From contig JAHJOK010000075.1 in assembly GCA_018820205.1 (NCBI GenBank), forward strand, positions 186,001 to 250,000: 64,000 nucleotides of DNA, given 5' to 3'. Positions 1-64,000 of the stretch are shown piece by piece (positions within the stretch are counted from its first letter, which is position 1; each line of letters opens with the position of its first letter). This DNA comes from Alphaproteobacteria bacterium (GTDB taxonomy: Bacteria > Pseudomonadota > Alphaproteobacteria > Caulobacterales > Caulobacteraceae). A program made the position numbers and the translations under genes. Below the pieces are notes generated by a model. That model was not told the DNA's origin. It made no database searches and saw only the letters and a list, made by a program, of their open reading frames with translations.

Positions 1-1513
1 GATAGCGGGCGAGGGCGCCGGCCTGGTCACCTTCGCGACGAAGCCCGTCGCCGACCTTGATCGACGATACGCTGAGCTCGCGCGCGAGATCGACCGAGGC
101 GGGATCGGCCGCCGACAGTCGCTCGGCCATCTGCAGGCCGTTCTGATAGCGCGCCAGCGCCCCGGCCTGATCGCCCTGCGCCAGCAGCAGGTCGCCGACC
201 TTGTTGAGTGCGATGATCACCTGTCGCGCGGCGAACGCGGACGCCGGGTCCGCCGCCGACAGCCGCTGCGCGATCTCCAGGCTTCGACGGTAATACGTCA
301 TCGCGCCGTCGGCGTCGCCCTGTTCGACCAGGATGTCGCCGGCCCTGCCGAGAGCAACGCCCAGGTCATCGGCGCGAGCAGCCGACGTCGGGTCGGCCGC
401 CGACAACAGTTCGAAGATTTCCAGGCTCTGCCGATAAAGCTCGAGCGCGCCATCGAGATCGCCCTGGCTGACCAGCACGGAGCCCACCTTGTTGAGCGTC
501 AGGGCGAGATCCCGTGCGCCCTGGGTCGAACCTGGTTCATCCTCCGCCACGGTCATGGACAGACCCAGGGCCCGCTGAAAATGCAGCAATGCGCCGTCTC
601 GGTCGCCCTGGCTCAACAGGACATCCCCGATCGCGTTCAGCGACACATTCAGGTTCCGCAACCGATCGGTCGCGTCGGGCTCGGCCGCCGCCAGCCGTTC
701 CGCGATCTGCAGATTGCGCCGATAGCGCTCCAGCGCTCCGGCGCGGTCGCCCCGGGTCAGAAGAATCTCCGCCGTCTCGGCCAGGGCGACGGATTGCTCA
801 TAATCGTCATTGGCATTCTCGCCCGCCTGATCCGCCGCCTGCAAGGCACGGTCGCCGGCGCCGGCCGACTGATAGAGGCGGGTCAGTTCGATCCAGTCCC
901 AGAAGGCGCCGGGATCGAGGCGGGTGACCTCCTCATAGCGGGCGATGACGGCGGCCGTGTCGAACGCCGGGTCGCCCAGTCCCTTGGCGTCCAGCGCGAG
1001 CTGGGCGATCTCTCGGGCCTCGGCCGCACTCTCCATATCGGCCCGGACCCGGCGGGCCGCGTCGCGGGCTTCGCGCAGATCGTCCAGGACCGCGATGGCG
1101 CCCGCGCGATCTCCGGCGTTGAACCGGGCCAGAGCCGCGACACCTTCGGGGGTCGCGGCGATGCTTTCGACCGCGTCACGGAAGGCTGCGATCTCGCGCG
1201 CATAGGCGCCGTTGTCCTCGGCCAGACTGGCGACGAGACCGTCCTGGGCGGCGACCAGTCGGGCCTCCAGTTCGGCCGCGCGCGCGGCGCCGGCCGCCAC
1301 GGCCGCGTCGTAATCGGCCCTGAGTGCGGCGATCTCGGCCTGGCGCGCCCGGTCCCGGGCCGAGGCTCTGCGCTCGATTTCCTCGGCGGTCGTGCTGGAG
1401 CCGACCAGCGTCGCGCCGATCTCGACCCGCGCGTTGACCGAGGCCGACGCCGCACAGGGCGCGAGGATCACGACGGCTGCGGGCGCCAGCCAGAGCCAGG
1501 AAGATCGCATCAT
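1..1513 (-). CDS. Tetratricopeptide-repeat protein with signal peptide, C-terminus cut by the window edge
   Basis: Open minus-strand frame from ATG at 1513 (MMRSSWLWLAPAAVVILAPCAASA...) to the edge; repeated ~50-aa units such as LNKVGDLLLAQGDQAGALARYQ...AERLSAADPAS. Absent from the ORF track because no stop lies in the window. Confidence 0.8.
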   Translation of the reverse strand, partial: MMRSSWLWLAPAAVVILAPCAASASVNARVEIGATLVGSSTTAEEIERRASARDRARQAEIAALRADYDAAVAAGAARAAELEARLVAAQDGLVASLAEDNGAYAREIAAFRDAVESIAATPEGVAALARFNAGDRAGAIAVLDDLREARDAARRVRADMESAAEAREIAQLALDAKGLGDPAFDTAAVIARYEEVTRLDPGAFWDWIELTRLYQSAGAGDRALQAADQAGENANDDYEQSVALAETAEILLTRGDRAGALERYRRNLQIAERLAAAEPDATDRLRNLNVSLNAIGDVLLSQGDRDGALLHFQRALGLSMTVAEDEPGSTQGARDLALTLNKVGSVLVSQGDLDGALELYRQSLEIFELLSAADPTSAARADDLGVALGRAGDILVEQGDADGAMTYYRRSLEIAQRLSAADPASAFAARQVIIALNKVGDLLLAQGDQAGALARYQNGLQMAERLSAADPASVDLARELSVSSIKVGDGLRREGDQAGALARY

Positions 1514-1610
1514 CGGGCCGCCCGTTCGCAACGGCCGTCGCCGACCTGTCGGGGGCGAGCATCCGGATGGATCGGCGTTTCGTCAACCGACGGTCTCCGA
1601 CCGGGTCGGG

Positions 1611-2405
1611 CTATTCCGGCTGGAACACCCGGACGTAGTCGATCTGCATCGTCTGGGGGAAGGCCGTGTCGTCGATGCCCTCGGCGCCGCCCCAGTCGCC
1701 GCCGACGGCGACGTTCAGGATCATGTGGAACGGGACGTCGAAGGGCCAGGTGGACTTGTCGCCCGCCCCGTCGTTGTCGAAACGGTAGTAGGCCCTGTCG
1801 TCGATGGAGAAGACGACCGCGTCCGGCGTCCAGTCGACCTGATAGCGGTGAAAGGCGTCGCAGGCGTCGGGGACGGCGATCTCCGCCCCACGCTGTGTTC
1901 CGGCCACATGGTTGTAGGCGTCGGTGTGGACCGTGCCGTGGACGATGCCGGGGTTGTGGCCGACGTGCTCCATGATGTCGATTTCGCCGTCCATGGGCCA
2001 GGTCTCCAGATCGACCGGCAGCATCCAGATGGCCGGCCACGAGCCTCGCCCGCAGGGGATTTTCGCGCGGACCTCGTACCGGCCGTAGGTCCAGCCCCCG
2101 GTGCTGATCAAACGCGCCGAGGTATAGGCCTGACCGCCGCTGTCGGGGAGGTCCAGGGTCTCGCGGCGGGCGGTGATGATCAGGCGCCCGTCCTCGACGC
2201 GGGCGTTCTCGGGCCGATCGGCGGAATAGTACTGGCGTTCGTTGTTGTACCAGCCGGTGGGGTTGGCATGGGTGTCGTAGGACCACAGGCCGGGGTCGGG
2301 CAGACCTTGGGTCGAGAACTCGTCGGCCCAGACCAGCCGGTGGCCGGTCGGCGCCTCCTGGACAGGGGATGCGAGGGCGCCCAGGGCGGACAGCAGCAGG
2401 ATCAT
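1611..2405 (-). CDS. Glycoside hydrolase family 16 protein
   Basis: GH16 catalytic motif GEIDIMEHVG, W/Y-rich beta-jelly-roll pattern, N-terminal signal-like MILLLSALGALA. Confidence 0.9.
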   Translation of the reverse strand: MILLLSALGALASPVQEAPTGHRLVWADEFSTQGLPDPGLWSYDTHANPTGWYNNERQYYSADRPENARVEDGRLIITARRETLDLPDSGGQAYTSARLISTGGWTYGRYEVRAKIPCGRGSWPAIWMLPVDLETWPMDGEIDIMEHVGHNPGIVHGTVHTDAYNHVAGTQRGAEIAVPDACDAFHRYQVDWTPDAVVFSIDDRAYYRFDNDGAGDKSTWPFDVPFHMILNVAVGGDWGGAEGIDDTAFPQTMQIDYVRVFQPE

Positions 2406-2500
2406 CTCAGACTCTCCGGGCCGGCGGGCCGTCGCTGGCGACCCCATCGTGCCAGAGCCGGCCGCCGCGATCCAGCGGCGGCCGGAACCGGATCAGTGCG

Positions 2501-2848
2501 TCAGCTTTCGAAGACGGGCTCGAACCCGCCCCACATCATCCGCTTGCCATCGAACGGCATGTCCATGCCCTCGAAGCGGGGGTCCGTCATCATCTTTTCC
2601 CAGGCGGCGTCGGCGGTCGCCTTGTCGGGCCATTTCAGCCACGAGAAGACGACGACCTCCCCCTCTTTCAGCTTCACCGCCAGGTCGAACCCGGTTTCCT
2701 TCCCGGCGGGAACGTTGTCGCCCCAGGTCTCGACCTGTTCGAGGGCGCCGAACTCCTTGAACAGGGGCCAGCTGACCTCGGCGGACTTGATGTAGCGGTC
2801 CTTGTTCTCAGCCGGCACGGGAATGAGAAAGCCGGTCACGTAAGCCAT
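2501..2848 (-). CDS. DUF1428 family protein
   Basis: MAYVTGFLIPVPAENKDRYIKSAE...VFSWLKWPDKATADAAWEKMMTDPRF pattern. Confidence 0.85.
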   Translation of the reverse strand: MAYVTGFLIPVPAENKDRYIKSAEVSWPLFKEFGALEQVETWGDNVPAGKETGFDLAVKLKEGEVVVFSWLKWPDKATADAAWEKMMTDPRFEGMDMPFDGKRMMWGGFEPVFES

Positions 2849-2969
2849 CTTGGTTCTCCTTCGAAGGGGCCGTTGGTCGCGACACGGTCGCTTCCGACTT
2901 GAGGCCCTGTGGGTGGATGTTCAGCGGTCAGACTGGTCCGGATATCGGAAAGGGTCTTGTACGGAATCG

Positions 2970-3461
2970 TCAGCCGGCCGCGTCGGCGGCGGCCTCCAGG
3001 GCGGCGATGTCGATCTTCTTCATGGTCATCATGGCCTCGAACGCGGCCTTGGCCCGCGCGGGGTTCGGATCGGCATAGAAGGCCATCAGCCGTTTGGGCG
3101 TGATCTGCCAGTTGACGCCCCAGCGATCCTTGCACCAGCCGCACTGGCTTTCCTGACCGCCGGCGCCGACGATGGCGTCCCACAGCCTGTCCGTCTCGGC
3201 CTGGTCGTCGGTGTGGATCATGAACGAGACGGCCTCGGACTGGGGGAACTGCGGTCCGCCGTTCAGACCCACGTAGGACCGGCCGGCCAGGGTGAACTCG
3301 ACCACCAGTTCGTCGCCTTGCCGGGACGAGGGATTGTCCGAGGGACTGGCGAAGGCGGAGTCGATGCGGCTGTCGGGCAGGCCCAGCGACATGTAGAATT
3401 CGGCGGCGGGTTTCGCCTGACCGAGGTCGTACCAGAGGCACGGCGTGATCTTGTCGGGCAC
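2970..3461 (-). CDS. VOC family (PhnB-like/3-demethylubiquinone methyltransferase-like fold) protein
   Basis: ITPCLWYDLGQAKPAAEFYMSLGL...GGQESQCGWCKDRWGVNWQITPK; likely GTG start at 3461 (VPDKITPC). Confidence 0.85.
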   Translation of the reverse strand: MPDKITPCLWYDLGQAKPAAEFYMSLGLPDSRIDSAFASPSDNPSSRQGDELVVEFTLAGRSYVGLNGGPQFPQSEAVSFMIHTDDQAETDRLWDAIVGAGGQESQCGWCKDRWGVNWQITPKRLMAFYADPNPARAKAAFEAMMTMKKIDIAALEAAADAAG

Positions 3462-3567
3462 GGAAGGCTCCTTGTTGGCGGTGTGAGAACGCGGAACGGA
3501 CGTCTCGGCTCCTCCGACGGGGCGCCGACGTTGCGACTCATAGCCACGACAGTTATATAAGGCAACT

Positions 3568-4269
3568 ATGAAGTTAGAAAAACTAACCACTGAAGGCGCG
3601 ACCCGATCGGCGCGGCGTTACGACGACGCCTGCGGGGCGGCGCATGCGCTGGATCTGGTGGGCGAACGCTGGGCCCTGCTGGTGATCCGCGAGATGATGT
3701 TCGGGCCGCGCCGGTTCGGCGAACTGAAGGCCAGTCTGACCGGCATCAGCGCCAATGTCCTGACCCAGAAGCTGGAGGGTCTGGAGGGCGCCGGGGTGGT
3801 CGTGCGGCGCAGGCTGCCGCCGCCCGCCTCGGTCCAGGTCTATGATCTGACGGACTGGGGGCGCGAGATCCGGCCGGTGTTCGGCATGCTGGGGATGTGG
3901 GCGGCCCGCTCGCCCAGTCACGACCCGACCCTGCCGCTCAGCCCCATCTCGCTGATGATGTCGTTCCAGACGATGTTCCACGCCGAGCGGGCCGGGGGCC
4001 TGGTCGTGACGGTCGCGTTCCGGTTCGGCGACGACCGGTTCACCGCGCGGGTTTCACAGGCGCACCTGACCATCGAGCGCGGCGAGATCGCGGACGCGGA
4101 CGTGACGATAAGCGGATCACCGCCGGCTCTGGCGGGACATGTCTATGGCGGTCAGCCGCTGGGGGCCCTGATCGACGCGGGCGCGCTGGCGGTCGAGGGC
4201 GACCTCGATGCGCTGGAGCGGTTCGCGGCGCTGTTCAGCCTGCCGCCCAAGGTGGGTGCGGCGGCCTAG
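3568..4269 (+). CDS. HxlR-family winged-helix transcriptional regulator with SCP2-like C-terminal domain
   Basis: LVGERWALLVIREMMFGPRRFGELKASLTGISANVLTQKLEGLEGAGVVVRR; divergent from the VOC gene. Confidence 0.88.
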   Translation: MKLEKLTTEGATRSARRYDDACGAAHALDLVGERWALLVIREMMFGPRRFGELKASLTGISANVLTQKLEGLEGAGVVVRRRLPPPASVQVYDLTDWGREIRPVFGMLGMWAARSPSHDPTLPLSPISLMMSFQTMFHAERAGGLVVTVAFRFGDDRFTARVSQAHLTIERGEIADADVTISGSPPALAGHVYGGQPLGALIDAGALAVEGDLDALERFAALFSLPPKVGAAA

Positions 4270-4475
4270 GCCAGAATATCCAGCAGGGCGCCGGCCATGT
4301 CGTCGGCGGTCCGCATGACCCCGGCGTTGGCGAAGAAGGCGGTCCTGGCTCCGATCCGTTCGACCATCTCGGTCTCAAGATTTTCGAGGGGCGCCCGGGC
4401 GGTGCGCACGGCGCTCTGTTCGAACCGCGCCGAGGCGGCGGCCATGCCCGACGCGGCGATCGACGAGGCGATCAT
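4266..4475 (-). CDS. 69-aa miniprotein resembling flagellar rod FlgC/FlgB termini
   Basis: MIASSIAASGMAAASARFEQSA...EMVERIGARTAFFANAGVMRTADDMAGALLDILA resembles FlgC C-terminal EMV.LI.ARRAYEAN..V..T.DEM...LLD; ATGA overlap with the upstream gene. Confidence 0.65.
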   Translation of the reverse strand: MIASSIAASGMAAASARFEQSAVRTARAPLENLETEMVERIGARTAFFANAGVMRTADDMAGALLDILA

Positions 4476-6157
4476 CGCGAGATCCTCAGGTTCTCGATCG
4501 CGCCGGCGATCCGGTCGAAGGCTGCCCCGATACCCGAGGCGCTGCTGACCGGGAAATAATGACTGTCGTCAGTGGCGCAGCGTCGCAGCACCGTCTGGGC
4601 GTCGGAGTCGACCTGGACCGCGATCGTATAGACTTCGATGTTCGTCGAGGCGGCCTTCATGTTTCCGCACATGTCTTCGACGCTCGTGGTGGGATGGTCG
4701 AAACGGTTGTCCATCCGGGTGCGCCGGGCGTCGTTGCTGCCCGAGGTGATGCCCAGGCGGTTCTGCCAGATATAGCCCAGGCCGTTGTAATAGCTGTCGT
4801 TTGGATTGCCGGTGTCGGTCAGGACGTTCTCGCCGTCCGTCATGATGATGATGATCTTCTGCAGGCGCTCGGAGTTATAAGGCCGACCATCCCCGAACGG
4901 CGCATTGGGAGACAGGGTGTGCCAACCCCACATAGCGCCCAGGGGGACGTTGGTGTTGCCGGTCGCGACCATGTTGTTCACCGCCGTTCGCAGTTGGCCG
5001 TAATCGTCGGTCAGGCGAATGATCGGCTGCAGCGAACATCCTTGGTTCGGGCCGAAGCTGGTCGTCATCGATCCTCTGCGCGACGTCGAGTATTTGCTGA
5101 CCTTTTTCAGCCTGGCGAAGAACTCGTCGGTCCGCGTCGAGGAGCTGTTATAGTATCCGAACGGATAGTAGTTGGAATCTCGGGAGCCGTCTTCGACGTA
5201 GTCGTTTCGGTCGGCGTTGCTGCTGTTCAGCCAGTTGGACCACGTCGAGTCGCGCGGATAGTCGTCACCGTCCGGTTCGTCCGGGGAAAAATAGGGGACG
5301 AACATTGTCGCCTGGTTGCTCGAAGAGGGTGCGGTATCGCGGATGTCGTAAGGTTGAGGGCGCGATTCGACGCAGCCGCCCCAGGTCGTGTTCAATCGCT
5401 GGAACAGGGTGAAACGGCCGACGCCGGTGTCGAAGATACCGTAGGTCCCGGTTGATCCGGTATGGTTGTTCGCGTTGGACATATAACTGGGCACGGAGTT
5501 CGATCCGCCCTGGGCCACGCGAACGGTCATGGAGAACGGCACCAGCGACACCTTGATCGCATCTTCCTCGATCGAACGCGCGTCGGCCGCCTGCAGACGG
5601 TTGATCAGGTCGATGGCGGCGGCCTTGGTGTTGGTCAGCTTGGAGCCGGCCATCGAGCCGGTGTTGTCCAGCACCAGTGCGACCTCGATCCGGTTGTTGG
5701 AGCGCAGCACCTCGGAATGGGCGTTGACCGGCAGCTGGTCGTCCAGGAACTGGCCATAGGGCGGCAGGAAGATGTTGGCGACCAGGGCGGTCACATTGAC
5801 CCGTGCGTCGGCGACGACCGCGCCGGTGTTGTCCAGGCGGAAGGTGGTCAGGTCTTCCAGCAGGGTGATCTCGCTGTAGGGCGCCAGGTTGGCGCGCAGG
5901 GAGGCCAGGCCGACGCGGGTGATGTCGGCGTCCGAAGTGAACTGCGACCGCGCGGCCGCCAGGGTCGCGGCGTCCAGCGCGTCCTGCAGGTTCATCCGCA
6001 CCGTGGAGGCCCGGTGGATGTCCACTCCGCCCAGGCTCATCAGGATCAGCACCGGCAGGACGATGGCGAAGATCATCGCGACATTGCCCCGGACGTCGGA
6101 CGCGAAACGCCGGCAGAAGGCCGTCACGCGGCTTGCTGTCCGTTTCACGATCGTCAT
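4472..6157 (-). CDS. TadE/TadG-like pilus assembly protein with VWA domain
   Basis: FASDVRGNVAMIFAIVLPVLILMSLGGVDIHRASTVRMNLQDALDAATLAAA N-terminus; VWA motif VALVLDNTGSMAGSK. Confidence 0.88.
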   Translation of the reverse strand: MTIVKRTASRVTAFCRRFASDVRGNVAMIFAIVLPVLILMSLGGVDIHRASTVRMNLQDALDAATLAAARSQFTSDADITRVGLASLRANLAPYSEITLLEDLTTFRLDNTGAVVADARVNVTALVANIFLPPYGQFLDDQLPVNAHSEVLRSNNRIEVALVLDNTGSMAGSKLTNTKAAAIDLINRLQAADARSIEEDAIKVSLVPFSMTVRVAQGGSNSVPSYMSNANNHTGSTGTYGIFDTGVGRFTLFQRLNTTWGGCVESRPQPYDIRDTAPSSSNQATMFVPYFSPDEPDGDDYPRDSTWSNWLNSSNADRNDYVEDGSRDSNYYPFGYYNSSSTRTDEFFARLKKVSKYSTSRRGSMTTSFGPNQGCSLQPIIRLTDDYGQLRTAVNNMVATGNTNVPLGAMWGWHTLSPNAPFGDGRPYNSERLQKIIIIMTDGENVLTDTGNPNDSYYNGLGYIWQNRLGITSGSNDARRTRMDNRFDHPTTSVEDMCGNMKAASTNIEVYTIAVQVDSDAQTVLRRCATDDSHYFPVSSASGIGAAFDRIAGAIENLRISR

Positions 6158-6247
6158 GGCCCACCCGTGATCCCGCACGGCCCCGATGGGAACCGCAATC
6201 GATCTCGCTTAGCGCGTCTCGGTTAAGGCTTCGGATAGGGCGGACGG

Positions 6248-6955
<708 letters not shown>

Positions 6956-7009
6956 CGATCCCTCCCGATACGGAGTGTTCGCCCGGAACCGTGGCCGCGC
7001 AAGGGCGGA

Positions 7010-7132
7010 TCAGGCGCCGTTCACGTCCCACAGGAAGATCACGGCCAGCAACCCCGCGACCACGAGCCCCAGGATGGCGACGGCCATGCAGCCGAAGGCG
7101 AACCTCGGAGTCTGCCCGCCCTGTCGACCCAT
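7010..7132 (-). CDS. 40-aa single-TM hypothetical protein
   Basis: MGRQGGQTPRFAFGCMAVAILGLVVAGLLAVIFLWDVNGA; hydrophobic helix; located between two same-strand genes. Confidence 0.55.
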   Translation of the reverse strand: MGRQGGQTPRFAFGCMAVAILGLVVAGLLAVIFLWDVNGA

Positions 7133-7188
7133 CGGAATCCCCTGTTCGCCGAGGGACGATAGGGCGTGTCGCGCGACGATGTCGAGGG

Positions 7189-8154
7189 TCAGACCTCGAC
7201 CACGCCCGCATGGCCGTCTTCGTCGGCCCAGGCGACCCGTCGGGCGTCGGGGCTCAGGGCCAGGGCGACGATCGGCGAACCCTTCTCGGCCTTGATGAAG
7301 TTCAGGCCCTGACCGGCGGGGTCGGCGACCCAGACGCGACCATCGGCCAGACCCGCCGCGACCACGCCGTGGGCCGTGTCGGCCGCGACCAGACCGACCA
7401 GGGTGCTGTCGTCGAAACCGATCTCGGACGCCTCGCGCCCCATCGGTCCGTTTGAGCCGCTGAAGGGCCACAGCACCACGCCCTGGGCCCCCGAGGTGGC
7501 GAGAAGCGCGCCCTTCGACAGAAAGGCCAGCGACCGGATCTTGGACGGATAGCCGCCCATCCGCATGTTCTTCGCATCCTTCAGCCGCCAGCCGTGCAAC
7601 TGCATGTCCTGCATGGTGGTGACGACGAAGGCGCCGTCGGGCGAAAAGGCGACCCCGGTGTGCGATCCGGCCCAGGTCAGTTTGGTCGGCTTCTGCTCGG
7701 CGATGCGGGCGAACCACAGGCAGGTCCCGCCATAGGTCGAGGTCGCCACGCGCCGTCCCTTGGGGTCGAAGGCCACGCCGGACACGGTCCGCTCGTGCTG
7801 AAAGTCACGGCGGAAACCGGCGTCGGTCGCGTCGATGACGGACAGGGTCCGGCCGGAAGAGAAGGCGATCAGATGGGTCTGCGGCGAAGCGTCGATGGCG
7901 TCGATCCACTGGCCTTTCGCCGTGGCCAGCACGCCGGCCTCGCCCTTGCGGCTCCAGATCACCCGGCCGTCGTCGCCGCCGGTGACCAGACCGTCCCCGG
8001 ACGGGTGGACCACGGCGCACAGGATAGCTCCGTCATGGACGGCGTCGAAGGTCCGGCCCTCGAACCGCACCGTGCCGTCGCCGAGCGCGAAGACCGCGCC
8101 GGTCGCTTCGAAATGGGCCGAGGTGACCTGGGCGTCGAACTGGAACCGGGTCAA
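7189..8154 (-). CDS. WD40-repeat protein
   Basis: Beta-propeller-like repeats (FDPKGRRVATSTYGG, FSPDGAFVVTTMQD, LSPDARRVAWADEDGHAGVVEV); probable TTG start overlapping the upstream TGA (TTGA). Confidence 0.75.
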   Translation of the reverse strand: MTRFQFDAQVTSAHFEATGAVFALGDGTVRFEGRTFDAVHDGAILCAVVHPSGDGLVTGGDDGRVIWSRKGEAGVLATAKGQWIDAIDASPQTHLIAFSSGRTLSVIDATDAGFRRDFQHERTVSGVAFDPKGRRVATSTYGGTCLWFARIAEQKPTKLTWAGSHTGVAFSPDGAFVVTTMQDMQLHGWRLKDAKNMRMGGYPSKIRSLAFLSKGALLATSGAQGVVLWPFSGSNGPMGREASEIGFDDSTLVGLVAADTAHGVVAAGLADGRVWVADPAGQGLNFIKAEKGSPIVALALSPDARRVAWADEDGHAGVVEV

Positions 8155-8597
8155 GCGGGGGCGCTTTCGCCGAATCCGGCGGCGGGTAGGGCCGGCTCGC
8201 AGCGGATCAGCCGGCTGTCGGCCACGGCGGCCTGACGATGGATCACGGCGGCCTGGTATTCGGGATCGCGCAGCATGTCGGCGAACGCCTGGGCCGTCGG
8301 ATACCGGGCGATGAAGGCCAGGTCCCAGGCTTCCTCCGCCGGGCCGATCAGGGTGATCTCGGGCCGGCCGAGCCACAGCTGTTCTCCGCCGACCCGGTCG
8401 AACGGGGCGGCGGCCCCCTTGCCATAGGCGGAATAGGCTTCAGCCCCGGTCAGGCCCGCATCGGCCTTCGCGTGATCGGCCGGGTAGTCGGCCCGATCCC
8501 TGAACCGCAGCAGATTGATCATGGCGATGGGCCGGTCGGACGGCAGCTCGCGGAACGCGGTCATGGCGGCCTTCGTGGGGTCGATGTGGCCTACCAT
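8151..8597 (-). CDS. DUF1330 domain protein
   Basis: MINLLRFRDRADYP...AYSAYGKGAAAPFDRVGGEQLWLGRPEITLIG...FADMLRDPEYQAAVIHRQAAVADSRLIRC. Confidence 0.85.
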   Translation of the reverse strand: MVGHIDPTKAAMTAFRELPSDRPIAMINLLRFRDRADYPADHAKADAGLTGAEAYSAYGKGAAAPFDRVGGEQLWLGRPEITLIGPAEEAWDLAFIARYPTAQAFADMLRDPEYQAAVIHRQAAVADSRLIRCEPALPAAGFGESAPA

Positions 8598-9274
8598 GCG
8601 ATTTCCCGCCCGCTGTAATCGACGAATTTGTGGACGTGGGCGCCCGCGTGCGCCTTCAACTGATCAGCCATCCCAGTGACGCTGGTCTCCACATCGATAT
8701 CGGCCCCTGCTCCGCCCATGTCGGTCTTGACCCAGCCGGGATGAACCGAAAGCACGGTCACGCCCCGGTCCTTTGCGTCCGTCAGCCACAGCGAGCGGGC
8801 AAAGCCGTTCTGGGCCGTCTTGGTGGCGCGGTAGACAGCCATGGCGCCGCTGGCGTTCTCGGCGATTGAGCCCATGGCGCTGGACATGAAGGCGAGGACG
8901 CCGTTCTGTTCGCGCACGTGACCGACCAGAGCGTGGGCCAGTCGAACCGGGCCGAAGACATTGGTCCGCATGGCGTGATCCAGTTCGGCCGGATCGGCGT
9001 TCGCGACGCTGCGGGGGCCGGAGATCCCGGCGTTGATGAGGACGATGTCGAGCGGTCCTTTCAACTCGGTCGCCAGCCGCCCGATGTCGGCGTCCGACGT
9101 CACGTCGGCCCGATGGATCGTCAGCCGCTCGGCGCCGGACAGTCCCTTCAGGTCAGGCTCGTCCTCGGCCTTCCTGACCGTGGCGATGACCTCAAAGCCC
9201 CGTTTCAGATGTTCGGCGACGAGGCCCAGACCGAGCCCGCGTGAGGCGCCGACGATGAGGATGGATTGGGTCAT
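8591..9274 (-). CDS. Short-chain dehydrogenase/reductase
   Basis: ILIVGASRGLGLGL Rossmann motif; NAGISG; YRATKTAQNG active-site region. Confidence 0.9.
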   Translation of the reverse strand: MTQSILIVGASRGLGLGLVAEHLKRGFEVIATVRKAEDEPDLKGLSGAERLTIHRADVTSDADIGRLATELKGPLDIVLINAGISGPRSVANADPAELDHAMRTNVFGPVRLAHALVGHVREQNGVLAFMSSAMGSIAENASGAMAVYRATKTAQNGFARSLWLTDAKDRGVTVLSVHPGWVKTDMGGAGADIDVETSVTGMADQLKAHAGAHVHKFVDYSGREIAW

Positions 9275-9288
9275 GAGGTCACTCCGGT

Positions 9289-10392
9289 TCAAGCCGCGCA
9301 GCTTTCGAACCCGGCCTTCAGCGCGGCCTCGTCGAGGTCGCGGCCGATGAAGACGGCGCGGGACCAGCGGCGTTCGGTCTTGCCCCATTCGCGCTGCAGG
9401 TCGCCCTCCAGAATCATGTGCACGGCCTGGAAGACCAGACGGCGATCCTCGCCCTGCACGTCGATGATCCCCTTGGCGCGCAGGATGTCCTGCCCCTTTT
9501 CGCCCAGCAGCTTGTCCAGCCAGGCGGTGAATTTCACGCCGTTCATCGGTCGGTCGAGCGACAGGGACACGCCCTTGATGTCGTCGCCGTGGTCGTGACC
9601 GCGTGCGCCGTGACCGTGGTCATGATCGTGCGCATGATGGTCATGGTCGTGATCGTGGCCGCAGTGTTCGTCGTGGACGTGGGCGTCCTCGCCATGCGCC
9701 GGGCCAGAGCCGGAGCTGGCGAAGGCGGGGTGGATGTCGAGAATCCGCTCCAGGTCGAAACCGTGCAGGCCCAGCACCTGATCCAGCGGCACGTTGGCGC
9801 GTTCGGCGCGGGTGATGGGCGCCAGCGGGTTCAGCGCGCGCAGACGCGCCTCGACCGCCGTCAGTTCGGCCGGGGTGGCCAGGTCGGTCTTGTTGAGGAT
9901 GATGCGGTCGGCGAAGGCGACCTGTTCGCGCGCCTCTTTCGAATCGTCCAGCCGCGCCATCACGTGTTTGGCGTCGACGAGGGCGGTGACGCTGTCCAGG
10001 GTCGTCTTGGCCTTGACGTCGTCGTCGACGAAGAAGGTCTGGGCCACCGGGCCGGGATCCGCCAGGCCCGTCGTCTCGACGATGATGGCGTCGAACGCGG
10101 GGGCGCCGGGCTTCTGGCGTTTCATCAGGCCGGAGACGACGCGGATCAGGTCGCCGCGCACGGTGCAGCAGACGCAGCCGTTGTTCATCTCGAACACATC
10201 TTCGTCGGCGCCGACGACCAGGTCGTTGTCGATGCCGATCTCGCCGAACTCGTTGACGATCACGGCGTAGCGCTTGCCGTGGTCCTCGGTCAGGATCCGG
10301 TTCAGCAATGTGGTCTTGCCCGCGCCGAGATAGCCGGTGAGGACGGTGACGGGGATCTTGCCTGAGGCGTTGGCGGAGGAGGTGTCGGTCAT
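9289..10392 (-). CDS. CobW/COG0523 family GTPase, putative metallochaperone
   Basis: [15 protein letters not shown] Walker [11 protein letters not shown] metal motif, His-rich loop [29 protein letters not shown]. Confidence 0.93.
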
Positions 10393-10452
10393 CCGCCCCA
10401 TCTAGGGTCGCCGACGACGCGCCGAAAGGCCCGTGGGCCGGTGGCCGCAACG

Positions 10453-10481
10453 AAAACCCCCGCCGCTCGCGCGACGGGGGT
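10453..10481 (-). terminator. Rho-independent terminator downstream of the 10533-10790 gene
   Basis: On minus strand ACCCCCG...CGGGGGTTTT; stem arms 10457-10462 and 10475-10480. Confidence 0.75.
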
Positions 10482-10532
10482 CCGATCTCTTCCGAAGTCT
10501 CGGCCGGGGGTCATGACGCCCCGGTCAGGCCC

Positions 10533-10790
10533 TTACTGAGCGGGCGTCGACGGCGAGGTGTCGGGGGTGTTCTCGGTGGTCATGCCGCCGTCGGCGTTGC
10601 CGGCCTGTTGCTCGATGCGGTCGGCCTCGGCGTTCAGGGCGGTTTCCTGCGCTTCGGTCGGGGCGGCGGCGGCCTGTTCTTCCAGGGCGTCGGCCTGCAT
10701 TTCGGCGGACTTGTCGGCGGCGCTTTCGCCGCAGGCGGCGAGTGAGCCGGCCAGAGCGATAGCAGCGGAGGCGATGATCAGTTTACGCAT
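10533..10790 (-). CDS. Small putative lipoprotein
   Basis: MRKLIIASAAIALAGSLAACGES lipobox LAAC; Ala/Glu-rich tail. Confidence 0.75.
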   Translation of the reverse strand: MRKLIIASAAIALAGSLAACGESAADKSAEMQADALEEQAAAAPTEAQETALNAEADRIEQQAGNADGGMTTENTPDTSPSTPAQ

Positions 10791-10845
10791 GGGGGTACCC
10801 CTTCCAGTGTGAAGCCTTGAAAACGCCACGCTCCGGAAAGGGTTC

Positions 10846-10870
10846 ACGCCGTCGTGATAAAAAACGGCGT
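10846..10870 (-). terminator. Possible terminator hairpin downstream of glk
   Basis: Perfect 7-bp arms ACGCCGT/ACGGCGT with an A/T-rich loop. Confidence 0.4.
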
Positions 10871-10875
10871 TATCG

Positions 10876-11844
10876 TCATTCGATGTCGGCGAAGGCGACC
10901 CGGGCGGCCCCCAGAAGGGCGGCGTGCTTGTGGGTGATCACCCAGGTCGGGATGTCCGCCATATAGTCGGCGAACCGGCCCTTGCGTTCGAACCGCTCGC
11001 GGAAAGGACTGGCCTTCAGGAACGGCAGGATGCGCGGGGCGATGCCGCCGGCGATATAGACGCCGCCGCGCGATCCCATGGTCAGGGCGATGTCGCCGGC
11101 CACGGCCCCCAGGATGGCGCAGAACCGCGCCAGGGTCGCGCCGCAGTGGCTGCGCGGATCGGCCAGGGCCTCCTCCGTGATCTGGGCCGGATCGTCGATA
11201 TGGGTCTCGCGCCCGTCGATCCGGGCCAGGGCCCGGTGCATGTTCAGAAGGCCGGGACCGCAGATCAATCGCTCGATCGACACCCGGTCATAGCGTTCGC
11301 GCAGGATGCGCAGGATCTCGTCCTCGACCGGATTGCCCGGCGCGAAACAGGCGTGGCCCCCTTCCGAGGGCAGGGCCATCTCCTTGCCGTGGACGTCGCG
11401 CGCCAGGGCCGAGACGCCGAACCCGGTGCCGGGGCCCAGCACGGCGATGGCCGAATGCGGATCGCCCGCCGCCGGCCCGCCCAGATGCTCCAGACACTCC
11501 GGCGGCACGATCGGCGCGCCCCAGGCCAGGGCCTCGAAATCGTTGATCAGCCGCACCGGGTTCAGCCCCAGGGTCGATAGCTCCTTTTCCGACACCGCCC
11601 AGGGCGAGTTGGTCAGGTCGATGGCGCCGTCCTCGACCGGTCCGGCCACGGCGATGACCCCGCCGGACGGCTTGGTCTCGCAACCGTCGACGAAGGCGGC
11701 GACGCCTTTCAGGAAGGTCGGATACTGGTCGGCGGGGAAACTTTCATGGTGGTCCAGCACGGGCAGGCCGTCGACCATGCGGGCCAAGGCGAAACGGGCG
11801 TTGGTGCCGCCCACGTCCCCGACCAGAAGCGTCTTGTCACTCAT
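10876..11844 (-). CDS. glk: Glucokinase
   Basis: [30 protein letters not shown]; family layout of Glk. Confidence 0.93.
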
Positions 11845-11860
11845 GCGTCTGTTTCCCTGG

Positions 11861-11923
11861 GAGCGCGGACCTCCAGGTCCGCTCCGTGCGTCGGCGAATA
11901 TGCGGACGTGGACGTCCGCGCTC
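11861..11923. repeat. Palindromic intergenic repeat, family 2
   Basis: GAGCGCGGACCTCCAGGTCCGC...GCGGACGTGGACGTCCGCGCTC; each half is itself palindromic; related copy at 55749-55816. Confidence 0.85.
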
Positions 11924-11935
11924 CTTTGCAGCGTC

Positions 11936-13825
11936 TCATGCGTCTACTGCCCTGTTCTGTACGTTCGGATCCGCCACATCGCGGATCTCTGGTTGTTTTT
12001 CGCTCGGCGCCGCCACGAAACACACCGAGGCGCCTTTTTCGGCCGAGGACACCACCGCCCGGAACGCGCCGAACAGTTCGCGGCCATAGCCCCAGCTCTG
12101 CACCGAATGGGGCCGCGCCCGCTCGCGCGTGGTCAGGTCGGCGTTGACGGACAGCACGCCGGCCTCGGCGTCCAGCCGGACCAGGTCGCCGTCCTCGACA
12201 TAGGCCAGGGGGCCGCCCTCCAGCGCCTCGGGCGTCACATGGATGGCGGCGGGGGTCTTGCCGGACGCCCCCGACATGCGGCCGTCGGTGACCAGGGCGA
12301 TGGGCAGGCCGCGATCCTGCAGCACGCTCATCAGCGGCGACAGTGAATGCAGTTCCGGCATGCCGTTGGCCTTGGGCCCCTGGAAGCGCAGCACGATGAC
12401 GCAGCCCTCGTCCAGCTCGCCCGCCTTGAAGGCCGCCAGCACGTCTTCCTGGGCGCCGAACACGCGGGCGGGGGCCTCGATGATCCGGTGCTGGGGCTTG
12501 ACCGCCGAGATCTTGATGACGGCGCGACCCAGATTGCCTTGGACCAGCCGCAGGCCGCCCTCCTTGTCGAACGGGTCCGAGGCGGGGCGCAGGATGTCCA
12601 GATCCAGACTTTCCCGGACGCCGTCCTTCCACACCAGTTCGCCGTCGATCATCGCCGGCTCCTGGAAATAGTGATGGATGCCCGGGCCCATGATGGTCGT
12701 GACGTCGGAGTGGATGTGCCCGGCCTGCGCCAGTTCGCGCGCCACGAAGGCCACGCCGCCCGCCGCCTGGAACGCATTCACGTCCGCCGATCCATTGGGA
12801 TAGACCCGCGCCAGAAGCGGCGTGACCGACGACAGCTGGTCCATGTCGGTCCAGTCGATCAGCACGCCCGCCGCCCGCGCCATGGCGACCAGGTGGATGG
12901 CGTGGTTGGTCGATCCGCCGGTGGCCAGAAGCGCCACGATCATGTTGACGATCGACTTCTCGTCGATGACGTCGGCCATCCGGCCCTCGCCGCTGACGGC
13001 CAGTTCGACCGCCCGTTTCGCCGCCGCCGCCGTCAGGGCGTCGCGCAGGCCGGTCTCGGGGTGGACAAAGGCGGTCGACGGCATGTGCAGGCCGCCCAGC
13101 TCCATCATCATCTGGTTGGAGTTGGCGGTGCCGTAGAAGGTGCAGGTGCCGGGCGAGTGATAGCTGCCGATCTCGGATTCCAGCAGGGTCTGGCGGTCGA
13201 TCTTGCCCTGGGCGTATTCGGCCCGCACCCGCGCCTTTTCGGCGTTGGGAATGCCCGACGGCATCGGCCCGGCGGGGGCGAACACGACCGGCAGATGGCC
13301 GAACGCCAGCGATCCCATGAACAGGCCCGGCACGATCTTGTCGCAAACGCCCAGACACATTGCGGCGTCGAACGCGTCGTGCGTCAGGGCGACCCCGACC
13401 GACATGGCGATGACGTCGCGGCTGAACAGCGACAGCTCCATCCCTGGCCGGCCTTGCGTGACGCCGTCGCACATGGCGGGGGTTCCGCCCGCGACCTGGG
13501 CCGTCGCGCCGAGCTCGCGCGCCGCCTCGCGGATCACGGCGGGGAAGCGTTCGAACGGCTGGTGGGCCGACAGCATGTCGTTGTAGGCGGTGACGATGCC
13601 GACGTTGGGCGTCTTGCCGCCCATGGCCGTCAACTTGTCGGCGATGGTCTGGCCGGCGAAGGCGTGGGCCCAGTTGGCGCAGGACAGCTTGGCGCGGCCA
13701 ACCCCGGAGTCGCGCGCCCCGTCCATGCGACGGATATAGTCGGCGCGCGTGTCTTTAGACCGTTCGACGATGCGGGCGGTCACTTCCGCCACGCCGGGAT
13801 GCAAGGGGGGGTGAAGGGCCATCAA
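11936..13825 (-). CDS. edd: 6-phosphogluconate dehydratase
   Basis: [60 protein letters not shown]. Confidence 0.95.
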
Positions 13826-14529
13826 CCGGCCTCCGTCCAGACGACTTCAAGGGGAACCTTCGCCGCGATCATCGCCGCGATCGGCTGCACGGCCGGGTCG
13901 CCATCCGCCTCGCGCTCGAACACCGAACGCTTGGCCGCGCCTTTCAGGCCCAGCACCACACGGCCCGCCGACATCAGATAGGGCAGGGTGATCGAGATCC
14001 GCTCCAGACTGGGCGCCGCGCCATCACGCCCGTGCGGCACGCCCAGAACGTTTGGCTTGAGCGTCGGCGACAAAAGCGTCTTCAGCGTCGGGCTTTCTGG
14101 GAACATCGAACAGATGTGGCCATCCTCGCCCATGCCCAGCAGGACCGCGTCGAACCGACCGCCGGCGTCCGCCAACGCCTTCGCCGCCACCGCCGCCGCC
14201 CGGTCCACCGTCACCTCGGGGTGATACAGGGGGATGAAGGTCGCCTTCGCGGCCGGTCCTTGCAGCAGCACATCCTTGATCAGACATGCGTTCGAGTCCG
14301 CGCTGGTCTCGGGCACATAGCGTTCGTCCACGATGGTGATGGCGATCCGGTCCCAGCCGATATCGGCCTGCGCCAGCCGCGCATAGACCGGCGAGGGCGT
14401 CGATCCGCCGGGTCCGGCGAACAGGGCGCGGCCGTTGTCGATGACGGCGGCGCCGAGGGTTTCCTCGATGCGGCCGGCGATGGACGCGGCCCAGGCGTCG
14501 ACGGTGGGGAAGGATTCGATGGCGGTCAT
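13822..14529 (-). CDS. pgl: 6-phosphogluconolactonase
   Basis: [42 protein letters not shown]. Confidence 0.93.
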
Positions 14530-14536
14530 CTTGCTA

Positions 14537-14665
14537 CCGTGCATCCCCGCGAAGGCGGGGACCCAGTTCTGTCGTGAGGCGCAATGCGCGGGCCGTCTGA
14601 CCGGGGCGCACACGGCCGCCTGATCGCGCAAAGCACTGGGTCCCCGCCTTCGCGGGGATGCACGG
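14537..14665. repeat. REP/BIME-like inverted pair, family 1 (pgl/zwf)
   Basis: CCGTGCATCCCCGCGAAGGCGGGGACCCAG at 14537-14566 and its reverse complement at 14636-14665. Confidence 0.92.
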
Positions 14666-14672
14666 ATCAAAG

Positions 14673-16133
14673 TCAGACATCCTGCACCTTCCATTCGCGG
14701 CCCGTGCGGGCCATCAGCATGTCGGCGGCGTCGGGGCCCCAGGTTCCGGCTTCATAGGGTTGCGGCACGATCCCCCCGTCGGCCCAGGCCTCGGACACGC
14801 CGTCCACCCATTCCCACGCCTTTTCCGCCTCGTCGCGACGCACGAACAGGGTCGAATCCCCGTTCAGCGCATCCAGCAGCAGACGCTCATAGGCGATCCG
14901 GCGGCGCGGCGGCTTCTCGCCCTTCTGGCCGACCCCCCACGACAGCGACATGTCGATGCGCTGCAGTTGCATCTTCTGGTCCAGCCCCGGGCGCTTGTTC
15001 ATCACCGTCAGGCTGATGTCTTCCTCGGGCTGAAGCTCGATCACCATCCGGTTGGCCCGCACCTCGCCGCGCGAGTCGCGGTCGAAGATCGAGTGCGGCA
15101 CCGGCTTGAACTGGATCACGATCTCGGTGCGTTTTTCCGGCAGCCGCTTTCCGGTGCGCATGAAGAACGGCACCCCGGCCCAGCGCCAGTTGTCGATGTC
15201 GGCGCGGATGGCGACGAAGGTCTCGGTGTCGGAGTCCTGACCGCGCTCCTCGTCATAGCCCTTGACCCGTTCGCCCTCGACGACCCCGCCGACATACTGT
15301 CCGCGCACCGTGACCCGCTCGGCCTCCTCGTGGGTGATGGCGCGCAGGGAGCGCAGCACCTTGACCTTTTCGTTGCGCACCGAGTCCGGGTCCAGGTCGC
15401 TGGGCGGTTCCATCGCCACCAGACACAACAGCTGCAGCATATGGTTCTGCAACATATCCCGCAGCGCGCCGTACTCGTCGTAATAGGGCCAGCGGTCGCC
15501 GACGCCGACGGTCTCGCCGACCGTGATCTGGACGTGGTCGATCGACAGGTTGTTCCACAACGGTTCGAAGATGGTGTTGCCGAAGCGCAGGGCGATCAGG
15601 TTCTGGACCGTCTCCTTGCCGAGGTAGTGATCGATGCGGAACACCTGCTGTTCGGCGAAGGCGTCGGACACCGCGTCGTCGATCTCGCGGAAGCTCTCCA
15701 GATCGTGGCCGACCGGCTTTTCCAGCACCACCCGGTCGTCGGCCTCGGCCAGACCGGCCGCGCGCATGGCCGTGACGATCCGAGCATACAGCGACGGCGA
15801 CACCGCCAGGAACGACGTGCAGGCCCCGTCGCCGACCTTGTCCTTCAGGGGCTTCAGGCTGGCGGCCGAGGTGGCGTCCACGGCCAGATAGTCCAGCCGC
15901 GCTTCCAGTCTGGACCAGGCGTCCTCGGTCCAGGCGTCGTCTGCCTTCGCCTTGCCCTCGACCGAGGCGCGGACCTTGGCGACGTATTCCTCGCGGCTTT
16001 CCTCGGACCGGGCGGCGCCGATGATCTTCAGCCCCTCGGGCAGCAGACCGTCATGCTCGAGGAAATACAGCGAGGGCAGCAGCATCCGCATCGCCAGATC
16101 GCCGCCGCCGCCGAACAGCACCAGTGCCGTCAT
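14673..16133 (-). CDS. zwf: Glucose-6-phosphate 1-dehydrogenase
   Basis: LVLFGGGGDLAMRMLLPSLY, RIDHYLGKETVQNL. Confidence 0.95.
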   Translation of the reverse strand: MTALVLFGGGGDLAMRMLLPSLYFLEHDGLLPEGLKIIGAARSEESREEYVAKVRASVEGKAKADDAWTEDAWSRLEARLDYLAVDATSAASLKPLKDKVGDGACTSFLAVSPSLYARIVTAMRAAGLAEADDRVVLEKPVGHDLESFREIDDAVSDAFAEQQVFRIDHYLGKETVQNLIALRFGNTIFEPLWNNLSIDHVQITVGETVGVGDRWPYYDEYGALRDMLQNHMLQLLCLVAMEPPSDLDPDSVRNEKVKVLRSLRAITHEEAERVTVRGQYVGGVVEGERVKGYDEERGQDSDTETFVAIRADIDNWRWAGVPFFMRTGKRLPEKRTEIVIQFKPVPHSIFDRDSRGEVRANRMVIELQPEEDISLTVMNKRPGLDQKMQLQRIDMSLSWGVGQKGEKPPRRRIAYERLLLDALNGDSTLFVRRDEAEKAWEWVDGVSEAWADGGIVPQPYEAGTWGPDAADMLMARTGREWKVQDV

Positions 16134-16159
16134 GCCCGTTTCCTCGCTTCCCGCCGGGC

Positions 16160-16798
16160 TCAGGCCCCGGCTGTCTCGTGATCGTGTGTGGCCGGTCGCG
16201 CCCGCGACGCCAACACGTCCAGCACGTCCTGAAACGACATTTGACGCGCCCGTAACAGGACCAGCAGATGATAGATCAAATCCGCGGCCTCGCTCGCGAG
16301 TTCCTCGTCCGGTCCGGCGGCGCCGGCCAAAGCGGTCTCCACGCCTTCCTCGCCGACCTTCTGCGCCGCCCGTTTCGGACCCTGGGCCAGCAGTTTCGCG
16401 GTCCAGCTGGTTTCGGGATCGGCCGAGGCGCGTTCGGCGATGGTCGCCTCCAGCCGCGCGATCCGCCCCAGCCCCGGCGCGTCGTCGTCGCCGAAACAGC
16501 TGGTGGTCCCCAGGTGACACGCCGGTCCCATCGGCCGCACCGCCAGCACGATGGCGTCGGCGTCGCAGTCGGCCGTGATCGACACGACCGTCAGCCAGTT
16601 GCCGCTGGTCTCGCCCTTCCGCCACCGCCCGCCGCGCGAGCGGGAGAAGAAGGTCGCCTCGCCGGACTCGATGGTCTCGTCCAGCGCCGCGCGGTCCATA
16701 TAGGCCAGGGTCAGCACCTGCAGGGTGTCCGCGTCCTGCACCACGACGGGGATCAGGCCGTTGGATTTTTCGAAGTCGAGGGTGGAGGGATCGATCAT
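16160..16798 (-). CDS. hisI: Bifunctional phosphoribosyl-AMP cyclohydrolase/phosphoribosyl-ATP pyrophosphatase
   Basis: LAYMDRAALDETIESGEATFFSRSR...WRKGETSG; C-terminal KVGEEGVETALA...EAADLIYHLLVLL. Confidence 0.93.
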   Translation of the reverse strand: MIDPSTLDFEKSNGLIPVVVQDADTLQVLTLAYMDRAALDETIESGEATFFSRSRGGRWRKGETSGNWLTVVSITADCDADAIVLAVRPMGPACHLGTTSCFGDDDAPGLGRIARLEATIAERASADPETSWTAKLLAQGPKRAAQKVGEEGVETALAGAAGPDEELASEAADLIYHLLVLLRARQMSFQDVLDVLASRARPATHDHETAGA

Positions 16799-16806
16799 CT
16801 TAATTT

Positions 16807-16936
16807 CCGTGCATCCCCGCGAAGGCGGGGACCCAGTGCTTTTGTGACGCACCGCGTCGGGGATTGATGTCTGAAACGAACCTGGCCTGTCCGATCGCCC
16901 AAAAACCGGGGTCCCCGCCTTCGCCGGGATGCACGG
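16807..16936. repeat. REP/BIME-like inverted pair, family 1 (hisI/hisF)
   Basis: Copy at 16807-16836; diverged inverse copy at 16907-16936 (TTCGCCGGGATGCACGG). Confidence 0.9.
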
Positions 16937-16948
16937 ATGAAGGGGAGG

Positions 16949-17712
<764 letters not shown>

Positions 17713-17716
<4 letters not shown>

Positions 17717-18447
17717 TTCACCGCCTCGATGGCCTGTCGCGCCGTGAACCGGCCCTCATAGATGGCCCGCCCGACGATGGCCCCGTCGCAGCCGATGGCC
17801 TTGGCCGCGACGATGTCTTCCAGCGACGATACGCCGCCGGACGCCTGGACCTTCAGGTCGGGCCGGCGCCGCACGACCTCGGCCAGCAGCTCCAGATTGG
17901 GACCGGTCAGCGCGCCGTCGCGGCCCACGTCGGTGACCAGCACATGCTTCAGCAGCCCCGCCGGATAGCGATCCAGCGCCGCCCACAGATCCACGCCCGC
18001 CGCCTCGGTCCAGCCCTTCAGCGCCGGGACCGGCACGCCGTCCTCGCCGACGCGCACATCGAAGGCCAGCGTCAGGCGATCGGCGCTGAACCGCTCCAGC
18101 CAGCCGGTCACGACCACCGGATTGGCGACAGCCATCGAGCCGACCACGATCCGCGCCACGCCGGCGTCCAGCAGCCGTTCCACATCCTCGACCGCACGCA
18201 CGCCGCCGCCGGACTGGATCTTCACGTCGATGCTGCCGGCCAGGTCGCCGATCAGTTGGTGCTGCATCGCCTTGCCCGCCTCGGCGCCGTCCAGATCGAC
18301 GACATGGACCCAGGTCGCGCCCTCGGCCGCGAAGGCCGCCAGCCGCGCCGCCGGGACCGCGTCATACTCGGTCGCCTGATCGAACCGCCCGTGCATCAGC
18401 CGCACGCACACGCCGTTCCTCAGGTCGATGGCCGGATAGACGATCAC
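17713..18447 (-). CDS. hisA: Phosphoribosylformimino-5-aminoimidazole carboxamide ribotide isomerase
   Basis: VIVYPAIDLRNGVCVRLMHG; GGGVRAVEDVERLLDAGVARIVVGS; GTG start at 18447. Confidence 0.96.
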
Positions 18448-19040
18448 GCCCCCACCTCCAGAAAGTTGTTCAATATCCGCGCTCCGGCCGACGCCGACCG
18501 CTCCGGGTGGAACTGGCAGCCCCAGCGATTCCCGCTGCGCACCATGGCGGGCACCGAGGCGCCATAGTCGGCGCAGGCGATCGTCGCGTCGGTGTCGGGG
18601 CAGACGTAGGAATGGACGAAATAGGCGTAGTCTCCGTCCCGCACCCCCTCCAGCAGCGGGTCGTCCTTCAGGCCGCGCAGTTGCGACCACCCCATGTGCG
18701 GCACCGGCAGGTCGTCGCGCACCGGCATCCGCGTCACGCGCCCGGGAATGAACCCCAGCATCGTCGCCCCGCCGTTCTCGTCGCTGTCGGCGAACAGCAG
18801 CTGTTGACCCAGACACAGGCCCAGCAGGGGGCGCTCGAAGGCCTTGATGATTGCGGTCAGGCCCAGGACGTCCATCCGCTCCATCGCATAGCCCGCCGCG
18901 CCCACGCCCGGCAGGACGACGCGTTCGGCATCGCGGATGACGCTGGCGTCCGACGTGACGACGACATCGGCGCCCAGCCGCTCCAGCGCGAATTGCACCG
19001 AGGCGGTGTTGCCCGCGCCCAGGTGAACGACGGCGATCAC
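18444..19040 (-). CDS. hisH: Imidazole glycerol phosphate synthase glutaminase subunit
   Basis: LPGVGAAGYAMERM, LLGLCLGQQLLFADSDENGG, GCQFHPERSASAG. Confidence 0.95.
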   Translation of the reverse strand: MIAVVHLGAGNTASVQFALERLGADVVVTSDASVIRDAERVVLPGVGAAGYAMERMDVLGLTAIIKAFERPLLGLCLGQQLLFADSDENGGATMLGFIPGRVTRMPVRDDLPVPHMGWSQLRGLKDDPLLEGVRDGDYAYFVHSYVCPDTDATIACADYGASVPAMVRSGNRWGCQFHPERSASAGARILNNFLEVGA

Positions 19041-19049
19041 GATCCAACA

Positions 19050-19179
19050 CCGTGCATCCCCGCGAAGGCGGGGACCCAGGTTTTAGCGACAACACTACGC
19101 ACGGGATGAATGTCAGTGGCGGATCGGCAAGTTCTGATCGCCCACAGAACGGGGTCCCCGCCTTCGCGGGGATGCACGG
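19050..19179. repeat. REP/BIME-like inverted pair, family 1 (hisH/hisB)
   Basis: CCGTGCATCCCCGCGAAGGCGGGGACCCAG at 19050-19079; inverse copy at about 19150-19179. Confidence 0.9.
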
Positions 19180-19188
19180 AAGAAAACA

Positions 19189-20616
19189 CTAGAGCACCCC
19201 CTTGGTGCTCGGCACCGCATCGCCCTCGACCCGGATCGCCTGTCTCAGGGCCCGGCCGAAGCCCTTGTAGACGGCCTCGGTCTTGTGGTGGTCGTCGTCG
19301 CCGGTGACCGAGATATGCACCGCCGCCCCCATGGCCTCGGCCAGCGAGCGGAACACATGGGCCGTCAGATCGGTGCGGTACTCGCCGATGAAGGGCGTCG
19401 CGAACGTCCCCTCGAACAGCGGATAGGGCCGCCCCGACAGGTCGATGGCGACGTTCGCCTGGGCCTCGTCCATCGCCAGGACGAAGCCGTAGCGCTGGAT
19501 GCCGCGTCGCTCGCCCAGCGCCTGTTTCAGCGCCAGCCCGAGCGCGATGGCGCTGTCCTCGATCGTGTGGTGCGGATCGGTGTGCAGGTCGCCCTCGCAT
19601 TGCAGGCGCAGGCTGAACCCGCCGTGCGCCGCCACCTGCTCCAGCATGTGATCGAAGAAGCCGACGCCCGTCTCGATCCGGATCGGCCCGGCCGCATCCA
19701 GATCGACGGCGCAGACGATGCGCGTCTCCTTGGTGTCGCGCACGGCCTGCCCGACACGGTGCGCCCGCGTCTTGCCGGGCGTCAGGCCCAGCGCCGTCAG
19801 CAGCCGGTCGTTGACCTCGGGCCGGATCGACACCGGCAGACGCAGCCGGTCGCCGGACCGGTCCGCGGCCACGCCGTATTTCGCCAGTTCGCCCAGGGTC
19901 GCGGCGACGTCCGAGGGCCGCGCCATCAGGATCGGCCCGACGCCGCTTTCGACCACCATGACCCGGCCGATCTCGCGCACCAGTCGCTCGCGCTCGCGCC
20001 GAACGGCGGCGATCCGTTCGGCCGTCTCGATCATCCGCGACGAGTCCAGCGCCTGCATCGCCAGCCGCACCAATGGCTCGGGCAGGGCGTAGGGCTCCAC
20101 CACCTCGGCCAGCCGGGCCAGCGTCTCGGTCGTGGCCAGGACCGCGCCGACGCGGGCGCCGGCCAGGCCATAGGCCAGCGACAGCGATCTCAGCACCACC
20201 AGATTGGCGTGGTCGCCGATCAGGGTGGCCGCCGAGGGCGCGTCGGCGAATTCGACCAGTCCCTCGTCCACGACCAGCAGGGCGGGGGCCACCCGTTCCG
20301 CCATCTCGCCGACCGCCTCGGGCGAGCCCAGGGCGCGGATCACGACGGCCGCGCGCTCGCCGTCGGCGGCCCGATAGAGACGCGCCAGCCCGGCATAGGG
20401 TTCCGCATCCGGCGCCTCGACCGATCGGCCGTCGAGGGCGGCGCGCCGGAACACCAGCTCCAGCCCGTGCGTCAGCCCGCGCACCGCCATCACCTGACCG
20501 TCCGCGACGCCATAGATTTGCGCCATCCGCGCCTGCAACGCCGAGGCGTCGCCCGGATAGGCGTCCAGCCCGTCGCCGCCGGCGACGAGGGGAGGATAGG
20601 GGGCGGGCAGGGTCAC
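19189..20616 (-). CDS. hisB: Fusion of a degenerate HisC-like aminotransferase domain to HisB imidazoleglycerol-phosphate dehydratase
   Basis: C-terminal HisB motifs IETGVGFFDHMLEQVAAHGGF, DLHTDPHHTIEDSAIALG, GDDDHHKTEAVYKGFGRAL; N-terminal half has LRSLSLAYGLAGARVG where HisC has LxTxSKAYGLAGxRVG; GTG start overlapping the hisD stop. Confidence 0.88.
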   Translation of the reverse strand: MTLPAPYPPLVAGGDGLDAYPGDASALQARMAQIYGVADGQVMAVRGLTHGLELVFRRAALDGRSVEAPDAEPYAGLARLYRAADGERAAVVIRALGSPEAVGEMAERVAPALLVVDEGLVEFADAPSAATLIGDHANLVVLRSLSLAYGLAGARVGAVLATTETLARLAEVVEPYALPEPLVRLAMQALDSSRMIETAERIAAVRRERERLVREIGRVMVVESGVGPILMARPSDVAATLGELAKYGVAADRSGDRLRLPVSIRPEVNDRLLTALGLTPGKTRAHRVGQAVRDTKETRIVCAVDLDAAGPIRIETGVGFFDHMLEQVAAHGGFSLRLQCEGDLHTDPHHTIEDSAIALGLALKQALGERRGIQRYGFVLAMDEAQANVAIDLSGRPYPLFEGTFATPFIGEYRTDLTAHVFRSLAEAMGAAVHISVTGDDDHHKTEAVYKGFGRALRQAIRVEGDAVPSTKGVL

Positions 20617-21920
20617 GGAACGCTCCTCAGATCCGCCGCCCGCGCGTGGGCCTCCAGCCCCTCCAGCCGCGCCAGACGCGCCGCGATCGGACCCAGCCGT
20701 TCGGCCCCGGCCTCTGTCACCTGCTGCACGGACATGGAGGTCATGAAGCTGGCGGTGGTGATCCCGCCCAGGGTCCGCGCCCCGCCGTCTGTCGGCAGCA
20801 CGTGGCTGGGTCCGGCGGCGTAGTCGCCCAGGGTCTCGGCCGCCCAGCGACCGACGAACACGGCCCCCGCGGCGCGGATCAGGGGGACCAGCGACTCGGC
20901 GTCCTCGGCGTGCAGGGCCAGGTGTTCGGGCCCGTAGAGGTTCGACACCGCGCACGCTTCGGCCATGTCGGCGACCTTGACGGCGCGCGCCTCAGCCAGC
21001 GATGCCCGGGCGATGTCCGCGCGCGGCAGTGTCGCCAGTTGTGCTTCCAGCTCGGCCAGAACGGCGTCGATCGTCGCGTCGCGGTCTGCGACCAGGATGA
21101 CTTGGGCATCGGCGTCGTGCTCGGCCTGGCTCAGCAGGTCGGCGGCCACCAGTTCGGGGTCGCAGTGCCGGTCGGCGATCACCAGCAGTTCCGACGGCCC
21201 GGCCGGCATGTCCACGGACGGACCGTTGGGCAGGGCGGCGGCGTATCGCTTGGCTTCGGCCACGAAGGCGTTGCCCGGCCCGAACAGCTTGTCGCAGGGC
21301 GGAATCTCGCCGTCGTCCAGAACCGCGCCATAGGTCATCGCCGCGATCGCCTGGGCCCCGCCGATCAGCCAGATCGCGTCCAGGCCCGCCTCGGCCGCCG
21401 CCAGGATCATGGCCGGATGGACGCTTCCGTCCTTCGACGGAGGGGTGACGACGACACGGATTTCGACCCCCGCGACCTCGGCCGGGATGGCCTGCATCAA
21501 CAGGGACGAGAACAGGGGCGCCGTCCCGCCGGGCACATAGATCCCCGCCGCGCCGATGGGCCGCCAGACCAGTTTCGACTTCACGCCCGGCGTGGTCTCG
21601 ATGAAGGGCGTGTCCTCTGGCTTCGTCGCCTGATGGAAGACGCGCACGTTCTCGGCCGCGACCCTCAGGGCGCGGGTGTCGGCGGGGGGGAGAGCGTCGC
21701 GCGCCTCGGTCACCGCTTCCGGCGTGATGGCGATCCGGCGCGGCGCGAAGCCGTCGATCTCGGCGCCATATCGCGTGACCGCCGCGCCGCCGGAGATGGC
21801 GACCTGTTCGAAGATGCCCTGCACGACGTCCGCCACGTCGCGCTCGCTGCGTCGGGCCGGGCGGGCCAGGGCGTCCATCCGGCCCTGACCGTCCAGCGAT
21901 GACCAGTCCAGCCGCCGCAT
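20613..21920 (-). CDS. hisD: Histidinol dehydrogenase
   Basis: GPSEVLV-like MPAGPSELLVIAD, GTAPLFSSLLMQAIPA, LSQAEHDADAQVILV, GPSHVLPTDGGARTLGGIT. Confidence 0.95.
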   Translation of the reverse strand: MRRLDWSSLDGQGRMDALARPARRSERDVADVVQGIFEQVAISGGAAVTRYGAEIDGFAPRRIAITPEAVTEARDALPPADTRALRVAAENVRVFHQATKPEDTPFIETTPGVKSKLVWRPIGAAGIYVPGGTAPLFSSLLMQAIPAEVAGVEIRVVVTPPSKDGSVHPAMILAAAEAGLDAIWLIGGAQAIAAMTYGAVLDDGEIPPCDKLFGPGNAFVAEAKRYAAALPNGPSVDMPAGPSELLVIADRHCDPELVAADLLSQAEHDADAQVILVADRDATIDAVLAELEAQLATLPRADIARASLAEARAVKVADMAEACAVSNLYGPEHLALHAEDAESLVPLIRAAGAVFVGRWAAETLGDYAAGPSHVLPTDGGARTLGGITTASFMTSMSVQQVTEAGAERLGPIAARLARLEGLEAHARAADLRSVP

Positions 21921-22801
21921 CACATCATCTTCTCGATCGGCAGCACCAGGATGGCCGAGGCGCCGGCCGCCTTCAGCTTCTCCAGCGTCTCCCAGAAGAC
22001 GGCCTCCTGGCAGACGGCGTGCACGGCGACCGCGTCGTCGCGCCCCATCAGCGGCATCACCGTCGGCGCGCCGGCGCCGGGCAGGATGGCGGTGATCTGG
22101 TCCAGCGCCGAACGCGGCGCGTTCAGCATCACGTATTTGGCGCCCTGTGAGGACACCACGCCCGCCATCCGCTCGATGATCGAATCCAGCAGGTGTTGCA
22201 GGCCGGGCTCCGGCGCCACCGGCGACCGGATCAGCACCGCCTGGCTCTCGAACACCGTCTCCTTGGCCACCAGCCCATTGGCCTCCAGCGTCGCCCCGGT
22301 CGAGACCAGATCGCAGATCGCCGAGGCCAGTTTCAGCCGGGGGGCCACCTCGACCGCGCCCCGCATGACGACGATGTCGGCACGGACGCCCTGCGCATCC
22401 AGATGACGCCGCAGGATCTTCGGATACGACGTCGCGATCCGCAGCCCTTCCAGCGAGCCCGGTCCGGCGTAGTCCAGCATCGGCGGACAGGCCAGTTTCA
22501 GCGTGCATTTGCCGAAGCCCAGCGGCATCACCACCGAAGCGTTCGCCCCGCCGTTCTTGCCTTCTTCCAGCACGTTTTCGCCCACGATCCCCAGGTCGCA
22601 CACGCCATCGGCCACGAAGGTCGGGATGTCGTCGTCGCGCACCCGCAGCAGGTCGATCGGATAGTTCTCGACCTTGTAGAGCAGGTCGTTGGCGCCCTTC
22701 ACGACGCGCAGGCCGGCGTCGCGCACCAGGTCCAGACTGCGGTCGGCCAGACGGCCGGATTTCTGCACGGCGATGCGAAGTCGCCCTTCAACGGTACTCA
22801 T
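21920..22801 (-). CDS. hisG: ATP phosphoribosyltransferase
   Basis: RLRIAVQKSGRLADRSLDLVRDAGL; DIPTFVADGVCDLGIVGENVL. Confidence 0.94.
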   Translation of the reverse strand: MSTVEGRLRIAVQKSGRLADRSLDLVRDAGLRVVKGANDLLYKVENYPIDLLRVRDDDIPTFVADGVCDLGIVGENVLEEGKNGGANASVVMPLGFGKCTLKLACPPMLDYAGPGSLEGLRIATSYPKILRRHLDAQGVRADIVVMRGAVEVAPRLKLASAICDLVSTGATLEANGLVAKETVFESQAVLIRSPVAPEPGLQHLLDSIIERMAGVVSSQGAKYVMLNAPRSALDQITAILPGAGAPTVMPLMGRDDAVAVHAVCQEAVFWETLEKLKAAGASAILVLPIEKMM

Positions 22802-22808
22802 CGGAAGG

Positions 22809-23141
22809 TCAGGCTTTCTTGTTCGTTCGGTCCAGCACCAGGCGATAGCCTTGGTGCGGCATCTCTTTCAGGAACCGCGCGACGCGCACGACGGTGGTCG
22901 GACTGGCGCCGGCCTCCAGCGCGATCTCGCGATAGGATTTGGTCTTCTGGTCCAGCAGCCGCGCCACGGCCCAGCGCTCGGCGAAGGCGCGAACCTCGGC
23001 CGGGGTGCACAGGTCGGACAGGAAGGCGTCCAGCTCGGCCCGCGTCTTCAGCGACAGCAGGGCGTCGAGCAGCGCGGCCCGGTCGGCCGTCAGGCGTTCG
23101 GGGGGGCTTTCGACAGCCTTGCTGGAGAGCGCGTCGGACAT
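22809..23141 (-). CDS. TrpR/YerC-YecD family DNA-binding protein
   Basis: FLSDLCTPAEVRAFAERWAVARLLDQKTKSYREIALEAGASPTTVVRVARFL helix-turn-helix. Confidence 0.88.
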   Translation of the reverse strand: MSDALSSKAVESPPERLTADRAALLDALLSLKTRAELDAFLSDLCTPAEVRAFAERWAVARLLDQKTKSYREIALEAGASPTTVVRVARFLKEMPHQGYRLVLDRTNKKA

Positions 23142-23148
23142 TCTGCGC

Positions 23149-23174
23149 GTTCCACTATGCTGTAACAGTGGAAC
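23149..23174. promoter_or_regulatory. Perfect palindrome upstream of the TrpR-like gene
   Basis: GTTCCACT-N10-AGTGGAAC, ending 8 nt before the start codon. Confidence 0.65.
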
Positions 23175-23195
23175 GGTCAAGGGCGCGGCCGCGTG

Positions 23196-25460
23196 TTACG
23201 CCGCCTGGGTCACGCCTTCGACCGACGGCGTCGCCAGCCGCTCGACCAGGCCGTCCAGCGCCAGCGGCCTGGCGATCAGATAGCCCTGGGCGTTGTCGCA
23301 ACCCATGCCGCGCAGCAGGGCCAGGGCCGTCGGCGTCTCCACCCCTTCGGCCGTGACCTTCAGGCCCAGGCTGTGGGCCAGGTCGATGGTCGACTTGACC
23401 AGCAGGGCGTCGCGCGAGCTTTCGTCCAGGCCCATGACGAAGGCCTTGTCGATCTTCAGCTCGTCGGCCTTGATCCGCTTCAGATAGGCCAGGGACGACA
23501 GGCCCGAGCCGTAGTCGTCGATCGACACCGCGATCCCGGCCGCCGAGAAGCGTTCGATGATCCCCAGAGCCATTTCGGGGTTGTCGATCACGGCGGTCTC
23601 GGTGATCTCGAAACACATGTTGGCTTCCGAGCCGGCCAGTTCGTTCAGGGCGAACTCGGCGAAGCTTTCGTCGGACAGCAACCGGCCCGAGATGTTGACC
23701 GACATGGTCAGGTCGTGGCCGGCCTGGGACAGGATCTTCTGGTCGGCGATGGCCTGGCGCACGCCCCATTCGGTCAGGGCCCGGATCTGGCCGGTTTCCT
23801 CGGCCATGGTGATGAACAGGTCGGGCGAGACGAAGCCGCGCCGGGGGTGGTTCCAGCGCATCAGGGCCTCGACCCCCGTAATGGCGTCGGCGCGCAGGTC
23901 GTATTTCGGCTGATAGGCCATCCACACCTGGGCCGTCCTCAGCGCGCCCATCAGTTCGCCGATCAGGCTCAGGTTGCCGACCGGATCGCCATAGGCGGTG
24001 GCGTCGAACATCGCGGCCTTGCGGCGGCTGTCGCGGGCCTGGTCCAGGGCGAAGGCGGCGCGGTCCAGGGCGGAATCGACGCCGCCCAGGCTGCCGCGCG
24101 TGCGGGCGATGCCGGCGCTCAGCGACGCGTCGACGGTCGCGCTGATCAGTTTCACCGGCGTGTCGGCGATGGCGCAAAGCGAGGCGGCGTCGGCCAGGGC
24201 GTCCTCGTCGCTGTCGGCGTACAGGATGATGCCGACCACGCCCGCGGCGACGCGGGCGACACGGCCCCCGCCGGCGGCGACGGTCAGCCTCTGGGCCAGG
24301 GCGCCGACAAGCTGGGCCATGGAATCGTAGCCGATCGCGTTTCGCACCACGTTGAAGCGATCGATGCCGAAGGTGACCACATAGGCGTCCGCCCGGCTGG
24401 CCTCCCGCTCCAGCGACAGCCGGTTGGGCAGGCCGGTTTCCTGATCGTGCAGCGCCATGTGCGTCAGGCGCGCCTCGCGGTCGCGGATGTTTCCGGCCAT
24501 GGCGTTGAAGCTTTGGGCCAGGCGGCCGATCTCGTCTGACGACGTCACCGCCACTTCGGCATGTTCGCCCTGCTGCAGGCGGTGGACGGCCTCGTCCAGG
24601 TCGGTGATGGGCTTGGTCAGGCCCCGCGCCAAAAACCAGGTTCCGGCCATCAGGATCGCCAGCCCGATCAGGGCGATGGCGCCCAGGGCCCAGAACATGC
24701 CCGCGAACGGCTTCATCGCCAGCGCCATCGGATAGCTGAGGGTCAGGACCGCCGGGGCCGCCGCGTCGAAACTGGGCAGCGGACGGGCCAGAACCATGGT
24801 CTCGCCCCCGGCCGTACGCGCCGTCGTCGGCGTGCTGTCATCGACGCCGCCGCGCACGGCGTCGGTCGAGGCGATGCCGACGGAGGCCGACAGCGGAATG
24901 GCCGACAGGGTCTCCAGATTGCGCATCTGGGCCTGATCCAGCCGCTCGACGAACACGACCCAGCCGATCAGCACGGGCGCCATGACCGGGGCGGACACCG
25001 CCTGGTACGACTGACCGCCGATCGTCAGCACGCCGGCCTCGATCTCGCCGCTGTTCAGCCCGTTCCAGAGCGTGTCGGCGGCCTCGGCGTCCAGATCGAT
25101 GCCTGTCGAGGTCGCATAGCCGTCGACGCCGACGATCATCGCGCCGTCAACCTTCTGCCGGGCCCTCAGATTGTCCAGCGCAGACAGAACCGTCGGCTCG
25201 TCATTGGTGGCGATGGCCTCGCGAAATCCATAGTCCGTGGCCAGGACGGCGGCGCCCTGGCGCAGCTGGGCCGACTGGCTCTCCCAGATCTGGCCATAGA
25301 CGGCCCCCGTGGCGGTGAGCTCGTCTCGAACCAGGGTTCGCGCGCTGCCGGTGATGGCGGTGACGACCGCGACCGCGACCAGCATCAGGGCGATGCCGAA
25401 CAGGCCCATGTACAGGACCGTCAGCCGGGTGCGCAGATTGCGGAAGGCCACCAGAGTCAT
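23196..25460 (-). CDS. Membrane sensor with HAMP, degenerate GGDEF and intact EAL domain (putative c-di-GMP phosphodiesterase)
   Basis: Two TM segments flanking a periplasmic region, HAMP TKPITDLDEAVHRLQQG, GGDEF position reads RVAAGVV, EAL motifs VEALMRW, EITETAV, DDYGSG, KIDKAFV, TAEGVE. Confidence 0.9.
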   Translation of the reverse strand: MTLVAFRNLRTRLTVLYMGLFGIALMLVAVAVVTAITGSARTLVRDELTATGAVYGQIWESQSAQLRQGAAVLATDYGFREAIATNDEPTVLSALDNLRARQKVDGAMIVGVDGYATSTGIDLDAEAADTLWNGLNSGEIEAGVLTIGGQSYQAVSAPVMAPVLIGWVVFVERLDQAQMRNLETLSAIPLSASVGIASTDAVRGGVDDSTPTTARTAGGETMVLARPLPSFDAAAPAVLTLSYPMALAMKPFAGMFWALGAIALIGLAILMAGTWFLARGLTKPITDLDEAVHRLQQGEHAEVAVTSSDEIGRLAQSFNAMAGNIRDREARLTHMALHDQETGLPNRLSLEREASRADAYVVTFGIDRFNVVRNAIGYDSMAQLVGALAQRLTVAAGGGRVARVAAGVVGIILYADSDEDALADAASLCAIADTPVKLISATVDASLSAGIARTRGSLGGVDSALDRAAFALDQARDSRRKAAMFDATAYGDPVGNLSLIGELMGALRTAQVWMAYQPKYDLRADAITGVEALMRWNHPRRGFVSPDLFITMAEETGQIRALTEWGVRQAIADQKILSQAGHDLTMSVNISGRLLSDESFAEFALNELAGSEANMCFEITETAVIDNPEMALGIIERFSAAGIAVSIDDYGSGLSSLAYLKRIKADELKIDKAFVMGLDESSRDALLVKSTIDLAHSLGLKVTAEGVETPTALALLRGMGCDNAQGYLIARPLALDGLVERLATPSVEGVTQAA

Positions 25461-26071
25461 CTCACCGCGGCCCGCCCGCTGAAGTCGCCGGTCGCGGTCT
25501 GGCGGCCGGGACCGGTTCCGATGGTCAATGTATAGGCGCTCTCGTTGCCGCGCACGTTCAGACGCGGGTGCCAGATCTTCAGGCTGGCGGCGCCGGCGGG
25601 GATGCCGGCGATGACGACATCGCCCGATGCATCGGTCTTGCCGGCCCAGGGGGTGTCGACGATCCGCACATAGGCCAGCATCTGGTCATGGATATTGCAG
25701 CCCAGGGCGGCGACTCCGGTCGTCGCGAAGGCGTGGCTGCGGGTCTGGTCGCGGCCGTAAAGCTCGATCTCGAACCGGTTTCCGCGCGAGAAGGAATAGA
25801 CGTGGTGGCGCACCCGGTCCAGGTTGGGGAAGGCCACCGGCTGGCCGACCGGCGCGATCAGGACGTAGGGCTGGAACTGGATGTCCTGCTGGACGATGCG
25901 CAACGGCCAGGAAAAGCGGATCGGTCCGCGCGGCACGCCGGCGTCGGGGGTGACGGTCACCACGGCGTCGCGCACCGGCCGGCCGGCGCTGTCGCGCACG
26001 CTGACGGTCAGGTCGCCGGCGAGCGCGGGTCCGCAAATGCAAGCCAAGATGAAAATCAGAAGCGCGCGCAT
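25457..26071 (-). CDS. Exported cupredoxin/methylamine-utilisation-like protein
   Basis: Signal peptide MRALLIFILACICGPALA; PNLDRVRHHVYSFS...ALGCNIHDQMLAYVRIVDTPWAGKTDASGDVVI. Confidence 0.78.
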   Translation of the reverse strand: MRALLIFILACICGPALAGDLTVSVRDSAGRPVRDAVVTVTPDAGVPRGPIRFSWPLRIVQQDIQFQPYVLIAPVGQPVAFPNLDRVRHHVYSFSRGNRFEIELYGRDQTRSHAFATTGVAALGCNIHDQMLAYVRIVDTPWAGKTDASGDVVIAGIPAGAASLKIWHPRLNVRGNESAYTLTIGTGPGRQTATGDFSGRAAVR

Positions 26072-26209
26072 GTCTCGTCTGTAACTGCGCCGAATGAAGG
26101 TCGAGTAAACCAATATACAACGCCTAGTTGTGTTGATGTGCACGCTCACACCGTGCGGCTTTACTCTGGCTTAACCCTGTCGCGGCTAGACGATCGATGA
26201 AGGGCCCTT

Positions 26210-27121
26210 TTGGGGAAAGGCGTCGTCTTGCGTTTCATCACCTGCATCATCGCCGTCGCGGGCTGTCTCGCCGCGCCCGGCATCGCCTCGGCCCAGGCCT
26301 TCGACTGGATTCCCGAAAGCCGCAGCGGCGGCAAGCTGCTGCTGACCGGCGGCGTCTCGACCATCGAGGGCTCGGGCGGCGGCGGCCTGGCGACCTGGGC
26401 GGTCACGACGGGCTACGGCGCCCAGGACGGCATCGGCGGCAACGTCCACGCCACCTATGTGAACCTGCCCGACTACGAGCTGCGATCGTGGGGCGGGGCG
26501 ATCAGCTTCTGGGACCGGGTCGAGGTCTCGGCCGCCCGTCAGGAGTTCGACACCGGCGCGACCGGCGCGGCCCTGGGTCTGGGCGACGGGTTCACCTTCA
26601 CCCAGGACATCCTCGGGGTGAAGCTGAAGCTGATCGGCGACGCCGTCTACGGCCAGGACACCTGGTTGCCGCAGGTCGCCGTGGGGATACAGCACAAGTC
26701 CAACGACCAGGGCGCCGTCATCTCGGCGGTCGGCGGGTCCGACGACCAGGGGACCGAATACTATGTCGCCGCCACCAAACTGTTCCTGGCCGAGAGTCTG
26801 CTGGTGTCGGGCGCGGTGCGCTACACCGACGCCAACCAGACCGGACTGCTGGGCTTCGGCGGCGACCGCAACGACGACATGGAGCCTCAGTTCGAGGGCT
26901 CGGTCGGCTATCTGCTGAACCGCAAACTGGTCGTCGGCGCCGAATACCGCACCAAGCCGGACAACCTGGGTTTCGCCGGGGAGGACGACTGGATGGACGT
27001 CTACGCCGCCTACGCCCTGAACAGGCATCTGTCGGTCACCGCCGCCTATGTCGATCTGGGTTCGATCGCCACGTTCGAGGACCAGCGCGGCGTCTATCTG
27101 TCCCTCCAGGTTGGGTTCTGA
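26210..27121 (+). CDS. DUF3034 family protein, putative outer-membrane beta-barrel
   Basis: Signal peptide; GKLLLTGGVSTIEGSGGGGLATWAV...; terminal aromatic VYLSLQVGF. Start uncertain (TTG 26210 or 26228). Confidence 0.8.
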   Translation: MGKGVVLRFITCIIAVAGCLAAPGIASAQAFDWIPESRSGGKLLLTGGVSTIEGSGGGGLATWAVTTGYGAQDGIGGNVHATYVNLPDYELRSWGGAISFWDRVEVSAARQEFDTGATGAALGLGDGFTFTQDILGVKLKLIGDAVYGQDTWLPQVAVGIQHKSNDQGAVISAVGGSDDQGTEYYVAATKLFLAESLLVSGAVRYTDANQTGLLGFGGDRNDDMEPQFEGSVGYLLNRKLVVGAEYRTKPDNLGFAGEDDWMDVYAAYALNRHLSVTAAYVDLGSIATFEDQRGVYLSLQVGF

Positions 27122-27125
27122 TCCG

Positions 27126-27662
27126 ATGCGTATTCTGATGCTCGCCGCCGTCGCCGCGTTGATGGCCGCCCCCGCCCTGGCCCAGGACGCGGCCGACGCC
27201 GGCCTGGACCTTCCGCCCATCGTCATGTCGACCGAACATCCGGACGAAGAGGCGGTCGATCCCTATGAACGGTCCAACGCCAACGCCGACGCCGCTCCGT
27301 TCGAGGGCGCGGCCATGTGGGAGGCCTTTCACGGCGAGGCCGGGGTCTCGCGTCTGGTCGATGATTTCGTGGATCGCGCGACCACCGATCCGCGCATCTC
27401 CGAGACCTTCGTCAGTCACGACCTGGTGCGTCTGCGGCGCACGCTGAAGGAGCAGTTCGGCTATATCCTGGGCGGCCCGGTGACCTACACCGGTCGCGAC
27501 ATGGAGGCCGCCCATCGCGACCTGGGACTTCAGGCCGCCGACATGGGCGCCCTGGTCGAGATCCTGCAACAGGCGATGTCGGCCGAGGGCGTCGCCTTTC
27601 CGGCCCAGAACCGCTTTCTGGCCAAGCTTGCGCCGATGCGCCGGGATATCGTGACGCGATAG
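27126..27662 (+). CDS. Exported group 1 truncated haemoglobin
   Basis: Signal peptide MRILMLAAVAALMAAPALAQ; VSRLVDDFVDRATTDPRISETF, GGPVTYTGRDMEAAHRDLGL (proximal-His context). Confidence 0.85.
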   Translation: MRILMLAAVAALMAAPALAQDAADAGLDLPPIVMSTEHPDEEAVDPYERSNANADAAPFEGAAMWEAFHGEAGVSRLVDDFVDRATTDPRISETFVSHDLVRLRRTLKEQFGYILGGPVTYTGRDMEAAHRDLGLQAADMGALVEILQQAMSAEGVAFPAQNRFLAKLAPMRRDIVTR

Positions 27663-27764
27663 GTTTCCGTTCTCGCACCGCAACAAAACGGTTGCACATA
27701 GTCGCCTGACCGGTCCACGCTGGCCCCTCGCCCATCGCGAGGAGAGACCGTCACGTTCGACGAA

Positions 27765-29168
27765 ATGTCAGGCCACGCCGGATCCGATCAGGTCCGTGAA
27801 AGCTACCGGACCCTGGCCCGGTGGCTGGAGGACGCGCCTGCCGACCTGCTGCAGGCCCGCTCGCGTCAGGCGGAGCTGTTCTTTCGCCGGATGGGGGTGA
27901 CCTTCGCCGTCTATGGCGACGTGGAATCCAACGAACGTCTGATCCCCTTCGACGTCGTGCCCCGGATCATCGGCGCGGCCGAATGGGCCGATCTGGAAAA
28001 GGGCCTGAAACAGCGGGTCTCGGCCATCAACGCCTTCCTGAAGGACATCTACGGACCCCAGGACTGTATCCGCGCCGGCGTCATCCCGGCCGAGCTGGTC
28101 TTCACCAACCCCCACTATCGCCCCGAGATGCAGGGCCGGCGCCCGCCCGGCGACATCTGGACCCATATCACCGGCGTCGATCTGGTCCGCACGGGCGAAG
28201 ACGGGTTCGTGGTGCTGGAGGACAACTGCCGCACCCCCTCGGGCGTCTCCTACATGCTGGAGAACCGCGAGATGATGATGCGGTTGTTCCCCGACATGTT
28301 CGCCGAACACAGCGTGCGCCCGGTCGAGACTTATACCGACATGCTGCTGGCCAGTCTGGCGGCCTCGGCGCCCGCCCACGCCGGGGCCGATCCGAACATC
28401 GTCGTCCTGACGCCCGGCCCCTACAACTCGGCCTACTACGAGCACAGCTTCCTGGCCGACAAGCTGGGGGTGGAACTGGTCCAGGGCACCGACCTGTTCG
28501 TCAACGACGACCGCGTCTTCATGCGCACGACCGAGGGGCCCAAGCGCGTCGACGTGATCTATCGCCGCGTCGACGACGACTGGCTGGATCCGCTGACCTT
28601 CCGCCCGGACTCGACGGTCGGGGTGCCGGGCATCATGTCGGCCTATGTCGCGGGCAATGTGACCCTGTCGAACGCCGTCGGCACGGGCGTCGCCGACGAC
28701 AAGGCCGTCTATACCTACATGCCCGAGATCATTAAGTTCTTCTCGGGCGGCGATCCCATTCTGGGCAACGTTCCGACCTGGCGCTGCCGCGAGCCCGACG
28801 CCCTGAAGGAGGTGCTCGACAAACTGCCCGAGCTGGTGGTCAAGGAGGTCGGCGGCTCCGGCGGCTACGGCATGCTGGTCGGCCCGGCCTCGACCAAGGC
28901 CGAGATCGAGGAATTCCGGAAAAAGCTGATCGCCGACCCCGACGATTTCATCGCTCAGCCGACCCTGGCCCTGTCGACCGCCCCGACCCTGGACGGCGGT
29001 TCGTTGTCGCCCCGCCACGTGGACCTGCGCCCGTTCGTGCTGTCCAGCCCCGCCGGCGTGCGCGTCGCGCCGGGCGGCCTGACCCGGGTGGCGCTGAAGG
29101 CCGGGTCGCTCGTGGTCAACTCCAGCCAGGGCGGCGGCACCAAGGACACCTGGGTGCTGGATGACTGA
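27765..29168 (+). CDS. Circularly permuted ATP-grasp protein
   Basis: ENCRTPSGVSYMLENREMMMRLFP, VVKEVGGSGGYGMLVGP, HVDLRPFVL. Confidence 0.9.
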   Translation: MSGHAGSDQVRESYRTLARWLEDAPADLLQARSRQAELFFRRMGVTFAVYGDVESNERLIPFDVVPRIIGAAEWADLEKGLKQRVSAINAFLKDIYGPQDCIRAGVIPAELVFTNPHYRPEMQGRRPPGDIWTHITGVDLVRTGEDGFVVLEDNCRTPSGVSYMLENREMMMRLFPDMFAEHSVRPVETYTDMLLASLAASAPAHAGADPNIVVLTPGPYNSAYYEHSFLADKLGVELVQGTDLFVNDDRVFMRTTEGPKRVDVIYRRVDDDWLDPLTFRPDSTVGVPGIMSAYVAGNVTLSNAVGTGVADDKAVYTYMPEIIKFFSGGDPILGNVPTWRCREPDALKEVLDKLPELVVKEVGGSGGYGMLVGPASTKAEIEEFRKKLIADPDDFIAQPTLALSTAPTLDGGSLSPRHVDLRPFVLSSPAGVRVAPGGLTRVALKAGSLVVNSSQGGGTKDTWVLDD

Positions 29169-29177
29169 GCCGACACG

Positions 29178-30116
29178 ATGCTGAGCCGCACCGCCGAAAG
29201 TCTGTACTGGACCGGCCGCTATATGGAGCGGGCCGACTTCCTGGCGCGCATCCTGGAGGCGGCCGTGCGTCTGGCGGCCCTGCCCGCCCGTGACGGCGCC
29301 GCCGCCACCGCCTGGGCCAGCGCCATCGCCTCGGCCGGCGTCTCGCGCGCCTTCGCCGAGACCGGCCGCACCCCGTCCGAGAAGTCGGTGCGCGAGTTCC
29401 TGGCCTTCGCGCCGGACAACCCGTCTTCGATCCGCGCCTGCATCACCGCCGCCCGCACCAATGCCCGCTCGGTCCGCACCGCCCTGACGATCGAGCTGTG
29501 GGAGGCCATCAACGGGGCCTGGAACGGACTGGCGGAACTGGGCGAGCCGACCAAGCGCGATGATTTCGTCCACTATCTGGAATGGGTGAAGGGCGTCAGC
29601 CTGGCGTTCGAGGGCGCCTCGTCGCGGACCATGCTGCGCAACGACGCCTACTGGTTCCTGCGGCTGGGCGGGGCGATCGAGCGGGCCGACAACACCGCCC
29701 GCCTGCTGGACGTCAAATACCATCTGCTGCTGCCCGCCGGCGAACGGGTGGGGGGCCAGCTCGACTATTTCCAGTGGACCACCCTGTTGCGCGAGGTGTC
29801 GGCCCTGACCGCCTACCGCTGGGTCTATCGCGAAAGCGTCCGCCCTTGGCTGGTGGCCGACCTGATGGTGCTGAACCGTCAGATGCCGCGATCCCTGGCC
29901 AGTTGTCAGGGGATGATCGTCAGCTATCTGGACCGTCTGGCCACCGACTACGGCCGTCGCGGCCCGGCCCAACGTCTGGCTTCGGCGCGCCTGACCCGGT
30001 TCAACGAGACCAATATCGAACAGATCTTCCAGGCCGGGCTGCACGAATACATCCTGTCGTTCCTCAGCGAGAACAACGCCCTGGCCGCCGCCGTCCAAGA
30101 TCAGTACCTGGTGTAG
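29178..30116 (+). CDS. Alpha-E domain protein
   Basis: MLSRTAESLYWTGRYMERADFLARILE; AIERADNTARLLDVKYH. Confidence 0.92.
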   Translation: MLSRTAESLYWTGRYMERADFLARILEAAVRLAALPARDGAAATAWASAIASAGVSRAFAETGRTPSEKSVREFLAFAPDNPSSIRACITAARTNARSVRTALTIELWEAINGAWNGLAELGEPTKRDDFVHYLEWVKGVSLAFEGASSRTMLRNDAYWFLRLGGAIERADNTARLLDVKYHLLLPAGERVGGQLDYFQWTTLLREVSALTAYRWVYRESVRPWLVADLMVLNRQMPRSLASCQGMIVSYLDRLATDYGRRGPAQRLASARLTRFNETNIEQIFQAGLHEYILSFLSENNALAAAVQDQYLV

Positions 30117-30126
30117 AGAGGCGGCC

Positions 30127-30969
30127 ATGCGTATTCGGATCGATCACGAAACCCGCTATTCCTACGACCGCGCCGCCCGGTTCATCGTCCAGGTCCTGCG
30201 TCTGACGCCGCGCTCGACCGAGGGCCAGCAGGTCCGCGACTGGCGCATCGAGACCGACATCGACGCCCGCCTGCGCCGGTCCGAAGACGCCTTCGGCAAC
30301 ATCGTCCACACGCTCTATACCGAGCGGCCGACCGACGCCCTGATGGTGCGGGTCACGGGCGAGGTGGCGACGATCGACACCGGCGGGGTGCTGCGCGGCA
30401 GCCCCGAGCGCCTGTCGCCGCTGGTGTTCCTGCGCGACACGCCGCTGACCGCGGCCGACGCGGCCCTGCGCGCCCTGGCCGACGAGATCGGCCCCGGCGG
30501 CGACACCCTGACCCGGCTGCATCGGCTGATGGAGGCGATCAACACCCAGGTCGCCTTCATGGTCGGCTCGACCACGGCCGACCACACCGCCGCCGACGCC
30601 TATGCCCAGAGACAGGGCGTGTGCCAGGACCACGCCCAGATCTTTATCTCGGCGGCGCGACGCATGGGAATTCCCGCCCGTTACATCTCGGGCCACCTGC
30701 ACCGCAGCGACGGGATCGAGGACCAGGAGGCCGCCCACGCCTGGGCCGAAGCCTGGGTGCCCGACCTGGGCTGGGTCGGGTTCGACGCCGCCAACGGCAT
30801 CAGTCCGACGGAGCATTATGTCCGCGTCGCCTGCGGTCTGGACGCCCTGGGCGCCTCGCCCATTCGCGGGACCAGCTATGGCGGCGGGGGCGAAACGATG
30901 GCGGTCGCGCTGCGTGTGCGTCAGATGCAACAGACCCAGCAGCAACAGCAATCTCAGGGAATATACTGA
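30127..30969 (+). CDS. Transglutaminase-like cysteine protease family protein
   Basis: RIRIDHETRYSYDRAARFIVQVLRLTPR; RQGVCQDHAQIFISAARRMGIPARYISGHL...AHAWAEAWVPDLGWVGFDAANG. Confidence 0.93.
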   Translation: MRIRIDHETRYSYDRAARFIVQVLRLTPRSTEGQQVRDWRIETDIDARLRRSEDAFGNIVHTLYTERPTDALMVRVTGEVATIDTGGVLRGSPERLSPLVFLRDTPLTAADAALRALADEIGPGGDTLTRLHRLMEAINTQVAFMVGSTTADHTAADAYAQRQGVCQDHAQIFISAARRMGIPARYISGHLHRSDGIEDQEAAHAWAEAWVPDLGWVGFDAANGISPTEHYVRVACGLDALGASPIRGTSYGGGGETMAVALRVRQMQQTQQQQQSQGIY

Positions 30970-31057
30970 TGCGGCGAGGGATCGTTTCGTTAATCGAATC
31001 TGTTAGCGTCCCCCTTCCAATGAGGTGTGGGCCCCTGTGCGGGCCTGGTCTTTCGAT

Positions 31058-31834
31058 ATGACTTACTGCGTCGGCATGATGGTGAACGAGGGTCTGGCGA
31101 TGATCGCCGACACCCGCACGAACGCCGGCGTGGACAACATCTCGTCCTACAAGAAGCTGCACGTCACCGAGATTCCGGGCGAGCGCGTCATCGCCATCGC
31201 CACCGCCGGCAACCTGTCTGTGACCCAGATGGCCCTGTCGCAGGTGTCGAAGGGCATCAAGATGCCGGGCAGCGAGGAGCTGGAAACCCTCGAGACGGCC
31301 CCCAGCCTGTTCCGCGCCGCCCAGATCTGCGGTCACGCCCTGCATCAGGTCCGGGCCGAAATCTCGCCCTCGCCCGAGGCCGACACCCTGCGGCTCAGCG
31401 CCAGCATGCTGCTGGGCGGACAGGTCAAGGGCGGCCAGCTGCGCCTGTACCTGATCTATTCGCTCGGCAATTTCATCGAGTGCGGGCCCGACACGCCCTA
31501 CATGCAGATCGGCGAGCTGAAATACGGCAAGCCCATTCTGGACCGCGCCCTGCGCCCCGACACCCCGATGGCCGAGGCGGTCAAACTGGGTCTGATCAGT
31601 TTCGACTCCACCATCCGCTCGAACATCGCCGTCGGCCCGCCGTTCGACATGATCGTCATTCCGCGCGACGGCCTGTACGGCGACCAGCGCCGGATCGAGG
31701 CCGACGACCCCTATTTCCGCGACCTTGGCCGCCGCTGGTCCGAGGCCCTCTCCGACGCCCACCGCGCCATGCCGACCCCGCCCTGGCTCGAACCGACCGA
31801 GCAGGCCCGACCCAGCATGTCGGTGGTGGGCTAG
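31058..31834 (+). CDS. Anbu-type proteasome-related peptidase
   Basis: MTYCVGMMVNEGLAMIADTRTNAGVDNISSYKKLHV N-terminal nucleophile layout; genomic association with ATP-grasp, alpha-E and transglutaminase genes. Confidence 0.88.
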   Translation: MTYCVGMMVNEGLAMIADTRTNAGVDNISSYKKLHVTEIPGERVIAIATAGNLSVTQMALSQVSKGIKMPGSEELETLETAPSLFRAAQICGHALHQVRAEISPSPEADTLRLSASMLLGGQVKGGQLRLYLIYSLGNFIECGPDTPYMQIGELKYGKPILDRALRPDTPMAEAVKLGLISFDSTIRSNIAVGPPFDMIVIPRDGLYGDQRRIEADDPYFRDLGRRWSEALSDAHRAMPTPPWLEPTEQARPSMSVVG

Positions 31835-31850
31835 GCGCCTTCCCCCCGTT

Positions 31851-31880
31851 CCGTGCATCCCCGCGAAGGCGGGGACCCAA
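31851..31880. repeat. REP-like unit, family 1
   Basis: CCGTGCATCCCCGCGAAGGCGGGGACCCAA. Confidence 0.9.
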
Positions 31881-31920
31881 GTTTGAAAGTTTAAGCCTCG
31901 GCAAGGCCCGCCCATAAATT

Positions 31921-31950
31921 CCGTGCATCCCCGCGAAGGCGGGGACCCAG
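31921..31950. repeat. REP-like unit, family 1, same orientation as the previous
   Basis: CCGTGCATCCCCGCGAAGGCGGGGACCCAG. Confidence 0.92.
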
Positions 31951-32045
31951 GTTGGAACCGGAGCGCCGCCGGCAACCGGTTCGTTCAAGCCCACCCGGCG
32001 TATGCGCCTGAGCAATAACCTGACCGCCTCGCGCGCCGCCAAAAC

Positions 32046-32075
32046 CTGGGTCCCCGCCTTCGCGGGGATGCACGG
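32046..32075. repeat. REP-like unit, family 1, inverted
   Basis: CTGGGTCCCCGCCTTCGCGGGGATGCACGG. Confidence 0.92.
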
Positions 32076-32696
32076 TGTCTGGTATCCGGCCCGGTTGATC
32101 CGCACCCACGCCGATTTCCCCAACCCGATCAACGCCGGCGCCGAAAACGCCCCCCATTTCCGCGCCCTGCATCAAACCCGCTGTATCCTTCACCCGGTCC
32201 CGTCGCTGGGGAAGGGCGCAAGGCCTTGCGAGCTTGTCGCGGCGGGAACGGAGGGAGCGGGGGTCTGTGAGGACCGGCGGTCGGGGGCTGTGTCTCCCGG
32301 TCCCGGGCCTCGCGGGCGATGGGGGCTCAAGCAGAGACCCGGTGTTTCAAGCGACAGTCCCCCTTGGGGGCTCAAGCAGCGAGACGCCGCGCGTCGAGCG
32401 ATAGCCCCCAGAAAAGAGCGTGGGCAGGAAACCCATGTTGTCCAGGGGATCGGCTTTCGCGAGCACGCCGACCTTCCCGCCGGGGGCTTGTAGTCGGCAA
32501 GGCGTTAAGAGCGTCGCTGGTTCGGGAATTGCATTGCGGATCCAGAGCCGACAGCACCCGGTCAGACCTTCCGTGCGGCGCGTTCAGCCTTCGTCGAAAC
32601 GGTATTCAAAACTCAAATCCGGACGAGGGTCCGGAATGCGCCGCCCGCCCTTCCCATACCCTCCGCCCCCAAAGGCGGGAGGCGATGACGCATGTC

Positions 32697-32725
32697 TTGC
32701 GAATGAAAATGCGACCAATTCGCAA
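32697..32725 (+). promoter_or_regulatory. Candidate iron-regulator (Fur-like) binding site 1
   Basis: TTGCGAAT-N13-ATTCGCAA with nested TGCGA-CCAAT-TCGCA at 32710-32724, upstream of the TonB receptor. Confidence 0.5.
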
Positions 32726-32754
32726 ATTGCCTTGCCCGCCCCGGCAAAGCTGTT

Positions 32755-32773
32755 ATTGCGAGCGCATCGCATT
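32755..32773 (+). promoter_or_regulatory. Candidate iron-regulator (Fur-like) binding site 2
   Basis: ATTGCGA-GCGCA-TCGCATT, same TGCGA-N5-TCGCA core at 32757-32771. Confidence 0.5.
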
Positions 32774-32793
32774 TTCAACAACGGATCGCCGCA

Positions 32794-35076
32794 TTGTCCT
32801 CCCCCAACGCCGCCGCCCTTCGCGTCCTTCTGACCGCCTCCACCGCCGCCGGGATGCTGTGCGCCGCACCCGCCCTGGCCTATGAGCCGGCGACCGATCC
32901 CGTGGTGGATCCCGGCGCGTCGCAGCAGCAGCAGGCGACCTCGACCGTCCAGACCATCGACGTCGAAGGTCGCCGGGTCAGCCGCGAACCGGACTCGCCC
33001 CGCTTCACCGCGGATGTCGTCGACACGCCGCGCGCCGTCACCGTGATCCCGCAACAGATCATCGAACAGACCGGCGCGACCTCGCTGCAGGACCTGCTGC
33101 GCACCTCGCCCGGCATCACCTTCGGCGCGGGGGAGGGGGGCCAGCCGCTGGCCGACCGGCCCTTCATCCGGGGCCAGGCCTCGGCCAACAACGTCTTCCT
33201 GGACGGCATTCGCGACACCGGCGGACAGCAGCGCGAGGTCTTCGCCCTGGAGCAGATCGAGGTCATCAAGGGACCGGACTCCGTCTATTCAGGCCGGGGG
33301 TCGGGGGGCGGCTCCATCAACCTGTCGACCAAACAGCCCCGTCTGAATGCGTTCACCAACGTCTCGCTGGGCGGCGGCACGGACGGCTATATGCGCGGCA
33401 CGGTCGACTGGAACGCGCCGCTGGGCGGGACGGCCGCCCTGCGCATCAACGTCCTGGGCGCCCAGGGCGACACGCCCGGCCGCGACGCCGTCGATTATGA
33501 CAAGTTCGGCCTGCTGGTCTCGCTCGGCGCCGGCCTCGGGACCGACACCCACGCCACGGCCAGCTACTATCACCTGACGTCGAACGCGATGCCGGACTAC
33601 GGCATCCCGCTGTTCACCAAGATCGGCGTGCGCACGACCGACAGCGGCGTTCTGGACGTGCCCTATGACAGCTTCTACGGCCTGACCGACCGCGACTACC
33701 TGGAGGTCGCCACCGATGCCTTCACCTTCGATTTCCAGCATCGTTTTTCCGACGCCCTGACGATCCGCAACGTCAGCCGCTATTCGGAAAACCTGAACGA
33801 CTATGTCGTCACCAACCCCGGCGACGGCGGCAACATCAGCAATGTCGGGGCCGCCCTGATCGACGGCGTCTACTGGATGAAGCGGGCGCTGAAGTCGCGC
33901 TGGAACCCGACGCGCACTATCGCCAACGTTACCGACATCTATGGCACCCTCTCGGCCGGCGGCCTGACCCACTCCTATGACGTCGGCCTGGAACTGAGCC
34001 GCGAGAAGAACCAGAACGCCTCTTATAACATCACGACCCTGACCGGCTCGGCCTGCCCTGCGCCCCTGACGGGTCTGGACTGCACGCCGGTCTACGCCCC
34101 CGATCCGTCCGACCCCTGGACCGGCGCGATCGTGCGGGGCGACGTGTCGCGAAACACGACCGAGACGGTCGGCCTCTACGCCTTCGACTCCATCGCCATC
34201 GGGTCGCAATGGGTGATCAATCTGGGGGTTCGCTACGACCAGTATTCGGTCGAGGGCGTGGACGCGCCCGGCCGATCGCAGCCGGACTATACGACCCGCA
34301 GCGGCGACTGGGACTTCGTCAACTATCAGGCCGGCCTGGTCTACAAGCCCACGACCAACAGTTCGATCTACGCCAGCTGGTCGACCGCTTCGACCCCGCC
34401 GACCATCGCCGGGGGCGACCAGAACGCCGGCAACGGCGCGGGCTCGGGCAATCTGGAGTTCGTCCTGCTGGAGCCGGAAGACACCACCAGCTACGAGGTC
34501 GGGGCCAAGGTCTCCCTGTTCCGCCAGCAGCTTCTGCTCAGCGCCGCCGCCTTCCATCTGACTCGCGAGAACGCCCAGATTCAGACCTCGGCCGGCGTCT
34601 ACGCCCAAGTCGGAGAGGTCGAGGTTCAGGGCATCGAACTGGGCGCCTCGGGCAATATCACCGACCGCTGGCAGGTGTTCGGCGGCTACACCTTCATGGA
34701 CTCCGAACTGGTTCGCGGGAATTTCAACAACATCAACCAGGGCGACCCGCTGGCCAATACGCCGGAACATACGTTCAGCGTCTTCTCGACCTATCGGCTG
34801 ACGGACCGGTTCACGGCCGGGGGCGGCGTCTACTACGTCTCGGACAATCTGGGCGGCAACCAGGGCGGCGCGGGCGGCGGATCGAACCGGATCTATGCGC
34901 CCGAATACACCCGGCTGGACCTGTTCGCCTCGTACGACATCAACGATCGCACCTCGCTGCAGCTGAACGTGCAGAACGCGGGCGATGAAGCGTATATCAT
35001 CCGCACCAATGGCGTTCACCACGCCGACGTCGCCCCGGCCCGTTCGGCCACCCTGGCGCTGAACCTGCGCTTCTAG
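32794..35076 (+). CDS. TonB-dependent siderophore receptor (catecholate/Fiu-like)
   Basis: Plug [57 protein letters not shown]-terminal ATLALNLRF. Confidence 0.93.
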
Positions 35077-35096
35077 AGTTCGCGGAGATCTGGTCC

Positions 35097-35777
35097 TTGC
35101 TGCTGCACATTCCGGAAGTCTTCAGCAAGGACGAGGTCGCGCGGCTGCGGTCGATCCTCGACGCCGGTCCCTGGGCGGACGGAAACGCCACCTCGGGCCA
35201 TCAGTCGGCGCGGGCCAAGTCCAACGCCCAGCTGCCGGAAGACTGCGCCGCCGCCCGCGAGGTCGGCGGCCTGGTCGTGCAAGCCTTGCAGGCCAACCCC
35301 ATGTTCGTCTCGGCCGCCCTGCCGCACACGATCTTTCCGCCCCTGTTCAACCGCTACGAGGGCGGCCAGGCGTTCGGGGCCCATGTCGACAACGCCATCC
35401 GCACCCATCCGTCGGGCCTGCGCATCCGCTCGGACCTGTCCGCGACCCTGTTTCTTTCGGAACCCGATGACTACGACGGCGGCGAACTGACCATCGACGG
35501 CGCTTACGGCCCCCAGGTCGTCAAACTGCCAGCCGGCGATCTGGTGCTCTATCCGTCGCGCAGCCTGCACCGTGTGACCCCGGTCACGCGCGGCGCCCGG
35601 GTGTCATCCTTCTTCTGGATCCAGAGTCTGGTGGCGAACGATCAGGACCGCGAGACCCTTTTCCAGCTTGACGTCGCCACCCAGCGGGTCGCCATCGACA
35701 AGAGCCCGTCCGATCCCGCGGTGCTTGAACTGACCGGCGTCTATCACAACCTGCTCAGGCGGTGGTCCGAAGTCTGA
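35097..35777 (+). CDS. piuC: PKHD-type Fe(II)/2-oxoglutarate hydroxylase
   Basis: [73 protein letters not shown]. Confidence 0.92.
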
Positions 35778-35791
35778 AGACGCAGCGAACC

Positions 35792-37201
35792 TCAGGCGCC
35801 GAGACGCCCCAGAATCTCGGCCGCGAACGTCGACAACGTATCGTCCCGGGCGCCCATGATCACGATCCGGTCGCCCGGCCGCGACAGTTCGATCAGCCGA
35901 TCCCCACAGGCCGCACGATCGTGCAGGGCCTGGGCGTCGCGCCCCGCCGCGCGGATGCCCGACGCGATATCCTCCGACCCCACGCTGCGATCCGTGGTCC
36001 CGCCGTAATAAACCGGCTCGGGCATCAGCAGGACGTCGTCGGTGCGCATCAACCCGGCGAAGGTGTCGATGAACTCTTGCTTCATCAGCTTCAGCGGACC
36101 GAAGCCGTGCGGCTGGAACAGGATCAGCAACCGCCCGTCAAACGCGTGCAGGGTTTTCACCGAGGCGGCGATCTTGTCCGGGTTGTGCGCGAAGTCGTCG
36201 ATGATCGTGACGCCGTTGGCCGTGCCCACGACCTCCATCCGCCGCTTGATCCCGGCGAAGGTTTCCAGCGAGGCGACGGCGTCGGCCAGCGGCACGCCCA
36301 GCGCCCGCACGGCGCCCAGCGCGGCCAGGGCATTGGCGACATTGTGCGCGCCGGGCACGTTCAGGGTCGCGCCCATCCGAGCCCCGCTGGACCGCTCGAC
36401 CAGGTCGAAGGTCATGCCGGTCGGCAGGGGCTTCAGGTCGTGCGCGGCCAGGTCGGCGGCGTCATTGCCCAGGGCGAAGGTCAGCACGGCCTCGCCGCGT
36501 CCGTCGTCGACCATGGTCTGCGCCAGGGCCGCGGTCTCGACGTTGTCCAGGTTCAGCACCGCCGTCCGGGCCCGTCCGGTGAAGCCGCCGAACAGATCGC
36601 GCAACTCCTCCATCGACTTGTGGTCCAGCGAGATGTTCGACACCACCGCGACCGTGGGATCATAGCGGGCGATGGATCCGTCTGATTCATCCACCTCGGC
36701 CACGAACAGGTCCGCGCCGCCGACCAGGGCGCTGGCGAACGGATGATCGGCGTCGGCGAAATTGCGCATCACCGCGCCGTTCATGACGGTCGGTTGGCGG
36801 CCTGCCTGGCTGAGGATCCAGGCGATCATGCCGGTGATGGTCGACTTGCCGCTGGTGCCTGCCACGCCGATCGAAGTCGGGGCCGCGTTGAAGATCCGGC
36901 TCAGCAGTTCCGGTCGGGTGACGATGGTCGCGCCCAGCCGCTTCGCCGCGCCTATGTCGGGCACGGTCGCCTCGACCGCCCCGGTGGCGACCACGATCTG
37001 GTCGGCGCGGATGCCCGATCCGTCCTGCGGGTGCAGGGTCACGCCGTGATCACGCAGCCAGTCGAATTTCTCGGGCGTCCGGCCCTGGTCCAGCGACCGG
37101 TCCGACCCCTCGATCGCCGCGCCGCGCGCCTGCACGATCATGGCCAGGGGCAACATGCCAGACCCGCCGATGCCGCAGAAGAAATAGGATGGTTCGCTCA
37201 T
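35792..37201 (-). CDS. mpl: UDP-N-acetylmuramate:L-Ala-gamma-D-Glu-meso-DAP ligase (Mur ligase family)
   Basis: [55 protein letters not shown]. Confidence 0.85.
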
Positions 37202-37245
37202 CCTCCGGTGACTAGAGTGCCGACGTCGGGGAGGGAACAGCAAGA

Positions 37246-38076
37246 ATGAAGATCGGTATCGTCGCCGTCTCCTCCCGATTCGCCCGCGAGCGGGCCGAGG
37301 CGATCGAGGCCTGGTTCGCCGACCATTTCCCGGCGCGCGACGTGTCGGTCGTCTTCCATCCCTCCAGCTTCGACAAGTCGGGACATTTCGCCGGGGACGA
37401 CGCCACCCGCGCCGATGCCTTCGTGCAGTTCGCCAACGATCCCCGGCTGGACGCGATCTGGTTCGCACGCGGCGGCTATGGATCGTGCCGGATCGCGGAA
37501 GGGGTGCTGCCGCGTCTGAAGGGCGAGGCGCGCAAGAAGCGGTATCTGGGATATTCCGACGCCGGATCGATGCTGGCCATGCTCTACAAGGCCGGGTTCG
37601 CTCATGTCGCCCACGGGCCGATGGCGTCCGACGCGGTGCGCCGTGACGCGACGGCGTACCGGGCGGTGAACTGGCTGAGGTCGGGCGATCCGGCCTCTTT
37701 CGAGCCCTCGCTGGCGGACGATCCGCGTCCTGCGGTCGCCTTCAACCTGACCATCCTGGACCAGCTGATGGGCACGGCGCTGGAACCTGACCTGACCGGT
37801 CACGTCGTGATGATCGAGGATGTGTCGGAGGCCGCCTATCGGATCGACCGGATGATGTTCCACCTGACGGGGCAGGCCGGAATGCGGAACGTCGCCGGCA
37901 TCCGCGCCGGCCGGTTCACCGACGTGACGGTCAACGAGCCGGACTTCGGCATGACGGCCGAACAGATCGTGCGGTTCTGGTGCGAACGCTCCGGCATTCC
38001 CTATCTGGGGCCCGCCGACATCGCCCACGACCGGGAAAACAAGGTCGTGCCGTTCGGGCCACGCCGACAGGGTTAA
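37246..38076 (+). CDS. S66 family LD-carboxypeptidase
   Basis: [44 protein letters not shown]. Confidence 0.85.
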
Positions 38077-38116
38077 GATACAACGTCCCGGGGAACCCTA
38101 TCGACATCGAACGCGG

Positions 38117-39070
38117 GTGTGGGTCAGATGCCGCCCGATGGGGCGTAACGGTTCATTAACCCTGCCGGGCTGGGCACGGGCGGCCATGGCCGGCGTGATG
38201 GGTGGAGCCGTTCTCGCGAGTGCGACGGCCGTATCGGGGGGTACGGTCGAGGCGGAGAGCCGCAGCTTCATCACTTCCGACGGGGCCCGTCTTCATTACC
38301 TGGAGGCGGGCCCTAGCGGGGCCCGGACCGTTCTGTTCGTGCCCGGATGGACGATGCCGGCATGGATCTTCGAGCGTCAGATCGACGCCCTGTCGGACCG
38401 TTTCCATGTGCTGGCGCTGGATCCGCGCGGTCAGGGCGAGAGCGAGGTCACCCGCTTTGGCTACACCCACGAACGGCGAGGACGCGACATCGGAGAACTG
38501 ATCCAGCATGCCGCCCGGGATCGTGTGGTTCTGGTCGGCTGGTCGCTGGGCGTGCTGGACAGCCTGGCCTGGGTCGCCGAGGCGGGCGATGCGCGGATCG
38601 CCGGTCTGGTGCTGATCGACAACTCCATCGGCGAGGCGCCGGCGCCGCGACCCGCGTCGGCCGCGCGCCGTTCCGCCGGGCCCCGTCCCGAGCCCACGCC
38701 GGATCAGCGCCGGGCCATGCGGTCGGCTTTCGTCTCGAACATGTTCGCCCATGATCCGGGCGCGGAGTATCGCAGGCGACTGACCGATCAGACCCTGCGC
38801 ATGACCGTCGAGGACGAGCGCCGGCTGCTGGCCTATGACGCGCCTCGCGAATACTGGCGGGCGGCGGTGCATTCGACTGACCGGCCGGTCCTCTATGTCG
38901 TTCGCCCGCGCTGGCGGGAACAGGGCGAAAATCTGGTCCGCACCCACGCCGACGCCTCCATGGTCGTGTTTGAGGACGCGGGCCACGCCCTGTTCGTCGA
39001 CGAAGCCGATCGGTTCAACGCCCTGCTGGTCGATTTTCTCGATCACCGGGTGGCGGGGACGGTCCATTGA
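38117..39070 (+). CDS. Alpha/beta hydrolase with N-terminal hydrophobic segment
   Basis: LDPRGQGESE, VLVGWSLGVLDSLAWV nucleophile elbow, DAGHALFVDEADRF. Confidence 0.85.
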   Translation: MWVRCRPMGRNGSLTLPGWARAAMAGVMGGAVLASATAVSGGTVEAESRSFITSDGARLHYLEAGPSGARTVLFVPGWTMPAWIFERQIDALSDRFHVLALDPRGQGESEVTRFGYTHERRGRDIGELIQHAARDRVVLVGWSLGVLDSLAWVAEAGDARIAGLVLIDNSIGEAPAPRPASAARRSAGPRPEPTPDQRRAMRSAFVSNMFAHDPGAEYRRRLTDQTLRMTVEDERRLLAYDAPREYWRAAVHSTDRPVLYVVRPRWREQGENLVRTHADASMVVFEDAGHALFVDEADRFNALLVDFLDHRVAGTVH

Positions 39071-41628
39071 GCGCCGCCGCAAAGACCCGCGCGGCCCTGA
39101 TGCCGCTGTTCCTGATCGCCATGGGAGTGGTCGGGATCGAGAACGCCCTGACCCGGTATTTCGCCGTCGCGAAATGGTCCGAGTACGGCTACTGGATCAT
39201 CTCGATCGTCATGGCCGGGTTCGCCCTGTCCGGCGTGGTCGTCGCCCTGTTCCGGGATTCCGTGGCCCGGCACGGCGTGATCCTCAGAACCATTCTGCCC
39301 GCCGCCACGGTGATCGCGGCGGCGGTCGGATACCAACTGGTCACCGCCAATCCGTTCAATCCGCTGCAGTTGCAGAACCCGACCACCTGGCCGGACCAGG
39401 TGCGCAACATCGGCCTGTACTACGCGGCCCTGCTGCCGTTCTTCTTCCTGGCCGGCCTCTACATCAGTCTGATCTTCGTGCTGAACCACCGCGAGATCGG
39501 GCGGGTCTACGGCTACGACCTGATCGGCGCGGGGCTGGGGGCGGCGCTGGCGCTAGGGCTGATGTTCGTGGTCCACCCGTTCCTGCTGGCGCCCGTGCTG
39601 CTGGTCCCGCTGGCCCTGGCGACCCTGTTCCAGCCGGGCCGGCTGAACTGGCTGGGGGCCGGTCTGGCCGGCGCGGCCCTGGTCGCGGGCGAGGCGATCC
39701 TGTTTCTCGGCGCGCCGCCCGCCTTTTCCGAGTTCAAGGCCATCTACGCCCCGCTGAACACGCCGGGCGCGGCGGTCGTGGCCGAGATTCGCCAGCCGCG
39801 CGGCCACTATCTGCTGCTGGAAAACTTCACCGAGCGGGTCGATGCCGACGTGTCCAACAACGCCGGTCTGATGGAGATCGCCGGGCCGCCCGCCACCTAT
39901 GGCCTGTACCGCGACGGCAACCGGATCGCCTCCCTGCCCAAGGCCGGACCGCTGGACGCCGCCTATGCGCCCAGCGCGCTCAGCGCCGGCCCCTATGCCC
40001 TGCGTCAGAACCCGGACGTCCTGCTGGTCGGCCTGTCCGGCGGCTATCGCGTGGCCGAGGCCCTGACCCTGGGGGCCGCCCGGATCGACGGCGTCGAGGG
40101 CGAGCCGGTCCTGCGTCACGCCCTGTCCGCCGGTCTCGGACCTTCGCCTGCTCTGGCCCCTGACCCTCGCGTGACCCTGCTGGACGGCGGCCCCATCGCC
40201 GCCGCCTGGCGCGCCGGGCCGGACAGCTATGACATCATCGACCTTTCCGCCGACTTCGTGGACGCGGCGCCCGCGAACGTCACCGGCGTCACGGAGGAAG
40301 CGCTCGCCGCATACCTCGCCGCTCTCAAGCCCGGCGGCGCCGTGTCGATCTCCGTCTCCATCCGCGACTTCCCCGTCTATGCGCTGCGCGTGCTTGCGAC
40401 GGCGAGGCAGGCGCTGCTGGCCAAGGGCGTCGGTGACCCGTCCGCCCATGTCGTCGTCTATCGCTCGGCCTGGAACGCCCGCATCCTGGTCAGTCCGACG
40501 GCCTGGTCTCCCGCCGATGTCACAGCCCTTCAGGCCTGGTGCGCCGAGCGGTCCTTCGACGTCTCCTGGCGTCCTGGCATGGACGTCGCGGCGGCCCGCT
40601 CCGGTCTGTTCAACGATCTTCCCAGTGTGTCGTTCGCGACGGGCCGGATGACGTCCAGCGGCCCCGATGACGCCATCGCCAACGAGGTCGCGGCCGTCCT
40701 CGCGGGCCGATCGTCGCCTTCAGGCCAGGCCTTCCATATCCGCCCCGCGACACTGGACCGGCCCGCCTTCTATTCGTCCCTGCGGCTGGAGAACGTCGGC
40801 ACATTGATCAAACGGCTGGAAGTCCTGCCCCAGGCCGAGATCGGGGCGCTGGTGAACATCGCCGTGCTGGGCCAGGCCATCGTCATCGCGCTTCTGGTGC
40901 TGGCCGCGCCCGCCCTGTTCCGGCGTCGCGCGGGCGGGGTGAAGGAAAAGACGAAGCTCTGGCCCGCCCTGTATTTCCCGGCGCTGGGTCTCGGCTTCCT
41001 GCTGGTCGAGATCTTCCTGATCGACAAGGCGGCCTTCTATCTGAACGACTATTCGTCGGCCTTCGCCCTGGTGCTGACGGCCATGCTGATCTTCTCGGGA
41101 CTGGGCAGCATGATCGCCGGGAAATGCGCGACCATGCCGAAGGCCGCCTCGATGATCGGCCTGATCGTCGTCCTGGCCTGGATCGGGGCCATGCTGATCG
41201 GCGCAGAGGATTTTATGATGCGGACCCTGGACCAGTCCTGGGCCGTCAAGGCGGGACTGGTCGTTCTCGCCGCCGCGCCGGTGTCGCTGGCGCTGGGCCT
41301 GCCGTTCCCGCTGGGTCTGATCCAGGTCGGCGACGGCCGGGCGCTGCCCTGGGCCTGGGGGCTGAACGGCGCCTTTTCGGTCGTCGCCACGCCGCTGGCC
41401 AATCTGATGAGCCGCGACGTCGGATTCTCGTCCCTGCTGTTCGTGGCTGCGGGCCTCTATGCCGTCGCCTTCCTCGTCCTGCCTGTGGCCGGGCGGGTGC
41501 GCCGAACCGCACCGATCTTCGAGCCCGCTGTGCCGACCGATCCCTTTGGCGGTCTGCCTGAACCCGTCCCCGCCCGCCTCGACCCCTTCCCGAGCCAAAC
41601 CGGCCAGAGCCAGACGAGCCCCGCATGA
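39067..41628 (+). CDS. Polytopic membrane protein with central spermidine-synthase-like domain
   Basis: N- and C-terminal TM blocks around NPDVLLVGLSGGYRVAEALTLGAARIDGVEGEPVLRHAL...YDIIDLSADF; ATGA overlaps with both neighbours. Confidence 0.75.
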   Translation: MSAAAKTRAALMPLFLIAMGVVGIENALTRYFAVAKWSEYGYWIISIVMAGFALSGVVVALFRDSVARHGVILRTILPAATVIAAAVGYQLVTANPFNPLQLQNPTTWPDQVRNIGLYYAALLPFFFLAGLYISLIFVLNHREIGRVYGYDLIGAGLGAALALGLMFVVHPFLLAPVLLVPLALATLFQPGRLNWLGAGLAGAALVAGEAILFLGAPPAFSEFKAIYAPLNTPGAAVVAEIRQPRGHYLLLENFTERVDADVSNNAGLMEIAGPPATYGLYRDGNRIASLPKAGPLDAAYAPSALSAGPYALRQNPDVLLVGLSGGYRVAEALTLGAARIDGVEGEPVLRHALSAGLGPSPALAPDPRVTLLDGGPIAAAWRAGPDSYDIIDLSADFVDAAPANVTGVTEEALAAYLAALKPGGAVSISVSIRDFPVYALRVLATARQALLAKGVGDPSAHVVVYRSAWNARILVSPTAWSPADVTALQAWCAERSFDVSWRPGMDVAAARSGLFNDLPSVSFATGRMTSSGPDDAIANEVAAVLAGRSSPSGQAFHIRPATLDRPAFYSSLRLENVGTLIKRLEVLPQAEIGALVNIAVLGQAIVIALLVLAAPALFRRRAGGVKEKTKLWPALYFPALGLGFLLVEIFLIDKAAFYLNDYSSAFALVLTAMLIFSGLGSMIAGKCATMPKAASMIGLIVVLAWIGAMLIGAEDFMMRTLDQSWAVKAGLVVLAAAPVSLALGLPFPLGLIQVGDGRALPWAWGLNGAFSVVATPLANLMSRDVGFSSLLFVAAGLYAVAFLVLPVAGRVRRTAPIFEPAVPTDPFGGLPEPVPARLDPFPSQTGQSQTSPA

Positions 41629-42623
41629 CCCTGAATCGCCGCACCTTGCTGACGGCCGCCGGCGCCGTCTCCCTGACCGGCCTCGCCGCGTGCGACGAGC
41701 AGACGATGAAATCCGTCCAGGCGCGGCTGAACCCGACGCAAGGGTCGGGCGGAGCAGGGGGCGCGGCGCCCGCCTCGACCCAGGCCGCCGCGACCCAGGC
41801 CGCCGTCAGTGAGGCCTCCGCCGTCTCCACGACCGTCCGCATGCCGACGGAGCCCTGGACCTGGGCCCGGTTCAATGCGGCCATGGCGGCGTCGGAGCGG
41901 CCTCATGCGCTCAGCGAGGCCCAGTTCAACGAGATCCAGGCCAGGAAGCCGGCCGCCATCCAGCGCATCAAGACCTATCTGGACGGCCGTTTCGGCGCGG
42001 CGGATCCGGCGGTGATGCAGGCGTTTGAAAGCGTGCCGCGCGACTTCTATCACTATGCCTACGCCAGTCAGGCCTCGACCGCCTATCAGGCCTATGAGGC
42101 CAATCCCAAACCCTGGGCCATCGGCCATGGATCGGTGCTTAGCGACTATCTGGGTCAGGCCTATATGACCCAGCTGGCGGCTCCGAAACCGACCGATGTG
42201 ACGCTGGAAATCGGCACCGGATCGGGCTTTCAGTCGTCGCTGCTCAGTCGCATCGTGCGCGACAGCTATACGATCGAGATCATCCAGCCGATCGGCGAGG
42301 CGGTCGGGAAAATCTTCCAGCCGTTGGGCTACGACAACGTCCACGGCAAGGTCGGCGACGGCTATTTCGGTTGGCCCGAAGTGACCGAGGGGTTCGACAC
42401 CATCATGCTGACCTGCGTCGCCCAGTACGCGCCGCCTGAACTGTTCCGCCAGCTGAAGCCGGGCGGCAAGCTGATCATCCCGATCGGCCAGCCGTTCCGC
42501 CGGGGCCAGGTGCTGTACGTCTATACCAAGGACGCCGACGGTCGGGTCCGGTCGCGCCGCGACGTGGGCGTCTTCTTCATCCCCATGACCGGGGCGATGC
42601 AGACCCGTCCACAGCCTGCGTAA
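41625..42623 (+). CDS. Putative exported (Tat/lipobox) protein-L-isoaspartate methyltransferase-like protein
   Basis: MTLNRRTLLTAAGAVSLTGLAAC; SAM motif VTLEIGTGSGFQSSLLSRIV; LKPGGKLIIPIGQPFRRGQVLYVYTKDADG. Confidence 0.8.
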   Translation: MTLNRRTLLTAAGAVSLTGLAACDEQTMKSVQARLNPTQGSGGAGGAAPASTQAAATQAAVSEASAVSTTVRMPTEPWTWARFNAAMAASERPHALSEAQFNEIQARKPAAIQRIKTYLDGRFGAADPAVMQAFESVPRDFYHYAYASQASTAYQAYEANPKPWAIGHGSVLSDYLGQAYMTQLAAPKPTDVTLEIGTGSGFQSSLLSRIVRDSYTIEIIQPIGEAVGKIFQPLGYDNVHGKVGDGYFGWPEVTEGFDTIMLTCVAQYAPPELFRQLKPGGKLIIPIGQPFRRGQVLYVYTKDADGRVRSRRDVGVFFIPMTGAMQTRPQPA

Positions 42624-42678
42624 GGGGGCGTGAATCCCTTTTCGATCTGATGCGTTGATGGGGTGGAGGACGATTTCC

Positions 42679-42897
42679 ATGCCCCAAGCCGCCCGCTACC
42701 TTGCCCACACCGACGCTGGCCATTGTCACATCCTGGAAGCGCGAAGCTTCGAGGATGCGGCGATGAGCTTCGCCGAGGCCCACGCGCCCATGGCCGAGGA
42801 CGACGCGCTGCGCGTCATCGTCCAGTCCGAGGACGGCGGGCCGGAGCACTGCTTCGTCATTCACCTGGACAGCGAAACGGTTGAGGCCTGCGCGTAG
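42679..42897 (+). CDS. Conserved-looking 72-aa hypothetical protein
   Basis: MPQAARYLAHTDAGHCHILEARSFEDAAMSFAEAHAPMAEDDALRVIVQSEDGGPEHCFVIHLDSETVEACA. Confidence 0.65.
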   Translation: MPQAARYLAHTDAGHCHILEARSFEDAAMSFAEAHAPMAEDDALRVIVQSEDGGPEHCFVIHLDSETVEACA

Positions 42898-42931
42898 CAG
42901 CTCTTCCCCCGCAAGGGGGAAGGGCTGCTAC
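42894..42931. terminator. Bidirectional hairpin at the convergent metB / 42679-42897 boundary
   Basis: GTAGCAGCtCTTCCCCC-GCAA-GGGGGAAGgGCTGCTAC. Confidence 0.6.
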
Positions 42932-44106
42932 GCCGCTTCCGCCCGCGCGGTCGCCAGAGCGTCCAGCGCCTGGACCAGGTCGGCGATCAGGTCGTCCTCG
43001 TGCTCCAGACCGACCGACAGGCGCAGCAGCCCCTCCGAGATACCGGCGAACTGTCGCGCTTCTGGCGTCATCGCGGCATGGGTCATCGTCGCCGGATGCG
43101 CGATCAGGCTTTCGACCCCGCCCAGCGATTCCGCCAGGGTGAAGGTGTCCAATGTCTCGACCAGCTGGCGCACAGCCTCGACGCCGCCGGCCAGTTCGAA
43201 GCTCAGCATGGCGCCCGGTCCCTGCTGCTGACGCGCGGCCAGGGCATGGTTCGGGTGCGACTGTAGCCCCGGATAGTGGACGACCGACACCGCCGGGTGG
43301 CCCTCCAGCAGCTCGGCGACCTTGCCCGCCGTGGTCTGCTGGCGTTCGATCCGTGCAAAGAGCGTCCGCACCCCGCGCAGCGTCAGATAGGCGTCGAAGG
43401 GGGAGCCGGTGACGCCCAGGCAGTTGGCCCACCAGGCCAACTCCGCATGGTCCGACGGATCGGCCGCGATCACCGCCCCGCCGACCACGTCCGAATGGCC
43501 GTTGATGTATTTGGTCGTCGAGTGGACGACGATGTCGGCGCCCAGTTCGATCGGCCGTTGCAGAGCGGGCGACAGGAAGGTGTTGTCGGCCACCACCTTG
43601 GCCCCCACTCGATGAGCCCGCGTGCAGATGTCGGCGATGTCGACGACGCGCAGCAGCGGGTTCGACGGCGTCTCGACCAGAACCAGTTTCGGGTTCAGGG
43701 CCAGGGCGGCGTCCAGCGCTTTCGTGTCGCCCTGATCGACCCACAACACCTCGAAATGTCCCTTCTTCGCGCGGGCGCACAGCAGGCGGTGGGTGCCGCC
43801 GTAACAGTCGTGCGGCGCGATCAGCAGGTCGCCGGGCTCCAGTAGGGAGAGCGGCAAATCGACCGCCGCCATCCCGGTCGCGGTGACCACGCAACCGGCG
43901 CCGCCTTCCAGCTCGGCCAAGGTTTCGGCCAGCACGTCGCGGGTCGGATTGCCACTGCGGGAGTAGTCGTATTTCCGCTTCTGCTCGAAGCCCGCGAAGG
44001 AATAGTTCGAGGAAAGATACAGCGGCGGCATCACCGCGCCGTGCGCCGTGTCGGTGTCGACGCCGGAGCGGGCGCAAATGGTGCGGACGTCCTGAGGGCG
44101 GGTCAT
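42928..44106 (-). CDS. metB: Cystathionine gamma-synthase/beta-lyase family PLP enzyme
   Basis: YDYSRSGNPTRDVLAETLAELEGG, VVHSTTKYINGHSDVVGGAV, LGGVESLIAHPATMTHA. Confidence 0.9.
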   Translation of the reverse strand: MTRPQDVRTICARSGVDTDTAHGAVMPPLYLSSNYSFAGFEQKRKYDYSRSGNPTRDVLAETLAELEGGAGCVVTATGMAAVDLPLSLLEPGDLLIAPHDCYGGTHRLLCARAKKGHFEVLWVDQGDTKALDAALALNPKLVLVETPSNPLLRVVDIADICTRAHRVGAKVVADNTFLSPALQRPIELGADIVVHSTTKYINGHSDVVGGAVIAADPSDHAELAWWANCLGVTGSPFDAYLTLRGVRTLFARIERQQTTAGKVAELLEGHPAVSVVHYPGLQSHPNHALAARQQQGPGAMLSFELAGGVEAVRQLVETLDTFTLAESLGGVESLIAHPATMTHAAMTPEARQFAGISEGLLRLSVGLEHEDDLIADLVQALDALATARAEAA

Positions 44107-45149
44107 TGGTCGATCTCCTTGAGTGCGGAACGGAGGATGGCGGCGACCGCCTCGTCCTCCTTCAGAAAGGCGTCGTGGCCGTACAGGGACGGGGCCTCGA
44201 CCAGACGCCAGAGGGTTGGCAGCCGGGCGGCCAGTTCGCGAATGTCGTCGATCGGCACCAGCCGATCCGAGGTGAAGCCCACCAGGGTCACCGGCGTCCG
44301 GATGGCCTCGGGCGTGACGTTGTGGCGGTCGATCGAATCCGACAGCGACAGCCAGCGGGCGGGCGTGGTGTGGGTCCGATACGCCTTGCCCCGCGCGGTC
44401 AGGTATTCGCAGACGGGATAGGCCTGGCCCGCCGACGCGGGGGCGGTGGTGTCGAACCGGTCGGCGAACTCCTCCGCCGTGCGATAGGTGGTCATGGCCA
44501 GTTCGCGAGCCAGGGCGACGCCGTCCTCGGGGCGACCGGCGGCCTGCGCCAATTGCAGGATGCGGCGCTGAATGCCGCGCCAGGCGGTCGCCTGCGGATG
44601 AGCGCGGTGGGCGGCCGAGACTACGACCAGTTGTTCGACCCGGTCGGGGAACAGTTCGGCGAAGGCCAGGGCGATCATGCCGCCGTAGGAGCAGCCGACG
44701 AAGGCCGAGACCACGGGGTCGCCGATCCGGTCCAGGATCAGGCCCAGCAGCCGGGCCTGGTCGTGGGTGGTGATGGTGACGGATGCGACGTCGTACGAGG
44801 CCTCGGGGGCGTAGTCGAAGGCCAGGACCTGGAACCGGCTCAGGTCGACGGGGCCGCGGATCGACACGGCGCCCGACCACCAGCCCAGGCCGTTGGTCTC
44901 CGTCCGGTGTACGAACCGTCCGGCCGAGATGCCGCCGGCCACGACCACCAGGGGGGCGCCGGCGCGGCCATGCAGGCGTCCGACGACCTGACGCTGGCCC
45001 AGTCGTTCGCCGGAGGCCAGGCGGAAGTCGGCCGGAATATCGACGGCGATGTCGATCGCGCCGCCGCCCTTGCGGGCGATGGGTGCGACCGGTCGCGCCG
45101 TCGAGCGACAGAGGGGTTCTGCGGTGAATGTCTGAGTATCGAAAGCCAT
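44103..45149 (-). CDS. metX: Homoserine O-acyltransferase
   Basis: VVVAGGISAGRFV, SAFVGCSYGGMIALAFAELFPDRVEQLVVVSAAHRAHP, YGHDAFLKE. Confidence 0.9.
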   Translation of the reverse strand: MAFDTQTFTAEPLCRSTARPVAPIARKGGGAIDIAVDIPADFRLASGERLGQRQVVGRLHGRAGAPLVVVAGGISAGRFVHRTETNGLGWWSGAVSIRGPVDLSRFQVLAFDYAPEASYDVASVTITTHDQARLLGLILDRIGDPVVSAFVGCSYGGMIALAFAELFPDRVEQLVVVSAAHRAHPQATAWRGIQRRILQLAQAAGRPEDGVALARELAMTTYRTAEEFADRFDTTAPASAGQAYPVCEYLTARGKAYRTHTTPARWLSLSDSIDRHNVTPEAIRTPVTLVGFTSDRLVPIDDIRELAARLPTLWRLVEAPSLYGHDAFLKEDEAVAAILRSALKEIDQ

Positions 45150-45203
45150 GGCGTCGTCTGCATCGTCCCGCCCAGCAAGGCTCCGGATGCGATGACAGAT
45201 CGT

Positions 45204-45228
45204 GGAGACGTCGCCTCATCGACGCTCC
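45204..45228 (-). promoter_or_regulatory. Candidate expression-platform hairpin of the SAM riboswitch
   Basis: GGAG(A)CGTCG-CCTCAT-CGACGCTCC inverted repeat abutting the P1 3' arm; no clear U-tract. Confidence 0.45.
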
Positions 45229-45345
45229 ACTCATCTCTCGCGGGACTGTCGAAACAGACCCTCGCAGGAGTTGGCACCGTTCGGCTGGAAACCGATGGTT
45301 GCCCCGACGTCAAAGGGCCTATCCCTCGGTCGGTCTTGATGAGTG
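45228..45345 (-). ncRNA. SAM-I (S-box) type riboswitch upstream of metX
   Basis: Minus strand CACTCATCAAGACCGACCGAGGGATAGGCCCTTTGACGTCGGGGCAACC...GGTGCCAACTCCTGCGAGG...CGAGAGATGAGTG; perfect P1 CACTCATC/GATGAGTG. Confidence 0.88.
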
Positions 45346-45536
45346 ACATTACGTTGCGGCTGCGAAGAGCGCCGGTCAAGAGAAAAAATCTACCTCAATG
45401 CATCGCGTCGCGAGGTCGGCTGTGACCAAAACGCCTCGCCAACGCCGCGAGACGCAAAAAAGATGCAAGAAAGCGGTTGACGGAGCCGGTTCATCCCGAC
45501 ACCCTGATTTCAACGATTTTCAACAAGGTTCCGCCC

Positions 45537-45671
45537 GTGTCCCGTCTCGGCCGCATCGCCGTTTCGACCTCCACCGCCGCCCTCTCGGCGCGTGGCATGA
45601 CGCTCGCGACCCTCATTTCGACCACCACCGGCATGACCATCACCGGCCCCTCGCGGGCGGGAACAGGTTAG
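45537..45671 (+). CDS. Threonine/isoleucine-rich leader peptide of the thr operon
   Basis: Ends MTLATLISTTTGMTITGPSRAGTG*; short ORF directly before a terminator and aspartokinase-HSD. Start could be GTG 45537 or ATG 45597. Confidence 0.78.
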   Translation: MSRLGRIAVSTSTAALSARGMTLATLISTTTGMTITGPSRAGTG

Positions 45672-45704
45672 CGCGGCGGTCGAAAGACAACCCAGCCAAC
45701 CCAG

Positions 45705-45733
45705 ACCCGCCCGGCCCCGGCCAGGCGGGTTTT
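45705..45733 (+). terminator. thr attenuator terminator
   Basis: ACCCGCC...GGCGGGT followed by TTTT; CGGGCGGG at 45654-45661 can pair with the 5' arm as antiterminator. Confidence 0.78.
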
Positions 45734-45788
45734 CCTTTGCCCGAACCCCAACCCCATCCAGATCACCACCTTCCAACGGACCCCTCCC

Positions 45789-47540
45789 ATGCCCCACTCC
45801 GCCGCCCAGCTCGCCGTCGTCGAAAAACCGCGCTCCGAGCCGGTCCCGCTCCCTGTTCAGGCCGCCGAGGTGGTGGTGCTGAAGTTCGGATCCTCGATCC
45901 TTCAGGACCATTCCTGCGCCCCCGCCGTGGCGTCCGAAATCTATGGCCACGTCCGCGCGGGTCGAAAGGTGATCGCGGTGGTTTCGGCCCTGGGCGGCCA
46001 CACCGACCGGCTGCTGGCCGAGGCGCGGGCACTGGGCCTGGACCACGAGAACGACCTGTTGCCCGCCTATGTGGCGCTGGGCGAAGAGAAGGCGGCGGCC
46101 CTGGTTGCCATCGCCTGCGACCGGATCGGGCTGGACGCCGCGGCATTGTCCGTACGCGAACTGGGCATCGTGGCCGATGGTCCGTCGGAGCACGCCCACC
46201 CGGTCTCGCTGCGCAGCGAGACCCTGTGGCAGGCGCTGGGCCGGCATCAGGTCGTGGTCGTGCCGGGCTTCGGCGCGGTCGGCGAACAAGGCCGGGTCGT
46301 GCTGCTGGGACGGGGCGGATCGGACCTGACGGCGGTGTTCCTGGCCGCCGAGATGGGCCTGAAACGGGTGCGGCTGGTAAAGGACGTCGATGGTCTGTAC
46401 GACCGCGATCCGGCGACGGCGTCCGGCAAGCCTCTGCGCTATCGTCGCGCCAGCTGGGATGATGCGCGTCGCAACGGCGGCGCCCTGGTTCAGCATGACG
46501 CGATCGACATGGGCCACGAGCGGTCGGTCGAGATCGAGATCGCCGCCCTGGGCCGCGCCGACTGCACGGTGATCGGCGACCACTCGGCGCCGCCGGGGCC
46601 GTCGGCGCCCGACGCCCCGCTGAAGGTGGCGATCGCGGGCTGCGGCGTGGTCGGCGGCGGCCTGTTGGCCCGACTGCAGAAGGACAGCCGGTTCCAGGTC
46701 GTGGGCGTGCTGGTGCGTGATCCGTCCAAGCCGCGCGACGTCGCGGCCTCGGCCGATCTGTTCACCGCCGACCGCGACGCCCTGCTGGACCTGAGGCCCG
46801 ACATCCTGCTGGAGGCCCTGTCGGAGGGCGGCGCCGGTCACGACCTGATCCGGGCGGCGCTGGAGCGCGGCATCGACGTCGCCAGCGCCAACAAGCAGGC
46901 CATCAGCCGCGATCCCGCCGGATTGGGTGACGCAGCCCGGGCGCACGGTTCGCAATTGGCCTATTCGGCGGCGGTCGGCGGGGGGGCTCCGATGATCGAG
47001 ACCCTGCGCGCGGCCCGGGCGGCCGGACCGGTGAAAGGGTTCGAGGCGGTGCTGAACGGGACGGTCAACTTCATGCTGACGCGGCTTCAAGCCGGCGCCG
47101 ATTTCGCCGACGCCTTGGCCGACGCGCGGGTCGCGGGTTTCGCCGAGGAAGATCCGTCTTCGGATCTGGAGGGTCGGGATTCGGCCGCCAAGGTGCGGCT
47201 GCTGGCCTTCGAGGCGTTCGGCAAGACGCCGGCCGAGGCCGACATCCCTTGCGCCGAGCTGTCGGAGACCTTCCAGCCCGCCGGGCCGGTGCGACAGATC
47301 GGGGCTTGCGTGCGGGACGGCGACGGGCTGAAGGCGTCGGTTTCGGTTGACGTGGGCCTCGACGACCCGTTTTTCCAGAGCCTGGACGGGGAGCGGAACG
47401 GTTTGAAGGTCTACGGCGAGGACGGGCGGGTGTGGTCGTGCAAAGGGCGCGGCGCGGGACGCTGGCCGACGACTGAGAGCGTGCTGGCGGACCTGGCCGA
47501 CATCGTGCGGGCGCGCCACGCGTCGCTGGGGCATCACTGA
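45789..47540 (+). CDS. Aspartokinase-homoserine dehydrogenase fusion lacking ACT domains
   Basis: AK-like VVVLKFGSSILQD...LGRGGSDLTAVFLAAEMG...VKDVDGLYDRDPAT; HSD VAIAGCGVVGGGLLARLQKD...ASANKQAIS...VLNGTVNFMLT. Confidence 0.87.
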   Translation: MPHSAAQLAVVEKPRSEPVPLPVQAAEVVVLKFGSSILQDHSCAPAVASEIYGHVRAGRKVIAVVSALGGHTDRLLAEARALGLDHENDLLPAYVALGEEKAAALVAIACDRIGLDAAALSVRELGIVADGPSEHAHPVSLRSETLWQALGRHQVVVVPGFGAVGEQGRVVLLGRGGSDLTAVFLAAEMGLKRVRLVKDVDGLYDRDPATASGKPLRYRRASWDDARRNGGALVQHDAIDMGHERSVEIEIAALGRADCTVIGDHSAPPGPSAPDAPLKVAIAGCGVVGGGLLARLQKDSRFQVVGVLVRDPSKPRDVAASADLFTADRDALLDLRPDILLEALSEGGAGHDLIRAALERGIDVASANKQAISRDPAGLGDAARAHGSQLAYSAAVGGGAPMIETLRAARAAGPVKGFEAVLNGTVNFMLTRLQAGADFADALADARVAGFAEEDPSSDLEGRDSAAKVRLLAFEAFGKTPAEADIPCAELSETFQPAGPVRQIGACVRDGDGLKASVSVDVGLDDPFFQSLDGERNGLKVYGEDGRVWSCKGRGAGRWPTTESVLADLADIVRARHASLGHH

Positions 47541-47543
47541 CCC

Positions 47544-48482
47544 TTGGCCGTCTTTACGCCGGTTACGGACGATCAGGCCCGGGCGTTCCTGGCGGACTAT
47601 CCGCTGGGGGCGTTCGCGTCGCTGCATCCCATCGCCGAGGGGGTTGAGAACACCAACTATCGGCTGGAGACGGAAGGCCAACGGCATGTCCTGACCCTGT
47701 TCGAGGCGCGAACGGATGAGGCGTCGCTGCCGTTCTGCCTGGGACTGACCGACCGTCTGGCGGGGCGGGGTTTTCCGGCGCCGAGGCCGGTGCGGGACCG
47801 GGACGGCGACTGGGTCGGGACGCTGAACGGCCGACCGGCGGCGGTGATCGAATGGCTATCGGGAGCATGGCTGCGGGAGCCCTCGGCGGAGGAGGTCCAG
47901 GCGGCCGGGGCCATGCTGGCGCGGCTGCATCTGGAGGCGGAAGGGTTCGCCGTCGAGCGGACCAATCCGGTGGGGCCATCCGTATGGCGGGCGTTGGCGG
48001 ATCGGTGCGACACGGCGGCTGTCGGCGAGGATCGGGAGATACTGGAAGGCGTGGAGGCGGCCCTGGCGGCGCTCGGCGATCCGTGGGCGGAGGATCTGCC
48101 GCGCGGGCCGATCCATGCCGACTATTTTCCAGACAATGTGCTGTTTGATAAAGGAAAAGTTTCCGGAGTCATCGACTTCTATTTCGGCTGCACCGACCTG
48201 CTGGCCTACGATCTGGCCATCGCCCTGAGCGCCTGGGGCTTCGACGCGGTGGGGATGCCGATCCCGGGGGCCGTCGAGGCCTTTCGGCGGGGCTATGAGG
48301 CGGTTCGCCCCCTGAGTTCCGCCGAGGCCGCCGCCCTGCCCAGGCTGGGACAGGCGGCGGCCATCCGCTTCACCCTGACCCGGCTGCACGACCGGATCTT
48401 CCACGACCCGACCAAGCTTGTGACGCCCAAGGATCCGGGGGCCTTCTTTAAGCGGGCGGCGTGGTGGAGGGAGACGGCCTAG
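47544..48482 (+). CDS. thrB: Homoserine kinase (APH-fold)
   Basis: GVENTNYRLET, PIHADYFPDNVLFDKGKVSGVIDFYFGCTDLLAYDLAIALSAW. Confidence 0.92.
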   Translation: MAVFTPVTDDQARAFLADYPLGAFASLHPIAEGVENTNYRLETEGQRHVLTLFEARTDEASLPFCLGLTDRLAGRGFPAPRPVRDRDGDWVGTLNGRPAAVIEWLSGAWLREPSAEEVQAAGAMLARLHLEAEGFAVERTNPVGPSVWRALADRCDTAAVGEDREILEGVEAALAALGDPWAEDLPRGPIHADYFPDNVLFDKGKVSGVIDFYFGCTDLLAYDLAIALSAWGFDAVGMPIPGAVEAFRRGYEAVRPLSSAEAAALPRLGQAAAIRFTLTRLHDRIFHDPTKLVTPKDPGAFFKRAAWWRETA

Positions 48483-48488
48483 ATGCAC

Positions 48489-48638
48489 CGTCTCCTCCCT
48501 GTCGCGTAGCGATGGGAGGTGGCTCGAAGCGTAGCGAAGAGACGGAGGGGGTCTTCGTGCGGAAAGAACCCCTCCGTCTGCTCATGAAGAACTCGCATCC
48601 ACCTCCCCATTCGCCAAGCGGCGAACAGGGAGGAGACG
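48489..48638. repeat. 150-bp foldback element between convergent thrB and thrC
   Basis: Outer arms CGTCTCCTCCCTGTCGC / GCGAACAGGGAGGAGACG; inner perfect arms GACGGAGGGG (48541-48550) / CCCCTCCGTC (48569-48578). Confidence 0.75.
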
Positions 48639-48641
48639 TGA

Positions 48642-50045
48642 TCAGCCCCCAAACCCCCGGACCGCCGCCAGCGCCGCGTCGGCGTCTGCATCGATCACTT
48701 CGAACCGTTCCGCCCGGTCGCCCAGGTCGCGGATGACTTTCGGCGGGTCGGGGTCGAAGCCGAGGACGGGGGCGACGTCCTTGCCGAACTTGGCGGGGTG
48801 TGCGGTGGACAGGGCGATGACGGGGCCAAGCGAACGGTCGACGCCGCGCGCGGCCGACAGGGCGACGGCGGTGTGGGGGCAGACGACCTGGCCCCAGGCC
48901 GCATGGGCGTGGCCGATCTGGTCGCGGGTGGTCGGCTCGTCCACGGAGACGGCGGAGACCTCGGCGCGGATGGCGGCGAGGAAGGCGGGGGGCATTGTCA
49001 CCGAGCCCTCGGCCGCAAAGGTCTGGAACAGGGCGGCCGTCGCGGCGGCGTCACGGCGCGAAGCCTCGAACACCAGTCGTTCGAAATTGGACGGGGCCTG
49101 GACGTCCATGCTGACGCTGGCGGTCTCGACGGCGGCCTTGCGCGCATAGAGGCCGTGATTGATGGCGCGGGCCAGGGCGTCGTTCCGGTTCACGGCGGCG
49201 ACGAACCCGGCGACGGGCAGGCCCATCTTCCGGGCCGCGACACCGGCGAAGGCGTCGCCGAAATTGCCGGTCGGGACGACGAAGACGGGGGCGCGGCTCT
49301 CGCCCATCGCGGCCAGTTGCGACACGGCGGAAACGTAATAGGGGATCTGGCCCGCCAGCCGCGCCCAGTTGATCGAATTGACGGAGCTGAACCGGCCGTG
49401 GGCGCGCAGGGTCTCGTCGGACAGCAGGCCCTTCACCAGCCGCTGGCAGTCGTCGAAATCGCCCCGGACGGCGAGGTTCAGGACGTTGTCGGCATCGACC
49501 GTGGTCATCTGGCGGCGCTGGACGGCCGAGACCCGCTCGTGCGGGTGCAGCACGATCAGGCGGATGCGGTCGGTGTTGGCGAAGGCGGCGACGGCGGCGG
49601 CGCCGGTGTCGCCGCTGGTCGCCGTGACCAGGGTCAGGTTCTCGCCCGAGGCGGCCAGCGCCTCCGACGCCAGGGCGGCGGCCAGTTGCATGGCCAGGTC
49701 CTTGAAGGCCGCTGTCGGGCCGTGAAACAACTCCAGCATATAGAGGTCGTCCTCCAGCCGGCGCAGGGGCGTGACCTCTGGCGGGATGAAGCCGGCGGTC
49801 AGACGATCTAGTGCGCGCTTCAGCGCGCCGGCCGGCAGGGCGTCGCCGATGAAGGGCGACATCGCGTCGACCGCCATGGCCGAATAGCCGCGTCCCGGGG
49901 CCCAGGCTTGGGGCTCAAGCGTCGGCCAGGCCCCCGGCATGTAGAGGCCGCCGTCCGGGGCCATGCCGCGCAGCAGGGCCTCGGCGAAGTCGGTCGGCGC
50001 CGTGTCGCCTCGCGTCGAGATGTAGCCGTCGGGGGAGAAGGTCAT
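48642..50045 (-). CDS. thrC: Threonine synthase
   Basis: YISTRGDTAPTDFAEALLRGMAPDGGLYMP, HGPTAAFKDLAMQL, ATSGDTGAAAV, PTGNFGDAFAG. Confidence 0.95.
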   Translation of the reverse strand: MTFSPDGYISTRGDTAPTDFAEALLRGMAPDGGLYMPGAWPTLEPQAWAPGRGYSAMAVDAMSPFIGDALPAGALKRALDRLTAGFIPPEVTPLRRLEDDLYMLELFHGPTAAFKDLAMQLAAALASEALAASGENLTLVTATSGDTGAAAVAAFANTDRIRLIVLHPHERVSAVQRRQMTTVDADNVLNLAVRGDFDDCQRLVKGLLSDETLRAHGRFSSVNSINWARLAGQIPYYVSAVSQLAAMGESRAPVFVVPTGNFGDAFAGVAARKMGLPVAGFVAAVNRNDALARAINHGLYARKAAVETASVSMDVQAPSNFERLVFEASRRDAAATAALFQTFAAEGSVTMPPAFLAAIRAEVSAVSVDEPTTRDQIGHAHAAWGQVVCPHTAVALSAARGVDRSLGPVIALSTAHPAKFGKDVAPVLGFDPDPPKVIRDLGDRAERFEVIDADADAALAAVRGFGG

Positions 50046-50115
50046 GGTCGGTCTGACTGAGCGTAGCTGTGGGCCTTGGCGAAGAGAAAAACACCGTCCG
50101 ACCCGTCCGACCCGT

Positions 50116-50134
50116 TCGCATCGACCGGATGCGA
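50116..50134. promoter_or_regulatory. Palindrome in the thrC/cysD divergent intergenic region
   Basis: TCGCATC-GACCG-GATGCGA, perfect 7-bp arms. Confidence 0.4.
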
Positions 50135-50264
50135 CCAGACCCTTGGGGCGAGGGTGTCCCCCCTATTATAGTGCAGCGCCGAGGCGTGGTTGATAGAAAG
50201 TCTGATCGGCGCTGACGATTTTGCTCGGGGTGCGCGCGTTGCGGGTTGGTGCTAGCGGACAATC

Positions 50265-51182
50265 GTGACCCAGCCGAAGCCAACGCCCCGCCTGACCCAC
50301 CTCCAGTCGCTGGAGGCCGAGAGCCTGCACATCCTGCGCGAGGTGGCGGCCGAGGTCGAACGTCCGGTGATGCTGTATTCGATCGGCAAGGATTCGGCCG
50401 TGATGCTGCATCTGGCCCGGAAGGCGTTCTGGCCGGCGCCGTTGCCGTTCCCGCTGATGCATGTCGATACAACGTGGAAGTTCAGGGAGATGTATGCGCT
50501 GCGCGATCAGGTCGCCGCCTCGCCCGACGTCGATCTGAAGATATGGATCAACGAGGACGCGCGGTCGCGCGATATCAACCCGTTCGACCATGGCTCGCTG
50601 CATACCGACCTGTGGAAGACCGAGGGGCTGAAACAGGCGCTGGACCATCACGGCTTCCAGGCCGCGTTCGGCGGCGCGAGGCGCGATGAAGAGAAGTCGC
50701 GGGCCAAGGAACGGGTGTTCTCGTTCCGCTCGGCCGGGCACCGGTGGGATCCCAAGACCCAGCGGCCCGAGCTGTGGAACCTGTACAATACGCGGATCGG
50801 AGCGGGGGAGAGCATCCGGGTCTTTCCGATCTCGAACTGGACCGAGCTGGATGTGTGGCAATACATCGAGCAGGAGGGGATCGCCGTCGTGCCCCTGTAT
50901 TTCGCCCAGCCGAGGCCGGTGGTCGAACGCGACGGGGCGTTGATCCTGGTCGACGACGCGCGGATGCGGCTGGCGCCCGGCGAGACCCCGACGGTGCGAT
51001 CGGTGCGGTTCAGGACGCTGGGCTGCTATCCGCTGACCGGGGCTGTCGAGAGCGAGGCGACGTCGGTGGCCGATATCATCGCCGAGATGAAGGCCTCGAC
51101 GACCTCCGAACGTCAGGGACGGGTGATCGATCACGACCAGACCGCCTCGATGGAGAAGAAGAAGGCGGAGGGCTATTTCTGA
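50265..51182 (+). CDS. cysD: Sulfate adenylyltransferase subunit 2
   Basis: [50 protein letters not shown]. Confidence 0.95.
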
Positions 51183-53020
51183 TGGCCGCCGTGACGGAGA
51201 AATCCCTGCTGCGGTTCATCACCTGCGGGTCGGTGGACGACGGCAAATCGACCCTGATCGGGCGGCTGCTGTACGACACCAGGACCATACTGGATGATCA
51301 GATGATCGCGCTGGAGGCGGATTCCAGACGAGTCGGCACGCAAGGGGAGGGCATCGATTTCGCCCTGCTGGTCGACGGTCTGGCGGCCGAGCGTGAACAG
51401 GGCATCACCATCGACGTGGCCTATCGATTCTTCGCCACCGAACAGCGGAAATTCATCGTTGCCGACACGCCGGGGCACGAGCAGTACACGCGCAACATGG
51501 TCACCGGCGCCTCGACCGCCGACGCGGCCGTGATCCTGATCGACGCGCGCAAGGGCGTGCTGGTCCAGACCCGGCGGCATTCCTATCTCGTCGCCCTGCT
51601 GGGCATCCGGAAGGTCGTGCTGGCGGTCAACAAGATGGATCTGGTCGGCTGGGACGCGGACCTGTTCGCCGAGATCGTGGCCGACTATCGCGCCTTCGCC
51701 GACAGCATCGGGCTGGACGACGTGACGCCTATCGCCCTGTCGGGACTGACAGGCCAGGGCGTGGTCGCCCCGGCGCCCGCGCCCTTCACCGGGCCGACGC
51801 TGCTGCAGTGGCTGGAGGCGGTCGAGGTCGATGCGGACGCCGACGGGCCGTTCCGCATGCCGGTGCAGTGGGTCAATCGTCCGAACCCGGACTTTCGCGG
51901 TTTCGCCGGGCTGGTCGCGGCCGGGACGGCGCGTCCGGGCGATCGGGTGCGCGTCCTGCCGTCGGGGCGCGAGAGCCGGATCGACCGGATCGTGGCCATG
52001 CCCGACGACCTGACCGAAGCGGCGGCCGGACGATCGGTCACCCTGACCCTGACCGACGAGATCGACATCTCGCGCGGCGACGTGATCGTGGCGGCGGATG
52101 CGCCCGCCGAGGTGGCGGACCAGTTCGAGGCGACAATCGTCTGGATGGACGAGGAGACCCTGTCGCCCGGACGGTCCTATCTGTTGAAGATCGGGGCGCG
52201 GACGGCGACGGCCCAGGTCACGGCGATCCGGCACCAGGTCAACGTCAACACCCTGGAGAAGCTGGCCGCCAGGCGGCTGGAGCTGAACGACATCGCGGTG
52301 TGCAACATCTCGCTGGACCGGCAGATCGCGTTCGAACCCTATGCCGTCAATCGCGACCTGGGCGGGTTCATCCTGATCGATCGGATCACCAACCGCACGG
52401 TGGGGGCGGGGATGATCCATTTCGCCTTGCGCCGGGCCGAGAACATCCACTGGCAGGCGATCGACGTGGACCGCGCGGCGCGGGCGGCGATGAAGGGCCA
52501 GAAGGGGGCCGTGGTCTGGCTGACCGGACTGTCCGGGGCCGGAAAGTCGACCATCGCCAACCTGGTCGACAAGCGTCTGCACGCCCTGGGACGCCACACC
52601 TATCTGCTCGATGGCGACAACGTCCGCCACGGACTGAACCGCGACCTGGGATTCACCGAGGAGGACCGGGTCGAGAACATCCGCCGGGTCGCCGAGGTGG
52701 CGCGGCTGATGGCCGACGCGGGCCTGATCGTCATCACCGCCTTCATCTCTCCGTTCCGGGCCGAGCGGCGGATGGCGCGGGAGATGATGGCCGATGGCGA
52801 GTTCGTCGAGGTGTTCGTCGATGCGCCCCTGGCCCTGGCCGAGGCGCGCGACGTCAAGGGGCTGTACGCCAAGGCGCGGGCCGGGGCGCTGAAGAATTTC
52901 ACCGGGGTGGACAGTCCCTATGAGGCGCCCGAACTGGCTGAAATCCACATCGACGCCACGTCCGTCAGCGCGGTCGAGGCGGCCGAGACGATCGTGCGGC
53001 GGCTGGGGCTGGCGGACTGA
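51182..53020 (+). CDS. cysN: Bifunctional sulfate adenylyltransferase subunit 1/adenylylsulfate kinase
   Basis: [18 protein letters not shown] GTPase N-terminus; C-terminal APS kinase [23 protein letters not shown]...[16 protein letters not shown]. Confidence 0.95.
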
Positions 53021-53024
53021 CCCG

Positions 53025-53043
53025 CCTTCAGGAAATCTGAAGG
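53025..53043. terminator. Hairpin between convergent cysN and the LysR-type gene
   Basis: CCTTCAG-GAAAT-CTGAAGG; no strong T tract. Confidence 0.45.
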
Positions 53044-53050
53044 GACGCCT

Positions 53051-53980
53051 CTAGAGCGGGTCCATGTTGTTGTCGTGATCCACGGCCTGTCGCTTCAGCC
53101 AGGCGATGAAGGCCAGGGCGCTGGCCGAGGCGGGTCGGTCGCGCGGCATGACGACGTGATAGGCGAACCCGACCGCCTCGGACCCGTCGGCGAAAGGGGC
53201 GACCAGACGGCCCGAACTGAGGTCGGCCTGGGCCAGGGTGCGTTTGGCCAGGGCGACCCCGCGCCCGGCGATGGCCGCCTCGATCAACAGACTGGACTGG
53301 TTGTAGCGCGAGCCCCGGCGAGGGTCAGGATGGCGGACCTTCCGCGCCTTCAGCCACATGGCCCAGTCGGGGCGGCTGGGGTCGGTGTCGGCGGTGACGT
53401 CGTGCAGCAGGGTGTGGTGGACCAGGTCAGCCGGCGAGGCGATCGGATGAGGGCCGGCCATCAGGCGCGGGGCGCAGACCGGCAGGACGGTCTCGGTCAT
53501 CAACAGCTGCGAGACATGGCCGCCATAGCCGCCGGGACCATAGCGTACGGCCAGGTCGGCGGCGCCCTCGGTCAGGTCGACCGGCTCCATGTCGGCGGAA
53601 ATCCAGACCTCGATCTCCGGATGGGCGGCGTGGAAATCGTCCATGCGGGGCATCAGCCATTTGGCCGCGAACGAGGGGGCGACGCTGACCGAAATCTGGC
53701 GCCGCCGCGGCGGTTCGCGCAGCAGGGCCGAGGCGTCCATCAGCCGTTCGAACCCCTCGCGCAGCAGGGGGGCGGCGGCGCGGCCCAGGTCGGTGATCTG
53801 CAGCCCTTTGGCCTCGCGCTTGAACAGGGGGCCGCCGACGGTGTCCTCCAGCAGGCGGATCTGCTGGCTGACGGCGCCCGGGGTGACCGACAGCTCGTCC
53901 GCCGCACGGGTGAAGTTCAGATGCCGGGCCGCGCTTTCGAAGGCGCGGAGGGCGTTGAGCGGGAGGAGGGGACGGGCCAT
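53051..53980 (-). CDS. LysR-type transcriptional regulator (GcvA-like)
   Basis: LPLNALRAFESAARHLNFTRAADELSVTPGAVSQQIRLLEDTVGGPLFKR. Confidence 0.93.
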   Translation of the reverse strand: MARPLLPLNALRAFESAARHLNFTRAADELSVTPGAVSQQIRLLEDTVGGPLFKREAKGLQITDLGRAAAPLLREGFERLMDASALLREPPRRRQISVSVAPSFAAKWLMPRMDDFHAAHPEIEVWISADMEPVDLTEGAADLAVRYGPGGYGGHVSQLLMTETVLPVCAPRLMAGPHPIASPADLVHHTLLHDVTADTDPSRPDWAMWLKARKVRHPDPRRGSRYNQSSLLIEAAIAGRGVALAKRTLAQADLSSGRLVAPFADGSEAVGFAYHVVMPRDRPASASALAFIAWLKRQAVDHDNNMDPL

Positions 53981-54102
53981 GACCCTAGAAATCCTAAAGG
54001 CGCGCAAAAGACAATCTGGTTTGTGAAGGCGGTCGGAGCGGGTCGATAGTCGGGGGACGCCGTGACGGCCGGACCGCCGTCTCGGCGCGGAGCCCGAACC
54101 CC

Positions 54103-55488
54103 ATGCGCGTCTTTCTCGCATCCATCCCCCTGGAGACCGCCCGCGTCGTCGTGATCGGCGGCGGCGAGGCCGCTCTGGCCAAGCTGCGGCTGTTCGTCGA
54201 TAGCCCGGCCGAAGTGCTCTGGTTCGCGCCGGAGGGGGCGCCCGAGGGACCGGAGGCGCCGACCACGGCTCCGGCGGCGATCGCGCGCACGCCCGGCGCC
54301 GACGATCTGGCCGGCGCGCGGCTGGTCTTCATCGCGGTGGATGATGCGGGCGAGGCTGCGCGCCTGGCGGATCTCGCGCGCGCTGCGGGGGCACAGGTCA
54401 ATGTCGTTGATCGTCCGGCGCTGAGCGATTTCCAGACTCCGGCCCTGATCGACCGGGATCAGGTCGTGGTCGGCATCGCCACCGGCGGTACGGCGCCCAT
54501 CCTGGCGCGCGATCTGCGCTCCCGGATCGAGGCGGTGCTGCCGATGTCGCTGGGGCCGCTGGCGCGACTGGCGGGCGATCTGCGCGACACGGTCAAGGCG
54601 ACCGTGCCCGATTTTCTGGCGCGGAGGCGGTTCTGGGAGAAGGCGTTTCGAGGGCCTGCGGCGGAATTGGCCGGGGCAGGCAAGGCGGCCGAGGCACGGC
54701 GCGAGATGCTCCGTCTACTGAATATATGCGCGCCCGAGGCGGGCGTGGTGCATATTGTCGGGGCGGGGCCGGGCGACCCGGAGCTGCTGACGCTGAAGGC
54801 GCTGCGGGTGCTGCAGGACGCCGATGTGATCATCCACGACCGGCTGGTGCCCGAGGCGGTGCTTGCCCGCGCGCGGCGCGATGCGCGCAGGCTCTATGTC
54901 GGCAAGACGCGCGGCGACCATTCGGTGCCCCAGGACCAGATCGAACAGCTGATGGTCGACGAGGCGCGCGCCGGTCATCGGGTCGTGCGGCTGAAGGGCG
55001 GCGATCCGTTCGTGTTCGGCCGCGGCGGCGAGGAGCTGGAGGCCATGCGCAAGGCCGGCGTGGCGGTGTTCGTGGTGCCGGGGATCACGGCGGCCCTGGG
55101 CTGCGCGGCGTCGGCCGGGATCCCGCTGACGCACCGCGAACACGCCCAGTCGGTGACCTTCGTCACGGCGCAGGAAAAGCCGGGCGGCGCGGCCCCGGAC
55201 TGGCGGCGTCTGGCCGGACCGAACCAGACCCTGGCCGTCTATATGGGCGCGGGCCGGGCGGCGGAGACGGCGGCCGAACTGATCGCGGCGGGTCGGGCGG
55301 CGTCGACGCCGGTGGCGATCGTGGAGAACGGCTCGCGGCCGGACGAGCGGGTTTTGAACGGGACGCTGGAGGGTCTGGGCGGGTTGGTGGCGCGGTCCAA
55401 CCTGACCGGCCCGGCCCTGCTGTTCGTCGGCGAGTGCGCGGCGTTCAGCGCGGCCGAACTGGACGTGCGGGCGGAGGCGGCGGCATGA
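54103..55488 (+). CDS. cysG: Siroheme synthase
   Basis: VVVIGGGEAALAKLRLF N-terminal precorrin-2 dehydrogenase; VHIVGAGPGDPELLTLKALRVLQDADVIIHDRLV methyltransferase. Confidence 0.95.
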   Translation: MRVFLASIPLETARVVVIGGGEAALAKLRLFVDSPAEVLWFAPEGAPEGPEAPTTAPAAIARTPGADDLAGARLVFIAVDDAGEAARLADLARAAGAQVNVVDRPALSDFQTPALIDRDQVVVGIATGGTAPILARDLRSRIEAVLPMSLGPLARLAGDLRDTVKATVPDFLARRRFWEKAFRGPAAELAGAGKAAEARREMLRLLNICAPEAGVVHIVGAGPGDPELLTLKALRVLQDADVIIHDRLVPEAVLARARRDARRLYVGKTRGDHSVPQDQIEQLMVDEARAGHRVVRLKGGDPFVFGRGGEELEAMRKAGVAVFVVPGITAALGCAASAGIPLTHREHAQSVTFVTAQEKPGGAAPDWRRLAGPNQTLAVYMGAGRAAETAAELIAAGRAASTPVAIVENGSRPDERVLNGTLEGLGGLVARSNLTGPALLFVGECAAFSAAELDVRAEAAA

Positions 55489-55832
55489 AGATCGTGACCG
55501 CCAACCGGCTGAGCGACGGACGGGTGCTGTATCTTGGCGCCGGCGACCGGGCCGTCACGGGCGTCGGCGAAGCGGCGGTGTTCGACGCGGGCGCGGCCGA
55601 TGCGGCCCTGGCGGTCGCGGCGGCGCGGCCGGACGTTTTCGTCAATCCCTATCTGGTCGAGGTGGGCGAGCACGCGTTCACCGGCCGCGACCGGCTGAAA
55701 GAATCGATCCGGGCGGCCGGCCCGACCGTGGGGCACAGCCTGGATCATGGAGCGCGGACCTCCAGGTCCGCATCCGCCAAGCCCATCAAAGAAGCGGACC
55801 TGGAGGTCCGCGCTCCGAATAGGGCCGTCTGA
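55485..55832 (+). CDS. DUF2849 protein with repeat-derived C-terminal tail
   Basis: KIVTANRLSDGRVLYLG...; tail [28 protein letters not shown] is encoded by the family 2 palindrome. Confidence 0.85.
   Translation: MKIVTANRLSDGRVLYLGAGDRAVTGVGEAAVFDAGAADAALAVAAARPDVFVNPYLVEVGEHAFTGRDRLKESIRAAGPTVGHSLDHGARTSRSASAKPIKEADLEVRAPNRAV
55749..55816. repeat. Palindromic repeat, family 2, inside the DUF2849 coding sequence
   Basis: GGAGCGCGGACCTCCAGGTCCGC...GCGGACCTGGAGGTCCGCGCTCC, perfect 23-bp arms. Confidence 0.93.
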
Positions 55833-57499
55833 TGTACCGCTATGACGAGTTCGACGCCGCCCTGGTGCGCGAGCGGGTCGAGGAATTCCGCGATCAGGTC
55901 GAACGCCGGGTCTCGGGCGCCCTGACCGAGGACGAGTTCAAGCCGCTGCGGCTGATGAACGGCGTCTATCTGCAACTGCACGCCTATATGCTGCGGGTCG
56001 CCGTGCCCTATGGCGTGATGAACGGCGGCCAGATGCGCAGGCTGGCCCACGTCGCCCGGACCTATGACAAGGGCTATGGGCATTTCACGACGCGGACGAA
56101 CATCCAGTTCAACTGGCCCGCGCTGAGCGATCTGCCGGCGATCCTGACGGAGCTGGCCGAGGTCGAGATGCACGCCATCCAGACCAGCGGAAACTGCATC
56201 CGGAACGTCACCACCGACGTCTTCGCGGGCGCCGCCGACGACGAGATCGAGGATCCGCGCCCGTGGTGCGAAATCCTGCGCCAATGGTCGACCATCCACC
56301 CCGAGTTCTCGTTCCTGCCGCGCAAATTCAAGATCGCGGTGATCGGCGCCGAGAAGGACCGCGCGGCCATTCGGACGCATGATGTCGGCCTGCGCATCGT
56401 GCGCGGTGACGACGGCGGGACGGCGTTTCAGGTGTTCGTCGGGGGTGGGCAGGGGCGGTTGCCTCACATCGGGCAGGAGATCGCGGCGGCGGTGCCGGGG
56501 TCCGAGATCCTGGCCTATCTGACCGCCATCCTGCGGGCCTACAACCTGCTGGGACGGCGCGACAACATCCACAAGGCGCGGATCAAGATCCTGGTCGCGT
56601 CGCTGGGGATCGAGGCGTTCCGCGAGGAGGTCGAACGCCAGTTCGCGACCCTGCGTCAGGAGGACCTGCGCATTCCCGACGCCGAGATGGCGCGGATCAA
56701 GGCCTATTTCGCGCCGCCGCCGTTCGCCGACCTGCCGCGGACGTCGGGCGCCTTCGACCGGGCGGTTCTGGCCGATCCCGACTTCGCCCGTTTCAGCCGG
56801 ACCAACGTCCGTCGCCATCGTCAGGCGGGATACGCCAGCGTGGTGATCTCGCTGAAGCCGCTGGACGGCGTCCCCGGCGACATCACCGCCGAACAGATGG
56901 AGGCGGTCGCCGACCTGGCCCAGCGGTATTCGTTCGACGAGGTGCGCGGGGCCTATGAGCAGAACCTGGTCCTGCCCCACGTCCGGCTGGACGACACTCC
57001 GGCCTTGTGGCGCGCGCTGCTGAAGGCCGGGCTGGCGACCGCCAACGCCGATCTGGCCACCGACATCATCGCCTGCCCGGGTCTGGACTACTGCAGCCTG
57101 GCCAACGCCCGCTCGATCCCGGTGGCGCAGGACCTGTCGCGCCGTCTGGCGGACCTGGCCTGGCAGGAGGACGTCGGACCGGTGCGGATCAACATGAGCG
57201 GCTGCATCAACGCCTGCGGCCATCACCACGTCGGCCATATCGGCGTGCTGGGCGTCGATCGGAAGGGCGAGGAATACTACCAGATCACGGTCGGCGGCTC
57301 GCCCGACGAACAGGCGGCCTTGGGCGAGATCGTCGGCCGCAGCTTGGCCGCCGACGAGGTCGCCCCCGCAATCCAGCGCGCGCTGGACCGCTATCTGGTC
57401 ATCCGAGAACAGGGCGAGCGGTTCATCGACACAGTGCGGCGCGTCGGCGCCGATCCCTTCCGCCAAGCCATTTACGAGCCGATCGATGCTGCTGCTTGA
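55832..57499 (+). CDS. cysI: Nitrite/sulfite reductase (siroheme/4Fe-4S)
   Basis: GYGHFTTRTNIQFNWP, TSGNCIRNVTTDVFAG, CPGLDYCSLANARS, NMSGCINACGHHHVGHIGVLGVDRKGEEYYQITVGG. Confidence 0.93.
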   Translation: MYRYDEFDAALVRERVEEFRDQVERRVSGALTEDEFKPLRLMNGVYLQLHAYMLRVAVPYGVMNGGQMRRLAHVARTYDKGYGHFTTRTNIQFNWPALSDLPAILTELAEVEMHAIQTSGNCIRNVTTDVFAGAADDEIEDPRPWCEILRQWSTIHPEFSFLPRKFKIAVIGAEKDRAAIRTHDVGLRIVRGDDGGTAFQVFVGGGQGRLPHIGQEIAAAVPGSEILAYLTAILRAYNLLGRRDNIHKARIKILVASLGIEAFREEVERQFATLRQEDLRIPDAEMARIKAYFAPPPFADLPRTSGAFDRAVLADPDFARFSRTNVRRHRQAGYASVVISLKPLDGVPGDITAEQMEAVADLAQRYSFDEVRGAYEQNLVLPHVRLDDTPALWRALLKAGLATANADLATDIIACPGLDYCSLANARSIPVAQDLSRRLADLAWQEDVGPVRINMSGCINACGHHHVGHIGVLGVDRKGEEYYQITVGGSPDEQAALGEIVGRSLAADEVAPAIQRALDRYLVIREQGERFIDTVRRVGADPFRQAIYEPIDAAA

Positions 57500-58559
57500 G
57501 CCCACCGTCGCGGGGATCCGCCTGCCTGTCTCCACCCCGCAGGACGAGGTCGAGGCCGCCGCCGGCGGGGCGGAGACCCTGGTGCTGGAGTTCGCCGCAT
57601 TCCGCGACGGGCGGGGGTTCTCGCTGGCCTCGATCCTGCGCGAGCGAGGATATCGCGGGCGGCTGGTCGCGGCGGGTCATGTGCTGCCCGATCAGGCGCG
57701 GCATCTGGCCCGGTCGGGATTCGATGCGGTCGAGCGACCGGTCGGCGACGATCCGGCGCCCTGGGCCCGGATGCTGGATGCGTTCGACGTGGTCTATCAG
57801 CCGGCCACGGACGAGACTCGCCCCGCTTGGAGACGCCGGGCCGCAGCCGCCGCCTCGAACCCTGAACGTCTGGCCGCCCTGCTGAACGCCCAGACGCGCG
57901 ACGCCGATGCGGTCGATATCCTGCGCGCGGCCTTCGCCGTGCCCGGTCTGAAGCTGGGCGTGCTGTCGTCGTTCGGGGCCGAGGCGGCGGTGCTGCTGGA
58001 CCTGGTGGCAAGGACGCGGCCACAGACGCCGGTGATCTTTCTGGAGACGGGCCAGCATTTCCTGCAGACCCTGCAATACCGCAAACAGCTGAGCGACCGG
58101 CTGGGGCTGACCGATGTGCGTCTGGTCACGCCGACCGCCGACGAGCGGACCTCGATCGATCCCGGGGACGATCTGTGGCGCACCGATCCCGACGCTTGCT
58201 GCGACCTGCGCAAGGTGCGGCCGATGGCGCGGGCGGCGGCCGGGTTCGACGGGCTGATCACCGGACGAAAACGCTATCAGGCCGCGACACGACTGACGCT
58301 CGAGGTGTTCGAGGTGCTGGACGGGCAGTTGCGGGTCAATCCGCTGGCCGGGTGGAGCGCCGAGGACATCGAGGACTACGCGGCCGCCCGCGACCTTCCG
58401 CGACACCCGCTGGTGGAACAGGGCTATGCCTCGATCGGCTGCTGGCCCTGCACATCGGTCGTGGCGCCCGGCGCCGATGCGCGATCCGGCCGCTGGTCGG
58501 GCGTGGACAAGGTGGAGTGCGGCATTCACCTTGGCGCGCGGCTGGCCTCTGCCGCCTGA
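57486..58559 (+). CDS. cysH: DUF934-phosphoadenylylsulfate reductase fusion
   Basis: N-terminal ERGYRGRLVAAGHVLPDQARHLARSGFDAVE (DUF934-like); C-terminal LSSFGAEAAVLLDLVAR, CCDLRKVRPMARA, IGCWPCTSVVAPG, ECGIH. Confidence 0.9.
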   Translation: MLLLEPTVAGIRLPVSTPQDEVEAAAGGAETLVLEFAAFRDGRGFSLASILRERGYRGRLVAAGHVLPDQARHLARSGFDAVERPVGDDPAPWARMLDAFDVVYQPATDETRPAWRRRAAAAASNPERLAALLNAQTRDADAVDILRAAFAVPGLKLGVLSSFGAEAAVLLDLVARTRPQTPVIFLETGQHFLQTLQYRKQLSDRLGLTDVRLVTPTADERTSIDPGDDLWRTDPDACCDLRKVRPMARAAAGFDGLITGRKRYQAATRLTLEVFEVLDGQLRVNPLAGWSAEDIEDYAAARDLPRHPLVEQGYASIGCWPCTSVVAPGADARSGRWSGVDKVECGIHLGARLASAA

Positions 58560-58580
58560 TCCCGTTCCGCAAGAGACCCC

Positions 58581-59606
58581 ATGCCCGTCACGTCATCGAT
58601 CATCGACCTCATCGGCAACACGCCGCTGATCCGGCTGAACCGCCTGTCGGAGGCGACCGGCTGTGAAATCCTGGGCAAGGCCGAGTTCATGAATCCCGGC
58701 CAGTCGATCAAGGACCGCGCGGCTCTGTCGATCGTCCGCGCCGCCCGCGCCAACGGGTCGTTGAGGCCCGGCGGGACGATCGTGGAGGGGACGGCGGGCA
58801 ATACCGGGATCGGCCTGGCCCTGGTCGGGGCCGCCCTGGGCCATCCGGTCGTGATCGTCATTCCCCGCACCCAGTCGGAAGAGAAGAAGTCCGCCATCCG
58901 CGCCCTGGGCGCCCGGCTGATCGAGGTGGACGCGGCCCCGTTCTCAAGCCCGAACCATTTCGTCCACTATTCCGGGCGGCTGGCCAAGGAACTGGAGGCG
59001 TCGGAACCGGACGGGGCGATCTGGGCGAACCAGTTCGACAACACCGCCAACCGCGACGCCCACTATACCGGCACCGGGCCCGAAATCTGGGAGCAGACCG
59101 GGGGCCGAATCGACGGCTTCGTCAGCGCGGTCGGGTCGGGCGGCACATTGGCGGGCGTCGGGGCGTTTCTGACGGAGCGCGATCCGTCGATCCAGGTCGC
59201 ACTGGCCGATCCGGCGGGCGCGTCCTTGTTTAACTGGTTCACCAAGGGAGAGATGACTGGCGAGGGATCGTCGATCACCGAGGGCATCGGGGTGGCGCGC
59301 ATCACCGGCAATCTGGAAGGCGTTTCGCCGGACCACGCCTATCGGATCGAGGACGCCGAGTTCCTGCCCATCCTGTTCGACCTGGTGATGCACGAGGGGC
59401 TGTCGCTGGGCGGATCGGCCGGGGTCAATCTGGCCGGAGCGGTCCGGCTGGCGCGCGAGCTGGGGCCGGGCAAGACCATCGTCACGGCTCTGTGCGACCC
59501 CGGCGCGCGCTATGCGTCCAAACTGTTCAATGCCGACTTTCTGGCGGGCAAGGGTCTGCCCCTGCCGCCGTGGACGCAGGCGGCCGGCCTGTCGTCGGCG
59601 GCCTGA
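58581..59606 (+). CDS. cysK: Cysteine synthase A
   Basis: LIGNTPLIRLNRLSEATGCEILGKAEFMNPGQSIKDRAALSIV; EGTAGNTGIGLALVG. Confidence 0.95.
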   Translation: MPVTSSIIDLIGNTPLIRLNRLSEATGCEILGKAEFMNPGQSIKDRAALSIVRAARANGSLRPGGTIVEGTAGNTGIGLALVGAALGHPVVIVIPRTQSEEKKSAIRALGARLIEVDAAPFSSPNHFVHYSGRLAKELEASEPDGAIWANQFDNTANRDAHYTGTGPEIWEQTGGRIDGFVSAVGSGGTLAGVGAFLTERDPSIQVALADPAGASLFNWFTKGEMTGEGSSITEGIGVARITGNLEGVSPDHAYRIEDAEFLPILFDLVMHEGLSLGGSAGVNLAGAVRLARELGPGKTIVTALCDPGARYASKLFNADFLAGKGLPLPPWTQAAGLSSAA

Positions 59607-59647
59607 AGGCTGACTTTGGACCTTTGTCCGGGTATGTGCTGCCCGAG

Positions 59648-60673
59648 ATGACGAACCACCCGCCCCACCGACTGTCCGTGGCCCCAATGATGGACTGGAC
59701 CGACCGGCATTGCCGGGCGTTTCACCGCGCCCTGACGACGCGGGCCCTGCTCTATACCGAGATGGTCACGGCGCCGGCGGTGATCCATGGGGACCGCGAA
59801 CGGCTGCTGGGGTTCGATGCGGTCGAGCATCCGGTGGCGCTGCAACTGGGCGGGTCCGATCCGGCGCAGTTGGCCGAGGCGGCGCGGATCGGCGCAGGGC
59901 TGGGTTATGACGAGATCAATCTGAACGTCGGCTGCCCCTCCGACCGGGTTCAGTCCGGCCGGTTCGGGGCGTGCCTGATGCGGGAGCCGGAAGTGGTCGC
60001 GGACTGCATGGCGGCGATCCGCGAGGCGGTGGATGTCCCCGCCACGGTCAAATGCCGGATCGGCGTGGACGATCAGGACCCGGCCGTCAGCCTGTTCGCC
60101 ACGGTGGACGCCTCGGCCGCCGTCGGCGTGACCACCTTCATCGTCCATGCGCGCAAGGCCTGGCTGAGCGGCCTGTCGCCCAAGGAGAACCGCGACGTGC
60201 CGCCGCTGGACTATGCGCTGGTGCGACGGCTGAAGCGCGAGCGTCCGCATCTGACCGTCTGCATCAATGGCGGGATCGGCTCGCTGGACGCGGCCGAGGC
60301 GCATCTGGACGACGCGGACGGAGTCGCGCTGGACGGGGTCATGCTGGGCCGGGCGGCCTATCATGAGCCGGCGATTTTGGGCGAGGTTGATCGGCGGCTG
60401 TTCGGCGCGACCGGCGGCGATATCGATCCGTTCGCGGCCATCGATCGCTACAAACCCTATCTGGCCGCGCGGCTTGGCGAGGGCTGGGGCCTGCATTCGA
60501 TGACGCGGCACATGCTGGGCGTCATGCACGGGCGGCCGGGGGCTCGGGCGTTCCGGCGCATCCTGACGGTCGAAGCGATCAAGCCCGGCGCGGGGCTGGA
60601 GGTGGTGGACCGCGCCGTCGAGGCGGTGCGAGACGCCGAGGCGCGGCGCGAGCGGATGGGCGAGGCGGCGTGA
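59648..60673 (+). CDS. dusA: tRNA-dihydrouridine(20/20a) synthase
   Basis: LSVAPMMDWTDRHCRAFHRALTTRALLYTEMVTA, NLNVGCPSDRVQSGRFGACLM. Confidence 0.95.
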   Translation: MTNHPPHRLSVAPMMDWTDRHCRAFHRALTTRALLYTEMVTAPAVIHGDRERLLGFDAVEHPVALQLGGSDPAQLAEAARIGAGLGYDEINLNVGCPSDRVQSGRFGACLMREPEVVADCMAAIREAVDVPATVKCRIGVDDQDPAVSLFATVDASAAVGVTTFIVHARKAWLSGLSPKENRDVPPLDYALVRRLKRERPHLTVCINGGIGSLDAAEAHLDDADGVALDGVMLGRAAYHEPAILGEVDRRLFGATGGDIDPFAAIDRYKPYLAARLGEGWGLHSMTRHMLGVMHGRPGARAFRRILTVEAIKPGAGLEVVDRAVEAVRDAEARRERMGEAA

Positions 60674-60677
60674 CGCC

Positions 60678-61502
60678 GTGAACGGCCTGCCGGTGAACGA
60701 ACTGCTGCTGCTGGGCGCAGCCGTGCTGGCGGCGGGGTTGGCGGGCGGGCTGATCGCAGGCCTGTTCGGCGTCGGCGGCGGCACGGTGCTGGTGCCAGCT
60801 CTGTTCTATGCGTTTTCGGTGCTGGGGCTGGGCGGTGAGAGCAATCTGCATGTCGCCATCGGCACGTCTTTGCTGACCATCGTGGCGACGTCCTGGCGGT
60901 CGCTGGGGGCCCACCGGGCGCACGGCGCCGTGGACGAGCAGGTGCTGAAGACCTGGACGCCCTGGGTCGGGGCGGGCGCCCTGGTCGGGGCCGGTCTGAC
61001 CGGGTTGACGTCGATGGAGGGGCTGGCCGTCGTCTACGGCGTCTGCCTGTTGATCGTCGCGGCGCAGATGGGCCTGCTGCCCGAGACCGTGACCCTGAGA
61101 AGCGACTTGCCGACCGGCTGGTGGCGGCGGGGCGTCGGCGGGCTGATCGGCCTGTTGTCGGCGATGATGGGCGTGGGCGGCGGCAGTTTCGGGGGGATGC
61201 TGATGACCCTGTGCGGGCGGCCGATCCATCAGGCCGTGGCGACGGCGTCCGGTTTCGGCATCGCCATCGGGGCGGCGGCGACGGTGGGCTTCGTCGGCTT
61301 CGGCTGGGGGGCGGACGGGCGGCCGCCGTTGAGCCTGGGGTATGTCAATGTCCCGGCGGCGGTGGCGATGGGGGTGCTGACCACGCTTGTGGCGCCGTTC
61401 GGGGCGCGGCTGGCGCACCGGCTGGACCGCAGGGTGCTGAGGCGGGCGTTCGCCCTCTATCTGCTGGCGACGGCGGTTTCGGTGGTCGTAAAGGCCTTCT
61501 AG
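60678..61502 (+). CDS. TauE/SafE family sulfite exporter-like permease
   Basis: GLIAGLFGVGGGTVLVPALFYAF; GLLSAMMGVGGGSFGGMLMTL, polytopic. Confidence 0.9.
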   Translation: MNGLPVNELLLLGAAVLAAGLAGGLIAGLFGVGGGTVLVPALFYAFSVLGLGGESNLHVAIGTSLLTIVATSWRSLGAHRAHGAVDEQVLKTWTPWVGAGALVGAGLTGLTSMEGLAVVYGVCLLIVAAQMGLLPETVTLRSDLPTGWWRRGVGGLIGLLSAMMGVGGGSFGGMLMTLCGRPIHQAVATASGFGIAIGAAATVGFVGFGWGADGRPPLSLGYVNVPAAVAMGVLTTLVAPFGARLAHRLDRRVLRRAFALYLLATAVSVVVKAF

Positions 61503-62065
61503 GGCCGCAGGGTCAGGCCGGTGGGTCGCGCCTCGAAGGCCGACAGCCGACCCAGATAGCTCATGCCCAGCAGCGAGTGGGGCAGGCCCTTCTCCACGAC
61601 CAGGGCGCGCACGTCCTCGACGCGGGCGCCGGCGACGGCGACATGTTTCAGATCGACCGGCGCAGCCTTGACGGGGCCGGAGGCGGTCTCGACCGTCTGG
61701 GTGAAGTCGGAGGGAGACAGACGCAGGCCCAGCCGCAGGGCGTCGTCGCGGGTCAGGGCCACGACGCTGGCGCCGGTGTCGACCAGCACCCGGATGGCGC
61801 GACCGTCGATGTCGGCCTCGGCCCAGTAGTGACCGTCGGCGGCGCGGGTGATCTGGGCCGGCTGACCCGGCGCAGACGCGGGTGTCGGTATCGCGACGGG
61901 CGCGGTCAGGACGGCGGCCTCGGCCACGCGCGGTTCGTGATGGGTCAGAAGCCAGGCGACGCTGAGGGAGGAAGCGGTCGCGGCGGCCATGACTATGGCG
62001 GACTGGAGATCGAAACGCACCTTCAGCGCCCTCGTGAACACGCCGCTTCTGCGACGCGCCCACAC
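61499..62065 (-). CDS. Membrane-anchored retropepsin-like aspartic protease
   Basis: VLVDTGASVVALTRDDALRLGL; LLGMSYLGRLSAFE. Confidence 0.9.
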   Translation of the reverse strand: MWARRRSGVFTRALKVRFDLQSAIVMAAATASSLSVAWLLTHHEPRVAEAAVLTAPVAIPTPASAPGQPAQITRAADGHYWAEADIDGRAIRVLVDTGASVVALTRDDALRLGLRLSPSDFTQTVETASGPVKAAPVDLKHVAVAGARVEDVRALVVEKGLPHSLLGMSYLGRLSAFEARPTGLTLRP

Positions 62066-62120
62066 TGCACGCTCGGGGTTGGGATGCGGTGAACCGACGT
62101 GGCTGACGAAAGGTTACCGG

Positions 62121-62336
62121 TCAAAAACCGAGTTTTGCCGGGTCGATTCGTGACTGGCGTATTGGGAGTTCCGTCATGATTTCAGCACGTTGTGGATCGC
62201 TCAACGCGCTCCACCCGCCGATTTCCGACAGGGTGCGATAGCATCCCAGGCACAGGCCCGTCGGCCCGTCCACGATGCAGACCTGGATGCAGGGCGTGGC
62301 GATCGACCGTGGCGGTGGCGCTACATTCGACGACAT
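62121..62336 (-). CDS. DUF1289 family protein
   Basis: [41 protein letters not shown]. Confidence 0.93.
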
Positions 62337-62487
62337 GAATACGAAAACTACTCCGAAGTCGGACTAAAAAACTTGCATTTGGTCGTAGATGTGCGAGGGT
62401 GATCTCGACGCGAAACGACTAAGAGGGTGAAAATCCCTGCAAGCACGACGCGTCTCTTTTCATCGTTCAGCGAAAGGAGACGCCAGG

Positions 62488-62643
62488 ATGAACGAGAGAG
62501 ACAAGAACCTCCAGCACGCCATGATGAGCTTCGCCATCTGGGGCGGAATGCTGGTGAACAACCGACAGCCGCGGTCCAGCGACCGGGTCGTCAGCCACCC
62601 CTCGAACTTCGTGCCTTTCCGGTTCGACAAGCCCCGGACCTGA
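62488..62643 (+). CDS. 51-aa small protein (below ORF-track cutoff)
   Basis: MNERDKNLQHAMMSFAIWGGMLVNNRQPRSSDRVVSHPSNFVPFRFDKPRT*; AAGGAGA ribosome-binding site upstream; strong terminator right after the stop. Confidence 0.6.
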   Translation: MNERDKNLQHAMMSFAIWGGMLVNNRQPRSSDRVVSHPSNFVPFRFDKPRT

Positions 62644-62650
62644 AACTGAA

Positions 62651-62676
62651 AAAGCCCCGGCCGACGGCCGGGGCTT
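62651..62676 (+). terminator. Rho-independent terminator
   Basis: AAAGCCCCGGCC-GAC-GGCCGGGGCTTTT. Confidence 0.9.
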
Positions 62677-62698
62677 TTGTTTGGGCGTCGCGCCTGTC

Positions 62699-63721
62699 TT
62701 ATCCGTCGGCGCGTTGCGGCGGCGTCTGCATCGAGCGGGTCGCGGGCACGCCGATTGAGGGCGTCCGCGGGGCGCCGGCCGTCTGGCCCGGCTTCATGAA
62801 CTTCACCAGCACCCGCTGACCGATCAGCAGCGGCGCGTCGCCGACCGTGACGACGACCTCGACCACCCGCTCGTCGGAGCGCTGCGACGGGTCGTCCGAG
62901 GCCAGCTTGCGCGCCCCGAAGACGGCTGCGCGGCGCAGCACCGTGCCGACATAGACCTTGGACGGATCGCCCTCTGGCGTGACCTCGACGGCCTGGCCGT
63001 TGGTGATGTTGGGAATGTCGCTTTCGACGATCTCGGCGCGGGCGATGCGCGGGGCGACAGGCTCCAGATCGAACATGTTGGACACGTTCAGGGTCGAGGC
63101 GCCGGCGCCGGGATTGGCGTAGCGGCGCACGATCCGTCCGTTGGCCGGCGAGCGGATGACGGTCAGCTCGACATTGTAGGCGGCCTGGTCGCGGCGGGCG
63201 CGGGCCGTCTGGACCTGGGCCTGCTGGGCGGCGAGGCGGGCCTGGGCCTGGGCGATGTCGTCGCGGGCCTGGTCCAGCCGTTGTCCGGCGACGAAATTGG
63301 TGGCGACCAGGCGTTCCAGTCGGTCGTATTCGCGCTGGGCGGTGCGTATATCGACCTGGATCAGGTTCAGCTGGCTCTGGGCCGAAGCGAGGTCGGCGGC
63401 GGCGGTCTGAAGCGCCAGACGCGGCTCGTCGTCTTCCTGACGGGCCAGGATCTGGCCGGCCACGACCTGATCGCCTTCCTGCACCAGCACATCGCGCACG
63501 ATGCCGCCGCGACGGGCCGCGATCTGGATGATGCCGCCCTCGATATCGACCTTGCCGTTGGCGATAGCGGCGTAGGGGCTTTCGACCTTTTCGGCGGCGG
63601 CCTTTTCGTCCTGGGCCTTTTTGGACGCGTTGGCGCCCTGCAGGAAGACGAAGCCGACGACCAGGACGAGGATCAGCAGAATGCCGATCCAGACCCATTT
63701 GTTCTTCAGGAAGGCGGGCAT
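62699..63721 (-). CDS. HlyD-family/RND-type periplasmic adaptor
   Basis: N-terminal TM; GGIVRDVLVQEGDQVVAGQILARQ; coiled-coil; VIRSPANGRIVRRYANPGA. Confidence 0.92.
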   Translation of the reverse strand: MPAFLKNKWVWIGILLILVLVVGFVFLQGANASKKAQDEKAAAEKVESPYAAIANGKVDIEGGIIQIAARRGGIVRDVLVQEGDQVVAGQILARQEDDEPRLALQTAAADLASAQSQLNLIQVDIRTAQREYDRLERLVATNFVAGQRLDQARDDIAQAQARLAAQQAQVQTARARRDQAAYNVELTVIRSPANGRIVRRYANPGAGASTLNVSNMFDLEPVAPRIARAEIVESDIPNITNGQAVEVTPEGDPSKVYVGTVLRRAAVFGARKLASDDPSQRSDERVVEVVVTVGDAPLLIGQRVLVKFMKPGQTAGAPRTPSIGVPATRSMQTPPQRADG

Positions 63722-63745
63722 GAGACGTGTCCTTGGGGCGTGTTC

Positions 63746-64000
63746 TTAGTGGGACGCCAGGGTGGCGTTCGGATTGGGCGTGCGGCGTTCATCGGAGATG
63801 ATGACGCCGTCCTCGATCTTGATGACCCGGTCGGCCCATTCCTCGAGTCGGGGGTCGTGGGTGACGCAGATGACCGCCGCGCCATGCTCGCTGGCCGCGC
63901 GGCGCAGCAGGCGGATCACGACCTGGCCGTTTTCGCCGTCCAGCGCCGAGGTCGGTTCGTCGGCGAACAGGATCTGGGGGTCCTTGGCCAGGGCGCGGGC
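63746..64000 (-). CDS. ABC transporter ATP-binding protein, N-terminus cut by window edge
   Basis: ARALAKDPQILFADEPTSALDGENGQVVIRLLRRAASEHGAAVICVTHDPRLEEWADRVIKIEDG: Walker B, D-loop and H-loop. Confidence 0.92.
   Translation of the reverse strand, partial: ARALAKDPQILFADEPTSALDGENGQVVIRLLRRAASEHGAAVICVTHDPRLEEWADRVIKIEDGVIISDERRTPNPNATLASH

Follow-up and report, generated by a model that had tools for sequence, protein, structure and literature searches.

HisC (TIGR01141; PDB 1gew, 1fg3) is typically a homodimer in which residues of both chains line each active site (PMC4703992). The his genes known to fuse are given in a recent review as hisD, N, B, H, F, I and E, hisC not being among them (PMC10138114), and a review of his genes in the Balneolaceae/Bacteroidales superphylum names only hisIE and hisNB fusions (PMC8305728). 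In HisNB (E. coli HisB, NF003937) the N-terminal enzyme domain ahead of the dehydratase is a HAD phosphatase, and in the 24-mers of imidazoleglycerol-phosphate dehydratase (IGPD) the N-terminal sheet faces outward (PMC10978614). A PLP-enzyme subunit that is retained without its PLP lysine is described in SPTLC1/LCB1 of serine palmitoyltransferase (PMC3794620), which is a subunit of its own and has a proven catalytic partner. Nothing returned from the open-access literature, covered mostly as titles and abstracts, describes HisC-HisB fusions or their inactivation, although earlier reports are possible. Sequence matching to solved structures gave no HisC-HisB fusion, and a plasmid search for the fusion gave only ordinary HisB-half matches. 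The locus described here lies in a 64,000-nucleotide stretch (the window; G000:C78:186001-250000) of an assembly of 3.27 Mb in 89 contigs that is 92% complete. It encodes a protein, HisC*-HisB, whose N-terminal pseudo-HisC domain lacks the PLP lysine as does LCB1, but is fused to an unrelated enzyme.

A HisC-derived domain ahead of HisB

The his operon of the window contains the following features.

21920..22801, minus strand: hisG, the first his operon gene (ORF and conserved synteny)
20613..21920, minus strand: hisD, with a 4-base overlap between its stop and the hisC*B GTG start
19768..20616, minus strand: pseudo-HisC domain of HisC*-HisB, residues 1 to ~283 (Pfam/NCBIfam, AlphaFold2, Foldseek, alignment with intact fusions)
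20176..20178, minus strand: CTG codon of Leu147, the PLP-lysine position (E. coli HisC Lys214; alignment)
19189..19761, minus strand: HisB (imidazoleglycerol-phosphate dehydratase) domain, complete, residues 286-475 (PF00475, NF003937)
18444..19040, minus strand: hisH (ORF and synteny)
17713..18447, minus strand: hisA (ORF and synteny)
16949..17716, minus strand: hisF (ORF and synteny)
16160..16798, minus strand: hisIE, bifunctional (ORF and synteny)

As the first-pass annotation had read it, a single minus-strand ORF (19189-20616, 475 aa, GTG start at 20616) encodes a degenerate, aminotransferase-like HisC followed by a complete HisB. Pfam gives only Aminotran_1_2 (residues 100-274, 55 bits against a cut-off of 19.7) and a full-length IGPD domain (PF00475, model positions 1-144/144, residues 316-457, 190.5 bits), and the HAD histidinol-phosphatase N-terminal domain is not found in HisC*-HisB. 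The NCBIfam HisC model TIGR01141 matches residues 101-249 at 96.5 bits, far under its curated cut-off of 276.55, and on that measure the domain falls outside HisC. The best NCBIfam match of the HisB half is the IGPD half of the HisNB-type model NF003937, with nothing ahead of model position 164 matched. HisNB is thus the nearest type to the HisB half and likewise places an enzyme domain ahead of the dehydratase, but where HisNB bears the phosphatase, HisC*-HisB bears an aminotransferase-derived domain.

PLP and substrate contacts are given here in E. coli HisC numbering. The same annotation had placed a CTG Leu codon at the lysine position, a reduced NPNNPTG segment and DEGL in place of DEAY, all of which hold in the alignment. 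The E. coli HisC segments 8-34 (the N-terminal arm), 120-132 and 149-163 are absent from pseudo-HisC, Asn157 and Pro158 are deleted, Tyr187 is replaced by Leu, and the GADE motif reads GLTH. K246 is the sole lysine in residues 1-280, and there is therefore no nearby replacement for the PLP lysine. Ser213, Tyr55 and Asp85/Glu86 we take to be cofactor contacts in the E. coli HisC structure. From the list of conserved HisC active-site residues (PMC4703992), the PLP contacts Asp117 (=184) and Arg155 (=222) and the substrate-binding Arg259 (=335) are kept. The PLP contact Ser146 (=213) is kept as well. Pseudo-HisC therefore resembles HisC in fold, sequence ancestry and operon slot between hisD and hisB/hisH, but is without the PLP lysine, Asn157, Pro158, Tyr187, Asp85/Glu86 and the N-terminal lid.

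The window also carries nine copies of the palindromic repeat TCCCCGCGAAGGCGGGGA, against 0.05 expected, which form REPIN-like inverted pairs with 28-34 nt arms (sites at window positions 14537-14665, 16806-16937, 19050-19179 and 31851-32075). The his operon itself holds two of the pairs, one in the spacer between hisC*B and hisH and one between hisF and hisIE. The hairpins just 3' of the hisB stop differ among Brevundimonas (window 19041-19188; L067, L079, L084, L110, L111), and in L060, L083 and L112 the hisC*B-hisH junction is without a hairpin element. Unrelated repeat families have apparently inserted repeatedly at this junction in Brevundimonas.

Distribution and origin of the fusion

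The fusion, or clear pieces of it, is present in ~32 of 36 sampled same-genus genomes. All 23 diverse Brevundimonas scored have Leu at the Lys column, and Leu147 is therefore not a sequencing error. Named Brevundimonas records carry the same SLSLAYGLAGARVG sequence, which places the host in that genus. In a family-wide sample, pseudo-fusions are also found in a sister genus group (g24), where Phe or Tyr takes the place of the lysine, and in a shorter form in a further genus (g19), whereas in most other genera HisB is a separate protein and of another type. An intact HisC-HisB fusion occurs in one genus member (G148) and in one Brevundimonas-labelled MAG (L089).

Catalytically complete fusions, which carry the GADE, NPTG, DEAY and SK motifs, are found in Robiginitomaculum, Hellea, Marinicaulis, Sphingomicrobium nitratireducens, Bacteroidales and Balneolaceae, and the families that hold them include Robiginitomaculaceae and Parvularculaceae. 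The lysine is present in 7/7 intact fusions tabulated. Among 289 genomes sampled class-wide, five, from four other alphaproteobacterial families, contain intact fusions, a sixth being a partial match. The gene order hisG-hisD-[C-B]-hisH-hisA-hisF-hisIE, exactly that of the window, recurs in the examined Caulobacterales, Sphingomicrobium and Bacteroidales loci, and the HisB halves throughout this lineage have the HisNB-type model as their best match. Five Balneolaceae and Bacteroidales loci (L102, L103, L105, L113, L127) carry a fused HisC-HisB that is apparently intact.

The intact fusions thus have the domain order, operon and HisB type of HisC*-HisB, but retain all catalytic motifs in the HisC half. 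Such agreement in sequence and gene order indicates that HisC*-HisB descends from an intact HisC-HisB fusion, that is, from the his operon's own HisC, fused while active and inactivated later. Independent capture of a HisC-like gene as a new domain is ruled out by the shared synteny and by the alignment with intact fusions.

A tree of the HisB domain alone is too poorly resolved within the family, and relationships were taken from a seven-gene operon tree (the HisB half and the other six his proteins). In this tree the Caulobacteraceae pseudo-fusions form one clade adjoining the intact G148/L089 fusions, on a branch of moderate support (94; 74/81 with a simpler model), and the Maricaulaceae forms are a separate clade (support 100). 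Brevundimonas and g24 have in common the derived states Glu86 to His, Thr211 to Ser and Asn298 to Pro as well as the loss of the arm. These shared states and the operon tree fit a single inactivation in this group, most likely in the common ancestor of Brevundimonas, g24 and g19, and the HisC active site was lost in at least two lineages, Caulobacteraceae and Maricaulaceae.

The first-pass annotation had argued that a catalytic HisC would be needed elsewhere, and the host does have a separate intact HisC (G000:C11:45396-46445, 293.7 bits, above the TIGR01141 cut-off), with dnaX and a DUF2125 gene as its neighbours. Each of the 34 pseudo-fusion genomes checked has a separate HisC that passes this cut-off, whereas in 9 of the 12 intact-fusion genomes the fusion is the only HisC above it (Fisher p = 2e-7, relatedness not corrected). 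The separate HisC is of a different type, with weak local similarity to pseudo-HisC (best stretch ~41% over 73 residues). It is kept in three complete (~100%) Brevundimonas genomes (G015, G036, G140) in which no IGPD gene was found and which, from their gene content, are probably histidine auxotrophs; its retention there suggests that it has another job, plausibly aromatic transamination.

In some relatives the fused domain is reduced further. The N-domain has shrunk to ~190-220 residues in G068, Woodsholea and G043, and the Woodsholea N-domain model (pLDDT ~50-86) gives a weak match to part of HisC (127 columns, E 0.025). In a Maricaulis sp. MAG (HCUG1438-2; L137 2660-4549) a single 630 aa frame joins HisD (TIGR00069, 468 bits) directly to HisB (IGPD), and the HisC part is gone. 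Since it is eroded in the former and lost in the latter, pseudo-HisC is not universally needed. Another pseudo-HisC-HisB, with the different damaged motif RSLAPYGLTDAPCG, is present in a MAG labelled Hydrogenophilaceae (L114 2607-3972); its operon groups with Caulobacteraceae, and the label or the binning of the contig is for this reason doubtful.

Constraint on pseudo-HisC and its possible roles

The dN/dS of pseudo-HisC in close pairs is mostly 0.08-0.24, with 0-1 indels, compared with 0.13 and 0.17 for the fused HisC of two intact fusion pairs. Close-pair values are quoted because synonymous sites of wider pairs are probably saturated, which probably raises dN/dS there (median 0.35). Relative to HisB, pseudo-HisC changes ~3-fold faster (median dN ratio 2.8), and 70/280 columns of the N-domain are invariant in 23 members versus 122/190 of HisB. 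The AlphaFold2 model is confident (pLDDT 90.3, pTM 0.85), and Foldseek matches that of pseudo-HisC to HisC 1gew (TM 0.74 by target length), so that the domain is predicted to keep the fold-type I aminotransferase fold. The substitution rates indicate purifying selection. Together, the dN/dS values, the invariant columns and the HisC-like model argue that the fold is under constraint; pseudo-HisC looks like coding sequence constrained to hold that fold and not like an unconstrained tail. The pseudoenzyme reading of the first-pass annotation is therefore supported by HisC ancestry, loss of the catalytic PLP lysine and maintenance by selection, and the domain would lack transaminase activity.

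We consider it probable that HisC*-HisB derives from the hisC and hisB of its own his operon, inactivated after redundancy, and that pseudo-HisC now serves the folding and assembly of HisB without catalysis. The two genes would have fused while both halves were active, and a second, separate HisC would then have made the fused HisC dispensable in an ancestor that Brevundimonas, g24 and g19 share. The fused HisC would subsequently have lost its N-terminal arm, the NPTG stretch, the residues of the cofactor-phosphate loop and the PLP lysine. By that time the HisB half may have adapted to bearing the fold, which could not simply be dropped, and histidine synthesis would run on the separate HisC. 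As the N-terminal sheet faces outward in IGPD 24-mers (PMC10978614), the HisC remnant would sit on the shell, as a module at the outside of the HisB oligomer.

A gain of function by pseudo-HisC is fairly unlikely in our estimate. It would take the form of a regulatory or channelling role, through non-covalent binding of PLP/PMP or of a phosphorylated intermediate, or through LCB1-LCB2-like pairing with the separate HisC, and at the surface of the HisB 24-mer it would link the output of HisB to HisC. We regard as decidedly unlikely that the domain is an idle passenger, kept only because in-frame loss that spares HisB is rare, with purifying selection acting against misfolding. Its faster change relative to HisB, the stepwise erosion in G068, L114, Woodsholea and G043 and its full replacement in the Maricaulis MAG are in agreement with idleness, but its dN/dS falls in the range of intact fused HisC, indels are almost absent across Brevundimonas, and a quarter of its columns (the 70/280 above) do not vary among 23 diverse members.

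Little credence can be given to a regulatory sensor, in which the domain would modulate HisB by binding PLP/PMP or a phosphorylated intermediate of the pathway non-catalytically. Asp184, Ser213 and Arg222 are kept in 23/23 Brevundimonas and in almost all g24, which makes non-covalent PLP binding possible, and Arg335 and Tyr55 are kept in 22/23 and 21/23 Brevundimonas, respectively. However, active-site positions in Brevundimonas are retained at 5/9 versus 30/62 for other ancestral near-invariant positions, Arg335 and Tyr55 are lost in g24, and neither group has the N-terminal lid or Asn157. That the remnants are no better kept than other positions, together with the losses in g24, argues against a conserved ligand sensor, and the histidinol-phosphate or imidazole-acetol-phosphate sensor proposed in the first-pass annotation is not borne out. 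Of the structural or regulatory role it had offered more broadly, we infer the structural part in preference to ligand sensing, and the regulatory part finds no support in the active-site remnants, which are not preferentially kept.

Very doubtful, in turn, is a heterodimer in which pseudo-HisC pairs with the separate HisC, tethers it to HisB and hands over imidazole-acetol phosphate. HisC sites are built from both chains (PMC4703992), LCB1 in serine palmitoyltransferase provides a precedent (PMC3794620), and Brevundimonas largely keeps Tyr55, which crosses the dimer interface, and the PY motif; set against this, the separate HisC is of a different type, similar at best over the one 73-residue stretch, and g24 has lost Tyr55. 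A sequencing or assembly artefact at 20176-20178, or a lysine displaced nearby, is ruled out by the Leu in 23/23 relatives and by K246 being the only lysine in residues 1-280.

Pseudo-HisC is the inactivated half of a fused enzyme and has most likely been kept for a structural role. The hisC slot of this operon holds a readable series, from intact HisC-HisB through pseudo-HisC-HisB with the fold kept and a heavily eroded remnant to replacement by HisD, and the passage from bifunctional enzyme to dead domain is explained by a redundant second HisC. For annotation, the hisC-slot gene in the his operon of Brevundimonas is not to be taken for the pathway aminotransferase. Why a fused enzyme domain outlasts its chemistry becomes testable here in culturable bacteria.
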